A DNA stretch of 51,922 bases from an uncultured bacterium (GTDB lineage Bacteria; Bacillota_I; Bacilli_A; RFN20; CAG-826). Location: contig CASEKC010000008.1 of the NCBI GenBank assembly GCA_949288485.1, positions 1 through 51,922 of the forward strand, in the 5' to 3' direction. Every line of letters starts with the position of its first letter. The first letter of the stretch is position 1. The translations under genes were made by a program, and so were the position numbers. The notes under the pieces were generated by a model that saw nothing but the letters and a program-made list of their open reading frames with translations, made no database searches and was not told the origin of the DNA. This document shows, one piece after another, positions 1 to 51,922 of this stretch.

Positions 1-80
1 TTGCAATAAAGAAATTTATTTTTTTGCGATGAATAGGCCATATTTTTAAATTATATTATTTTATTTTAAAATCTTTTGCA

Positions 81-107
81 TTGAGTTTGATATTTAACGT
101 ATATAAT
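81..107 (+). promoter_or_regulatory. possible maf promoter
   Basis: A TTGAGT -35-like box (81-86) and a TATAAT -10 box (102-107) are separated by 15 bp, shorter than the ideal 17. A second TATAAT lies at 138-143 but has no partner -35. The stretch 1-159 holds no gene that I can see. Either box could drive the Maf gene that starts at 160. Confidence 0.35.
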
Positions 108-159
108 ATTTTACTCTTATTTTGCTTAAGATTAATGTATAATTTTTAAAGAAAAAAAT

Positions 160-771
160 ATGAATAAAGATGAAATTCAAATCATACTTGCTTCTTCATC
201 TCCTCGAAGAAAAGAATTAATCAAAAAATTAAATCTTTCTTATCGAATAATGATTCCACATATCGATGAAAGATTATTGGATGATTATTTTTTTATTAAT
301 AAAAATAATATAAATATTAAAGAATATCCTTTAAAAGAAGCAATTTTAAAAGCTAGTTCGATATTAAGTAACTATAAATTAAAAGAAAATGAAATTTTAT
401 TAACGGTAGATACAGCAATCGTTTTTAATAATAAAATTTATAATAAACCAAAAGATAAGGAGGAAGCTTTTAATACTTTAAAGGAATTCTCTTCTTCTAA
501 CCATGAATGTATTAGTGGTTATCAACTTATTTATAAAGATAAGATAATTAAAAAGATAGTTATTAGTAAAGTTTATTTTAATAAATTAACTTCTTCTTTA
601 ATCAATAAATATTTAAACGAAGTAAATGTTTTAGATAAAGCTGGAAGTTATGCTATTCAAGATGATAAAAAATATCATCTAATAAAGAAAATTGAAGGAA
701 GTTATTATAATATTGTTGGTTTTCCTTTAGAAGAAATTAAAAAAGATATTGATTCTTTAATTAACGAATAA
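160..771 (+). CDS. maf: Maf-family nucleotide pyrophosphatase
   Basis: This is a 203-residue Maf/YhdE-type protein. The family hydrolyses nucleoside triphosphates, including modified ones, to monophosphate plus pyrophosphate, and acts in the cytoplasm in nucleotide-pool cleaning and septum-related control. The N-terminus carries the family signature ILASSSPRRKELI (residues 8-21). LLTVDTAIVF (about residue 80) matches the usual VxADT-type catalytic loop, and the length is normal. No strong Shine-Dalgarno sequence precedes ATG 160, only an A-rich tract. The 3' end overlaps the convergent nadK gene by 11 bp. Confidence 0.88.
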   Translation: MNKDEIQIILASSSPRRKELIKKLNLSYRIMIPHIDERLLDDYFFINKNNINIKEYPLKEAILKASSILSNYKLKENEILLTVDTAIVFNNKIYNKPKDKEEAFNTLKEFSSSNHECISGYQLIYKDKIIKKIVISKVYFNKLTSSLINKYLNEVNVLDKAGSYAIQDDKKYHLIKKIEGSYYNIVGFPLEEIKKDIDSLINE

Positions 772-1600
772 ACATTGAAGATGTTCTTTCAATATAATTC
801 TTTTCTTTATTATGTAATAAACGAATTTTAGTATCTGATAATAAGATTTTAATAAAATCCTTTTTATTAAAATCTTTAATCTCAATTGCTTCACTATCAT
901 AATAAATATTAAAAGAAGATGATGAAAAATTATTAAATATAAATACTTTTTCTTTACTTAAAACAAATGGTGAAGATAAAGAAGTATAACCATTATTTGA
1001 TATTGGAGCACTTTCAATAAATTCTAATAATTCTATTTCATTATCGATTAACGCTCCTTTAAGAGATTTAGCAATTCCACTACTTCCAATTGAAGAAGCA
1101 ATTACACATCCATCCCCTTTTAAAGTTTCAAAAAAAGTATCATCAATAAATATATCAAATTTTAAAGTCGATCCATTAGAAGAATGAATTCTAAATTCAT
1201 TAACTGCGTAATATTCTTCTTTTTTATAAGTGTTATTATTATTTTCTATATATCTATTAACTTCACATTTTAAAAGTGAAACTAAACGATAATTAATATC
1301 TCTTTTTTTTAAATCAGTTAAACTTTTTAAATAATCTTCTTTTTTATATTCACATAAATAGCCAAAATTACCGGTATTTATTGTTATAAAAAGTGGATTA
1401 AATGAATAAAAAGATTGAACACTTCTTAAAAAAGTTCCATCTCCTCCAATTGAAAAAACATAATCTAAAGAAATATCTTTATTATTCTTACTTATTTTAT
1501 CTTCAATATTAATAAAACCAAATTTATTAAGATGGTTTATTAAATCTAATTTCACTTTATTAGAGTAGTCATCTCCACGACTTACTAATATATAATTCAT
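761..1600 (-). CDS. nadK: NAD kinase
   Basis: ATP-NAD kinase phosphorylates NAD to NADP in the cytoplasm. The protein has 279 residues, typical of the short Gram-positive form. The diagnostic GGDGT motif is at residues 52-56, followed by the NTGNFGYL segment near 74-82 (family NxGxxGFL) and the NE motif in AVNEF near 130. The start follows a weak GTAGGT ribosome site. It converges with and slightly overlaps maf, so the two cannot be separated by a terminator. Confidence 0.92.
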   Translation of the reverse strand: MNYILVSRGDDYSNKVKLDLINHLNKFGFINIEDKISKNNKDISLDYVFSIGGDGTFLRSVQSFYSFNPLFITINTGNFGYLCEYKKEDYLKSLTDLKKRDINYRLVSLLKCEVNRYIENNNNTYKKEEYYAVNEFRIHSSNGSTLKFDIFIDDTFFETLKGDGCVIASSIGSSGIAKSLKGALIDNEIELLEFIESAPISNNGYTSLSSPFVLSKEKVFIFNNFSSSSFNIYYDSEAIEIKDFNKKDFIKILLSDTKIRLLHNKEKNYIERTSSMFIR

Positions 1601-1641
1601 ATATTTTTTACCTACAATTTAATTTATTATTTACTTAAAAT

Positions 1642-1651
1642 ATTGTATCAT
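1642..1651. promoter_or_regulatory. back-to-back -10 elements between nadK and the CYTH gene
   Basis: On the minus strand TGATACAAT is an extended -10 (TACAAT at 1647-1642 with TG one base upstream), suited to nadK. On the plus strand TATCAT (1646-1651) overlaps it and could serve the CYTH gene at 1691. No good -35 box is visible in either direction, so this is a tentative divergent promoter core. Confidence 0.35.
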
Positions 1652-1690
1652 ATTTAAGAGTTAATTTTTAAAAAAGAAAGGAAAATCACT

Positions 1691-2275
1691 ATGGCAACAA
1701 ATATTGAAATTGAAGCTAAAGTACTTATTAGTGAAAAAGAATATAATAATGTTTTAAATCATTTTAAAGACCGCGTTATTAAAGAATATGATCAAATTAA
1801 TCATTATATTGATAGCGATGATTTAGCATTAAAAAAGTTAGGTATTGGATGTAGAATTAGAGAAAAAGATAATACTTATACTCTTACTTTAAAAGCTCCA
1901 ATGGCTGAAGGATTACTTGAAAAAGATGAAACATTAAATAAAGAACAATTTAATGCTTTTGTTAAAAGAAATGTCTTCCCTGAATGTAATATAGAAGACT
2001 TTATTAGAATGCTTGGAGTTGAACCTAGTGAATTAAAGGTTCAAGTTGCTTTAACTACTCACCGTGTTGAAGTTGCTTATGAAGATAATACCTATGAATT
2101 CTCAGTTGATCGCAATTCATATAATGGATTAATCGATTATGAACTTGAAATGGCTGGAGCATCTTTATCTAAAGCTAAAGAAAATTTAAAATCAATTTGT
2201 CTTTCAACTAATACATTCTATAAAGATAATTTAAAGAGTAAAGAAACTAGAGCATTAGAATCTTTAAATAAATAA
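1691..2275 (+). CDS. CYTH-domain triphosphate tunnel protein
   Basis: This 194-residue CYTH/triphosphate-tunnel metalloenzyme has the signature ExExK at residues 6-10 (EIEAK). Alternating charged strands follow (RIREKDNTYTLTLK near 57-70, and VDRNSYNGLIDYELEMA near 139-155, which supplies the C-terminal acidic residues). Family members hydrolyse inorganic triphosphate, thiamine triphosphate or similar substrates with a divalent metal. The Firmicutes relatives are YjbK-like proteins and the substrate cannot be told from sequence. A good GAAAGGA ribosome site precedes ATG. The gene ends at a clear bidirectional terminator. Confidence 0.85.
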   Translation: MATNIEIEAKVLISEKEYNNVLNHFKDRVIKEYDQINHYIDSDDLALKKLGIGCRIREKDNTYTLTLKAPMAEGLLEKDETLNKEQFNAFVKRNVFPECNIEDFIRMLGVEPSELKVQVALTTHRVEVAYEDNTYEFSVDRNSYNGLIDYELEMAGASLSKAKENLKSICLSTNTFYKDNLKSKETRALESLNK

Positions 2276-2298
2276 TAATAATTATATTAAATTAATAA

Positions 2299-2331
2299 AA
2301 AACCGTAGATATATAAATTGTCTACGGTTTT
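2299..2331. terminator. bidirectional terminator between CYTH and spx
   Basis: An 11-bp stem AAAACCGTAGA (2299-2309) pairs with TCTACGGTTTT (2321-2331) around an 11-nt loop. It is flanked by A- and T-rich runs on both sides, so it can end transcripts from both convergent genes. The 3' arm reaches the spx stop codon. Confidence 0.85.
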
Positions 2332-2777
2332 TATTCTTTTTTATTATTTATAGAAGAAGAAAGAGAAATAACCGAAGGATCACAATCAATACAATCTTTA
2401 CAGATGTTTTCACGTAAGAATCTTCTTGCACGAGGGATAAATGCACTAATTTCATCTTCACTATATCCAACTTGCATTTTATGATCATCAACCATAATTG
2501 GTCTTTTTAATACTGATGGATTATCTTTAATAAATTTAATAAGTTCATTAATTGACATTTCATCAATATTAACATTACCTTCTTTAATTACTTTACTTCT
2601 AGTAGAAATAATATCTTCAGTGCCATTTTCACTTTTAAGTAATAATTCTTTTAATTCTTCATCTTTTAAAGGTTGAGCTAAAATATTTTTTTCTTTATAA
2701 GGAATTTTATTTTCTTCAAAATATCTTTTAACCTTTCGACATGAAGAACAAGATGGCGATGTATAAATAGTAATCAT
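2331..2777 (-). CDS. spx: Spx/ArsC-family redox regulator
   Basis: Spx is a thioredoxin-fold protein that binds the RNA polymerase alpha C-terminal domain and redirects transcription under disulfide stress. The chosen start gives 148 residues beginning ITIYTSPSCSSC, with the redox CxxC at residues 10 and 13. The conserved RPIMVDDHKMQVGY block follows near residue 88. A longer frame to 2804 exists but adds nine hydrophobic residues absent from the family. TATAAT ends 7 nt before ATG 2777, so the mRNA is probably leaderless. It follows the HepT-like gene behind a terminator-like hairpin. Confidence 0.85.
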   Translation of the reverse strand: MITIYTSPSCSSCRKVKRYFEENKIPYKEKNILAQPLKDEELKELLLKSENGTEDIISTRSKVIKEGNVNIDEMSINELIKFIKDNPSVLKRPIMVDDHKMQVGYSEDEISAFIPRARRFLRENICKDCIDCDPSVISLSSSINNKKE

Positions 2778-2784
2778 ATGAAAA

Positions 2785-2829
2785 ATTATAGCATAAATTA
2801 ACACTTTTAATAAGATATCTTTATGCTAT
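2785..2829 (-). promoter_or_regulatory. overlapping terminator stem and spx -10 box
   Basis: Read on the minus strand, ATAGCATAAA (2829-2820) can pair with TTTATGCTAT (2797-2788) across a 22-nt loop, then AATTTTT follows, as expected for a terminator of the upstream HAD/HepT-like genes. The 3' arm also contains TATAAT (2790-2785), placed so that transcription would start at or next to the spx ATG. No good -35 is visible. Confidence 0.55.
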
Positions 2830-2853
2830 TATCTTAAGAAAGTCAGATAAAAC

Positions 2854-3219
2854 TTACTTATTTTCTAATAAAAATAAAAGATAAGGGAAGGCTTTAGAAA
2901 TTAAATCATAAATAAAAGAAAGATTGATATTATCTTCTTTTAAACATTTATCATAAATTAAGGCTAATTCATCAAAATTAACATTGTTATATTTATTTTT
3001 TAATTCATCAATATCTTTAATTTTACTAGCTATTTCACTAATTACTAAAATAGTATAGCAAGTTGCATCAAAACTTTTATCATCTTTAAAAAATTCATCA
3101 GCTTCTCTTGAAGCTAAATAATCAATTGCTTTTTTAATCCATCTTTTAAGACCAAAAATTAATTCTTCAGTATAACTCATATTTTCTATAGTTTGATTAT
3201 TATTATTATTATTTTCCAT
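2854..3219 (-). CDS. HepT-like (DUF86/HEPN) helical protein, degenerate
   Basis: This 121-residue, mostly helical protein starts with an Asn-rich run. The middle (about 42-85: EFFKDDKSFDATCYTILVI and the region after it) follows the HepT/DUF86 pattern of a FxxD block, a helix ending in IxExA, then a KxxYxxVxF segment. The HEPN catalytic RxxxxH motif expected next is absent, so RNase activity is unlikely. No partner MNT nucleotidyltransferase is adjacent. Its start overlaps the end of the HAD gene by 11 bp, suggesting translational coupling. An alternative reading is an unrelated helical protein. Confidence 0.5.
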   Translation of the reverse strand: MENNNNNNQTIENMSYTEELIFGLKRWIKKAIDYLASREADEFFKDDKSFDATCYTILVISEIASKIKDIDELKNKYNNVNFDELALIYDKCLKEDNINLSFIYDLISKAFPYLLFLLENK

Positions 3220-3871
3220 ATCTTTCTACTATCTCCTCAACTTTACTAAAATCATCGATAAAAAATGAAGGATGATTATTTAATATTTCATTTTTATCTC
3301 CATAACCATAACTTACTATTATTGATTTAAGATTTAAATTATTAGCAGCTTTTAAATCAACAATTGAATCACCACAATAAAAACCATTTTCTTTATTTAA
3401 ATCTAAGCTTTTTATTAATTCATTTAAATAAGTTGGATCAGGTTTTCTTTTTATTTCTTTTCTTTCACCTTTAATATCAATAAATAATTCTTTTTCTTGA
3501 CCATTAAACTTATTTTTAATTAATTTTTGTAATAATTCATCAGGTTTATTTGAATTAATTAATAAAATGTAACCTTTAGATTTTAAACTTATTAATGTAT
3601 TTAAAACATTATTAAAAAAAGGTGAAATATATTGAGTCTTTTCATAATTTTTTAAATATAAAGAATATTCACTTTCACTAAATTCTCTATTTAATGCTTT
3701 TTTAAATAATATTCTCGCACCATTTCCAATAAACGTTTTTACTTCTTCTTTTAAATAACATTTATCAATATTTAATTCTTTTAAAGTTAAATTTAATCCA
3801 TCTTTAATCCCTTCTAAAGTATCAATTAATGTTCCATCTAAATCAAAAATAATAAATTTGTTATTTTTCAT
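3209..3871 (-). CDS. HAD-family phosphatase (Gph-like)
   Basis: This 220-residue haloacid-dehalogenase hydrolase has all four motifs. DLDGT (nucleophile D10 and D12) is motif I, the LLINSNKP region is motif II, KPDP is motif III with the Lys, and CGDSIVDLKAA is motif IV. The helical cap between motifs I and II makes it a phosphoglycolate-phosphatase-like subclass I enzyme, and the real substrate is unknown. TATAAT lies 9 nt before the ATG, giving a nearly leaderless message. It overlaps the downstream HepT-like gene. Confidence 0.85.
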   Translation of the reverse strand: MKNNKFIIFDLDGTLIDTLEGIKDGLNLTLKELNIDKCYLKEEVKTFIGNGARILFKKALNREFSESEYSLYLKNYEKTQYISPFFNNVLNTLISLKSKGYILLINSNKPDELLQKLIKNKFNGQEKELFIDIKGERKEIKRKPDPTYLNELIKSLDLNKENGFYCGDSIVDLKAANNLNLKSIIVSYGYGDKNEILNNHPSFFIDDFSKVEEIVERYGK

Positions 3872-3878
3872 AATAAAA

Positions 3879-3905
3879 AAATTATACTCTAAATGAGTAT
3901 AATTT
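3879..3905 (-). terminator. lipoprotein terminator containing the HAD gene -10 box
   Basis: On the minus strand AAATTATACTC (3905-3895) pairs with GAGTATAATTT (3889-3879) over a 5-nt loop and runs into a T tract, a good intrinsic terminator for the small lipoprotein gene. The 3' arm includes TATAAT (3886-3881), positioned as the -10 box of the HAD gene. Confidence 0.7.
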
Positions 3906-3927
3906 TATATTCTAATACTTATATTTT

Positions 3928-4104
3928 TTATTTAATAACTAATAAATTATATTTATTATCTTCTTTATTAATTTCTTTATTATTTTCACTAGATAAAACT
4001 TCACTATTTGTTGTAATATCAATAGTTATTTGGCCTGAACAAGAAGTTAATGCTCCTACTCCTAAAATAAGTAATGATGATAATAAAAATAATTTTCTTT
4101 TCAT
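3928..4104 (-). CDS. small secreted lipoprotein (58 residues)
   Basis: The reading frame starts at ATG 4104 and ends at TAA 3928. It encodes MKRKLFLLSS followed by a hydrophobic core and the lipobox LTSC with Cys at residue 22. A Ser/Asn/Glu/Lys-rich tail of about 36 residues follows. This is a textbook lipoprotein signal peptide, so the protein should be lipidated and anchored outside the membrane. No function is recognised. It lies between its own -10 box and a terminator and is probably monocistronic. The opposite-strand frame at 3893-4111 is a shadow. Confidence 0.75.
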   Translation of the reverse strand: MKRKLFLLSSLLILGVGALTSCSGQITIDITTNSEVLSSENNKEINKEDNKYNLLVIK

Positions 4105-4140
4105 AAATTAACTAGCTTTCAATATTGATTTTCTATAAGT

Positions 4141-4146
4141 ATTATA
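4141..4146 (-). promoter_or_regulatory. -10 box for the small lipoprotein
   Basis: TATAAT on the minus strand (4146-4141) lies 36 nt upstream of ATG 4104. The -35 region is poor. It sits just downstream of the ribosomal supercluster terminator in the direction of transcription. Confidence 0.4.
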
Positions 4147-4172
4147 CTATAAAAGTAAGTTTTAATATATAA

Positions 4173-4206
4173 AAAAGTGGAGAAATAATTTATTTTCTCC
4201 ACTTTT
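4173..4206 (-). terminator. terminator of the ribosomal protein supercluster
   Basis: A 13-bp stem pairs 4173-4185 with 4194-4206 (core GTGGAG/CTCCAC) over an 8-nt loop. On the minus strand it is followed by a run of T residues. It lies 21 nt after the rplQ stop codon and should end the rpsJ-rplQ transcript. Confidence 0.9.
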
Positions 4207-4227
4207 ATTTAAATATATTAGAAATAA

Positions 4228-4623
4228 TTAATCTGCAAGAGTTAATAATCTAATAGGGGCATTGTCTCCTTTACGGTTTTCAAGTTTATAAATTCTTAAA
4301 TAACCGCCATTTCTAGAAGCAAATCTTTTTGCTAAATCATCAAATAATTTAGTTAATGCATCAGCTTTATCTTCAACATGATATTTTCTTAAAATAGCTG
4401 CTGCTTGTCTTCTAGCATGTAAGTCACCTCTTTTAGCAAGAGTAACTAAATGATCAAATTCTTTAACAACATCTTTAACCATTCCTCTTGTAACAGTAAC
4501 TTTTTCAAATAAAACTAATTCAGTAACAAGGTTTCTAACTTGTCCTTTATGTTTTGATGAAGTATAAGGAGTTTTAAATCTTACGCCACCTTTACCATGA
4601 ACATTTTTTCTTCCAATTTGCAT
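4228..4623 (-). CDS. rplQ: 50S ribosomal protein L17
   Basis: L17 (131 residues) is a large-subunit protein near the tunnel exit. Features seen are the basic N-terminus, the RNLVTELVLFEKVTVT segment and the ARRQAAAILRKY stretch typical of bL17, with the C-terminal GGYLRIYKLENRKGDNA block. It is the last gene of the supercluster and follows rpoA, the usual bacterial order. Confidence 0.96.
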   Translation of the reverse strand: MQIGRKNVHGKGGVRFKTPYTSSKHKGQVRNLVTELVLFEKVTVTRGMVKDVVKEFDHLVTLAKRGDLHARRQAAAILRKYHVEDKADALTKLFDDLAKRFASRNGGYLRIYKLENRKGDNAPIRLLTLAD

Positions 4624-4637
4624 AATTCTCTCCTTAA

Positions 4638-5633
4638 TTAATCGAGTTTATTATCTTTAAAGTGGAGTCCTTTTTCGATAAGTTTATCTTTGACTTCTTT
4701 TAAAGATTTTTTACCTAAATTTCTTACTTTCATCATTTCAGCCTCACTCTTTTGAGTTAAATCTAAAACAGTTTGAATACCAGCACGTTTTAAACAATTA
4801 TAACTTCTAACAGTTAAATCTAAATCTTCGATAGATAAATTTTCGAAAGTTTCTTGTTTTTGAACGATTGGATCTTTAATTAAACTTAATTCATCAAATT
4901 TAGATGTTAAATTTGAGAAGTTAGCGAAATGTGAAATTAATATTCCACTAGCAAGTGATAATGAATCAGTAGGATTAATAGCGCCATTTGTCCAAACTTC
5001 TAAAATAAGTTTATCAAAACGAGAATCATGTCCTACACGGGTAGACTCAACTTTATAATTGACTCTAACAATTGGAGAATAGTTAGAATCGGTAGCGATT
5101 ACCCCACGGCTATGAATATATTGTTTATTTTCTTCATTTGTTGCGAATCCACGACCATTTCTAATATGGATAACCATATGTAAATGACCACCAGCAGCAA
5201 CATTACAAATTTCTAAATCTTTATTAATTACTGTAACTCCAGTAGGAAGAACTTTAGAAATTTCCTCACCAGTTACTTTGCGTGGACCTTCAACATCGAT
5301 AGTAGCTTCATAATCTGCTTCTCCAATAGTATCAGATTTCAAAACTAAATCTTTTAAATTTAAGATGATTTGAGTTAAATCTTCTTCAACTCCATCTAAA
5401 GCTGTAAATTCATGTACAGCACCTTCTACTTCAATTGCATATACGCTTGTTCCAGGAAGAGCACTAAGTAAAACTCTTCTCATTGCGTTACCAAGAGTTA
5501 ATCCAAATCCTCTTTCGAGTGGTTCGCAAACAACTTTAGCATAATGCTCATTTTGATCTTCGAAGGTTAATTGAAATTTGACTTCTTCGAAAGGGTGAGC
5601 AATTTTTAATTCATTTAACTTTTCTTCAGCCAT
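4638..5633 (-). CDS. rpoA: RNA polymerase alpha subunit
   Basis: The alpha subunit (331 residues) dimerises to nucleate RNA polymerase assembly. The N-terminal domain (about 15-240) contains PLERGFGLTLGNAMRRVLLS. The C-terminal domain (about 262-325) carries the helix-hairpin-helix that contacts UP elements and regulators such as Spx, which is encoded in this window. The start at 5633 has a perfect AAAGGGG ribosome site. The longer open frame to 5681 would run into rpsK and lacks family similarity. Confidence 0.97.
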   Translation of the reverse strand: MAEEKLNELKIAHPFEEVKFQLTFEDQNEHYAKVVCEPLERGFGLTLGNAMRRVLLSALPGTSVYAIEVEGAVHEFTALDGVEEDLTQIILNLKDLVLKSDTIGEADYEATIDVEGPRKVTGEEISKVLPTGVTVINKDLEICNVAAGGHLHMVIHIRNGRGFATNEENKQYIHSRGVIATDSNYSPIVRVNYKVESTRVGHDSRFDKLILEVWTNGAINPTDSLSLASGILISHFANFSNLTSKFDELSLIKDPIVQKQETFENLSIEDLDLTVRSYNCLKRAGIQTVLDLTQKSEAEMMKVRNLGKKSLKEVKDKLIEKGLHFKDNKLD

Positions 5634-5650
5634 TTTTATTCCCCCTTTAA

Positions 5651-6040
5651 TTAGCCACGTCTTCTTTTTGGTGGACGGCAACCGTTATGTGGAATTGGAG
5701 TTGTATCAACTATTGATGTAATAGTGAGTCCAGCTTGAGATAATGCTCTAATTGCACTTTCTCTTCCTGCTCCAGGTCCTTTAACATCAACATCAACTGT
5801 TTTAATTCCTTGGTCGACAGCGGCTTTACCAGCAGCTTCAGCAGCACTTTGAGCAGCAAATGGAGTAGATTTTTTAGCTCCTTTGAAACCTAAGACACCG
5901 CTTGATGACCAAGCAATAGCATTGCCTTGTTCATCAGTAATTGTAACGATGGTGTTATTAAAGGTTGAATGTATATGAGCAACGCCTTTAGTATACGTTC
6001 TCTTAATCTTCTTTTTACGGGTAGTTTGTTTTCTTGCCAT
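5651..6040 (-). CDS. rpsK: 30S ribosomal protein S11
   Basis: S11 (129 residues) belongs to the 30S platform. The central [20 protein letters not shown] block and the C-terminal [15 protein letters not shown] are diagnostic. It sits between rpsM and rpoA in the alpha operon, with a CTCC-complement ribosome site upstream. Confidence 0.97.
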
Positions 6041-6059
6041 ACTTTTTTCTACCTCCTAA

Positions 6060-6434
6060 CTATTTAACAGCTTCTTTCTTGTTCGCAATGGTTTTTGCTG
6101 GACCTTTACGAGTACGAGCGTTAGTTTTAGTTCTTTGTCCTCTTACTGGAAGACCTCTTCTATGTCTAATACCACGGTAGCAACCGATTTCTTGAAGTCT
6201 TTTGATGTTTAAGCCGACTTCTCTTCTTAAATCACCTTCAACTTTTAAGTGAGCGATTTCACCACGGATTTTTGTTAATTCTTCTTCACTTAAATCTTTA
6301 ACTCTAGTTTGTGGATTAACACCAACTTTTTCTAAGATTTTCTTTGAAGTAGAAAGACCAATACCATAAATATATGTTAATGAGATAACAACATTTTTAT
6401 CGTTTGGAATATCAACACCGACTATACGTGCCAT
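6060..6434 (-). CDS. rpsM: 30S ribosomal protein S13
   Basis: S13 (124 residues) is a 30S head protein contacting the P-site tRNA and the 50S bridge. The start [13 protein letters not shown], the helix-two-turn-helix region, [16 protein letters not shown] and the Lys-rich tail are all present. It is followed by rpsK in the conserved order. Confidence 0.97.
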
Positions 6435-6461
6435 ATTTTAATATTTCCTCCAAAATTGAAA

Positions 6462-6575
6462 TTAACCTTGTCTTTGTTTATGTTTTGGATTAGAACAAAT
6501 GACCATAACTTTGCCATGTCTTCTAATAACTTTACATTTATCACAAATTGGTTTTACTGAAGGTCTTACTTTCAT
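6462..6575 (-). CDS. rpmJ: 50S ribosomal protein L36
   Basis: The frame ATG 6575 to TAA 6462 encodes a 37-residue bL36. Its start [15 protein letters not shown] carries the first CxxC pair, followed by a third Cys and a His in ICSNPKH. It is therefore the zinc-binding C+ form. A GGAGGAAATTTT ribosome site precedes the start. Its place between infA and rpsM is the standard one. Confidence 0.95.
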
Positions 6576-6616
6576 AAAATTTCCTCCGTTTTAAAATAAA
6601 TAATTTTTTTGAATAG

Positions 6617-6835
6617 TTATTTATGTCTAAATACTATTCGGCCATTGTTTAAATCATAAGGCGATAGTTCAACTGTAACTCGATCACCTGGTAAAATGCG
6701 AATGTAATGCATACGGATTTTACCAGAAACAGTGGCGTGAATTACAACATCATTTTCGAGTTTTACCTTAAAATTAGCGTTAGGTAAAGCTTCAACAACT
6801 ACTGCCTCGACAGTGATAACATCTTGTTTTGCCAT
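6617..6835 (-). CDS. infA: translation initiation factor IF-1
   Basis: IF-1 (72 residues) is an OB-fold protein that occupies the 30S A site during initiation. [41 protein letters not shown] and [16 protein letters not shown] match the family along its full length. It lies 5 nt after map and is followed by rpmJ. Confidence 0.96.
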
Positions 6836-6840
6836 GTTTT

Positions 6841-7608
6841 CTAAATTTCTTCTCCCTCTTTTAATGTTAATATTTGATAGCCATCTTTTGTAACAACAAT
6901 AGTGTTTTCATAATGACAACACATCTTCCCATCTTTTGTTTTTACAGTCCAGCCATCTTCTAGAGTATATAAATCTTTTTTACCTTCGTTGACCATTGGT
7001 TCAATTGCAAGAGTCATTCCTTCTTTTAAAATAGGACCTTCTCCTATTTCTCCAACATTAGGAACATAAGGATCTTCATGCATTTCTCTTCCAATGCCAT
7101 GTCCAGTATAATCTTCTGTTAAAGAATAACCTTCTTTTTTAGCAGTTTCCTCTATTTTATGAGAGATATCTCCAAGATGAACTCCTGGTTTAATTAACTT
7201 GACCGCTTCAAAGAAACATCTTTTAGTTGTTTCAAGTAAATGTAATGTCTCTTCTTTAACATTACCAACCGGGAATGTTCTACAAGCATCTACGTGATAA
7301 CCATCTTTTAAGACGACACAATCATAAGATACTATATCACCATCTTTTAATATAATCTTTTTAGATGGGATTCCATGTATAAGTGTATCATTTACACTTA
7401 TACAAATATTGCCAGGGAAGCCACCATATCCTTTACATGCAGGAATCGCTCCAGAGGAGCGAATATACCTGCAAGCAATTTTGTCTAATTCTGCGGTTGA
7501 AATGCCTGGTTTCGTATGTTTTTCTAATTCATCGAATAAACCAATCATTACTTTCCCAGCAATTTTCATTAATTCGATTTCTCTTCTACTTTTAATGATT
7601 ATTGCCAT
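6841..7608 (-). CDS. map: methionine aminopeptidase type I
   Basis: This enzyme removes the initiator Met from nascent proteins. The 255-residue type I protein has the metal-binding residues in order: the two Asp in [20 protein letters not shown], His in [12 protein letters not shown], Glu in AIEPMVNEG and Glu in HYENTIVV. The substrate-binding His is in LIHGIPS. It follows adk by 14 nt in the secY-adk-map-infA arrangement common in Firmicutes. Confidence 0.96.
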
Positions 7609-7622
7609 TTATAAATGCCTTC

Positions 7623-8270
7623 TTATTTTAAGATTTCTTTTATATCAGACATTAATTCATCAAGATTTTTAGTACCATTAACTTCGTGAATGATACCTTT
7701 TTTAGAATAGAATTCGATAAGTGGTTCAGTTTGATGATGATATTCATCTAAACGTGTTTTTAAAGCTTCTTCGTTATCATCTTTTCTTTGAATAAGCTCT
7801 CCTCCACATAAATCACAAACTCCTTCAACTTTTGGTTTAAGGTTTGTAACATGATATGGAGCACCACAATTTTTACAAACTCTTCTGCCACAGATTCTGT
7901 CTTTTAAGACACTTTCTGGGACATTGATGTCGATAACATAATTTATAGGACGATTGATTGTTTCGCCAATTTTTTCAAGCTCTTCAGCTTGATGTAAATT
8001 TCTTGGGAAACCATCAAGAAGAAAACCGTCCTTACAATCATCTTTAGCTAATCTTTCTTTAACTAAAGAAATCGTAACTTCATCAGGAACTAATAAACCT
8101 TTATCCATATAAGATTTAGCAAGCTTACCAAGTTCAGTTTCATTCTTTAATGCTTCTCTAAACATATCTCCAGTGGAAATATGAGGAATATTGAATTCAC
8201 TAGTAATTCTTTTAGCATTTGTTCCTTTTCCTGCTCCAGGAGCACCAAGTAAAATAATAGTTTTTAACAT
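7623..8270 (-). CDS. adk: adenylate kinase, zinc-type lid
   Basis: Adenylate kinase interconverts ATP plus AMP with 2 ADP. The 215-residue protein carries the P-loop GAPGAGKGT, the LLDGFPR AMP-site motif and a lid with four Cys (CKNC and, about 20 residues on, CDLC) that bind zinc, as in Gram-positive long-form enzymes. It starts 2 nt after the secY stop codon, indicating tight coupling. Confidence 0.96.
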   Translation of the reverse strand: MLKTIILLGAPGAGKGTNAKRITSEFNIPHISTGDMFREALKNETELGKLAKSYMDKGLLVPDEVTISLVKERLAKDDCKDGFLLDGFPRNLHQAEELEKIGETINRPINYVIDINVPESVLKDRICGRRVCKNCGAPYHVTNLKPKVEGVCDLCGGELIQRKDDNEEALKTRLDEYHHQTEPLIEFYSKKGIIHEVNGTKNLDELMSDIKEILK

Positions 8271-8272
8271 TT

Positions 8273-9616
8273 TTACATTCCTCCAATGACTTCGTCATAA
8301 CTCTTTCCGGCAATAAGACCAGAAATTTGGTTATTAAGCTCAAGACATACACCAACAACGATGATAAGTCCAGTTCCGCCAAGGGCAAGTGAATTATCAT
8401 CTCCGAATACTCCACTCAAAGTTAAGATAACTGGTAAAGCAGAGATAAAGCAGAGAGAAATTGCACCAATTAAAGTAACGCGGTTTAATACTTTTCTAAC
8501 ATATCTTTCGGTTTCAATACCTGGACGAATTCCTGGAATATAACTTCCGTTCTTTTGGAAGTTATTTGCAAGGTTTTCCGGATTGATTTGAAGATTTGCG
8601 TAGAAGAAAGTAAACGCAAATACTAAAACCATGTAAATAATAAGACCCCAAGGCATCATAACTCCGCCTGTATCAACAAGTTCATTATAGGAGAATACTT
8701 TAAGCCATTCAGCATTTAAAGCATCTGCCGAGATAAATGAAGCAATAATTGATGGAGCCATTAAAATTGAAGAAGCAAAGATAACAGGAATAACACCAGC
8801 ACTATTAATTTTTATAGGAAGGAATGAAGCTTTTGTTAATTTTTCACTTCCTCCACTACGTGTTGCGTGTTGTACAGGTATCTTTCTTCTAGAAAGTTCA
8901 ATGAATACAACAAATGCGATAATAAGAATAAATGAAGCTATATAAAGGATGAATTGGAATACACCTTTAGTAGTTTCAGCACTTCCTAAATTCCAGTTAG
9001 TTATAACCCATTTATCAAAGGCTGTAGCTATTTGATTTGGTAAGGAAGCGACGATACCAGCAAAGATAATCATGGAAATACCATTACCAATACCTTTAGA
9101 AGTTATTTGATCACCTAACCAAATAACTAACATACTTCCTGCCACCATGACAGTAATAATGTAAAGATATGAAACGAAATTCTCTTCAAAAGTAAAGGAA
9201 ATCCACTCAGTGTTTAATGCAGTTTGAATAATACCATAAGCTTGAACAGCAGCAAGAAGTAAAGATAAATATCTTGTAGCCATTTCAATCTTTTTTCTTC
9301 CATATTGACCTTGACGGTTAAGCTCAGTAAGAGCAGGAAGAACATCCATAGAAAGGAGTTGGATAATAATTTGAGCAGTGATGTAAGGTGAAACACCAAG
9401 TGCAAATACCGAGAAATTCGATAAAGCACCACCACCAAGCAAATTCATCAAAGCAAGCATGTTGTTCGAGGAAGCCATCTGATCTTGTAAAGTAGAGGCA
9501 TCAATTCCTGGAACAGTGATTGCACTTCCGATCCTAAATACGAATAGAATCATTATCGTAAAGAATATACGATTAACGACTTCTTTATTTTTGAAAATAT
9601 CAATGAATTTCTTCAT
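8273..9616 (-). CDS. secY: protein translocase subunit SecY
   Basis: SecY (447 residues) is the ten-helix channel of the Sec translocon. Seen are the plug-region start RIGSAITVPGID, LGVSPYITAQIIIQLL, the cytoplasmic RKIPVQHATRS loop and the C-terminal GTGLIIVVGVCLE helix. ATG 9616 is chosen over an upstream TTG at 9622. Neither has a strong ribosome site, so translation may be coupled to rplO, which ends 21 nt upstream. Confidence 0.95.
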   Translation of the reverse strand: MKKFIDIFKNKEVVNRIFFTIMILFVFRIGSAITVPGIDASTLQDQMASSNNMLALMNLLGGGALSNFSVFALGVSPYITAQIIIQLLSMDVLPALTELNRQGQYGRKKIEMATRYLSLLLAAVQAYGIIQTALNTEWISFTFEENFVSYLYIITVMVAGSMLVIWLGDQITSKGIGNGISMIIFAGIVASLPNQIATAFDKWVITNWNLGSAETTKGVFQFILYIASFILIIAFVVFIELSRRKIPVQHATRSGGSEKLTKASFLPIKINSAGVIPVIFASSILMAPSIIASFISADALNAEWLKVFSYNELVDTGGVMMPWGLIIYMVLVFAFTFFYANLQINPENLANNFQKNGSYIPGIRPGIETERYVRKVLNRVTLIGAISLCFISALPVILTLSGVFGDDNSLALGGTGLIIVVGVCLELNNQISGLIAGKSYDEVIGGM

Positions 9617-9637
9617 AAGCAAATCTATACAACAATA

Positions 9638-10075
9638 CTAGATATTTTCAGCCTTTGCGCCAATTTTTTCAATACCTTCTAATGCAGTTTTTGAAAATTT
9701 ATTAGCTTTAATAGTGATTTTAACTTTTAATTCACCATTACCTAAGACTTTTAAGCCGTCTTCTTCCTTTTTAATAATGCCTTTTTCGATTAATTCTGTC
9801 ATTCCAACAGTATCACCATCTTTAAAGCAATTTAAATCTGAAAGATTAACAACAGCATAGGTAACATGTGCGTGATGTTTGAAGCCTCTTTTTTGGAATC
9901 TTCTGAAGAATGGTAATTGACCACCTTCGAATCCTAATCTGACTCCGCCGCCAGTTCTTGAATTTTGGCCTTTGTTACCGCTTCCGCCATTTTTTCCAAG
10001 ACCTGAACCAAGTCCTCTACATCTTCTTACGCCTTTTTTTCTACTACCTTCAGTAGGTTTGAGATTATTTAACAT
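9638..10075 (-). CDS. rplO: 50S ribosomal protein L15
   Basis: L15 (145 residues) has the Gly/Arg-rich N-terminus (GRGLGSGLGKNGGSGNKGQ pattern with Arg-Cys variation), then GGQLPFFRRFQKRGFKH. The second of two in-frame ATGs (10075) is preferred because GGAGG lies 8 nt before it, against only 2-3 nt for the first. It overlaps the end of rpsE. The gene follows rpsE directly: rpmD (L30), usually found between them, is absent. Confidence 0.95.
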   Translation of the reverse strand: MLNNLKPTEGSRKKGVRRCRGLGSGLGKNGGSGNKGQNSRTGGGVRLGFEGGQLPFFRRFQKRGFKHHAHVTYAVVNLSDLNCFKDGDTVGMTELIEKGIIKKEEDGLKVLGNGELKVKITIKANKFSKTALEGIEKIGAKAENI

Positions 10076-10706
10076 CTTCATTTCCTCCTTTTCTTAAAGA
10101 TAGTACGTCTTTATAACTCTTTAATGAATTTAAAGCGTCATTTGTAGCACGAATTGCATTGATAGAAGTTCTACTTCCATAAACTTTTGAATAAACGTTT
10201 TTAACACCGCTTAATTCTAAGATAGCTCTAACTGGTCCTCCAGCAATAATTCCAGTTCCATCAGGTGCTGGTTTTAAGAAGACTTTTGTAGCGCCAAATT
10301 CACCAACTACTTCATGAGCGATTGTGCCATGTTTTGAAAGATGAATATTGAAAGTATTTCTTTTAGCTCTATCAACAGCTTTTTTAATTGCATCTGGGAC
10401 TTCGCCACTCTTGCCAGTAGCAAATCCATATTTGCCTTTTCCGTTTCCAATAACAACAAGAGCAGAGAATTTCATTCTTCTACCACCTTTAACTGTTTTA
10501 CAAACACGGTTGATAGCGACGACTCTTTCCTCAAATTCTTTAACTTGAGGTTCTCTTTTTTCTCTTCTGTTACGGTCAAATTTCTTACCACCTTTTTGTG
10601 GTCTTTGACCTCTTTTATTTTCAACTGCAGGAGCATTTTCACTCTTAACAGTTTCTTCGACGACTTTATTTTCTTCTAAAGTTTCAGTTACTTTATTTTC
10701 TTCCAT
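10065..10706 (-). CDS. rpsE: 30S ribosomal protein S5, with N-terminal extension
   Basis: S5 (213 residues) works in decoding fidelity. The core starts near residue 58 (EFEERVVAINRVCKTVKGGRRMKFSA). It contains the GNGKGKYGFATGKSGEVPDAI and PDGTGIIAGGPVRAI signatures. About 55 residues of Glu/Lys/Asn-rich sequence precede the core, which the usual 166-residue S5 lacks. The start has a good AAGGAG site. Confidence 0.95.
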   Translation of the reverse strand: MEENKVTETLEENKVVEETVKSENAPAVENKRGQRPQKGGKKFDRNRREKREPQVKEFEERVVAINRVCKTVKGGRRMKFSALVVIGNGKGKYGFATGKSGEVPDAIKKAVDRAKRNTFNIHLSKHGTIAHEVVGEFGATKVFLKPAPDGTGIIAGGPVRAILELSGVKNVYSKVYGSRTSINAIRATNDALNSLKSYKDVLSLRKGGNEDVK

Positions 10707-10717
10707 ATCTTTTCTCC

Positions 10718-11074
10718 TTAGAATTTTAAGCCGCCTTCACGAGCAGCTTCAGCTAAAGCTTTGACACGTCCGTGGTAAATATATCCACCACGATCGAAGA
10801 CAACGTTTTCGATTCCTTTAGCTAAGCATTTTTTAGCAATATCTGCTCCAACTAATTTAGCGCCTTCGATGTTTCCACCATTTTCAAGTTTTAATTGTTC
10901 ACTTGAAGATGAAACAAGAGTAACACCTTTTGTATCATCAATAGCTTGAACTTCAATATTCTTGTTACTTCTGAATACACATAAACGTGGGGTTTCACTA
11001 GTTCCAGATACTTTAGCTCTGACTCTTTGATGTTTTCTTAATCTAACTTCATTTTTATCAATAGATCTAATCAT
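10718..11074 (-). CDS. rplR: 50S ribosomal protein L18
   Basis: L18 (118 residues) carries 5S rRNA into the 50S subunit with L5. The [27 protein letters not shown] region and the C-terminal [26 protein letters not shown] block are diagnostic. It lies in the normal order between rplF and rpsE with a GGAGGGC ribosome site. Confidence 0.97.
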
Positions 11075-11087
11075 ATCGCCCTCCTAA

Positions 11088-11648
11088 TTACTTACCAGCA
11101 CGTTTACCTTCTTTACGAAGAATGTGCTCTCCTTTATATCTAATACCTTTTCCTTTATAAGGTTCTGGTCTTCTAACTTCTCTAATTAAAGCCGCTGTTT
11201 GACCAACTTTAAATTTATCTTGTCCACTAACTTCAACAACAGAGTTAACATCTTTACTCTTTGTATCGACGACTTTAATAGTTACGCCTGGGAGTGGAGA
11301 GATAGTGATTGGATGAGAATATCCAACAGTGAGTACAACATCATTACCTTTCATATCAGCATGATAACCGATACCAATGATTTCTAATGTTTTTGTATAA
11401 CCTTCGTGGCAACCAACGATAGCGTTATTTAATAAAGCTCTTGTTGTACCGTGAAGTTGTTTTGTATGTTTTTCTTCGTTAAGACGTGAAACTTTAATAT
11501 TGTTATCTTCGATTTCAATTTTAATTCTTGAAGGATCATATTTAACAACGTCAGTTCCGTTTTTGCCTTTAACTTCAACATTATCAGCATTAATCTTAAC
11601 TTCAACCCCTTCTATCATAGGGATTAATTTATTACCAATACGTGACAT
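11088..11648 (-). CDS. rplF: 50S ribosomal protein L6
   Basis: L6 (186 residues) sits near the GTPase-associated centre. It shows the two-repeat family pattern: MSRIGNKLIPM at the start, TRALLNNAIVG in the middle and the C-terminal RRPEPYKGKGIRYKGEHI signature. It is slightly longer than the usual 178 residues. Confidence 0.97.
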   Translation of the reverse strand: MSRIGNKLIPMIEGVEVKINADNVEVKGKNGTDVVKYDPSRIKIEIEDNNIKVSRLNEEKHTKQLHGTTRALLNNAIVGCHEGYTKTLEIIGIGYHADMKGNDVVLTVGYSHPITISPLPGVTIKVVDTKSKDVNSVVEVSGQDKFKVGQTAALIREVRRPEPYKGKGIRYKGEHILRKEGKRAGK

Positions 11649-11665
11649 CTTGAATTAACCTCCTA

Positions 11666-12064
11666 TTAATAGATATAGCAAATGACTTCGCCACCAACAT
11701 TAGCTTCTCTAGCTTGTTTGTCGGTTAAGAGTCCTTTTGAAGTCGAAATAATTGCAACTCCTAAACCTTTTAAGACTGATGGAATGTGTTTGGAATCGCA
11801 GGTGATTCTTAAGCCTGGTTTTGAAATCTTTCTTAAGCCAGAAATAACTTTTTCACCATTTGGTCCATATTTAAGAACGATTTCGAGTTCTTTTTTATTT
11901 TCATCTAATTTTGTTTCTTTAAATGAAGTAATAAATCCTTCATCTAATAAGATTTTAGCAATGCCAACCTTTAATTTACTAGAAGGCATCTTTACACTTT
12001 CATGGCGTAAAGCATTAGCATTTCTAATTCTTGTGAGCATATCAGCAATTGGATCTTGATGCAT
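11666..12064 (-). CDS. rpsH: 30S ribosomal protein S8
   Basis: S8 (132 residues) binds 16S rRNA and in many bacteria represses its own spc operon. The [13 protein letters not shown] start and the C-terminal [20 protein letters not shown] signature are complete. It is located between rpsN and rplF with a GGAGG ribosome site. Confidence 0.97.
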
Positions 12065-12089
12065 AATTCTTTTTTACCTCCTAATAATA

Positions 12090-12275
12090 TTACCAAGATG
12101 ATTTCTTCATTCCTGGAATTTCACCTTTATAAGCGAGTTCTCTTAAACAGATTCTACAAAGGCCAAACTTCGAATAGACAGCATGAGGACGTCCACATCT
12201 TTTGCAACGTGTATATTCTCTAACCTTGAATTTTTGAGGTCTAGCTTGTTTAACTTTTAAACTTGTTTTTGCCAT
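12090..12275 (-). CDS. rpsN: 30S ribosomal protein S14, zinc type
   Basis: This short 61-residue S14 has a CxxC pair in TRCKRCGRP and a second in [12 protein letters not shown], so it is the zinc-binding C+ form usual in Gram-positive bacteria and Mollicutes. It lies in the conserved position between rplE and rpsH. Confidence 0.96.
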
Positions 12276-12283
12276 ACATCCTC

Positions 12284-12892
12284 CTATCTATTAAATGGCA
12301 TGCCGAGTTCTTTTAATAATGCATAAGCTTCTTCATCGCTTTTTGCAGTAGTAACAACAACGATATCCATGCCTCTAACTTTATTAACTTTATCGTAATC
12401 GATTTCTGGGAAAATTAATTGTTCTTTAACACCTAAAGTATAATTTCCTCTTCCATCGAAACAGTTTTTATTAACACCTCTAAAGTCTCTAACTCTAGGA
12501 AGTGAAATAGAAACTAATTTATCGAAGAATTCATACATTCTTTTTCCTCTTAAAGTAACCTTACATCCGATAGGTTCGCCTTCTCTTAATTTGAATGTAG
12601 CGATTGATTTTTTAGCTTTTGTAATAACTGGTTTTTGACCAGAAATTAAACCTAATTCTTCAACAGCTTCATCAAGTCTTTTTTTATCTTGAGTAGCATC
12701 ACCGACACCGATATTAATAACGATTTTATCTAAATGTGGTACTTCATGAACGTTTTTATATTCGAATTTTTTCATTAAAGAAGGAGTAACTTCTTCCTTG
12801 AATTTCTTTTCAAGTCTTGTAACATAAGCTTTAGCTTTATGTCCGGAAGTAGGTGCTACTTCTTCAGTTTTTGTAACTTTCTTTTCTGCCAT
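12284..12892 (-). CDS. rplE: 50S ribosomal protein L5, with N-terminal extension
   Basis: L5 (202 residues) binds 5S rRNA. The core begins near residue 30 ([31 protein letters not shown]) and contains [21 protein letters not shown] and [18 protein letters not shown]. About 22 Lys/Thr/Glu-rich residues precede it, making it longer than the usual 179. ATG 12892 is chosen because GGAGG lies 9 nt upstream; the in-frame GTG at 12898 is too close to that site. Confidence 0.95.
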
Positions 12893-12906
12893 AATCACTT
12901 ACCTCC

Positions 12907-13215
12907 TTATTTAATTTCCTTCTTTGTTTTTTTGTTGATTCTTACTTTTTTACCATCAACAAAATCATATCCGACTCTAACACCCTTTTTGCTTTTTTCA
13001 TCATAGAACATGACTTTTGAAGCATCGAGTGGAGCATACATTTCAACAATTGATCCTTCTGGATGAGTTTGGGTTGGTTTTTGATGTTTTTTAACAGTGT
13101 TAACTCCTTCAACTACAACCTTATTGATTGATGGATAAGCTCTTTGAATAACACCAATTTTACCTTTATCTTTTCCAGAGATAACAATAACTTTATCACC
13201 TTTTTTAAGTTTCAT
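12907..13215 (-). CDS. rplX: 50S ribosomal protein L24
   Basis: L24 (102 residues) initiates 50S assembly near the tunnel exit. The KOW motif is clear ([20 protein letters not shown], residues 4-23), followed by [17 protein letters not shown]. It follows rplN and precedes rplE as usual. Confidence 0.96.
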
Positions 13216-13235
13216 AGGTTAATCTCCTTTATTCC

Positions 13236-13613
13236 TTATAAAACTTCACTAGCAAGGGAGAGAATTTTCATAAATCCTTCATCACCTCTATCACGAAGTT
13301 CACGAGCGACTGGTCCAAATACACGGGTTCCAACTGGAGTTTTGTCTTCATTGATAATAACGCAAGCATTATCATCAAATCTAATTACTGAACCATCTTT
13401 TCTTTCAATTGGATAAGATGTTCTAACAATAACTGCTTTAACAACATCACTCTTTTTAACTTTGCCGTTTGGGATAGCATCTTTTACAGCGCAAAGGACG
13501 ATATCACCAACACTAGCACTTTTTCTATGACTACCGCCATAAATTCTGAATACTCTTACGACTCTAGCACCAGAGTTATCAGCAACTTTTAAATTTGTTT
13601 CTGTTTGTACCAT
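13236..13613 (-). CDS. rplN: 50S ribosomal protein L14
   Basis: L14 (125 residues) forms an intersubunit bridge. [36 protein letters not shown] and the C-terminal [14 protein letters not shown] block are standard. A short C-terminal SEVL tail makes it slightly longer than the typical 122 residues. Confidence 0.97.
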
Positions 13614-13615
13614 AA

Positions 13616-13945
13616 CTATTTAGCCTCCTCGCTAGATTCTTCTTCATGTTCGTGTAAGAGTTCTTCAACTTCTCTTTCTTCAGCAATCTTAATATCTTCA
13701 AGAGCTTTTTTATCAACACTAACAAGAACGAATCTTTTTAATTTTGATAATGGTCTTGATTCTTGGATTGTAACTGTATCGCCAACATGAGCGATTTCGT
13801 TTTCGTCATGAGCATAATATTTTGCTCTGAAACTAACTCTTTTTTTATATTTTGGGTGTCTTTTATAACTTTCAAGTTCAACAACGATAGTTTTAGGAGC
13901 TTTATCAGAAATTACAACACCTTGAATTTGTCTTTTTTGTCCCAT
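13616..13945 (-). CDS. rpsQ: 30S ribosomal protein S17, acidic C-terminal tail
   Basis: S17 (109 residues) is an OB-fold 16S rRNA-binding protein. The [27 protein letters not shown] region and the [18 protein letters not shown] motif are present. The last 25 or so residues are unusually acidic ([21 protein letters not shown]) and go beyond the usual 87-residue protein. The GGAGG site is about 13 nt from the ATG, rather far. Confidence 0.95.
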
Positions 13946-13962
13946 AATTCTTTATATACCTC

Positions 13963-14160
13963 CTATTTAACACCTAATTCTCTTTCTTTTAAGACTGTAT
14001 AGACTCTTGCGATATCTTTTCTTACTCTTCTAATTTCATTAAGATTTTCAAGTTGCCCAACAGCTTTCTTTCTACGAAGATTAAATAATTCTTCTTTAAG
14101 TGAATAAATCTTTTGATTTAATTCTTCGCTAGAAAGTTCTCTAACTTCATTAATTTTCAT
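13963..14160 (-). CDS. rpmC: 50S ribosomal protein L29
   Basis: L29 (65 residues) is a two-helix protein at the peptide exit. It has the family pattern of [22 protein letters not shown] and the [20 protein letters not shown] signature. It lies between rplP and rpsQ. Confidence 0.96.
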
Positions 14161-14167
14161 AAGTTAA

Positions 14168-14581
14168 TTATTTAACCTCCTTTTTAATAACACGAGTTTT
14201 TAATGGGAGTTTATATGCTGCCATTTCAAGTGCTTTAATAGCAACTTCATCAGGGACTCCACCGATTTCAAACATAACTCTGTTCTTTTTAACGACTGCT
14301 ACCCAATATTCTGGTGAACCTTTACCACTACCCATACGGACTTCAGCAGGTTTTTTAGTTTTTGCTAAGTGTGGGAAGATTCTAATCCAGACTTGGCCTT
14401 GTCTTTTAGTATATCTTGATAAAACGATACGGCATGCTTCAATTTGTCTATCAGAAACATAATTTCCTTCTGTAGCTTGTAAGCCGTATGTTCCGAAAGA
14501 AACTTCATTACCAGCTTTGGATAAGCCTTCATATTTAATAATATGTGGTCTTCTCCATTTAACTCTTTTAGGTTGTAACAT
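14168..14581 (-). CDS. rplP: 50S ribosomal protein L16
   Basis: L16 (137 residues) lines the A-site region of the 50S subunit. [13 protein letters not shown] at the start, [23 protein letters not shown] and the [17 protein letters not shown] signature are complete. It starts 2 nt after the rpsC stop, so its ribosome site lies inside rpsC. Confidence 0.97.
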
Positions 14582-14583
14582 AG

Positions 14584-15276
14584 TTATTCTCCTTTCTTCT
14601 CAACGACTTCTTTTTTAGGATTAATATCTTTTTCACCACGACAGATCCATACTTTAACACCAAGTTTTCCATATGTTGTCATAGCTTCTCTACATGCGTA
14701 ATCGATATCACTTCTTAAGGTATTGATAGCCATAGTTCCGTCTTTATAGCCTTCACTTCTAGCAATATCAGCACCACCAAGTCTTCCACTAACGCTAGTT
14801 TTAATACCTTTAGCGCCAGCTTTTCTTACATCAGTAATAGCTCTTTTTTGAACAATTCTGAAGCTTGCTCTTTCTTCTAATTGACGGCAAATTTTATTAG
14901 CAACGATTGTTGCGTCTAAATTTGGTTGTTTGACGTCAACAAGATCAATTCTGATGTCTGTATTTTTAGAAACTAAATTTAATAATTGTTTCTTTAATGC
15001 TTGAATATTTTTGCCTGGGTTTTCTTTACCTAAGACAACACCAGCTCTTCCTAAGAAGATAAATACTCTAACTTGGAAGCCATTTTCTTTTTTCTTTCTT
15101 TCGATTTCAACGTGTGAAAGATAAGCTTCTCTAGGTAAATGTTTTTCTAAATAGTTACGAATTTTATCGTCTTCAATTAAGAAAGTGGAATAATCTTTAT
15201 CTGATGCAAACCATCTTGAGTTCCAATTCTTATTTAATCCGATTCTCATTCCAACTGGATTAACTTTTTGTCCCAT
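14584..15276 (-). CDS. rpsC: 30S ribosomal protein S3
   Basis: S3 (230 residues) forms the mRNA entry pore. It starts [14 protein letters not shown]. The KH domain follows, and the C-terminal domain has the RRGGADIAR-like block ([18 protein letters not shown]) and [14 protein letters not shown] short charged tail is present. The order rplV-rpsC-rplP is conserved. Confidence 0.97.
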
Positions 15277-15295
15277 CGTTTATTCCTCCTTCCTC

Positions 15296-15838
15296 TTAAA
15301 ATTCACTCTTTTCTTTTAATGTAATGTATACATTAGAGAATCTTTTAACCATTCCTGAAGCACTACCTTTTGCTCTAGGAAGATATCTTCTCATTTTGAA
15401 TGAGTCGCTAGCCATAATTTCATGAATATATAATTTATCTTTATTCATATTGAAGTTATTTGTAGCGTTTGCAACTGCTGAATTGATTAATTTAATAATC
15501 ATTGGAGCAGCATCTTTATGAACAAGTGATAAAGTTTCAATTGCTTCATCAACTTTTTTACCTCTAACTAAATCAAGAACTAATCTAACTTTACGAGGTG
15601 TGACTTTAAGTCCGAGGACTTTAGCCTTAGCTTCAGTAACAGTTGGTTTAGCTTCTTTGACTTCAGCCTTTGTTTCTTTTTTAGCTCTAGTTGAAGTTTC
15701 TTTTTTAGCTGCTGCTTTTTTAGCAGGAGCTTTTTTTGCTTCACTAGCAGTTGTGCTTTTTTTGGATGAAGCTTTTTTAGTTTTTGGTTCTTTTGTAACC
15801 TTTTCTTCTGTTACGACTTCTTTTTTAGTTTCTGCCAT
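15296..15838 (-). CDS. rplV: 50S ribosomal protein L22 with long Lys/Ala N-terminal extension
   Basis: L22 lines the nascent peptide tunnel. The conserved core starts near residue 72 (AKVLGLKVTPRKVRLVLDLV) and runs to the end, with the LPRAKGSASGMVKR loop that reaches the tunnel. About 70 N-terminal residues are low-complexity and histone H1-like (Lys, Ala, Thr, Glu), making the protein 180 residues against about 113 normally. Such extensions are known in Mollicutes-related lineages, and here the tail is likely to be disordered on the ribosome surface. Confidence 0.95.
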   Translation of the reverse strand: MAETKKEVVTEEKVTKEPKTKKASSKKSTTASEAKKAPAKKAAAKKETSTRAKKETKAEVKEAKPTVTEAKAKVLGLKVTPRKVRLVLDLVRGKKVDEAIETLSLVHKDAAPMIIKLINSAVANATNNFNMNKDKLYIHEIMASDSFKMRRYLPRAKGSASGMVKRFSNVYITLKEKSEF

Positions 15839-15859
15839 AATTTCCTATCTCCATCCTTA

Positions 15860-16165
15860 TTATTTAACACCAGCTGCTGCTTTTGCTGCAGCCTTATCTT
15901 CTGCGTTATTTCCAAAGTGACCTTTGAAAGTTCTTGTTGGAGCAAATTCTCCTAATTTGTGACCAACCATATCTTCTGTAACATAAACAGTGATAAATGT
16001 ATGACCGTTATAAACAGCAAAGGTATGTTCAACAAAATCAGGATAAATTGTACTTCTTCTTGACCATGTTTTAATGACAGACTTTTTGTTTGCAGCATTT
16101 AAAGCTTGAACTTTTTTCATTAAGCTTTCATCGACAAATGGTCCTTTTTTCAAACTACGTGCCAT
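15860..16165 (-). CDS. rpsS: 30S ribosomal protein S19
   Basis: S19 (101 residues) is a 30S head protein next to S13. [19 protein letters not shown], the [19 protein letters not shown] segment and [15 protein letters not shown] are standard. The C-terminus ends in an Ala/Lys-rich tail of about 10 extra residues. Confidence 0.97.
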
Positions 16166-16184
16166 CTTTTATCTTCCTCCTTTA

Positions 16185-17018
16185 CTATTTACCATTTCTT
16201 CTTCTAACAATTAATTTAGTAGAAGCTTTTTTATTTCTACGTGTTTTAACACCGAGAGCTCTTTTACCCCATGGTGTTCTTGGTGCGTCTCTACCAACAG
16301 GACACTTACCTTCACCACCACCGTGTGGGTGATCGTTAGGGTTCATAGCACTACCTCTAACAGTAGGTCTAATTCCTAAATATCTTGTTTTACCAGCTTT
16401 TCCTAAGTTAACAAGGTTGTAATCTTCATTACCAACGATTCCGATAGTAGCTTTACATTCACCTAAGAATTTTCTTGTTTCACCACTTTGGAGTCTTAAG
16501 ATAACGTATTTTCCTTCTTTACCTAAGATTTGAGCGCTACATCCAGCACTTCTACAAACTTGGCCACCTTTCTTTGGGCGAAGTTCAACGTTATGAACGA
16601 ATGTACCTTCTGGGATATTTTTAAGTAAACATGCATTACCCGTTAAGATATCAACGCTATCTCCAGAGATAATCTTATCGCCAACATTTAAGCCGTTTGG
16701 TTGGATAATGTATCTTTTTTCACCATCGACATAATTAATTAATGCGATGTGTGCATTTCTATTTGGATCGTATTCAATTGCAGCTACTTTTCCAACGATA
16801 CCGTCTTTATTTCTTTTGAAGTCAATAATTCTATATTTAGTTTTATTTCCTCCACCGATATGGCGGCATGTAATAACACCTTGGTTATTTCTTCCGCCAG
16901 TTTTCTTTAATGTAACGGTTAAACTTTTTTCAGGAGTAGCTTTTGTAATTCCTTCAGTTGAGAGAACGACCATTGCTCTTCTTGAAGGAGTATAAGGTTT
17001 ATATGTTTTGACTGCCAT
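16185..17018 (-). CDS. rplB: 50S ribosomal protein L2
   Basis: L2 (277 residues) is needed for subunit joining and for the peptidyl-transferase region. The C-terminal [20 protein letters not shown] signature with its key His is intact, as are the [17 protein letters not shown] start region and the RRNKKAS tail. Normal position after rplW. Confidence 0.98.
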
Positions 17019-17043
17019 AATTTTCTCCTATATATAAGTTAGA

Positions 17044-17379
17044 CTATTCAGCGAAAAGATTGATTGTTTCGCCTTCTTTTAATGTAACGATAGCTTTTTT
17101 ATATCCAGGAAGTGTACCTTTATATCTGCTTCCTCTTGAACTTTTTTTAGCTAATACGTTGATAACTCTGACGCTTTCAACATGAACATTGAAGATTCTT
17201 GAAATTGCATTTCTAATTTCAATCTTATTTGCATCTTTTTTAACTTTGAATGCGAAGATTGAATGTTCTTGAGATTGAGTCATTGATTTTTCAGTAATAA
17301 TTGGTTCGATAATGCAATCGAAGTCATTAATTGTTGTTTTTGAACTAACTTCTGCAACAACTTCTTTTTTCTTTGCCAT
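17044..17379 (-). CDS. rplW: 50S ribosomal protein L23
   Basis: L23 (111 residues) is the docking site for trigger factor and SRP. The PIITEKSMTQSQEHSIFAFKV region and the C-terminal SRGSRYKGTLPGYKKAIVTLKEGE match the family. An N-terminal stretch of about 20 residues is extra. It begins 1 nt after the rplD stop codon, implying coupling. Confidence 0.96.
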   Translation of the reverse strand: MAKKKEVVAEVSSKTTINDFDCIIEPIITEKSMTQSQEHSIFAFKVKKDANKIEIRNAISRIFNVHVESVRVINVLAKKSSRGSRYKGTLPGYKKAIVTLKEGETINLFAE

Positions 17380-17380
17380 A

Positions 17381-18004
17381 TTATGCTAATTCCTCCTCAA
17401 TCTTTTTAACGTCGTTTTCTAAGATTAAGACTTTAGTAGCGTTCATTAAATCATAAACTGAGATATTGTTAACGCTTCTAAGAATTAAACTTGGAATGTT
17501 GTTACTTCCTTGAAGAACTTTTTCATCACTAGTAACAACTAATGTTTTTTCATCTTCAAGTTTGAATGTTTTTAAAACATTGACGATTTCTTTAGTTTTT
17601 CCACTAACTTCTAATGAGTTAAGGACAACCATATCTTTTTTAGCTTTGAGTGATAAAGCACCTTTTAAAGCTAAATCGTGTTCTTTTTTATTTTGTTTAA
17701 CTTTGAAGTTTTGAATTCCAGTAGGACCGAAGACTGTTCCACCGCCAACCCAAATTGGCGAACGTGTTGAACCAGCTCTTGCTCTACCTGTACCTTTTTG
17801 TCTCCAAGGTTTTTTACCACCACCAGAGACTTCGAATCTTTTCTTTGTTTTTGCTGTTGCTTGTCTTTTATTAGCAAGATAAGTCATAACAGCATCGAAG
17901 ATTACTTGTTCATTAACTTTAATACCGAAGACATCTTTAGAAACTTTTAAAGTGGATACTTCTTCGCCATTTTGTGAATAAACTTTTAAATTCATTTCTG
18001 CCAT
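17381..18004 (-). CDS. rplD: 50S ribosomal protein L4
   Basis: L4 (207 residues) lines the exit tunnel. The basic loop (GGGKKPWRQKGTGRARAGS, residues 65-83) and SPIWVGGGTVFGP are diagnostic. In several bacteria L4 or other S10-operon proteins act on the operon leader, and such a structured leader is visible upstream of rpsJ here; no specific L4 link can be shown. Confidence 0.97.
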   Translation of the reverse strand: MAEMNLKVYSQNGEEVSTLKVSKDVFGIKVNEQVIFDAVMTYLANKRQATAKTKKRFEVSGGGKKPWRQKGTGRARAGSTRSPIWVGGGTVFGPTGIQNFKVKQNKKEHDLALKGALSLKAKKDMVVLNSLEVSGKTKEIVNVLKTFKLEDEKTLVVTSDEKVLQGSNNIPSLILRSVNNISVYDLMNATKVLILENDVKKIEEELA

Positions 18005-18027
18005 GTTAATTTTCTCCTTTCTTTAAA

Positions 18028-18720
18028 TTATTCTGCGGTTGCTTCTTCTTTTTTACTTCTATCAATTAAAGGTTTAATTGTAATAGCTTTTGCGTTTGTT
18101 TTAACAGCGCTTCTAATTTTAACTAAGCCTTTTTTAGGTCCTGGGATTCCGCCTCTAACTAAGATATAGTTCTTTTCTGCATCAGTTTTAACAACTCTTA
18201 AATTTAAGACTGTAGCTGATTGATTTCCCATATGACCGGACATTTTCTTTCCTGGGATAACACGGTTATTGCATCTACCATTGTTAGCGAAGGAACCTTG
18301 TCCTCTATGGTAACCTGAACCATGTCCTTTAGGTCCAATTGCATGGCCCCATCTTTTAATGACACCAGCATATCCTCTACCTTTTGAAGTTCCGATAACA
18401 TCAACGACATCTCCAGCTTGGAAGAGGTCAGCTTTGATTTCGTTACCGACTTCATATTTCATCATTTCATCACCCTTGAGTTCGAATAAATCTTTTTTAG
18501 GAGTGACATTGATTTTTTCAAATAATCCTTTTTCACATTTATTAACGTTTTTAAGTTTGTCTTCGTAGCCAACTTGAATTGCTTCGTAGCCATCTTTTTC
18601 AACTGTTTTCTTTAATGTGACAACATTTGGTAATACTTCAACAACTGTAACAGCATACATTGTGCCATCTTCAGCGTAAACTTGAGTCATACCAATTTTA
18701 CGGCCAATGATTTGTTTCAT
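18028..18720 (-). CDS. rplC: 50S ribosomal protein L3
   Basis: L3 (230 residues) reaches the peptidyl-transferase centre. Seen are IIGRKIGMTQVYAEDG at the start, the central GRGYAGVIKRWG and GSFANNGRCNNRVIPGKKM loop, and GPKKGLVKIRSAVK. The C-terminus has about 20 extra charged residues. Second gene of the supercluster. Confidence 0.97.
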   Translation of the reverse strand: MKQIIGRKIGMTQVYAEDGTMYAVTVVEVLPNVVTLKKTVEKDGYEAIQVGYEDKLKNVNKCEKGLFEKINVTPKKDLFELKGDEMMKYEVGNEIKADLFQAGDVVDVIGTSKGRGYAGVIKRWGHAIGPKGHGSGYHRGQGSFANNGRCNNRVIPGKKMSGHMGNQSATVLNLRVVKTDAEKNYILVRGGIPGPKKGLVKIRSAVKTNAKAITIKPLIDRSKKEEATAE

Positions 18721-18734
18721 ACTATCATTTCCTC

Positions 18735-19046
18735 CTATAACTTGATGTCGATATCAACACCACTTGGAAGATCTAATTTTCTTAAAGCGACAATTGTATC
18801 ACTGTTAGGATTGGTGATATCGATAATTCTTTTGTGTGTTCTAATTTCGAATTGTTCACGTGAATCTTTATATTTATGAACAGCTCTTAAGATTGTGTAT
18901 ACTTGTTTTTCCGTTGGAAGTGGAATAGGTCCGACTACACTAGCACCTGTTTTAGTTATTGCATTTACAATCTTACCACTAGCCATATCAAGTAACTTGT
19001 GATCATAAGCTTGTAAACGAACTCTAATCTTTTTTACTTTTGCCAT
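18735..19046 (-). CDS. rpsJ: 30S ribosomal protein S10
   Basis: S10 (103 residues) is a 30S head protein and transcription antitermination partner. [15 protein letters not shown] at the start and [17 protein letters not shown] in the middle are diagnostic. The start at 19046 has an AAAGGAG site; an upstream frame extension to 19067 is not family-like. It is the first gene of the supercluster behind a structured leader and promoter. Confidence 0.97.
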
Positions 19047-19069
19047 GAAATTACTCCTTTCTACCACAA

Positions 19070-19146
19070 TTCGTTCATTGCGAATTACCTGATACCTTCA
19101 TGACAACGCTTGTGGGTGTATCAGCAACCTCGCAAATCATAACGAA
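19070..19146 (-). promoter_or_regulatory. structured mRNA leader of the S10 operon
   Basis: Upstream of rpsJ the transcript can fold into three nested stems: TTCGTT/AACGAA (19146-19141 with 19075-19070), TTGCGA/TCGCAA (19135-19130 with 19083-19078) and TGATAC/GTATCA (19123-19118 with 19095-19090), separated by internal loops. The region is more GC-rich than other spacers here. This looks like a ribosomal-protein autoregulatory leader; which protein binds is unknown. Confidence 0.6.
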
Positions 19147-19160
19147 CGTTAAACGATATA

Positions 19161-19189
19161 ATTAAACCAAAAAACGCCAAGTGAGTCAA
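19161..19189 (-). promoter_or_regulatory. S10 operon promoter
   Basis: On the minus strand TTGACT (19189-19184) and TTTAAT (19166-19161) are separated by exactly 17 bp. Transcription would start near 19154, just before the structured leader. The -35 box lies inside the loop and 3' arm of the terminator of the preceding gene. Confidence 0.75.
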
Positions 19190-19206
19190 CATTTTTTTCA
19201 CTTGGC
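19176..19206 (-). terminator. queH-GT terminator overlapping the S10 promoter
   Basis: GCCAAGTGA (minus strand 19206-19198) pairs with TCACTTGGC (19184-19176) over a 13-nt loop and is followed by GTTTTTTGG. It should end the queuosine operon transcript. Its loop and 3' arm contain the TTGACT -35 box of the S10 operon. Confidence 0.85.
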
Positions 19207-19265
19207 AATAAAATTTTTTTATCGACTTATATATTTATATATAAAGCCCTATAAATATAGCACAA

Positions 19266-20942
19266 TTAATAATGATTGTCTTTACTTTTTTCTAAATAAA
19301 TATAAAGAGCCTTCTCCCATTCTTCTCCTTCGTATTTATATTCATTTTTTACTAATTTTTTAAGTTGTTTTGAGTTTCTTTTTAGATAAGAAAAATAAGA
19401 AATATCTAAATTTTTATAAAATTTCAATCCGTTATATGAAAGCATTATTGATTTAGGTAAAAATGATAATACTCCAATATTTTTATAGCCTTCTTTAATT
19501 GAAACATAACGCATTAAAAACCATGAATTAATTAATTTTAATGAGAATTTATTAATATCAAATTTCTCTTTATCAAGATTTTTATATCTATAAAGTAAAG
19601 TTTTATTAATAAAAACTACTTTTTTTGAATATAAAAATACTAAATAAGAAAAGAAAATATCTTCAATACATGAACTTTCTTTCATAAAAAAGATATTTTG
19701 ATTCTTTAAAAAATCTTTTTTAAAGAATTTATTAAAAAGATATCCTCTTACAAAAACATCATTAAATAAAGCTTTTAAAATTCTTTTTTTATTATTTTTA
19801 TTATAAAACTTAGTTAAATAAAAAGAATGATTAAAAGATGATACTTTTTTATTTTCTTTTATATTTTTATATAAAAAATTAACTACATCGGCGTTATTTT
19901 TTAAAGCAACTTTATAATTAACACTTAAAAAATCTTTAGAAAGATAACTAGAAGATTCAATAAAAACAATATATCTTCCATTACTATTTTTTAAAGCATA
20001 ATTTTTAATATCTGATTCATCGAAAGTAAAATTATTTTTATTGTTATTGTTAGAAGTAATATTTTCTTTACTTTCTTCAGTTAAATAATGAACATTAAAT
20101 AGTTCATTATATTTATTTTTATATTCTTCAATAATTTTATAAGTTTTATTATTTTCATCTTTATTTCTTAAAGAAATAAATATTTCATAAGCAATATTAC
20201 CTTCTTGATTAACTAAACTATCTAAACATTTTCTTAATTGTTCTTCTTTTATTACATCTTTTAATAATAAAACTATTGATATATCTATAATTTTCTCTTC
20301 CCTTTTATTTAAAGGAAGAGAAAATTCACATCCACAATAATCTTGTCGATATAAATTATATTTTTTAGCAATTTTAATACCTATTTCTTGACCATCATTC
20401 TTTTTAAAATCAGTATAAATAAATTCAATTTCATTTTTATATAAATTATTTTCAATCGCTTTACCAATTTTATTAATATAAACAGCATCTTTATTTCTAG
20501 AAATAGACATTACCGTTGTAACATATTTAAAATTTCTTTCTTTTGCAACTATAAATAAACGCTTCATTCTTTTAGCGATACAAATTTTACATCTATTTAA
20601 TCCTTCTTTTTGATTTTTAAAAGGAAGTAAATCTTCTTTAAAAGAATCATAATCATAATTATCTTCAATCACTAAAATATGTTTATTAAACTTTAAATTT
20701 ATTTCGTTAACATATCTTTTTAAATTATAAAGTCTTTTATCATATTCTTCTTTTGGATAAATATTTGAATTTGAATAAAGAATTGTAATATCAAATAAAT
20801 CTTGTAAAAAAACAAGTGGATATGCGCTACATGGTCCACAACAAACATGAAGAAGTAATTTTGGTTTTCCTTCTTCTTTTTTTCTAATCTCTTTATATTC
20901 TTTTACAAATTCTAAATAATAATTATTAATTTCTTTATCCAT
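19266..20942 (-). CDS. queH: QueH epoxyqueuosine reductase fused to a GT2-like domain
   Basis: This 558-residue protein has two parts. Residues 1-215 are QueH (DUF208), which reduces epoxyqueuosine in tRNA to queuosine with iron-sulfur and iron cofactors. CCGPC is at 34-38, RCKIC at 117-121 and the YRQDYCGCEFSL motif with Cys 203 and 205 is near 198-209, so all expected Cys are present. Residues about 219-455 resemble GT2 glycosyltransferases: an SIVLL start strand, CLDSLVNQ, NGRYIVF, and CIEDIFFSYLVFLYSKKVVFINKTLLYRY with the ED pair at 427-428. The canonical DxD is replaced by ESSS (329-332), so sugar-nucleotide binding may be altered or lost. A basic tail of about 100 residues follows. It is the last gene of tgt-queA-queH. 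Normal QueH is about 200 residues. Confidence 0.85.
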   Translation of the reverse strand: MDKEINNYYLEFVKEYKEIRKKEEGKPKLLLHVCCGPCSAYPLVFLQDLFDITILYSNSNIYPKEEYDKRLYNLKRYVNEINLKFNKHILVIEDNYDYDSFKEDLLPFKNQKEGLNRCKICIAKRMKRLFIVAKERNFKYVTTVMSISRNKDAVYINKIGKAIENNLYKNEIEFIYTDFKKNDGQEIGIKIAKKYNLYRQDYCGCEFSLPLNKREEKIIDISIVLLLKDVIKEEQLRKCLDSLVNQEGNIAYEIFISLRNKDENNKTYKIIEEYKNKYNELFNVHYLTEESKENITSNNNNKNNFTFDESDIKNYALKNSNGRYIVFIESSSYLSKDFLSVNYKVALKNNADVVNFLYKNIKENKKVSSFNHSFYLTKFYNKNNKKRILKALFNDVFVRGYLFNKFFKKDFLKNQNIFFMKESSCIEDIFFSYLVFLYSKKVVFINKTLLYRYKNLDKEKFDINKFSLKLINSWFLMRYVSIKEGYKNIGVLSFLPKSIMLSYNGLKFYKNLDISYFSYLKRNSKQLKKLVKNEYKYEGEEWEKALYIYLEKSKDNHY

Positions 20943-20962
20943 ATATTTTAAAAATCTTTATT

Positions 20963-21988
20963 TTAAGGATGAATAAACATCGAATCTCCAAATGAGAAAA
21001 AACGATATTTTTCATTTACTGCATGTTTATAACACTCTAAAGTAAATTCTCTCCCAATAAAAGCGCTAACTAACATAATTAAAGTGGATTTAGGAAGATG
21101 AAAATTAGTAATTAAACAATCAATTGCTTTATATTGATAACCTGGCGAAATAAAAATAGAAGTATTGTCTTTATCCGCTTTAAATTCATTAAATTTATTA
21201 AAATTAGATTCTAAAGTTCTTACAACAGTCGTACCAATAGCAATAATTCTTCTTCCTTCTTTTTTCGCATTATTTAAAGAAGAAGCAACATTTTCACTAA
21301 TTTCATAATATTCGCTATGCATATGATGATCATTTGTATCTTTCACCTTTACTGGCCTAAAGGTTCCTAAACCAATATTTAAAGTAACATCATAAACTTC
21401 GATTCCCATTTCTTTAATTTTATTAAAAAGTTCATTTGTAAAATGGAAACCTGCTGTAGGAGCTGCAGCACTTCCTTCAACTTTAGCATAAACTGTTTGA
21501 TAATCATTTTTATCTTTAATTTTTTCATGAATATAAGGAGGAAGAGGCATATTTCCAATTTCATCTAATATTTCAAAGAAAATTCCTTGATATTCGAATT
21601 TTAAAATTCTAATTCCTTCATCTTTCACTTCTAGACATGTTGCTTTCATTTTGTTATTAAAATCGATAATGTTTCCTACTTTTATAGCCTTAGCATTACC
21701 TAATAAACATTCATAAGTATCATTACCTAAATCTTTTAAAAGTAAAACTTCAACATGAGCACCAGTAACTTCTTTAACTCCAAAAATTCTAGCCGGGATA
21801 ACTTTTGTGTTATTTCTAACTAAAACATCGCCTGGTTTTAAATAATTTATAATGTCATAAAAATGCTTATCTTCATAAGTTTTTTTAGTTTTATCAATAA
21901 CCATTAATCTACAATGATCTCTTTCTTTTGAAGGAGATTGAGCGATTAATTCTTCTGGTAAATCGTAATTAAAAAGTTCGATATCCAT
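20963..21988 (-). CDS. queA: S-adenosylmethionine:tRNA ribosyltransferase-isomerase
   Basis: QueA (341 residues) transfers and rearranges the ribosyl group of SAM onto preQ1 in tRNA, giving epoxyqueuosine. The start FNYDLPEELIAQSPSKERDHCRLM, the EGSAAAPTAGFHFT block, the GLGTFRPV motif and TNFHLPKSTLIMLVSAF are all diagnostic. It lies 3 nt after tgt and 20 nt before queH, in one operon. Confidence 0.96.
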   Translation of the reverse strand: MDIELFNYDLPEELIAQSPSKERDHCRLMVIDKTKKTYEDKHFYDIINYLKPGDVLVRNNTKVIPARIFGVKEVTGAHVEVLLLKDLGNDTYECLLGNAKAIKVGNIIDFNNKMKATCLEVKDEGIRILKFEYQGIFFEILDEIGNMPLPPYIHEKIKDKNDYQTVYAKVEGSAAAPTAGFHFTNELFNKIKEMGIEVYDVTLNIGLGTFRPVKVKDTNDHHMHSEYYEISENVASSLNNAKKEGRRIIAIGTTVVRTLESNFNKFNEFKADKDNTSIFISPGYQYKAIDCLITNFHLPKSTLIMLVSAFIGREFTLECYKHAVNEKYRFFSFGDSMFIHP

Positions 21989-21991
21989 ATA

Positions 21992-23179
<1,188 letters not shown>

Positions 23180-23196
23180 ATAAGTTATTTTACTTA

Positions 23197-23262
23197 TATA
23201 TAAAATAAGATGGGCTTATTTTATATAAAAGGCTCAACCCACCCTGAATATTTATATTCAAG
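23197..23262 (-). other. structured spacer between queT and tgt
   Basis: The 314-bp gap 23123-23436 has no gene. Besides the tgt promoter and the queT terminator it holds a 13-bp hairpin (23197-23209 with 23215-23227, loop ATGGG) and an 8-bp hairpin (23243-23250 with 23255-23262). Between them a GGTGGG run (minus strand) could pair instead with the CCCATC of the first hairpin loop region. This could be a small RNA or an alternative-fold element. No promoter for it was found. Confidence 0.35.
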
Positions 23263-23381
23263 AATGCTATGAACTTAAAAAATTATTCGCTTTAAATGTG
23301 ATTATTCTATTTATTTTAGATTTTTATGTAATAATGCTTTCATTTAAAGTTAAATATGTTTTATTTGAAAGCAATTTAAAA

Positions 23382-23401
23382 GCTACCATTATTTTGGTAG
23401 C
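23382..23401 (-). terminator. queT terminator
   Basis: GCTACCA and TGGTAGC (23382-23388 and 23395-23401) form a 7-bp stem with a 6-nt loop, followed on the minus strand by TTTT. It lies 36 nt after the queT stop and separates queT from tgt. Confidence 0.75.
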
Positions 23402-23436
23402 GATTAAATTTATCCATTTTCTTATTCGGTAAATTT

Positions 23437-24045
23437 TTACCATTTAAAATCTAAATTATAATTTGCGTTAAATAATTGTTGAAATCCTTTATATTTTTTA
23501 GCCAAAAGCATAAAAACACTATATCCAATAATATTTATCGCAATAAATTCTCCTAAAAAAGTCCATCCACCCATAATAAAGAAAATTGGGCCTTCTAAAT
23601 TAAAGGCATCACTTGTTCCACTTGAAGCTAAATAAATAATAAAAGGAACTGTAATAGCATTAACAATACAAGGAATTAAGCCACTAAAAAATAAATTCTT
23701 AGTTAATTTAGAAAATAAAATCATGATTAAGCAAGAAATAAATGTTGCTAATGTACCTAAAGTAATATCAAATATTCCTGCTGAAGACATTAAATTTGAT
23801 AATAAACAACCAATTGTTAATCCTAATGTATATGAAGGATTAAAAAATACTAAAAGATTTAATAATTCAGAAAATCTAAGTTGCATATAACTATAAGAAA
23901 GCGGATAACAAACAATAGTTAATACAGCATATAATGCAGCAACAAATGCATTTAGTGTAATCATTTTTACACTAAAGAAATCTTTAAAAAAAGACTTTGA
24001 AGACTCACGAAAAGTCTTTTTTTCGTTGGAACTAACTTTTTCCAT
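23437..24045 (-). CDS. queT: queuosine precursor transporter QueT
   Basis: QueT (COG4708) is a small integral membrane S-component that imports a queuosine precursor, likely preQ1, with an ECF module encoded elsewhere. The 202-residue protein has about six membrane segments and the family block YMQLRFSELLNLLVFFNP near residues 53-70. ATG 24045 follows a GGGGGA ribosome site that can be masked by the riboswitch-like leader. Its neighbours tgt, queA and queH fit a salvage pathway. Confidence 0.9.
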   Translation of the reverse strand: MEKVSSNEKKTFRESSKSFFKDFFSVKMITLNAFVAALYAVLTIVCYPLSYSYMQLRFSELLNLLVFFNPSYTLGLTIGCLLSNLMSSAGIFDITLGTLATFISCLIMILFSKLTKNLFFSGLIPCIVNAITVPFIIYLASSGTSDAFNLEGPIFFIMGGWTFLGEFIAINIIGYSVFMLLAKKYKGFQQLFNANYNLDFKW

Positions 24046-24058
24046 AATTAAAATATAT

Positions 24059-24137
24059 CCCCCTGTTTTGTTTTAAGAGTGGTTAGTCATGGGAATTATT
24101 AATATTTTATTTTTATAATATTAATAATAGACACTCT
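24059..24137 (-). promoter_or_regulatory. preQ1-I-like riboswitch with an inserted hairpin
   Basis: In the queT leader AGAGTG (24137-24132) pairs with CACTCT (24081-24076) as P1. The base after the 5' strand is U and the base before the 3' strand is C, both recognition positions of preQ1-I. The 3' tail TTAAAACAAAACAGGGGG closely follows the A-rich tail plus Shine-Dalgarno of class I members, and CCC (24093-24091) in the loop can pair with the GGGGG (24063-24059) ribosome site. A 12-bp AT hairpin (24095-24106 with 24117-24128) is inserted in loop 1, which normal class I lacks. Translational control is inferred. Confidence 0.6.
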
Positions 24138-24152
24138 AGCAAACCGATAATT

Positions 24153-24181
24153 ATTAAATCTTATTTAAGGATTATTTTCAA
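24153..24181 (-). promoter_or_regulatory. queT promoter
   Basis: On the minus strand TTGAAA (24181-24176) and TTTAAT (24158-24153) are separated by 17 bp. The start site would be about 24146, nine bases before the first stem of the riboswitch-like leader. Confidence 0.65.
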
Positions 24182-24193
24182 CTAAAAAGTAAA

Positions 24194-24238
24194 AAAGTCA
24201 TGCTTAATATTTAAAGATAAATAATTAAGCATGACTTT
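24194..24238 (-). terminator. terminator of the McrB/transglutaminase operon
   Basis: A 15-bp perfect stem (24194-24208 with 24224-24238, core AGTCATGCTTAAT) with a 15-nt loop is followed on the minus strand by TTTTTT. It is 36 nt after the last gene of the operon. Confidence 0.88.
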
Positions 24239-24274
24239 ATATGGAGGGTATTATTTTTAAACTAATAAATAAAA

Positions 24275-27200
24275 CTAACTTAATACAACAGTTCCATAAT
24301 CATAAAGAATATTATAACAACTAGTTACATCTTCTCCTTTTTCATTAACTATTTTATTAATAATAACAACATTTTGATAAGTTGAAGGTTTTGAAGCGTT
24401 TTTAATTAAAACAATTGAACCAACTATTTTATCTCCTTCAACTAATCCTTCTACTTCATATATTTCTTCATCTTTTAATGAGGAAATATTATAAAATGAA
24501 GAATTAAAACTATTACTCCTAATGTTTAAATCTCGCTTAGTAACTGAAATAGTCCCAGTACTTTTTTCAATTACATATTCATCATTAACAACATTCCCAT
24601 CTTCATCTTTTAGGACAAATGAGAAGTCATTAACTGTTTGGCCTACTTTTGTAATAGTGCTCCATCCATTAATTTCAATATAGTGCCCTTCTTTTAAATC
24701 GCCTTTAATTTCATAATCTCCATACCAATGTTCTTTGCCATCATAAGTAAAACTTTGAGTACCAGAATAAATATGAAGACTAAAATCGGTTAAATCTCCT
24801 CCGCCAACAGTCGTTCCTCCGCCTTCTTCTTTATCGGTTTGATCATAAGAAGTATCTTCAAAAGCATTTCCTTCTTCATCGGCTCCATCAGGAGTAGGAA
24901 CTTCTTCTCCTTCAGCAAGTGGAGCAACAGTAAATTCAACATTTACCCAGCCCTTTCCATCAACATAAACTTCGCAAATAGCATGACGTTGTAGCGCTAT
25001 GACATCATATGTTTTACCAACAGTTCCTCCATTAATACAAACTCCGCCAGCAATTCGAGTAGGATATCCCATTGCTCTAAGTAATAAAGCTCCTCCACCA
25101 GCAAAAAATTGACAATATCCTGCTTTTGTTTTAGTTAAAAAATCTATTAAAATATCGGTTGAATTAGGGTCTACTAAATTAGTATGTTTACAGTAAAAAC
25201 CATTATTTTTAAAATGATTAATTATATTATTGCAACTGCTTACTAAATCGCTTCCTTTTAAATGATAGTTATTAATTATTTCATTTAAAGTATTTCTTTG
25301 ATATGAATTTAAAGATAAATAATTTTCATAAACGAATTTTCGATATTCTCTCTCCTCGTTTTTAACGTTTTCATCTTTAAATTCGGCATTATCAATTAAC
25401 TGATGATCATCTAAATAATCAAAAGCAAAGCCTTCAACATTAATAGCTTTTGTTTTTAAATCACTTACTATAACGGATAAATCATCATTTTGTTTATTTG
25501 GGAAGAAAGTATAGTAAGGGTAAGTATCGTATTCCCTATAACTAATGTTGGTATACTCAAGTTTTCCTGCAAATGTATCCATTTTGCCTTCTAACAAATT
25601 AGGAATAAACTCATATACATTTACTTCATATTTAGATTTATATTCAGGGCCTACAGTCCGTGCTTTGCCATCATAAACACCACTGCTTTGGCCTCTAAAA
25701 AATGCAGATCCTGATTTTGTAGGAGTGTATCTCATAATTAAATTTCCCAACAATTCTGTATCTACATCACTAAATTGTTCGAAAACTGTTTCCAAAGTCG
25801 AAGAATCACCACCACTTGGTACATCACAACTTCCTTCTCCACCTTCGCCCGAACCCTGGCCGGAACCTTTAACGATTTTAACTTTTCCAGGAATAAAATT
25901 AATTTGATAATCATTTGTAACATCTGTATTGAAATTATTGTTTTTAATAGAAAAAGTAAGATTATTATCATATTCACCAATTTCTTTAAAAGCACTTGAA
26001 CTTACTACTGAAATTACATCTTCTTCTACTAATTGCCCATCCCATGAATATTTAGGCCACGACTGTTCTTTGCCAGTATAAGGAAGAGTGGTGCTTTCAG
26101 AATGTATGGTAATTGTTCTTTTAGAAACTGTATAACTACCTTGAGTTAAATTAATTTCATAATTTTTAGTATAATCAGTTCTTCCTAGTTCGTCATAAAT
26201 TTTAACGGTTAAATTGCCTTTATGTGTTCCGGCATGTAAAGCTTCATAACTATTAATATATGTATTTACTGTATCTCCATTTAATAAATCACCAGAAACA
26301 TTTACTCGAGCAATATTATTGTAAATTTGCCCATCATAAGTTTTATCTACATAACTAATATTAACTGAAATTCTTCTTGGATTAATTTTATATTCACCAC
26401 AATCAAAAGTAACTTTATAACTATCGTTTATAATAACTCCATACTTATTATAAATTTTAAAGGTTGGTTTGTTATCGTAAGTTCCAACGTTAATATAACT
26501 AGGCATTGATAATTCAATTCTATCGCCATTAATAAAACTACCTTCAGTGATTTTATAAGAAACTTCCCCACTATAAACTTTCCTATCATAAGTTTTAGTA
26601 AAATCATTTGTTTTTATAGTAACTTCTCTAGGCTTAACTGTAACTCTTGAATCAGAAGTAAAATCTACATCATAAAATCTTGTAACATCTCTATTAGCTT
26701 TATCAGTGAATTTTAAAGTTGGGCGATTAGCAAATGAACCACCATTAATAAAGTCTTGTTTATTAACTATTTCAACTTTATCTCCTTCATAAAGGGTTCC
26801 ATTTGTTAATTCTAAATTATCAGTATGATGACTTGTTCCATCATAAGTGAATTCATCTTTAGAAGTAAAAGTTACATTACGAGATTTTAAAGAGACTGTA
26901 TAAGATGATTCAAAATTAAAATCATAACAATAAGTAACATCTTCTCCTTCATTATTAATAATAACAATACTATTTGGATCAAAACTTACGATAGCTTTAT
27001 TGTCATTAAAGCTATCGTAATTAAAATAAATATCCAATAATTCATCATTACCAACTAAAGATAAATTTAAAGAAGGAGTATTGCCATAAACAGAATATAA
27101 AGATGAAACTGTTACATCAACACTTTTAGGTAAAATAGTAAATTCTGTTGGATTTCCATAATAATATCCACCAAAGATATTTTTTGAAACACCTCTAATT

Positions 27201-27496
27201 TCATAATTTCCAGCATATTTTGGTTCAGTTAAACTCCATTCTTCACTTCCGGCTTTTTTAAATTCATAATGAATATAGTTATCAAATAATCCATAGGAAG
27301 AATAATTTAGTTTTTGCCCATATTGGACATCACTAACCTTGATTTTATCAATGATCATTCCTTTTATAAATAAAAGCGTTCCTGCCGTTCCAACTAAAAT
27401 AGCAAGTAATATTAAAAGTAAGATTCTAAATCTATAAATAAACTTATATATCGATAAATATCTTTTTATTTTATTTTTATATACTTCTGTTAACAT
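24275..27496 (-). CDS. membrane-anchored MBG-repeat transglutaminase-like surface protein
   Basis: A 1073-residue protein with a single membrane segment near residues 23-46 and no lipobox or LPXTG, so it is held by its N-terminus with the rest outside. Four clear MBG-type beta repeats (TYDGxxY... GDxxxV... YxVxxxxG pattern) plus a YGX-type repeat fill roughly residues 110-530. A Gly/Ser linker (GSGQGSGEGGEGS) follows, then a helical region and a transglutaminase-like domain with Cys795, His838 and Glu854 where Asp is usual. Two more MBG-like repeats end it. It is a paralogue of the next gene upstream, 3 nt away. The substrate is unknown: peptide cross-linking or cleavage are both known for the fold. 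Confidence 0.85.
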   Translation of the reverse strand: MLTEVYKNKIKRYLSIYKFIYRFRILLLILLAILVGTAGTLLFIKGMIIDKIKVSDVQYGQKLNYSSYGLFDNYIHYEFKKAGSEEWSLTEPKYAGNYEIRGVSKNIFGGYYYGNPTEFTILPKSVDVTVSSLYSVYGNTPSLNLSLVGNDELLDIYFNYDSFNDNKAIVSFDPNSIVIINNEGEDVTYCYDFNFESSYTVSLKSRNVTFTSKDEFTYDGTSHHTDNLELTNGTLYEGDKVEIVNKQDFINGGSFANRPTLKFTDKANRDVTRFYDVDFTSDSRVTVKPREVTIKTNDFTKTYDRKVYSGEVSYKITEGSFINGDRIELSMPSYINVGTYDNKPTFKIYNKYGVIINDSYKVTFDCGEYKINPRRISVNISYVDKTYDGQIYNNIARVNVSGDLLNGDTVNTYINSYEALHAGTHKGNLTVKIYDELGRTDYTKNYEINLTQGSYTVSKRTITIHSESTTLPYTGKEQSWPKYSWDGQLVEEDVISVVSSSAFKEIGEYDNNLTFSIKNNNFNTDVTNDYQINFIPGKVKIVKGSGQGSGEGGEGSCDVPSGGDSSTLETVFEQFSDVDTELLGNLIMRYTPTKSGSAFFRGQSSGVYDGKARTVGPEYKSKYEVNVYEFIPNLLEGKMDTFAGKLEYTNISYREYDTYPYYTFFPNKQNDDLSVIVSDLKTKAINVEGFAFDYLDDHQLIDNAEFKDENVKNEEREYRKFVYENYLSLNSYQRNTLNEIINNYHLKGSDLVSSCNNIINHFKNNGFYCKHTNLVDPNSTDILIDFLTKTKAGYCQFFAGGGALLLRAMGYPTRIAGGVCINGGTVGKTYDVIALQRHAICEVYVDGKGWVNVEFTVAPLAEGEEVPTPDGADEEGNAFEDTSYDQTDKEEGGGTTVGGGDLTDFSLHIYSGTQSFTYDGKEHWYGDYEIKGDLKEGHYIEINGWSTITKVGQTVNDFSFVLKDEDGNVVNDEYVIEKSTGTISVTKRDLNIRSNSFNSSFYNISSLKDEEIYEVEGLVEGDKIVGSIVLIKNASKPSTYQNVVIINKIVNEKGEDVTSCYNILYDYGTVVLS

Positions 27497-27499
27497 AAT

Positions 27500-29648
27500 T
27501 TATTCGACCTTTAAATACCCATAAATATATTTAATATCATAATTTCCAGTAACAACTTCATCTTTGCTATTTGCGATTGCTTTTATAATGACTATAGCTT
27601 CTTTCATCCCTTTACTAGTAAGCGAATTACTTATATAGGCAGAAATTTTATCGCCACTAGCTAAACCTTTACTTTTAAATTTAACTTCTAAAGGTTCTCC
27701 ATCAAAAGTTTTAGAAATATTTTCAGTTTCAATAATTAACTCTCTTTTTGTAATCATTAAGTTACCAAAATCTTCTTTAACTTTATATTCATCTGTTACA
27801 TCGTTAAAATTTTCATCAATAATCATATAAAATGGTTTATTTTCAATCTCACCTGCATTATATAAAGTATTATTTAAAGAATATATTAGTTGATGATTAT
27901 CTTTTAATTTTCCATTTACGATTACATCATCATCTGTAGAACTTAAGACTTTGCCATCATATTCTTTTACGACATCATTAGTTCCAATAGTAATATCAAA
28001 TTCAACGTCAGAATTATAGGTTGGAGGAAGATTTGGAGGCATAACACAACCTGGAACCATTGGAGCAACAGTAAATTCAAAAGTGACCCAGCCTTTTCCA
28101 TCAATATAAACTTGGCATTGAGCATGCCCGCAAGTTGGATTATAGTAAATTTTATCTAGGCATTCTCCGTTCATACCATATCCACAAATAACTCTTGTTG
28201 GATATCCTAATGCTCTTAAAATAATAGCTCCAGCAGAAGCAAAAATGTCGCATTTTCCTATTTTAGTATCAGTCAAAAAACTAACTACATAATCATCTGC
28301 GTTATAGCATTCTAAATTTGAAATATTATACAAATATTCACTTTTAAATAAATTAATAATTCTTTGTACAGAATCAAGTAATGAATCACCATTTAAGTCT
28401 TTTTCAGCAATAAAATCATCAATGACAGATTTTGTTGAATTTGGAATATTCATATAATTTTCATAAACAAATTTACGATATTCTAATTCTTCATTTACAT
28501 AATTTTCATTAGAAAAAGAAACATCGTCAATCAAACTATGCTCAGTAAAATAATCAAAATTATATCCTTTAATTTCTACTGTATCACTAGATAAATCGCA
28601 AATCGTATAAGAATCTTGATTCTGCAAACTATCTAAAATAGGATAAGTCGCTGCATAATCAAAATCTCTATTTTTGTAGGAATCATCTTTATATGTAAGT
28701 ATTCCTGAAAATTCTCTTTTACTATTTCTTAATAAATCAGAAATAAATTCATGAGGATTAACACCATATTTAGGCTTATATTGATTTTCAGAAATTAAAA
28801 AGGCTTTCCCTGTATAAACTCCAAAAGCAAAATCTACAAATAAAGAACCACCCACTTTTGTTGGGGTATAAGTAAATGCAGGTTCGATTGCTGTTCCATA
28901 GTCTTTAAATTCAGTATCATCTATATCAACTTGGACAGTATTATTGCCAGATTGACCTTGATTAACTTCAACTTTCTCTGGAAATTCTTCATCACTGCTT
29001 GTACTTCCACCTTGAGATTCATCTACATTAGTAATGATGATAATATCCATATTGATAAGAAATATCATAATTTTTAGTAACTTCTTTTGAATCCTCGGTA
29101 AAAATTTTGACTGAAAAAGTATTTTCATGAAAACCTTTTGTATTAAACGTTTTAAATCCAGAAAATTCTAAGTAATCGTTATTTAAAAGATGCCCTTTAA
29201 TTGTAGAAACTCCTTTATCCCCATGGTCAGAACCATCATCTGGAAAAACAGCAGTTGCACTTTTTAATGTTATTTCAACAGGTAATACTTTTAAAATACC
29301 CACATCAAGATTGAGATTATAAGAGGAAGTAACATTTTGCCCGTTTCTATCTAAAATTTTAACATCAAAACAATCAGTATATTCTCCAGCATTAATAACT
29401 TCTTTTTTTGTTGAAATCTCTATATTATCTCCAGTTAATAAACCCCCACTTGTTATTTGATAAGGAAAATCCGCTTCAACTTTTTCAGCATTATATGTAG
29501 TAGTATAGTCTTCAATTTTAATAGAAATAGGAGTTTCAAAAAGTCTTAAAACACCAAAAGTATTTAAACCAAAAAGAGTAGCTACGACAATACTACAAAA
29601 AGCAATAACAGTAACTATTAAGACTAGTATTTTTGTTTTTGGTTTCAT
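27500..29648 (-). pseudogene. second MBG-transglutaminase surface protein, frameshifted
   Basis: Two frames join into one gene of about 715 residues. The first (29648-29028) gives an N-terminal membrane anchor (about 7-28) and two MBG-like repeats; it stops at TAA 29028. The second frame (to 27500) continues with a Ser/Glu linker, the helical region, the transglutaminase-like domain (Cys, His and Glu at residues 293, 335 and 351 of the fragment 29128-27500) and two MBG repeats. One extra base near 29036-29046 (in the minus-strand stretch GGATATTATCATC) explains the break. Everything else is intact and parallel to the downstream paralogue, so the lesion is recent, phase-variable or a sequencing error. 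Confidence 0.8.
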
Positions 29649-29669
29649 CTTTCTTTTCCTCCTAAAAAA

Positions 29670-31046
29670 TTAAAATTGAACAAATTTCTTCAAATATTCT
29701 CTAGATAAAGGCATTGAGTCTTTACCATAATATTCATCTAATTCATTTAAAAATTTATTAATTGCAGGTCCAAGTCTTAAAAAATCTTTTGATTCTAATT
29801 TTCTTAAAATCTTTTTAGAAACAAAATCATCAAAAGCTTCTTCTTTACTTCCTCCGCATTCAACATATAATGGAACATATTTTAAAATTTGATTTAACAT
29901 ACGATTACCAAAATTAATTGAGAAATTTTGATTTAATAACTCATCAATAATATTAATCCACTTCATTACAACTTTATAATCATCACTTACGGTAAATTCT
30001 TTTATTTTTTCATCACAAATATTTTTAAAATCAGTGTTAGAAATCTTTCTTTCTTTAACTTTTTCTCCCTTAAATGGTGTGGCTTTTTTATTTAAATTTA
30101 AAACCATTGAACGGTCATAAACTTTATCTGAAATAGCAAAGGTAGATTCATCATTATTTGCTGTTCCTAAAAAATAAACATTATCTTTAATTAATAATTT
30201 GCCTTCTTTTAACATTCTTGGGTCATTGATCCAAACATCATTTGTAATTTCAAGTTTTCTTCTATCTTCATCTGGATATTCTAAAAGAGAAAGAAATTCA
30301 GCAAAATAATATTCAATTCTAGCAATATTAACTTCATCTAAAATAATTATATAAATCTTGTCGTCCAAATTAGATTTATATAATTCTTCTAAAAGTAAAG
30401 TTTCGTTAAATTTTTTAGTAAATTCATTAAAATATCCGACTAAATCACTTCTTTCTTTCCACATTGGTTGAATAGCTACTGGTTCTAAAACATTGCCAAT
30501 AAATTTTTCAAAGGCTAATGCAATTGAAGTTTTACCAGTTCCACTCATACCTTGAAGAATCATGAGTTTAGAAACACCTAAATTTGATATAAATGCTCTG
30601 ATATCTTCAATGTCGTAATATAAATTTAACTTTTCAGCACAATAATATCTAAATTCATTACAAAAAGTGCTTAAAGAAGTAATTTTGTCAAAAACAATTT
30701 CTTCTCTTTTTTCATTATCTAAATCATAAAGTTTAGAAAAGCGGTATGCATTTTTATCTTCACTGTCTTTATGAGTTAAGTTTTTAACCTTCAAATAAGA
30801 TTCTCTATTAAAAATAAACTCTTCCTCAGCATCGCTTTTTAAAGTAAAAAGATAATAAACAACATAACAAGAAGGAATAATAAAAAGCATAACAATTACT
30901 ATATAAACTAAAGGATTAGTTAAAATAAAACCTCCTCCATCGCTTAAAGTAAATGCTAAAAGGAATGATAAAAAGAATAGTCCAAGAATTAAATCAACGA
31001 CCATCAATATAGCACAAATTTGATCGATTAATTTTCTATTAACCAT
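29670..31046 (-). CDS. membrane-anchored McrB-type AAA+ ATPase
   Basis: This 458-residue ATPase has two N-terminal membrane segments (about 8-33 and 43-67) followed by a cytosolic AAA+ domain of the McrB/dynein-related class. Walker A is GMSGTGKTS at 166-174, Walker B IIILDE at 233-238, with NIARIEYYFAEFLSLLE after it. Sensor 1 is GTANNDE (294-300) and a conserved Arg follows in DKVYDRSM. McrB proper is soluble, hydrolyses GTP and drives a nuclease through McrC; the membrane anchor here is unusual. It overlaps the DUF2357 gene by 8 bp and precedes the transglutaminase genes by 21 bp, indicating a shared operon. Confidence 0.85.
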   Translation of the reverse strand: MVNRKLIDQICAILMVVDLILGLFFLSFLLAFTLSDGGGFILTNPLVYIVIVMLFIIPSCYVVYYLFTLKSDAEEEFIFNRESYLKVKNLTHKDSEDKNAYRFSKLYDLDNEKREEIVFDKITSLSTFCNEFRYYCAEKLNLYYDIEDIRAFISNLGVSKLMILQGMSGTGKTSIALAFEKFIGNVLEPVAIQPMWKERSDLVGYFNEFTKKFNETLLLEELYKSNLDDKIYIIILDEVNIARIEYYFAEFLSLLEYPDEDRRKLEITNDVWINDPRMLKEGKLLIKDNVYFLGTANNDESTFAISDKVYDRSMVLNLNKKATPFKGEKVKERKISNTDFKNICDEKIKEFTVSDDYKVVMKWINIIDELLNQNFSINFGNRMLNQILKYVPLYVECGGSKEEAFDDFVSKKILRKLESKDFLRLGPAINKFLNELDEYYGKDSMPLSREYLKKFVQF

Positions 31047-32559
31047 TTATCTTCTCCTTCTTTTTTAATAATTCACGAATCTCTTTTTTCTTCTCTTTTT
31101 TAATTACTTTTTTAACTTCTTTCCATTTATCTTTGAAGTAATTAGTAAAAATATCAAAATCCTTTTCTAGTTCATTAAAATAAACTTCATCGTTCTTTTC
31201 TTTTTCAAATTCTGGATTAATACGAATATTAAGAGCTCTATTTATTGCTTTAAGTTTATTTATTTCTTCTTCATATTCTTTTTTTAAAGCTTCTTTTTCA
31301 TCTTTTAACTTTATAACTTCATTATTTAATAGTTTTGTATCTTCTTCATAACGATTATTTAAATCTTCATAGTTATAAGTTAATGTTTCAATTTTTCTAT
31401 TTAAATCTTTCTTTACTTCATTTAACTTATTCAAATCATCTTCTTTTGTTTTATTTAATAATTCATCTTTATTTTTTAATTCATCTTCAAGTTTAAGAAT
31501 GATATTTGTTATTTCTTCTTTATTTAAAGATTCACTAGCAAAAATTTCAGAAATCTTATTAATTAATGTTTCATGGTTTAATTTTCTAATATCTTCTTTT
31601 TCATTTATATATTCTTCTTCTAAAAGTGGGAATAAATCTTTTGATTCAGAATAAGAAAGGAAAGTTAAAATTGTTGGAATAAATTTAAAGAAATTAATAT
31701 ATGAATCGCTCAATTTATCTAATTTAATTTCACTTTTTTCAATTTCAAAACCATCTTTATTATAGTTTTTTAAATATTCATAAAGTTCATAACATTTAAC
31801 AAAATTAGGATCATTTTTTAAGACGTTATTTTTTTGAATTGGTTCACTAATTAAAGGAAGTTTTGCAACAATTGAAATTAAATCACTTTTGAAAAACTGT
31901 TCAATTGTTGAAGTAATTGCATTGAGTCTATTAATTAAATCTTTATTAACATCGTTTTCTTCGACCTTTAAATCTGTATGTCTAATATCATCAATTGAAA
32001 TATCATAACTAATTGAATCTTTAAAAATAGTAACGTTATTTTTTAAGGTTGTTTTAATTTCTAATATTGATTGAGCTTCTTTAATTTTATCAAAACGCAT
32101 AGAAACGAATGATTTTAAAAGTAAAAGTAAATAAACTAAAAATTTATTTTCGTATAATCCAAAATCATCATTTTTTTCAACTATCAAAAGCTTTCTAGGT
32201 TCAACATCTTGACTTACTTCATTGAATTTTCGAATATTATTTGAATGTTTAGCTAAATCAACGATAGAATCTTTAGAAACTCTTTTAATTTTTTCAATAT
32301 CAACAGTTTCGCCTGTATTTAAAATAAATCTTCTTCCTTCTAAAATCGCACTTGAAATAAAAGGTAGATAAAATTCGATTTTTTCAATCCAATCAGATTC
32401 AATTTTTATAGAGTTTTCAAAAGTATTAATCTCATTAAAAAGAGATGGGGAATTTTTAACTAAATCTCCAAGTTGTTCTAATTTTGGATTTTTTGTAACA
32501 ACATCTAAATATTGTTTTAATCCTTTATATTGATTATACTTTCTACCACTTCTATTCAT
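31039..32559 (-). CDS. DUF2357 McrC-side protein with coiled coil, no nuclease
   Basis: This 506-residue protein has the DUF2357 pattern: EPRKLLIVEKNDDFGLYENKFLVYLL (about 120-145, pivotal YENKF at 136-140) and SEPIQKNNVLKNDPNFVKCYELYEYL (about 238-263). DUF2357 proteins normally accompany McrB ATPases and end in a PD-(D/E)xK nuclease. Here the last 170 or so residues are a Lys/Glu-rich coiled coil with no visible nuclease motif. It sits between the two ATPase genes, 3 nt after the first and overlapping the second by 8 bp. It is probably the adaptor that couples ATPase rings to something other than DNA cleavage (inference). Confidence 0.7.
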   Translation of the reverse strand: MNRSGRKYNQYKGLKQYLDVVTKNPKLEQLGDLVKNSPSLFNEINTFENSIKIESDWIEKIEFYLPFISSAILEGRRFILNTGETVDIEKIKRVSKDSIVDLAKHSNNIRKFNEVSQDVEPRKLLIVEKNDDFGLYENKFLVYLLLLLKSFVSMRFDKIKEAQSILEIKTTLKNNVTIFKDSISYDISIDDIRHTDLKVEENDVNKDLINRLNAITSTIEQFFKSDLISIVAKLPLISEPIQKNNVLKNDPNFVKCYELYEYLKNYNKDGFEIEKSEIKLDKLSDSYINFFKFIPTILTFLSYSESKDLFPLLEEEYINEKEDIRKLNHETLINKISEIFASESLNKEEITNIILKLEDELKNKDELLNKTKEDDLNKLNEVKKDLNRKIETLTYNYEDLNNRYEEDTKLLNNEVIKLKDEKEALKKEYEEEINKLKAINRALNIRINPEFEKEKNDEVYFNELEKDFDIFTNYFKDKWKEVKKVIKKEKKKEIRELLKKKEKING

Positions 32560-32562
32560 AAA

Positions 32563-33855
32563 CTAACCAACAATATTATATTTAGAAACGTATTCTTTAC
32601 ATTCCTTCATTGAATCAACCCCAAAAACCAAATTAAGTTTATCAATAAATGGTTTTACAGCAGTTGAAAGTTTTAAAAAATCTTTTCCTTCAAGTTTTCT
32701 TAAAATCTTTTTAGCGACGAAATCATCAAAAGCTTCTTCTTTACTTCCACCACAAGCAACATAAACTGGGACATATCTTAAAATTTACCCACTCATACGA
32801 TTACCAAAACTTATTCCAAAAGATTCGACGATAAGTTCATTAATTTTATTAATCCAGTTTTGAAGTTCATCATAATCACTGGATTTTTTAAATGATTCTT
32901 CAGCTTCATTAGCAAGTTTTAAAAATTGAGTATTAGAAATTTGACATTGATTTACTATATTTCCTTCAAAACTTTCAGCTTTTTTCTCTAAATTTAAAAC
33001 CATTGCTCTATCATAAACTTTATCAGAAATAGCAAATGTAGATTCATCATTATTTGCTGTTCCTAAAAAATAAACATTCTCCCCGATTTGAAGTCTTCCT
33101 TTTTGTAATTTTTTAGGATCTCTATCCCAAACATCATTAGTAATTTCTAATGTTCTTTGTTCGATGTTTGGATATTCTAAAAGAGATAAAAATTCAGCAA
33201 AATAATATTCAACACGAGCAATATTAACTTCATCTAAAACGATAATATAGATTTTATCGTTAAAAGTTGCGTCATATAATTCTTCTAATAAAGGTGTTTC
33301 ATTAAACTTCTTAGTAAATTCATTAAAATAACCGATTAAATCGCTTCTTTCTTTCCACATTGGTTGAATTGCAATTGGATCAAGAACGTTATTAATATAT
33401 TTTTCAAAAGCTAAAGCGATAGAAGTTTTACCAGTACCACTCATACCTTGAAGAATCATAATTTTTGAAGTAGCTAAATTAGCAATAAAAGAGCGAATAT
33501 CGTCAATTGTGTAATAAAGTTTTAAGTTTGAAGCACAGAAATTTCTAAAATCTTCTGAAAAAGTTTTTAAAGAAACTACATTATCATATTCAATTTGAGC
33601 TCTTTTTTTACTATCTAAAATTAAAAGTTTGGAAAATCTTTCGCTATCATTATTAGCAGCTTCTTCTCCACTTCCGATTTCTTCACTCAAATCTAAAATT
33701 TCTTTATTCTTTTTATTTGATCCTTTAATAATAAATGTATTATTTTCTTTTAAATATTTATAAAGAATAAGACAAGAAATAACTGCTAATATCAAAAATA
33801 CGATAGTAGCAACAACTAATAGAACAATTTGTGATACTGTGCTAGTTAAAACCAT
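32563..33855 (-). pseudogene. second membrane-anchored McrB-type ATPase with internal stop
   Basis: The frame from ATG 33855 (AAAGGAG site upstream) encodes one membrane segment (about 8-32) and an AAA+ domain very similar to the downstream ATPase: Walker A GMSGTGKT at 137-144, IYIIVLDEVNIARVEYYFAEF, and GTANNDES. At 32787-32785 a TAA replaces the CAA (Gln) of the paralogue (NRMLNQILKYV against NRMSG-stop-ILRYV). The frame then continues intact for about 74 codons to TAG 32563. A single C-to-T change explains it. A truncated protein of 356 residues, with the whole ATPase core, would still be made. Confidence 0.8.
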
Positions 33856-33868
33856 AATAAATGCTCCT

Positions 33869-35851
33869 TTAATTTCTATCTTCTGCTTTTCCACACCAAG
33901 TACAATAACCATCTACAAAGTTATGATTTTGGAAATTTGATTTACCTTCAACTTTATATTTATTTCCACATCTATGGCATAAATATTCGGTATAAGACTT
34001 TTCTACACAAGTTCCTTCAAAAGTTGAACTTACTTCAACATCCATTGTTTTTATAATTTTTCCATTGTTATCTACAATAAAAGAAACATCATCATGAATA
34101 CATTCACTTAAAAAATACGTATAATCTCTTTTTAAATAATATGAAACATTATAATTTGCTTTAGTAATCTTACTATAATCATAAATATAAACTTCATTAC
34201 AGGCGATTCCTATAAAAGAGGTTCTTTGTAAACCAATAGGTTCATAATTGATAATTAAATCTCCATCAATAACAGAGTTTCTAAAAACATTTAATCCAAG
34301 AGCTAAATCTGGATTATTTAAAGTAACTTTCTTTAAAGTTTTAATTTCAGCAAATGCTTTAGAATTAATTGTATCTAAATTTTCACCAACATAAATTTCT
34401 TTTAAACTAGTTTTTTCAAAAGAAGATAATCCAATGTTGTTAACTTTAGATAAATCGACATATTCTAAAGATGAACAATTTAAAAAAGCTTCACTTTCAA
34501 TTTCTATTTCATTAGAAAAATAAACCTTTTTAATATATTCGTTATTTTTAAAAGCGCCTTCTCCTATTGAAACAACTTTATATCCATCAATTTCTTTAGG
34601 AATATATAAAGTATTAAATTTAATTGGTGATTCAACAATTTTTATACCTTCTTCTTCGTTTTCTTCATTAATAAATTCATAATTTAAATAATTTTCGATA
34701 TTTCTATAAATATTTAATTCATAAGAGGCATAAAAATTTGCTCCTAATGATGTTATAAAAATAATGGCGAAAGTAAGAAGGGAATATAAAACACCTTTAA
34801 TATGAAGCGTTTCACATTTAACACCATTTTTATTTAAATATTCATTATAAATTGCTTCGTTATTAATATATCTAAACTTTTTAAAATAAAGAGTGTTATA
34901 AGAAATCTTTAATTCTTTAATATTTTTATTTTTCTTAATATTGATCTTTTTAAAATGTTTATCAATTTTATAAGGAAAAGATAAAAGAGGTTCGTTATTT
35001 ATATCAATTGCTTTTATTAAAATTTCACCTTTAATAAACTCTCTTTTTTTAATTAATTTAATAATAAAATATTCACTATTATCTTTTTTATCCTTTTTAG
35101 TTTTAACATTAAATTTTAAATATTTATAAATATTAAATTCTTTACTTTCTTCTTCATCTTTTTTCTTATTTTCTTTAAAAACAAATCTTTTTTCTTTATT
35201 TAAAAAGAAAAGAATTAAAAAAAAGATAATAAATGTTAAAAGAAATAATATTGCTCCTAAAATATAAAAAATAGGAATATAAAACACACTCTCAATTAAT
35301 TTATCCCATGAATCATATATAGAAGAAGGAGAAAAAGAAAGTGTAATTAAATAGATTAAAAAATAAGCTAATGTAGCACTTATACTAAAAAATAAAGAAG
35401 AGAGGATATATTTATAAACACTCTTTTTAATATCTTCATTTTCTATAAAATAGATATCATTAACTTCTATAATATCTATTTTAAAAGATGAAGCATTTAA
35501 AGGAAGTTTAACTATATAATCTTCTTTATAGTTATTTAATACATCTTTAATATTTAATATTTTTAATACTTTTTCATTCTTATAACATACAACATTAAAA
35601 TTAATATATTTAACATTACCTTTTAATTTTAATGCTAAAAAACGATTATTACCTTCTTTAATAATCTTATAAGAATTAACATATTCTTTATATTTATTAT
35701 CAACATCAAATAAAGCATAATTCTTTTCATTTGATGAAATTAAAGTATCTTCATCAAAACTTTTAACATATTTAACTTTTAAAAAGAATAAACCCAATAA
35801 AAGGAATAAAGCACTAATAATTAATGAAATAAGTAAAAATAAAATGTTCAT
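33869..35851 (-). CDS. LRR (BspA-type) membrane protein with Cys-pair tail
   Basis: This 660-residue protein has predicted membrane segments at about 2-24, 146-172, 186-218 and 352-376. A soluble part lies between the second pair and the fourth. The C-terminal third (about 405-525) has LRR_5/BspA-like repeats such as IPKEIDGYKVVSIGEGAFKNN and SLEYVDLSKVNNIGLSSFEK. The tail has CHRC (625-628) and CTWC (650-653), like the cysteine-paired repeats common on Firmicutes surface proteins. BspA-type LRRs usually bind host or surface ligands. It is the first gene of the operon, and the next ATPase starts 13 nt after its stop. No ribosome site is obvious. Confidence 0.7.
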   Translation of the reverse strand: MNILFLLISLIISALFLLLGLFFLKVKYVKSFDEDTLISSNEKNYALFDVDNKYKEYVNSYKIIKEGNNRFLALKLKGNVKYINFNVVCYKNEKVLKILNIKDVLNNYKEDYIVKLPLNASSFKIDIIEVNDIYFIENEDIKKSVYKYILSSLFFSISATLAYFLIYLITLSFSPSSIYDSWDKLIESVFYIPIFYILGAILFLLTFIIFFLILFFLNKEKRFVFKENKKKDEEESKEFNIYKYLKFNVKTKKDKKDNSEYFIIKLIKKREFIKGEILIKAIDINNEPLLSFPYKIDKHFKKINIKKNKNIKELKISYNTLYFKKFRYINNEAIYNEYLNKNGVKCETLHIKGVLYSLLTFAIIFITSLGANFYASYELNIYRNIENYLNYEFINEENEEEGIKIVESPIKFNTLYIPKEIDGYKVVSIGEGAFKNNEYIKKVYFSNEIEIESEAFLNCSSLEYVDLSKVNNIGLSSFEKTSLKEIYVGENLDTINSKAFAEIKTLKKVTLNNPDLALGLNVFRNSVIDGDLIINYEPIGLQRTSFIGIACNEVYIYDYSKITKANYNVSYYLKRDYTYFLSECIHDDVSFIVDNNGKIIKTMDVEVSSTFEGTCVEKSYTEYLCHRCGNKYKVEGKSNFQNHNFVDGYCTWCGKAEDRN

Positions 35852-35998
35852 AATAAATAATAAAAAATTTGTTAATTAATAAATTAACTTTACTTATCTT
35901 AAATCAAAAAATTATATTTATAAATATTACTAAACTAAATTTAATAATATTTCCATTTTGTTGAGAAATATGACAATATTTTATTAACTAGATAATTA
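35852..35998 (-). promoter_or_regulatory. upstream region of the McrB/transglutaminase operon
   Basis: The 147-bp gap contains TATAAT (minus strand, 35916-35911) with only a weak TTTAGT-like -35. A GTTAAT/ATTAAC inverted repeat (35871-35876 and 35883-35888) lies between it and the start codon. It could be an operator, but I see no regulator gene nearby. Confidence 0.4.
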
Positions 35999-37506
35999 CT
36001 AAATATTTACTTTTGAATCTACTAATTTTTCTTTATTTTCACTAGTTAACTTATTATTTTCATTATCTAATCCATGTTTTTTATTATATTCAATTAAATT
36101 TTTATCACATTTTTCTTTTACTCTTTTTCTTAAGATGAAAAACGTAATAAATTCAAGAAGGAAAGCAATAATCCAAGAAACTGGATAACATAAATATAAA
36201 ATACCTAACGAATGATTCCACATTCCTTCAATAGGAGAATAAACAAAATAATTCCAAATAATTCTTAATATACAACAAGATACAAAAGAATAAATAGTTG
36301 GAATAAAACTATATCCTAAGCCTCTTAAAATATCGCATTGAGTATCCATTAATCCACATAAAAAGTAGGTAAGTAAAATTACAGTCATTCTTTCAATGGC
36401 ATATTTAACCACTTCGCTATCATAATTCGCACTCATATAAATTTGTAAAAGTTGATGAGAAAAAGTTAGTGAAGCACATCCTAAAACAACTCCTACTATT
36501 ACAACAGTAACAAGAGAAATTATTTCAATCTTTTTAATATTTTTATAAAATCCTCTACCTACATTAGCACTTATAAAAGCTGGAGTTGCGGTAGAAATAG
36601 AATACATTGCAGTATAAGTATAATTTTCAATATTTGCTGCATCGGTATTAGCTGTAACTACAGCTGGAGGCCAACTATTTACGGTAGTTTGTAAAATAAC
36701 ATTAGAAATAGAAAAGTAATTCCATGAATTCCACTTGGTATTCCAATTTGAAGTATTCTTTTAAGTTCATGTTTATGAAATTTTAATTCTTTAAATCTAA
36801 AACGAATAAATCCTTTATTAATATAAAGAAATAAAATAACTAAAAATGCACTAACAAATTGAGAAATAACTGTCGCGATTGCTACTCCCATAACTGAAAG
36901 ATTAAAACCAAAAACAAATAAATAATTTAAAGCAATATTTAAAACTCCACTAATTGCTAAAAATAATAAAGGTTTTTTACTATCTCCTACTCCTCTAAAA
37001 GCAGCTGCTCCAAAATTATATATAAGCATAAAAGGAACGCCTAAAAAATATATTGATAAATAGGTTGTAGAAAGATCAATATAAGTTTCACTAACATCCA
37101 TCCATTTTAAAAATGTTCCCGCTAAAAAGAAACAAGTTATTCCAACAATGATTCCACATATTGTAGCAAGTAATAAACCACTATGAAGAGCTCTATTTGC
37201 TCCATTTTTATCACCCTTCCCATAATATCTTGAAATAACAACGTTAGCTCCTGCACTTAAGCCAATAAATCCATTAGTAATTAAAGTAATAAGAGAACCA
37301 TTAGCTCCTACTGCTGCTCCAGCGATAGTACCTTCTTTTTGCTGAACAACTATTAAATCAAATGAGTTATATAAAAGCTCTAAAATTCCAACAATGATAA
37401 TAGGAAGAGCATATATTAAAAACTTTTTAATTAAAATTTTAGTATCACCATCTGTTAAATTTATCTCACTATTGTTTTTGAAAAAATTCTTAATTTTTTC
37501 GACCAT
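35999..37506 (-). pseudogene. MATE-family multidrug efflux transporter, frameshifted
   Basis: Two frames (37506-36679 and the frame ending at 35999) join into one MATE exporter of about 502 residues with about 12 membrane segments. MATE proteins export drugs or metabolites using a Na+ or H+ gradient. Seen are LPIIIVGILELLYNSFD near residue 34, ANVVISRYYGKGDKN, GAAAFRGVGDSKKPL and, after the break, ANIENYTYTAMYSISTATPAF. The break lies at minus-strand TTTT (36715-36712), where one more T restores the frame. The 5' half has an AAGAGGG ribosome site. Confidence 0.85.
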
Positions 37507-37697
37507 AAAATTACCCTCTTTTAAAAATCGAGTATAATTTTATTCTCATGAAATTTGAAAATAAAGAGCAAATAAATAAAACAATTAATCTTTTTTAAAT
37601 CTTTTATTTAATGCTTTTAATATTCGTTTTAATATCATCAAATTTATACTTCTTTTAACTATTAAAAATAATATTTAATTAAAGATAAAAAAGAACA

Positions 37698-37717
37698 TAG
37701 ATAATAGAATTTATCTA
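37698..37717 (-). terminator. aminopeptidase P terminator
   Basis: TAGATAA and TTATCTA (37698-37704 and 37711-37717) form a stem over a 6-nt loop, followed on the minus strand by TGTTCTTTTTT. The rest of the 249-bp gap 37507-37755 holds only a TATACT -10-like box near 37530, likely for the MATE gene. Confidence 0.55.
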
Positions 37718-37755
37718 AATATTAATAGAATCAACTATAAAAAAGATATATTTAT

Positions 37756-39510
37756 TTAAATAGCTTTTGTTTTTTCTTTTAAAAAGGATAATAAAGATTC
37801 ATCATCTTTAATTAATAAAGAAAGTTTATCATAAACTAATTTATGATAATTATTTAACCATTCAATCTCTTCTTTATTCATAATAGAAAGATCTAAACAT
37901 CTAGTTTCAATAGGAACATAAGTAATTGTTTCAAATTTAAAGAAATTTCCATCATTAGTTTCAAAAGCTTTTACGCATAAAAGATTATTTTCAATTCTTA
38001 TTCCATATTTATTAGCTTTATATACTCCTGGTTCAATAGTTGTAATCATACCTGGAATAATTATGGAACCATCATCTCTATCTTTAACTCTTTTATATCT
38101 AAAACCATTAGGACCTTCATGAACATTTAAAATATATCCAACTCCATGTCCTGTTCCACATTTATAATCCATTCCTTCTTGCCACATAAATTCTCTACTT
38201 CTTATATCAATTGTTTGACCAGTTGATCCTTCTAAAAAGATAGTTTTTGAAAGGTTAATTAATGATTTTAAAGTTAAAGTATAATCGTGAATAAATTCGC
38301 TTGTTGGTTTACCAATTAAAAACGTTCTAGTTGTATCAGTTGTTCCTCCATAATATTGGCCACCTGAATCAACTAAAAGTTCGATATTATCTTTAGAAAC
38401 TATAGAATGTTTTTCTTTTGTTGGAGCATAATGCATTTCAGCCGCATTACTTCCTATAGCTGCAATTGTTTCAAAAGAAAGTTCAAAACAAAGTGGCGAA
38501 GATAAACGATATTCTTTTAATTTTTCACTATAATCATATTCACTTAAATTATTATCGATATTTTCTTCTAAATATTTTTGAAATTTTAATAAAGCTAATC
38601 CATCGATAGCTTGTATCTTTTTAGTATTTTCTATTTCTTTTTCACCCTTAACTGCTTTCATTAAATAAGACGGATTAGAAGCATCAATAACATTATTAAA
38701 AAGTGAATAAATTTTAGCATTTACTCTATTTTTAGAAAGTAAAGTAGGAACATCACAATGTTTTTTAATAAATTCAACTATTTCTTCATAAGGATGAATA
38801 TTAATTTCTTCAATTTCAAAATCAAGCTTTTCTTTATTTATAAAAAGATGGTTTTCAAATTCTTTAGAAAGATAAAGATAAGAATAAAAAACAGGATTAT
38901 TAGGAATATCGTTTCCTCTTAAATTTAAAATAAAAGCGATTTCATCAAGCGTTGTAACTAAATTTGCTTTAGCTCCTTTTTCTTCTATTTTTTTATATAT
39001 TTCTATAATCTTTTCTTTATAAGTTAAAGTGGTTAATTCTTTATCTAGTTTAAAAACTTTTTCTTTTGATAATGGGGATAAATTATCAATTAAATAAGAA
39101 ATATCTAAATCTTTAATTTCAATTTTAGAATTTATAAATTCTTCATATTCACCCATTTTCATATCAAAAAGATTAACTCCTAAAGGAGAAATATTATTTT
39201 TCTTAATAAATTCTAAAAGTGAAGGAACATTTTTATCTCCCTTTTTAATTAAAGTATAGCCACTATCTTTAATTTCTTTTTCAGCTTGAATCCAATATCT
39301 TCCATCAGTAAAAAGGTAAGCTTCATTTTTTGTAATTAAAACTTCAGCAGCACTCCCACTAAATGGACAAAAATATTTTCTAACATCTAAAAAATGCGAA
39401 GCAACATATTCACTATCATGAGGATCACTAGTATAAATTAAATATCCTTCTAAATTATTTTCTTTTATAAACGATTGTAATTTTTTTAAGTTTTCTTTTT
39501 TAAATAACAT
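37756..39510 (-). CDS. pepP: Xaa-Pro aminopeptidase (M24B)
   Basis: Aminopeptidase P releases the N-terminal residue from peptides with proline in position 2. The 584-residue protein has two creatinase-like N-terminal domains (about 1-290) and an M24 catalytic domain with the metal ligands: Asp in LLVDSGGQYYGGTTDTTRTF, His in GTGHGVGYILNVHEGP, Glu in TTIEPGVY and Glu in GIRIENNLL. It resembles the long eukaryote-like/YpdF-unlike class. An AGAAGG ribosome site precedes ATG. Confidence 0.93.
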   Translation of the reverse strand: MLFKKENLKKLQSFIKENNLEGYLIYTSDPHDSEYVASHFLDVRKYFCPFSGSAAEVLITKNEAYLFTDGRYWIQAEKEIKDSGYTLIKKGDKNVPSLLEFIKKNNISPLGVNLFDMKMGEYEEFINSKIEIKDLDISYLIDNLSPLSKEKVFKLDKELTTLTYKEKIIEIYKKIEEKGAKANLVTTLDEIAFILNLRGNDIPNNPVFYSYLYLSKEFENHLFINKEKLDFEIEEINIHPYEEIVEFIKKHCDVPTLLSKNRVNAKIYSLFNNVIDASNPSYLMKAVKGEKEIENTKKIQAIDGLALLKFQKYLEENIDNNLSEYDYSEKLKEYRLSSPLCFELSFETIAAIGSNAAEMHYAPTKEKHSIVSKDNIELLVDSGGQYYGGTTDTTRTFLIGKPTSEFIHDYTLTLKSLINLSKTIFLEGSTGQTIDIRSREFMWQEGMDYKCGTGHGVGYILNVHEGPNGFRYKRVKDRDDGSIIIPGMITTIEPGVYKANKYGIRIENNLLCVKAFETNDGNFFKFETITYVPIETRCLDLSIMNKEEIEWLNNYHKLVYDKLSLLIKDDESLLSFLKEKTKAI

Positions 39511-39590
39511 AAAAATTTACCTTCTTTCAATTCATTTTTTCTTTAAATCCACTAATTATTTTACTATCATTTTTCTTTTTTAAAATTAAT

Positions 39591-39899
39591 TTAATCTTTT
39601 TCTATAATTCTTTCTAAATAAAAAGAAACTGGTCGAAATCCATCATTACATGAAATTAAAGCTGAATAAGGATTTTTCATCCATTTTCCATAAAAATAGC
39701 CTTTTCCTTTTCTTAAATCTTTTAAAAAAGGAAGTAAAGTTTTATAAGCACTTTTACAAAAACCTTTAATATATTTTCCTTCATAAATAAATTCATCGCC
39801 TTCTTTAAGATTACAAGCATTATCTAACTTTTCTTCATAAAGAGAGGATAAATCTTTATAATTAGCGATTCTTAACACCTTAATTCTTACTTTATACAT
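39591..39899 (-). CDS. TIGR04076-family small protein
   Basis: This 102-residue protein begins MYKVRIKVLRI and has the family pattern of GDEFIYEGKYIKGFCKSAYKTLLPFL in the middle and LISCNDGFRPVSFYLERI at the end. TIGR04076 proteins are small and uncharacterised, and several Cys are typical (two are seen here). The start at 39899 is preferred; an open frame runs back to 40064 inside the divergent gene but is not family-like. TATGAT lies 8 nt before its ATG and overlaps the divergent promoter, so it is probably leaderless. Confidence 0.65.
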   Translation of the reverse strand: MYKVRIKVLRIANYKDLSSLYEEKLDNACNLKEGDEFIYEGKYIKGFCKSAYKTLLPFLKDLRKGKGYFYGKWMKNPYSALISCNDGFRPVSFYLERIIEKD

Positions 39900-39909
39900 A
39901 TAAAAATCA

Positions 39910-39915
39910 TATAAT
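39910..39915 (+). promoter_or_regulatory. leaderless promoter of the RloA-like gene
   Basis: TATAAT lies only 6 nt before ATG 39922, so transcription should begin at the start codon. The 22-bp gap is shared with the divergent TIGR04076 gene, whose own TATGAT overlaps. No ribosome site exists in either direction. Confidence 0.5.
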
Positions 39916-39921
39916 AAATAC

Positions 39922-41235
39922 ATGATTCTTGCATTAAAAGTAAAAAATTTTTTATCGATTGAAAAAGAAAGTATTATCTCTTTTCTTTCGCTTTCTTTTA
40001 ATAACGAAAATGAAACAATTAAACAAGAAGATATTTTAAATAAAATAGCCTTTTTAGGAAACAATAATTCAGGTAAATCTAATATCTTAAAATCAATAAA
40101 AGTAATAAAAGAATATTTTTTAAAAAATAATCGTAATTTTTTAAAAAATACTACTTTTATTAAAAATAATAATAAAGAGAGTAATATTGAATTAACTTTT
40201 TCTATCTCTTCTTCATTATCTAAATTTTTTACATTAGGAATTAAATATAAAAAAGATATATTAATAAGTGAATATTTATATTTAACATTTAACTATAAAA
40301 ATAAAAATATTGATAAAAAGATATATGAATATAATTTTATTAATAATGAATTTATAGATGATAAAAATAACACTGATATTAGTTTTAATAAAATATATAA
40401 AGATTATATAAAAACATCTTCTTTATATTCATTTTTATCATTTATAGATAAAACACCTATAAATGATAAAAGAAAAATAAATAAAGATATTATTTCTAAA
40501 ATATATTCTTATTTAAAAAATGATTTATTAATTTTTGATCCTTTATCTACTTATTCTTCTTCTTATTCTAAAGATAATAATGAATTAATATCCTTTAATA
40601 AATTTGATTTAGTTAAATTTAATACTTATTTAAAAGAATTTGATTTAGGTATTGAAAAAGCTTTATTTATTAATAAATTAGATAGTAAAAATAATAATAA
40701 CTTATCTATAATTAATAATTTATTAAATAAAGGATATAAATTAAATACTTTATATTTATCTAATAATAGTTCTTCTTTATTTAAAATAGTTAAATCTAAT
40801 GATAAAAATAATAAATATATATTAAAAGAATTAGTATTTAACGATTTTAATATTGATTATAATTTTCTTTTTAAAGAAGAAAGTTTAGGAAGTAAAAAGA
40901 TAATTCTTTTACTTTTAATACTTTCTTCTTTAAAAAATAATAAAACATATATCTTTGATGAAATAGATGTTTCGATTCATCCGCTTTTATTTAATAAATT
41001 TTTATTATTAATTAATAATTTATCTTTTTATTATTCTCAGCTTATCTTTTCAACTCACTATATTGATTCACTTTTATATTTAAATAGTGAATCAATATAT
41101 TTAATATCTAAAATTAATTCTTCTTCTTTTATTAATTCTTTAATCGAATATAAAGGTATTAATAATATGAAAGATAAGAAAAGAATAATAAAAAAGTTTA
41201 AAGAAGGAAGATATAATGGAGTTCCTTCTATATAA
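39922..41235 (+). CDS. RloA/AbiLi-like AAA ATPase
   Basis: This 437-residue ABC-type ATPase belongs to the AAA_15/AAA_21 (OLD-like) group. The N-terminus MILALKVKNFLSIEKESI is typical, with Walker A GNNNSGKS at 46-53. A signature-like EESLGSKKII is followed by Walker B YIFDEIDVSIHP (near 342-353) and the FSTHYIDSLL switch region. A RloB-like protein follows 28 bp later, so the pair resembles RloA-RloB / AbiL, a two-gene abortive-infection type defence in which the ATPase is the sensor or regulator. Very Asn/Lys-rich. Confidence 0.75.
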   Translation: MILALKVKNFLSIEKESIISFLSLSFNNENETIKQEDILNKIAFLGNNNSGKSNILKSIKVIKEYFLKNNRNFLKNTTFIKNNNKESNIELTFSISSSLSKFFTLGIKYKKDILISEYLYLTFNYKNKNIDKKIYEYNFINNEFIDDKNNTDISFNKIYKDYIKTSSLYSFLSFIDKTPINDKRKINKDIISKIYSYLKNDLLIFDPLSTYSSSYSKDNNELISFNKFDLVKFNTYLKEFDLGIEKALFINKLDSKNNNNLSIINNLLNKGYKLNTLYLSNNSSSLFKIVKSNDKNNKYILKELVFNDFNIDYNFLFKEESLGSKKIILLLLILSSLKNNKTYIFDEIDVSIHPLLFNKFLLLINNLSFYYSQLIFSTHYIDSLLYLNSESIYLISKINSSSFINSLIEYKGINNMKDKKRIIKKFKEGRYNGVPSI

Positions 41236-41263
41236 ATATAAATAAATATATAAATAAAATTAT

Positions 41264-42037
41264 ATGTCATTAATAACATCAACCTTAAAAAGAACTAAAG
41301 ATACTAAAAATGAAAATAGATTTATCTATCTTCTTTTTGAAGGTGTTGTAACTGAACCATATTTTATCTATCCATTTATTAAATATTCTTCCTTTTTTAA
41401 AGATACTAAAGATATTGTCTTTAAAAAAGTAATAAAGATAAATAACGATAAAGGTGCATCTAATATAAAAACGTTATCTAAAATAGCAAAAGAAGAAATA
41501 GTAGATACTCTTCCTTTTAATAAGAAAAAAGATAAAGTTTTATTTATTTTTGATTTAGATATTTATCTAAATAATAAAAATAATCTTATTAATATAATGG
41601 ATTATTGTTTATCTTATTATATTTTTGGATATACTAATCCATCTATCGAATTATTTTTACTTTTAACAAAAGAAAATTCTTATAATGAATATATAAAAAA
41701 GAATTATAGAAAGATATTAAATAATAAATTTTATAAAAAAGATAATAAAAGATTTATTAATCATCTTTTTTATAAAATTACTAATATTAATAGTAAACGT
41801 AATAAAGAAAAATTAGTTTTATTATCTTTAGATTTTGATACTGCAATAAATCAAGAAAAACTATATTTAAATAGATTTATTGATAAAGCTTATAATAAAT
41901 TAACATCTAATATTGGCTATGTATTTACTAAAATAAAAGAAAATAAGATAGATGAAATAAATTATTTCTCATTTGAAGAAAAAGAATTAATTAATATGAA
42001 GAATAAAAAGAATATTAATAATAACAATAATAAATAA
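41264..42037 (+). CDS. RloB-like protein (AbiLii type)
   Basis: A 257-residue protein with the RloB family marks: EGVVTEPYFIYPF (near 29-41), the acidic FIFDLDIYL strand (near 92-100) and NPSIELFLLL (near 125-134). RloB proteins are Toprim-like putative nucleases or toxins that pair with an AAA ATPase. It follows the RloA-like gene with no own ribosome site, so translation may be reinitiated. Its 3' end runs into a strong hairpin terminator. Confidence 0.72.
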   Translation: MSLITSTLKRTKDTKNENRFIYLLFEGVVTEPYFIYPFIKYSSFFKDTKDIVFKKVIKINNDKGASNIKTLSKIAKEEIVDTLPFNKKKDKVLFIFDLDIYLNNKNNLINIMDYCLSYYIFGYTNPSIELFLLLTKENSYNEYIKKNYRKILNNKFYKKDNKRFINHLFYKITNINSKRNKEKLVLLSLDFDTAINQEKLYLNRFIDKAYNKLTSNIGYVFTKIKENKIDEINYFSFEEKELINMKNKKNINNNNNK

Positions 42038-42127
42038 ATTGCACCTATATAAATAATTATGAGGACTTAGGTGCAATTTTTCTCTCTTTTTGCACCTAAG
42101 TCCGTTATAATTAATCTATAGGTGCAA
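42036..42127 (+). repeat. four-armed inverted repeats with fic promoter and ribosome site
   Basis: Four arms share the GCACCTA/TAGGTGC core. Arm A is AAATTGCACCTATA (42036-42049), B is GGACTTAGGTGCAATTT (42063-42079), C is TTGCACCTAAGTCC (42090-42103) and D is TATAGGTGCAA (42117-42127). A pairs with B (12 bp, then T run: rloB terminator), B with C (14 bp), C with D (9 bp) and A with D (11 bp). TATAAT (42106-42111) lies between C and D. D contains the AGGTG ribosome site of fic, six bases before ATG 42131. RNA switching or operator use are both possible. Confidence 0.75.
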
Positions 42128-42130
42128 GAA

Positions 42131-43333
42131 ATGAAAAGCATTACTAAGTTATCTTATAAATTAAACAAAGAAGAATTTAATAAAAAGTTAGAAGAATTAA
42201 AGAAAAATAGTTCTTTTAATTTTTTAACGTTTTCTAAACATTCTTTCTTTTTTACTAACGATGAAGAAATAAATAATTTAGTAACAAATTTACATATTTT
42301 GTTTTTTAAGTTTGATTCATTAATTGAGGGTTTAGGATCAAACATCAAAACACACCTCTTACAATCTTTTTTAATCGAAGAAATTAAAAGCACCAATAAA
42401 ATTGAAATTATTTTTTCTACCAAAAAAGATATTTTTAAAACATTAAATCATATTGATGAAATAAATTTAGATGATAAAAAGATTAAATTTATTGTTAATG
42501 CTTATAAAGATTTACTAGTAAACGAATCTAAAAACAGGGAATTATTAACTCATGAATCTTTAAGAAAAACTTATGAAAAACTTTTTAATAAGGTATTAGA
42601 TAAAGAAACAAAAATAGATGGAAAATACTATAGAAAAGAATCTGTTTTTATAAATGATGGATTCAAAAATATCCATCAAGGATTAAATAAAGAGAGTAAT
42701 ATCATTAAAGGAATGGATGAATTTTTAAGTGTTTATAATTCATCTTCTACTGATTTATTTATAAAAGTAATTCTTTCTCATTTTTTATTTGAATATATCC
42801 ATCCATATTATGACGCTAACGGAAGAATGGGAAGATTTTTAATTTCTAAAAAGATTTTTGAAGAAACTTCTTCTATTCTTTCATCTTTTATTTCAACTAT
42901 CATTTTAAAAAATAAAAATAAATACTATAAAATTTTTAAAGATAGTGAAAATATAAAAGAGAAAGGATCTTTATCATATTTTGTTTATTCATTTTTAAAA
43001 TTAATGAATGAAGAAATAAATGAATTAATTTTAAAAATGAAAGAGTTAAAAGAATTAGTTAATGAAATTTATAATAATGAATTTAGTTATATAAAAAGTA
43101 AAAGCAAAAAAGAAGTTATTAATTATTTAATTATAAATTCTTTATTTACACATTATGGAGTAAGCAATAAAGAAATTTTAAATGAATGTAAGGTTAAAAA
43201 AAGAAACTTAATTTATATACTTAATAAATTAAAAAAGAATAACAAAATTAAAGAAACTTGTTTTGGAACCTATAAATTTAAAAAATTAATTATTAAAAAT
43301 ATAAATCCTTTATTTAGTGATGAAGATAATTAA
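42131..43333 (+). CDS. Fic-family protein with C-terminal winged helix
   Basis: Fic proteins transfer AMP or related groups to target proteins. The 400-residue protein has an N-terminal helix with a candidate inhibitory motif TNKIE (88-92, [ST]xxxE, though the next residue is Ile rather than Gly/Asn), then the catalytic HPYYDANGRMGR with His224. The end (about 335-395) looks like a winged helix (SNKEILNECKVKKRNLIYIL). GTG 42122 is also open but ATG 42131 has the AGGTG site at the right distance. The winged helix could bind the repeats upstream (inference). It may act as a toxin or housekeeping regulator. Confidence 0.8.
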   Translation: MKSITKLSYKLNKEEFNKKLEELKKNSSFNFLTFSKHSFFFTNDEEINNLVTNLHILFFKFDSLIEGLGSNIKTHLLQSFLIEEIKSTNKIEIIFSTKKDIFKTLNHIDEINLDDKKIKFIVNAYKDLLVNESKNRELLTHESLRKTYEKLFNKVLDKETKIDGKYYRKESVFINDGFKNIHQGLNKESNIIKGMDEFLSVYNSSSTDLFIKVILSHFLFEYIHPYYDANGRMGRFLISKKIFEETSSILSSFISTIILKNKNKYYKIFKDSENIKEKGSLSYFVYSFLKLMNEEINELILKMKELKELVNEIYNNEFSYIKSKSKKEVINYLIINSLFTHYGVSNKEILNECKVKKRNLIYILNKLKKNNKIKETCFGTYKFKKLIIKNINPLFSDEDN

Positions 43334-43357
43334 TAATAAAGTTAAATTTATTATTAA
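43330..43357 (+). terminator. hairpin after fic
   Basis: TTAATAATAAA (43330-43340) pairs with TTTATTATTAA (43347-43357) over a 6-nt loop, starting at the fic stop codon. There is no strong T tract after it. TGCGATAAT (42-like extended -10 with GATAAT at 43365-43370) follows and may start the DJ-1 gene message. Confidence 0.45.
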
Positions 43358-43420
43358 TTAATGCGATAATATTTTTATTAAGTTTAATATTTATATTAAT
43401 AAAGGAAGAAAAGAAAACAT

Positions 43421-43981
43421 ATGGAAAATAAAAAAGCATTACTTATTATTACTGATGGCTTTGAAGATATTGAAGCTTTAGGAACAGTTGCATTATTAAG
43501 AAGAGCTAAAATAGAGGTAGATATATTTTCTTTACGTAAAGAAAATATAGTAGGAAGTTACGGAACTAATCTTTCTTTACCTGTATTTAATAATAAAGAT
43601 AATAATATAGATTTATCTATATATGATTTATTATTTATAGCAGGTGGTAAAGAATATGTTGAACTAGAGAGTAGTTCAACATTTATAGATGTAATTAAAT
43701 ATTTTTATAATCATGATAAATATATTGCTGCTATCTGTGCTGGACCTACTATCTTAGGTCATTTAGGATATTTAAAAAATAAAAAATATACTTGTTTTAA
43801 ATCAATGAATGAAGATTTTAATGGAACATATATTCCTAAATATAGTGTAGTAGATGGTAAAATTATTACCGGAATAAGTGCAGCTGGAGTAATTGATTTT
43901 GCATTTAATATTATTTCTACCTTAAAGGGAGAAGAATATAGTGAAATGGTTAAAAATTCAATTTACTATTACGATAAATAA
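43421..43981 (+). CDS. DJ-1/PfpI-family protein
   Basis: This 186-residue DJ-1/YajL-type protein has Glu18 in DGFEDIEALG and the nucleophile-elbow Cys106 in AAICAGP, the same spacing as DJ-1. The family acts as stress protein, glyoxalase or protein repair factor in the cytoplasm. A GGAAGAAAAG ribosome site precedes the ATG. It is flanked by Fic and Panacea genes but has no evident link to them. Confidence 0.88.
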   Translation: MENKKALLIITDGFEDIEALGTVALLRRAKIEVDIFSLRKENIVGSYGTNLSLPVFNNKDNNIDLSIYDLLFIAGGKEYVELESSSTFIDVIKYFYNHDKYIAAICAGPTILGHLGYLKNKKYTCFKSMNEDFNGTYIPKYSVVDGKIITGISAAGVIDFAFNIISTLKGEEYSEMVKNSIYYYDK

Positions 43982-44052
43982 AAATATTTAAAAAATAATT
44001 CTTAATATATATTCATCTTAAAAGAAGATTAAGTTATTAAAATAAATTTAAT

Positions 44053-44538
44053 ATGGAAAGAGTAATCGAATATAAAACAAAACCTATAGACATTGCCAAA
44101 TGGTTTTTATCAAATGATAGAAATGGAATTGGTTATTCAAATAAACAACTTCAACAACTTTTATTTCTATCATATGGTTTTTATTTAGCTCTTTATAATG
44201 ATAATTCCAATAATATTAATACTTCTTTATTTAAAAATGAATTTCAAGCTGGAATTCAAGGACCTGTTTATCAATCGATTTATCAAAACTTTAAACAATT
44301 CGGATTTAATAAAATTATTTATCGCGATCAAATAGAAATTAATGATCACAAAGTTTTAAAAGTTCTTGATTTTATCATAAAAGAATTTGGTAATTTAACT
44401 GGCTATGAGTTAGAAAATATTTCCTATAATTTAAATTCTTGGGTTCAAGCAAGAAATGGTTTAGATAGTTCTAAAGCATCAAATGAACCAATTAAAGATA
44501 CTGATATTTTTAATGATTTCAAACAATATATTAAGTAA
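44053..44538 (+). CDS. Panacea (DUF4065/SocA-like) antitoxin-type protein
   Basis: A 161-residue protein whose pattern DIAKWFLSND, LQQLLFLSYGFYLALY, FKNEFQAGIQGPVYQSIYQNF and the Asn/Ser-Trp helix after it match the Panacea domain (DUF4065, GepA/SocA). Such proteins neutralise toxins of many kinds. No classic partner toxin lies next to it, so it may act alone, in trans, or with the nearby Fic protein. A strong terminator ends the gene. Confidence 0.75.
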   Translation: MERVIEYKTKPIDIAKWFLSNDRNGIGYSNKQLQQLLFLSYGFYLALYNDNSNNINTSLFKNEFQAGIQGPVYQSIYQNFKQFGFNKIIYRDQIEINDHKVLKVLDFIIKEFGNLTGYELENISYNLNSWVQARNGLDSSKASNEPIKDTDIFNDFKQYIK

Positions 44539-44574
44539 AAAGATTCTTGGATAAATATAAACCAAGAATCTTTT
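44538..44574 (+). terminator. Panacea gene terminator
   Basis: AAAAGATTCTTGG (44538-44550) pairs with CCAAGAATCTTTT (44562-44574) in a 13-bp stem with an 11-nt loop. It begins at the stop codon and ends in a T-rich run. It also works for the converging minus-strand gene by symmetry. Confidence 0.85.
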
Positions 44575-44620
44575 CTTAATAGGAAGGTTATAAATATGTA
44601 AGAAAGTTAATTAATTAGAA

Positions 44621-46120
44621 TTAATTAACTCCATATTTATCTTTTAAAGTTTCAAGCTCATCTCTAACTTCTTCTATTTTAGTATTTGCTTCATCAACTA
44701 TATTATTAGCATCTTCAATAGCTTGATCGATTTCACTTCTTTTATTTTCTAACTCAATAAACGCATCATCTACCATACCTTCATATTCATCTAAATCACT
44801 TTTTCCATCATTAATCATTACTTCTACTTCTTTAATAGTATTATTAATATAAATTTTGATTGTATCAAAATTTGTAGTATTAAAATCATTTAATGATGTA
44901 TCAAATTTTTCTAATTCTTCGTTAAAAGAAGATAAGTTATTATTATAGTTAAAATTAAAATAAGAATAATAATTTCCTTTTAAAAGCCAAGAAAACCATG
45001 AAGAAGAAACACTAAATTTTAATATATCATTAGCTTTAGAAGCTGTTTCTTTAATTTCATTAAATTTAGTAGTTATATCATTTAAAGTAGTTTCAGCTTC
45101 ATCAAAACTTGATAAATTACTATTTATTTCTGTTTTAGCACTATCAATTTCATCTAAATAAGAAGAAATATCACTCTTATAGCCATCAACCATTGAATTA
45201 TATTCATCTAGAGTAGATTCAATATCACTAAAATTAGACTTTGCTTCGTTAATTACACTTTTAGCCTCATTTAAAACACTTCTTTCAGCGGATGTAATTC
45301 CTTTAGTTAATAAAACATTAATATCGCTTTCAAAATCTAAAATTGTTGATTTTATATCAGTATATGTAGAAGAAAAATCATCTAAAATTCCTTCATAATG
45401 AATAACTTCACCATTTAAAGTATTAATATTAGTTTCTAATCCATCAATTCGAGTTAAAATAGTATCAACATCTTCTTTTAAAAGATCTACTTTATTAAAC
45501 TCTTCATCAAATTCACCTTCTAAATTAATATTTAAAAAAGTATTAACAGGTGATTCGATACTTTTTGCTAAATTATTAACTGGGGAAAAAGTAAAAAGAA
45601 TAAAAAATACACTAACTAAAAAAGAAGAAACTATTCCTAAAGGCATTTGAATTGCTTTTTTATTTCTTATTTTTAAAACTAAATCTTTAAATTTATTAAC
45701 AAACTTTTTAAGTAACCCATAAATTAACCAAGTTAAGCCATAAGAAAGAATTAAAGCTAAAATAGAAGAAATCATAAATGAAGAAACGTTCAAAGCTACA
45801 TTCAAAACTTCATTATAATAAGCTCCATCAGTTAAATAGCTAGGTAAAAGAGTTAAACTTATACCCATATCATTCCCTATTTTAGTTAATTCTTCATTTA
45901 AAGAAGCTATTTGATTTCCAACATCATTAAAAATAGATTCTAAATTAAGAGAAGAAACAAAGGTAGGTAAAATAGCTATAACTATAAGATTAATAACATA
46001 AGTTAAAGCAATAAAAATAAGAAGATTAATTCCTCCAAATATTGGATTCTTAAAAAATCCAATAATTATAGCAATAACGAGTATTGCTATAATAACTAAA
46101 TCAATAATAACAAATCCCAT
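44621..46120 (-). CDS. CvpA-like membrane protein with coiled-coil tail
   Basis: A 499-residue protein whose first 185 residues carry four membrane segments (about 3-23, 30-53, 112-136, 160-180) in a CvpA-like layout (IIDLVIIAILVIAIIIGFF start). The remaining 300 residues are Asp/Glu/Asn-rich and helical, with repeated NxLxxFDxxxxTLN-like patterns, as in an extended coiled coil. The usual CvpA is about 170 residues. CvpA proteins are linked to colicin production, stress and cell-envelope work, with unclear mechanism. A good AAGAGG ribosome site is present. Confidence 0.55.
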   Translation of the reverse strand: MGFVIIDLVIIAILVIAIIIGFFKNPIFGGINLLIFIALTYVINLIVIAILPTFVSSLNLESIFNDVGNQIASLNEELTKIGNDMGISLTLLPSYLTDGAYYNEVLNVALNVSSFMISSILALILSYGLTWLIYGLLKKFVNKFKDLVLKIRNKKAIQMPLGIVSSFLVSVFFILFTFSPVNNLAKSIESPVNTFLNINLEGEFDEEFNKVDLLKEDVDTILTRIDGLETNINTLNGEVIHYEGILDDFSSTYTDIKSTILDFESDINVLLTKGITSAERSVLNEAKSVINEAKSNFSDIESTLDEYNSMVDGYKSDISSYLDEIDSAKTEINSNLSSFDEAETTLNDITTKFNEIKETASKANDILKFSVSSSWFSWLLKGNYYSYFNFNYNNNLSSFNEELEKFDTSLNDFNTTNFDTIKIYINNTIKEVEVMINDGKSDLDEYEGMVDDAFIELENKRSEIDQAIEDANNIVDEANTKIEEVRDELETLKDKYGVN

Positions 46121-46163
46121 AAATACCTCTTATTTTTAAAAATATAAAACACAAAGTAATAAA

Positions 46164-46195
46164 ATTATATTAATAAAATTAATGAGTTAATATAA
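46164..46195 (-). terminator. zinc-ribbon gene terminator containing a -10 box
   Basis: On the minus strand TTATATTAA (46195-46187) pairs with TTAATATAA (46173-46165), then TTTTATT follows. The 3' arm includes TATAAT (46169-46164), about 44 nt before the CvpA-like start codon. This is the same terminator/promoter overlap seen elsewhere in the window. Confidence 0.5.
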
Positions 46196-46199
46196 AAAC

Positions 46200-46751
46200 T
46201 TATAATTTAGTACCACATTTATCACAATAAATAGAATCTATGTCATTTTTTTCGTGGCACGAAGGACATTCTTTAAATAATTCTTTTCCACATTTAGGAC
46301 AATATAATGAATCTTTATTTATTTCATTATTACAATAAGGACAATGTATTTTTTCTTCCTCTTCTTCTACTATTGCTTCTTTTATATTTTTAATAGCAGG
46401 TTTAATTTCTTCACTAGCTTCATTAATAATAGGAATAGATTCATTTTTAATATATCCTCCTACTTCTTTCATAAAGCCAAATCTAAGAAGAGTTATTCCT
46501 ATTCCTATTAAGATAAAGCCAGGAAAAAGTAAAAAGAAAGTAAAGAAATTAGGCATTGACATATTATTAAAAGAAATACCAAAAGATATTAAACCTATTA
46601 AAGCTAATATAATACCAATTATTAAAAATACAAAACCTAGTATTTTTAATAATTTCTTATTTTTATAATGAGCTAAGAGAGAATTTCTCATTCTTTCTTC
46701 TTTTATTTTATTTTTATCATATTCATTCATAATAGTTAATTTATCCTCCAT
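46200..46751 (-). CDS. membrane protein with paired zinc ribbons
   Basis: A 183-residue protein with two membrane segments (about 36-59 and 69-92) and four CxxC pairs at the end: C137/C140, C151/C154, C162/C165 and C176/C179. These make two zinc ribbons (CPYC...CPKC and CPSC...CDKC). Such double zinc-ribbon membrane proteins are common in low-GC Firmicutes and have no fixed function. It lies upstream of the CvpA-like gene on the same strand. Confidence 0.75.
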   Translation of the reverse strand: MEDKLTIMNEYDKNKIKEERMRNSLLAHYKNKKLLKILGFVFLIIGIILALIGLISFGISFNNMSMPNFFTFFLLFPGFILIGIGITLLRFGFMKEVGGYIKNESIPIINEASEEIKPAIKNIKEAIVEEEEEKIHCPYCNNEINKDSLYCPKCGKELFKECPSCHEKNDIDSIYCDKCGTKL

Positions 46752-46820
46752 AAATTGCCTTATATATATTATAAGCGATAAAGTTTAAGAAAGTTCATAG
46801 TTTTACTTTTAACAATAAGA

Positions 46821-46855
46821 TTTCGTTAAAAATAATGCATTCTTTTTTAACGAAA
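46821..46855. repeat. 12-bp inverted repeat in the gene-poor gap
   Basis: TTTCGTTAAAAA (46821-46832) pairs with TTTTTAACGAAA (46844-46855) over an 11-nt loop. It lies 70 bp upstream of the zinc-ribbon gene. No clear T tract follows on either strand, so it may be an operator or cis element. Confidence 0.5.
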
Positions 46856-47106
46856 TTACTATTTCATTTGTAGAAAAAAGATTAAAAGAATACGAATATA
46901 ATCGTTTTTTATAAAAAATATATATCATGTTTTTACTTTTCCCGAAGAAAAACTTTATTGATCTTTGATTTTAAATAGTTAAGAAAGCCTTATAAAAGAA
47001 TATAAGACTTATAGGAAGTAGGTCAAAAGTCAAATTAAAAAGAAAATATAGTTGTCAAAGAAATGATCTTTATCTCCTTACTAAGGAAATAAAGAAGAAA
47101 GAGTTT

Positions 47107-47133
47107 AATTTGTCCTTGTATCAAGGACAAATT
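47107..47133. repeat. perfect 12-bp hairpin with 3-nt loop
   Basis: AATTTGTCCTTG (47107-47118), loop TAT, CAAGGACAAATT (47122-47133). Outer AAGAAA and TTTCTT runs can extend it with an internal loop. It resembles a terminator or small RNA stem more than an operator because of the tight loop. Confidence 0.55.
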
Positions 47134-47258
47134 ATATTTCTTAATGTTTTATTATTAAGAATATAATTTTATTTTTTATTATTGAAATCTCTTTAACTAC
47201 TAAAAGAAAAATATTTTTTGTTATAGAAGTTTAGTTTTAAAATTTAATAATTTATAAA

Positions 47259-47378
47259 TTGGTATCAATAAGTGATAGCAATGAGGTTGGTGCAACTATT
47301 GCAGCAACAAGTTTTAAAAATGAATCTATATTAAAAATGATAAACCCCTATTTTTCAAGGGGTGAGATTAGTAAGTGA
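47259..47378 (+). pseudogene. possible remnant of a lost coding region
   Basis: A 39-codon frame from TTG 47259 to TGA 47376-47378 reads SDSNEVGATIAATSFKNES and SILKMINPYFSRGEISK, with codon use like a real gene. It has no ATG or ribosome site and is blocked by TAA upstream. I do not recognise the family. It is probably the 3' end of a decayed gene. Confidence 0.35.
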
Positions 47379-47518
47379 CCTACGTCTGGCACTATTATTG
47401 TCATAAAAATTCAATCACTTTTTAAAATAAAGTTTTTTATTATAATATTTGTCGAAAGTTATTCATCTATAGAATAATTGAACACAATACATAATCTTCA
47501 TAAAAAGAGGTATACAAC

Positions 47519-48357
47519 ATGTTTGATGAAAAACAAAATTTAAAAATAACAAATGATGAATTAGATAAACAAATCAATCCTTATTATGAGGTTTTAACTA
47601 CTATTGATGAAAGCGAAAATATTAAAATTCATACATTAATAAGGTCAGTTAATGATTCTAATAAAAGATTTTTAATGGTAAATGTATTGCCGCAACTTTC
47701 ATCAATTTCAAATTCTTATCTAACATTAAAATTTTTTTAGCAAATGGTTTTTATTCTGATGCTTTTTCATTAATTAGAAAAATTAGAGATGATTTACTTC
47801 AATATTTATATATTGAAAAACACTTAACCAAATACGATGAAAATTTAATTAAAACCAAAGAAATAAAAACAATTACAAGATGGTTATTTAATGAAGAGTT
47901 GTCTTCCGACCAGAAGAAATTCTTTGATTACAAAAATTACAAAAAAGATGTGATTGATGAAAACGATAATATTAAAAAGATAGCTGATATCATTTTCGGA
48001 ACAAGGTTAAAACTGTTAAGTGAAAACTTAAATAGTTATGTTCACGGAAATTCAAGACTAAAAACACTTTCAAATGATCTTAAAGTAAATGGAGAATATA
48101 AGGATTCTATTCATAAAGAAATTATTAAAGATATAAAAGAAATTACCGATTTTTTTGTATCAACTTTGTTTGCCATAAATCCTATTTTATACCGTTCAAG
48201 TGATTACTTGGATTATCTTGAATTAGGTTATACACCAGATGAAAAATTATTTTATACTCTCGCTCCTTTTATCCAAAATTATATCGATACTAATTTAAAA
48301 TCTTACAAAGGATTGGTTGAGTTATTAAGAACCCTTACAGAATTGAAAATTGAATAA
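47519..48357 (+). pseudogene. unknown helical protein, frameshifted in a T run
   Basis: Two frames (47519-47740 and the one ending at 48357) join into a protein of about 279 residues if one T is added in the run of seven at 47732-47738. The joined product would read LKFFLANGFYSDAFSLIRKI across the break. It is mostly helical; the region LNSYVHGNSRLKTLSNDL near the middle recalls HEPN-like proteins, but this is weak. An AAAGAGG ribosome site is good. No family is assigned. Confidence 0.6.
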
Positions 48358-48393
48358 GGAACAGCAAATCATATCCTTTCTTTTTCATTTTTC

Positions 48394-48490
48394 TGTTTAA
48401 CAACCTCTTCTTCTTTTCCTCGTTTAAAGTGTTCTAATTTTTAAGAATTAAAACCCTACCAACATGTCAAAAACTAGAGGTTGTTAAACA
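48394..48490. repeat. 15-bp inverted repeat flanking 67 bp
   Basis: TGTTTAACAACCTCT (48394-48408) and AGAGGTTGTTAAACA (48476-48490) are perfect inverted copies. The 67-bp interior holds a consensus TTGACA on the minus strand (48470-48465), pointing away from the lipoprotein gene, without a good -10. Possible roles are a large hairpin, a short mobile element, or an invertible switch. Confidence 0.7.
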
Positions 48491-48497
48491 TTAATTA

Positions 48498-48522
48498 GAT
48501 TTAAAACAACTTGTTTTAAATC
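48498..48522. promoter_or_regulatory. 12-bp dyad, candidate operator
   Basis: GATTTAAAACAA (48498-48509), one C, then TTGTTTTAAATC (48511-48522) is a perfect palindrome ending 28 bp before the lipoprotein ATG. Its one-base centre fits a dimeric repressor site better than an RNA hairpin. No regulator gene lies alongside. Confidence 0.5.
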
Positions 48523-48550
48523 AATTTCATTTATTAGGAGATAAATTAAA

Positions 48551-51500
48551 ATGAAAAAGAAAAATTTATTAGCCTTATCTGCTTTAGTCCTTTCTTTAGG
48601 ACTCACAGTTTCTTCATGTGCTGGTGCTCAAGGAGAAAAAGGTGATCAAGGTGATAAAGGTGATCAAGGAGAGCAAGGTCCTCAAGGTGAACAAGGTATT
48701 CCAGGAGAACCAGGAAAAAGCTTTGTTGACATCATCGTTTTACCTTCAGTTACAAACGATGGAAAAGTTACACAAGATAAATGGGCTGTTGAAGCAGGAG
48801 CTAACGAAACAGTTACATTTACTTTCACTCCAGCAGAATCAACAGATAATTTAGTCATTGATTTAAAAATTAATGATACAGTTGTTGCTGATGTTGTCGA
48901 ACCAAATGAAGATGGAACATTAACATTTGCATTCACTGTTGATGATTCTTATCAAAGTGTTCAAGTTACAAATGTAACATTTACTTCAGTTTCTACATAT
49001 GGACAACTCTTATTACAAGATGCTGGTAAAGCTATTGTCGATGCTGATAAAGGAATTAATTTAACTTATACAGCTGGTACAAGTGGCCAAGTTCCATTCA
49101 TCGAAGATTCTAAAGATGTTGTTGCAAATAATTACACTGAAAAAGCAACAGAAACAGTTCAAAAAGTATATAGTGATGCTGAAAAAGCTGTTAATACTGC
49201 TTATACTAATGCAGTTAAAGATCACAAAGATGATGTTAAAGCACAATTAAATGCTATTAAAGAAGCTGCAAATGCTGAAATTGAAAAAATCAATACTGCT
49301 TATGCTACAGCTTTAACAGAAGCTAAAGATCAAGCTAAAGTTGATTTAAATACAATGGTTACAGCTTTAAATAATGAAAATTATTTAGATGCAGATAAAA
49401 CAGCTCAAAGAGATTCATTCACTGCAAAAATTGATGCTGCTACTTCCCTTGTTAGTTTAGGAAATGTTATTAACGGTGAAGTTGCTTTATCAACATTCGG
49501 TGATAAAGATAGCGAAGCAAATAGATTCTATGGATTAAAAGCAAAAGCATTCGAAGAAGCTGAAGCTGCTTTAGATACTGTTGAAAAATTTGAAACAGAA
49601 TTAGAAGATGAAACTACTCTTGCTTTATTAAAACAATATGTTGAAACAACTGAATTACCTTCAGAAGTTGCTAAAACTGAATTAGCAAAAATTTCTTCAG
49701 CTACAGAAATCAATTGGGTAAAAGATTCAACTAATGGCGATCATACAGACGTTGGTTATGCTGCTGCCAAAGCAATTAAAGGTTCAGTTGAAAATATTAA
49801 AGATGCTATTGTTGAAAAGGTTAAAGCTGATTATAGAGCTGAAATCGAAAATTCTGTTGCATTAGCAAGTTTAAATGAAACAAGAACAGCATTACTTGGA
49901 GTCGTTGACACAGCTATTTCAAATTTCGTAACAGCAGATAAAGATAATACTTTAAGCTTAGCTCAATATGTTACTCCAACATATGTTGCTGATTCTGTTA
50001 ATGAAGCAGATAAATCAATTAAAAATTCTTCAACAATCACATTAATTGGCTATATTGAATATTGTTTATCACAACCAGTTAACGGTTCAGTCGTTACTGC
50101 ATTTGCAAACGAAAGAATTCAATCTGCAAAATCAACTGCTTTAAAATCATTAAAAGCTGCTAAGGATGCAATTAACGATGCAACTTACAAAGCATTAACA
50201 TCTTACTCAGTTAATACTAAAACTAATAAAGTTACTGTTAGTAAAAATGTTGTTGGCACTGGAGATGTTACTAAAACTGTCGAAAATCCATTCTTTAATA
50301 ATATTCCTGACAGTCCAACCGATAATAAATATGAAGTTGAATTAACCGATTTAGTTAAGCCAACATCAGTTACAGGTGCTCAATCTTTCAACCTTGATGA
50401 ATATTATAAACTTTTAGAAAAAGAAGAAACTTTTGGTGTAGCTGAAAATGAAACTGTCTATGGCACATTACATATTCAAGAATGGGCTAAAGACCATTTA
50501 ACAGATTTTGATAAAATTTATTTTGAAGGTTTAACAAAGATTAAAAATTCATTAACTATAGCCGTTGATGGTGTTGTTACGTTAGATGAAAATGGACCAT
50601 TAGTCAAAAAATCAGATGTTACAAAAATGTGGACTGATTTAGACGTCGAAAAGGTTGTAACACCAGAATACAACAATGCAGCACAAATCATTTCTTTTGC
50701 TGATGGCGTTAAAACTAATGCTGATTTATTAGTCAAATTAAATAGCGGATTCAAGACATGGTTAGATCAAAAAGCTAAAGTTGATGATAAATTTGCTGAT
50801 CATTTTGCAAATGATACTTCCTCAACTATGGCTGAAGATGCTAAGAAAGTTGTCGAAAGTGCATTAAAAGGTGAAATGAGCGAAAATGAAATTGAAAACT
50901 GGGTAAAATCTAGTAATCTTGAATCATTATATAAAGCTGATATTGCTGCTTATATTGAAGATGCTAAAGATTATGCATTACAACTTTATCAAAATTCAAT
51001 TGCTGGAAACATTACTTTAGATCAATATAAAGCTAATAAAAAGGTTTATGAAGAATCTGTCACTGTATTAACCGGCGAAAATGCTCCAGATACAATTAGA
51101 GAAGTTGATTCTTGGATTAAACAATTAAGAGTTGGTTTAGGATTAGATAAAGTCGCTTTACCATCAGCAGAAGCAGCTGCAAAACAAAGCACATCTTATG
51201 GTTCATTTACATGGACAAACGCTGATAACTTTAAAATGGAAGAAGACAAAACTTCATCTACTCACATACAAACTGTTTATAAATTAAGCGGTGATGCAAT
51301 TGTTCAAAGTGATAGCGCTGATGTATCTAAATTCTGGGGACAAGTTGGAACAGATCTTAGTGGCACTAAAGTTTATGTTATCACTTTTAAAAATGATTCT
51401 GATGAAGCAATTAATGTTAAAACTGGTTATACATCTAAACCAGGCACAACTTTAGGTCTTGTAGATCCTAACTGGAGTGGTGTTAAAGTTGAAGAAGTTA

Positions 51501-51661
51501 AACCAAGAACAATCCAAGCTAAGGGTAATATGACCTTAGTTGTCCCAGTATCAGATATTGGCAGCCTTAAATATGCTGGATTAAATATGCAAATCGAAGT
51601 ATTAGATAGTGAAGGCGATGTAGTTCATACTTATTACTTTGATGCTTCAGGATTAAATTAA
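48551..51661 (+). CDS. large collagen-like lipoprotein
   Basis: A 1036-residue secreted lipoprotein. The signal peptide (1-22) ends in the lipobox VSSC with Cys23, giving a lipid anchor. Residues 25-57 are eleven Gly-X-Y collagen-like triplets rich in Glu, Asp, Gln and Lys. A beta-rich region (about 60-160) follows, then long Ala/Lys/Glu/Asp helical repeats (about 160-900). A beta domain of about 130 residues ends it, with Trp and Tyr-rich strands. Short collagen-like stalks on bacterial lipoproteins often mediate surface adhesion. An AGGAG ribosome site is clear. Codons are richer in G and C than the neighbours, suggesting a highly expressed or acquired gene. Confidence 0.85.
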   Translation: MKKKNLLALSALVLSLGLTVSSCAGAQGEKGDQGDKGDQGEQGPQGEQGIPGEPGKSFVDIIVLPSVTNDGKVTQDKWAVEAGANETVTFTFTPAESTDNLVIDLKINDTVVADVVEPNEDGTLTFAFTVDDSYQSVQVTNVTFTSVSTYGQLLLQDAGKAIVDADKGINLTYTAGTSGQVPFIEDSKDVVANNYTEKATETVQKVYSDAEKAVNTAYTNAVKDHKDDVKAQLNAIKEAANAEIEKINTAYATALTEAKDQAKVDLNTMVTALNNENYLDADKTAQRDSFTAKIDAATSLVSLGNVINGEVALSTFGDKDSEANRFYGLKAKAFEEAEAALDTVEKFETELEDETTLALLKQYVETTELPSEVAKTELAKISSATEINWVKDSTNGDHTDVGYAAAKAIKGSVENIKDAIVEKVKADYRAEIENSVALASLNETRTALLGVVDTAISNFVTADKDNTLSLAQYVTPTYVADSVNEADKSIKNSSTITLIGYIEYCLSQPVNGSVVTAFANERIQSAKSTALKSLKAAKDAINDATYKALTSYSVNTKTNKVTVSKNVVGTGDVTKTVENPFFNNIPDSPTDNKYEVELTDLVKPTSVTGAQSFNLDEYYKLLEKEETFGVAENETVYGTLHIQEWAKDHLTDFDKIYFEGLTKIKNSLTIAVDGVVTLDENGPLVKKSDVTKMWTDLDVEKVVTPEYNNAAQIISFADGVKTNADLLVKLNSGFKTWLDQKAKVDDKFADHFANDTSSTMAEDAKKVVESALKGEMSENEIENWVKSSNLESLYKADIAAYIEDAKDYALQLYQNSIAGNITLDQYKANKKVYEESVTVLTGENAPDTIREVDSWIKQLRVGLGLDKVALPSAEAAAKQSTSYGSFTWTNADNFKMEEDKTSSTHIQTVYKLSGDAIVQSDSADVSKFWGQVGTDLSGTKVYVITFKNDSDEAINVKTGYTSKPGTTLGLVDPNWSGVKVEEVKPRTIQAKGNMTLVVPVSDIGSLKYAGLNMQIEVLDSEGDVVHTYYFDASGLN

Positions 51662-51708
51662 TTTAAGTTAAAAAATTAATTAAATCTATTTATTCAGTAA
51701 TTAATATT

Positions 51709-51751
51709 ACTATCATAAGTTTGAAATTTATCTATCCCTTTATATGATAGT
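51709..51751. repeat. 9-bp inverted repeat after the lipoprotein gene
   Basis: ACTATCATA (51709-51717) pairs with TATGATAGT (51743-51751) across a 25-nt loop, between the lipoprotein stop and the terminator. It may support RNA stability. Confidence 0.4.
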
Positions 51752-51765
51752 AAGTTAATAAATTT

Positions 51766-51795
51766 GATTAGGAGAGGAAAGTTCCTCTCCTAATC
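51766..51795 (+). terminator. lipoprotein gene terminator
   Basis: GATTAGGAGAGGAA (51766-51779) pairs with TTCCTCTCCTAATC (51782-51795), then TTTCT. The stem is GC-richer than others here and about 105 nt after the stop codon. Confidence 0.8.
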
Positions 51796-51850
51796 TTTCT
51801 ATTAAAGCTAACTTTATAAATATAATGTTATTTAACAATGTGAATGCAAA

Positions 51851-51880
51851 AAAAGGTGGTTAAATAAAACCATCTTTTTT
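51851..51880 (+). terminator. second terminator-like hairpin near the window end
   Basis: AAAAGGTGGTT (51851-51861) pairs with AACCATCTTTT (51868-51878), one G-U pair included, and is followed by T residues. No gene lies between it and the previous terminator, so it may be a backup terminator or end a small RNA. Confidence 0.55.
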
Positions 51881-51922
51881 ATATTTAAATTATGTCCTTC
51901 GTTTGTAATACCAATGATAGCA

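Follow-up and report, generated by a model that had tools for sequence, protein, structure and literature searches.

A conserved operon of membrane-anchored McrB-type ATPases, a nuclease-free DUF2357 protein and transglutaminase surface proteins: a candidate envelope machine

McrBC is familiar as an enzyme of DNA restriction. A stretch of 51,922 nucleotides from an uncultured bacterium (GTDB lineage Bacteria; Bacillota_I; Bacilli_A; RFN20; CAG-826), analyzed at its full length and called the window here, raises the question of why McrB-type ATPases and a DUF2357 protein should be encoded together with proteins of the cell surface. The explanation we consider probable is an NTPase machine, anchored in the envelope, for assembling, activating or positioning the surface proteins of its own operon. 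The operon, which occupies positions 24275-35851, consists of six genes, listed here in order of transcription:

33869..35851, minus strand: LRR membrane protein, 660 aa, an open reading frame (ORF) with an N-terminal membrane/beta region and C-terminal BspA-type LRR
32563..33855, minus strand: ATPase 1, membrane-anchored McrB-type AAA protein, truncated here by an in-frame TAA
31039..32559, minus strand: DUF2357 protein, 506 aa, McrC-like domain at about 1-305, coiled coil at about 310-504
29670..31046, minus strand: ATPase 2, membrane-anchored McrB-type AAA protein, 458 aa, AAA_5
27500..29648, minus strand: TG1, membrane-tethered MBG-type repeats and a transglutaminase core, frameshifted near 29042
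24275..27496, minus strand: TG2, membrane-tethered MBG/YDG repeats and a transglutaminase core, 1073 aa

ORF calls bear out the one-strand block, with the gene order and spacings that an earlier note had read from the letters, but that note overlooked two disruptions. The intergenic distances computed from ORF ends are 13, 3, -8, 21 and 3 bp, two of the five being valid only if the disruptions in ATPase 1 and TG1 are read through. The ATPase 1 ORF is called at 33855..32785, where a TAA (32785-32787) falls about 75 codons before the expected end; past this stop the frame is open as far as 32563, and the intact protein in relatives (loci L032 and L033) has 449-451 aa. A one-base insertion near 29042 breaks TG1 into a pair of ORFs (29028-29648 and 27500-29128), while relatives have a single ORF of 712-726 aa. 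A MATE-family transporter gene upstream of the operon (35999-37506) is likewise split, by a one-base loss near 36717, and is unbroken, at 502 aa, in L032 and L033. ATPase 1, TG1 and the MATE gene are all intact in the close relative G113 (locus L032), and the disruptions in the window may be sequencing errors or may reflect decay of this copy. Pfam finds LRR_5 (BspA-type) in the LRR protein (6.7e-16), Transglut_core in both TG1 (1e-13) and TG2 (9.3e-11), and, weakly, YDG in TG2 (4.4e-4); an Rfam search of the window gave no match. The six-gene order is kept in at least seven other loci within the genus, two of whose genomes have two copies of the locus, and the arrangement ATPase-DUF2357-ATPase recurs in 63 loci, so the gene order is not a matter of chance and the co-occurrence that the note had predicted is widespread.

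Both window ATPases match Pfam AAA_5, and ATPase 2 also weakly matches the NCBIfam model PRK11331 (McrB). A profile built from 29 of the ATPases finds McrB as its sole match among all solved structures (E 2.4e-5 to 5.9e-5). Nearly all of the proteins carry the NxD signature GTANND[E/D] (ATPase 1 reads GTANNDES) in place of the NxxD GTPase motif of classical McrBC; this signature defines a branch apart from classical NxxD McrB (Bell et al. 2024, PMC11090510). In every one of the 144 ATPases checked, one or more hydrophobic segments precede the AAA domain and none follows it, so that the membrane anchoring proposed for the window extends to the whole set. The ATPases also match the PADLOC candidate-defence model PDC-M26A (1e-37 to 1e-44). 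At L175, L176 and L177 a DUF2357 gene lies beside a third ATPase form of about 600-670 aa; two of the three loci have a signal-peptidase-like neighbor, and several genus genomes that have no T locus (as defined below) contain matches of this length.

The DUF2357 protein resembles McrC at its N-terminal end. Its match to PF09823 (DUF2357) is partial and straddles the threshold (24.1 and 22.5 bits against a cut-off of 23.3), and 9 of 34 members match that model. Foldseek returned no significant match for the full-length structural model (pLDDT 83) because the long helix swamps the search, and VIA was needed for this reason. With the full model, VIA ranks the four McrC entries first to fourth (Z 7.5-8.8, the next unrelated row scoring 6.7); with the domain-only model the signal is weaker, McrC coming first at Z 7.3 but tied with STAT5a at 7.0. 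Residues 310-504 are modeled as long helices only, the sequence profile of the protein matches only coiled coils among solved structures, and Pfam finds no nuclease in any of 34 members. On the helices-only model and the Pfam result we reject a hidden PD-(D/E)xK nuclease in the tail, and the earlier description of this protein as lacking a nuclease stands. Some DUF2357 proteins of the P form described next (L053, L066, L067 and L059) have very long, variable charged tails, reaching about 1,740 aa in total.

Examination of 96 DUF2357 loci, drawn by similarity to the window so that proportions are not a census, separates two forms, T (63 loci) and P (28), with five others. The T form, to which the window belongs, has the arrangement ATPase-DUF2357-ATPase followed by MBG/YDG and usually transglutaminase surface proteins. 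The P form has one ATPase, DUF2357, a SipW-type signal peptidase, exported fibre-like proteins and usually EAL proteins. On the ATPase tree a single branch divides P from T (SH-aLRT 100, by a quick method). A signal peptidase is present in all 28 P loci and next to DUF2357 in none of the 63 T loci, while a protein with the YDG-type motif is found in 56/63 T loci versus 2/28 P loci. Of 26 signal peptidases from P loci, 25 match the SipW model, with Ser-Met and His invariant, and the exported proteins of P loci carry a SipW-type N-terminal motif. The latter are called "fibre-like" from that motif and their genomic setting only, since neither Pfam nor NCBIfam gave a meaningful match that would place them in a named family. 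EAL matches were found in 30 of 49 scanned P-locus neighbors; GGDEF proteins accompany the EAL proteins in the P operon, and P loci also carry a phosphorylase-family protein.

Copies of the block turn up in both Bacilli and Clostridia of the gut. Of 146 genomes sampled in the family, 70 encode a DUF2357 relative, and the ATPase is encoded by 148 of 395 in the class; named records come from uncultured Bacilli, Anaeroplasmataceae, Erysipelotrichaceae, Lachnospiraceae, Oscillospiraceae and the isolate Anaerocaecibacter muris. Other T loci encode a small membrane protein upstream, and the N-terminal 235 aa of the LRR protein match its profile (hhalign probability 96, E 1.3e-9). G113 (L036 3211-16691) and G085 (L035) each have a second T locus at the head of the division and cell-wall cluster, immediately following mraZ, rsmH (mraW) and an FtsL-like gene of 75 aa.

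Transglutaminase domains within the genus are tied to the T locus. The genome that contains the window has exactly two transglutaminase-core matches, both inside the operon. Six T-bearing genomes of the genus have 18 transglutaminase domains between them, every one inside a T locus, which upholds the tight linkage to transglutaminase/MBG surface proteins that had been suggested from the window; none was found in seven genus genomes without a T locus or in four other genomes of the family. An exact test on the six versus seven genus genomes gives 1 in 1,716, a rough figure since the genomes are related. Across the wider T set, 36 of the 55 loci whose neighborhood is uncut by a contig end have a transglutaminase downstream and 19 show no match in a profile search, so the domain is not obligatory in T. 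TG1 and TG2 both have a single N-terminal membrane segment with a short cytoplasmic end and keep the catalytic Cys and His, the acid position being Glu rather than Asp. Comparison of the window with G113 separates machine from exported proteins: identity is 98.9-99.8% for the two ATPases, DUF2357 and the neighboring QueT protein and 97.6% for the LRR protein, versus 45% for the C-terminal part of TG1 and 51% for TG2. Judged from these sequences, the exported proteins are swapped or diversified between close relatives while the machine is unchanged. Elsewhere, the membrane segment of surface proteins at L118 (13665-15005) and L141 (13496-16351) is followed by a run of W-x-x-F/L-P repeats (DFPWDTLPWDDLP...).

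The two ATPases of a T locus are often nearly the same protein over their motor portion. In roughly half of the T loci where both can be measured, the AAA domains are 99-100% identical at the protein level, and in such loci the N-terminal membrane parts are only about 14-51% identical. The near-identical tract, examined in 22 such loci, spans 1,063-1,176 nt with 0-16 mismatches (65 in one locus), beginning 64-100 codons before Walker A and ending at the stop codon. An assembly artifact is unlikely, for the tract appears in a one-contig genome (0 mismatches), a two-contig genome (12) and L103, the cultured isolate Anaerocaecibacter muris CLA-AA-M11 (16), with synonymous differences. A single copying event for the tandem was also rejected, as upstream and downstream copies are intermixed on the tree (about 30 changes each); the same intermixing fits repeated conversion. 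Gene conversion confined to the motor module would be the simplest reading. In the window's genus the two copies are 60-77% identical, so conversion has not been recent there. Near-identical AAA modules joined to differing membrane parts are as expected if both motors work in one ring. At L107 the two modules differ by 57 synonymous and 3 non-synonymous codons, a pattern that suggests strong selection to keep the protein the same. A third ATPase-like protein is present in many other T loci, and none of 30 has Walker A; at L081 (3860-7225) an AAA-like protein without Walker A carries, as a fusion, a glycosyl hydrolase 3 C-terminal domain and an Fn3-like domain.

Several known systems share parts with this one. 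McrBC of E. coli and T. gammatolerans has the same pairing of a McrB-type AAA protein with a McrC-type DUF2357 protein, but the window's version is membrane anchored, has NxD instead of NxxD, lacks a nuclease fold and shares its operon with surface proteins; the DNA-binding domain of McrBC was not seen in the operon. The SipW-TasA/CalY fibre operons of Bacillus resemble P in combining a SipW-type peptidase with SipW-type signal sequences, unlike the window's T form, which has no SipW. No McrB/DUF2357 machine is known from those Bacillus operons. CoCoPALM, described in a single paragraph, has an NxD NTPase with an FtsB-like TM segment and coiled coil and a signal peptidase family protein (Bell et al. 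2024, PMC11090510). P fits that description because of its SipW-type peptidases, exported proteins, and EAL and phosphorylase-family proteins. T shares with CoCoPALM an NxD NTPase with N-terminal TM segments, a coiled-coil DUF2357 protein and a tie to exported proteins, but differs in having two ATPases around DUF2357, no signal peptidase next to DUF2357, and MBG/transglutaminase surface proteins; transmembrane segments are present in all ATPases, and the window's own show no clear coiled coil. The closest functional analogue, by comparison of parts, is the MoxR-DUF58-transglutaminase operon (PFNA, Bifidobacterium), with its AAA+ ATPase, membrane transglutaminase-like protein and diverging secreted Ig-like protein (PMC8430577). 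There, however, the AAA protein is not of the McrB/NxD type found in the window, and the partner is DUF58 and not DUF2357; Pfam gave no match to a DUF58/vWA partner in our operon. The parts of the system, like its P form, are already known or anticipated. In the papers searched we found no description of the T form or its link to transglutaminase, nor of the converted tandem motors or the pseudo-ATPase, though the supplement of Bell et al. may list T loci; the main text of PMC11090510 makes no mention of transglutaminase, and among papers listed for McrB with transglutaminase none is about such a link, one of them dealing with HEPN fusions. The reading in the earlier note holds for anchoring, nuclease loss and surface linkage, its proposed building, folding or extracting of surface proteins being a putative role, and it falls short in having missed the NxD branch and CoCoPALM, the sister form, the probable gene conversion, and the stop and frameshift.

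As we picture it, an AAA+ machine built from McrBC parts would be anchored in the envelope. The two McrB-like NxD-type NTPases, with their different N-terminal anchors, would form a mixed ring in the cytoplasm, on which DUF2357 would dock in the manner of McrC through its McrC-like N-domain, the long coiled coil replacing the nuclease. Nucleotide hydrolysis would then move or remodel its partners in the membrane, namely the LRR protein and the MBG-transglutaminase proteins at their N-terminal segments, and this remodeling would control assembly, activation or positioning of the surface proteins, whose transglutaminase-like domain could then crosslink or cleave extracellular targets. We infer ring formation, docking, transmitted force and the surface substrate from an observed basis: the protein families, the membrane segments, the absence of a nuclease fold, operon conservation, transglutaminase co-inheritance, AAA near-identity and surface divergence. 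Against this reading stand the Glu at the acid position, the 19 of 55 T loci without a transglutaminase, the PADLOC match and the two broken genes in the window.

The main rival is envelope anti-phage defence, in which the NTPase would sense infection at the membrane and modify the surface or kill the cell. The match to PDC-M26A favors it, as does the inclusion in the NxD branch of the CoCoNuTs, predicted defence systems (PMC11090510), and a patchy distribution within the genus together with fast-diverging surface proteins would suit an arms race. Yet the same divergence and patchiness are seen in surface antigens, the operon has no nuclease or other recognizable toxic effector, and the sister P form is accompanied by signal peptidase, fibre-like and EAL proteins rather than defence genes. 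Few of 96 proteins flanking T loci match PADLOC, mostly to GajB models hit once each, as would be expected of a single general UvrD-type helicase. On balance we consider a defence role unlikely.

A shade less likely still is a motor for secretion or extraction, in which the AAA ring would pull the MBG-TG proteins out of the membrane or into it and so serve for translocation or quality control, not as an assembly factor. Substrate extraction is frequent among membrane-anchored AAA motors, and the TG proteins have one N-terminal membrane segment and a short cytoplasmic end; but neither a protease domain nor a channel subunit was found, the TG proteins already carry Sec-type N-terminal segments, and polypeptide threading is not known for the McrB/DUF2357 design. 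The LRR and TG proteins might instead sense the surface, with the NTPase and DUF2357 relaying a signal inward and doing no work on the surface proteins. LRR and Ig-like repeats do bind ligands, and the sister operon has EAL and GGDEF proteins, but the T operon has no EAL protein, kinase or transcription factor, and the near-identical complete AAA modules point to a ring whose two subunits both work; a sensor or regulator is improbable. We retain the envelope-anchored assembly machine as the probable reading. On a broader proposal we are nearly evenly divided, leaning slightly against: that T represents an undescribed class of surface machine, sister to CoCoPALM, in which two membrane-anchored McrB-type NTPases, often joined by a third, inactive paralogue, would make up a mixed ring that a nuclease-free McrC drives or gates; this ring would assemble or activate transglutaminase surface proteins, its two motor domains being kept identical by recurrent conversion.

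If the machine reading is true, candidate-defence databases that match these ATPases may be mislabeling surface machines. The T/P split would offer a direct comparison of the same motor type serving two cargo systems, and the McrB/McrC motor would be a general NTPase device, reused here for building the cell surface.
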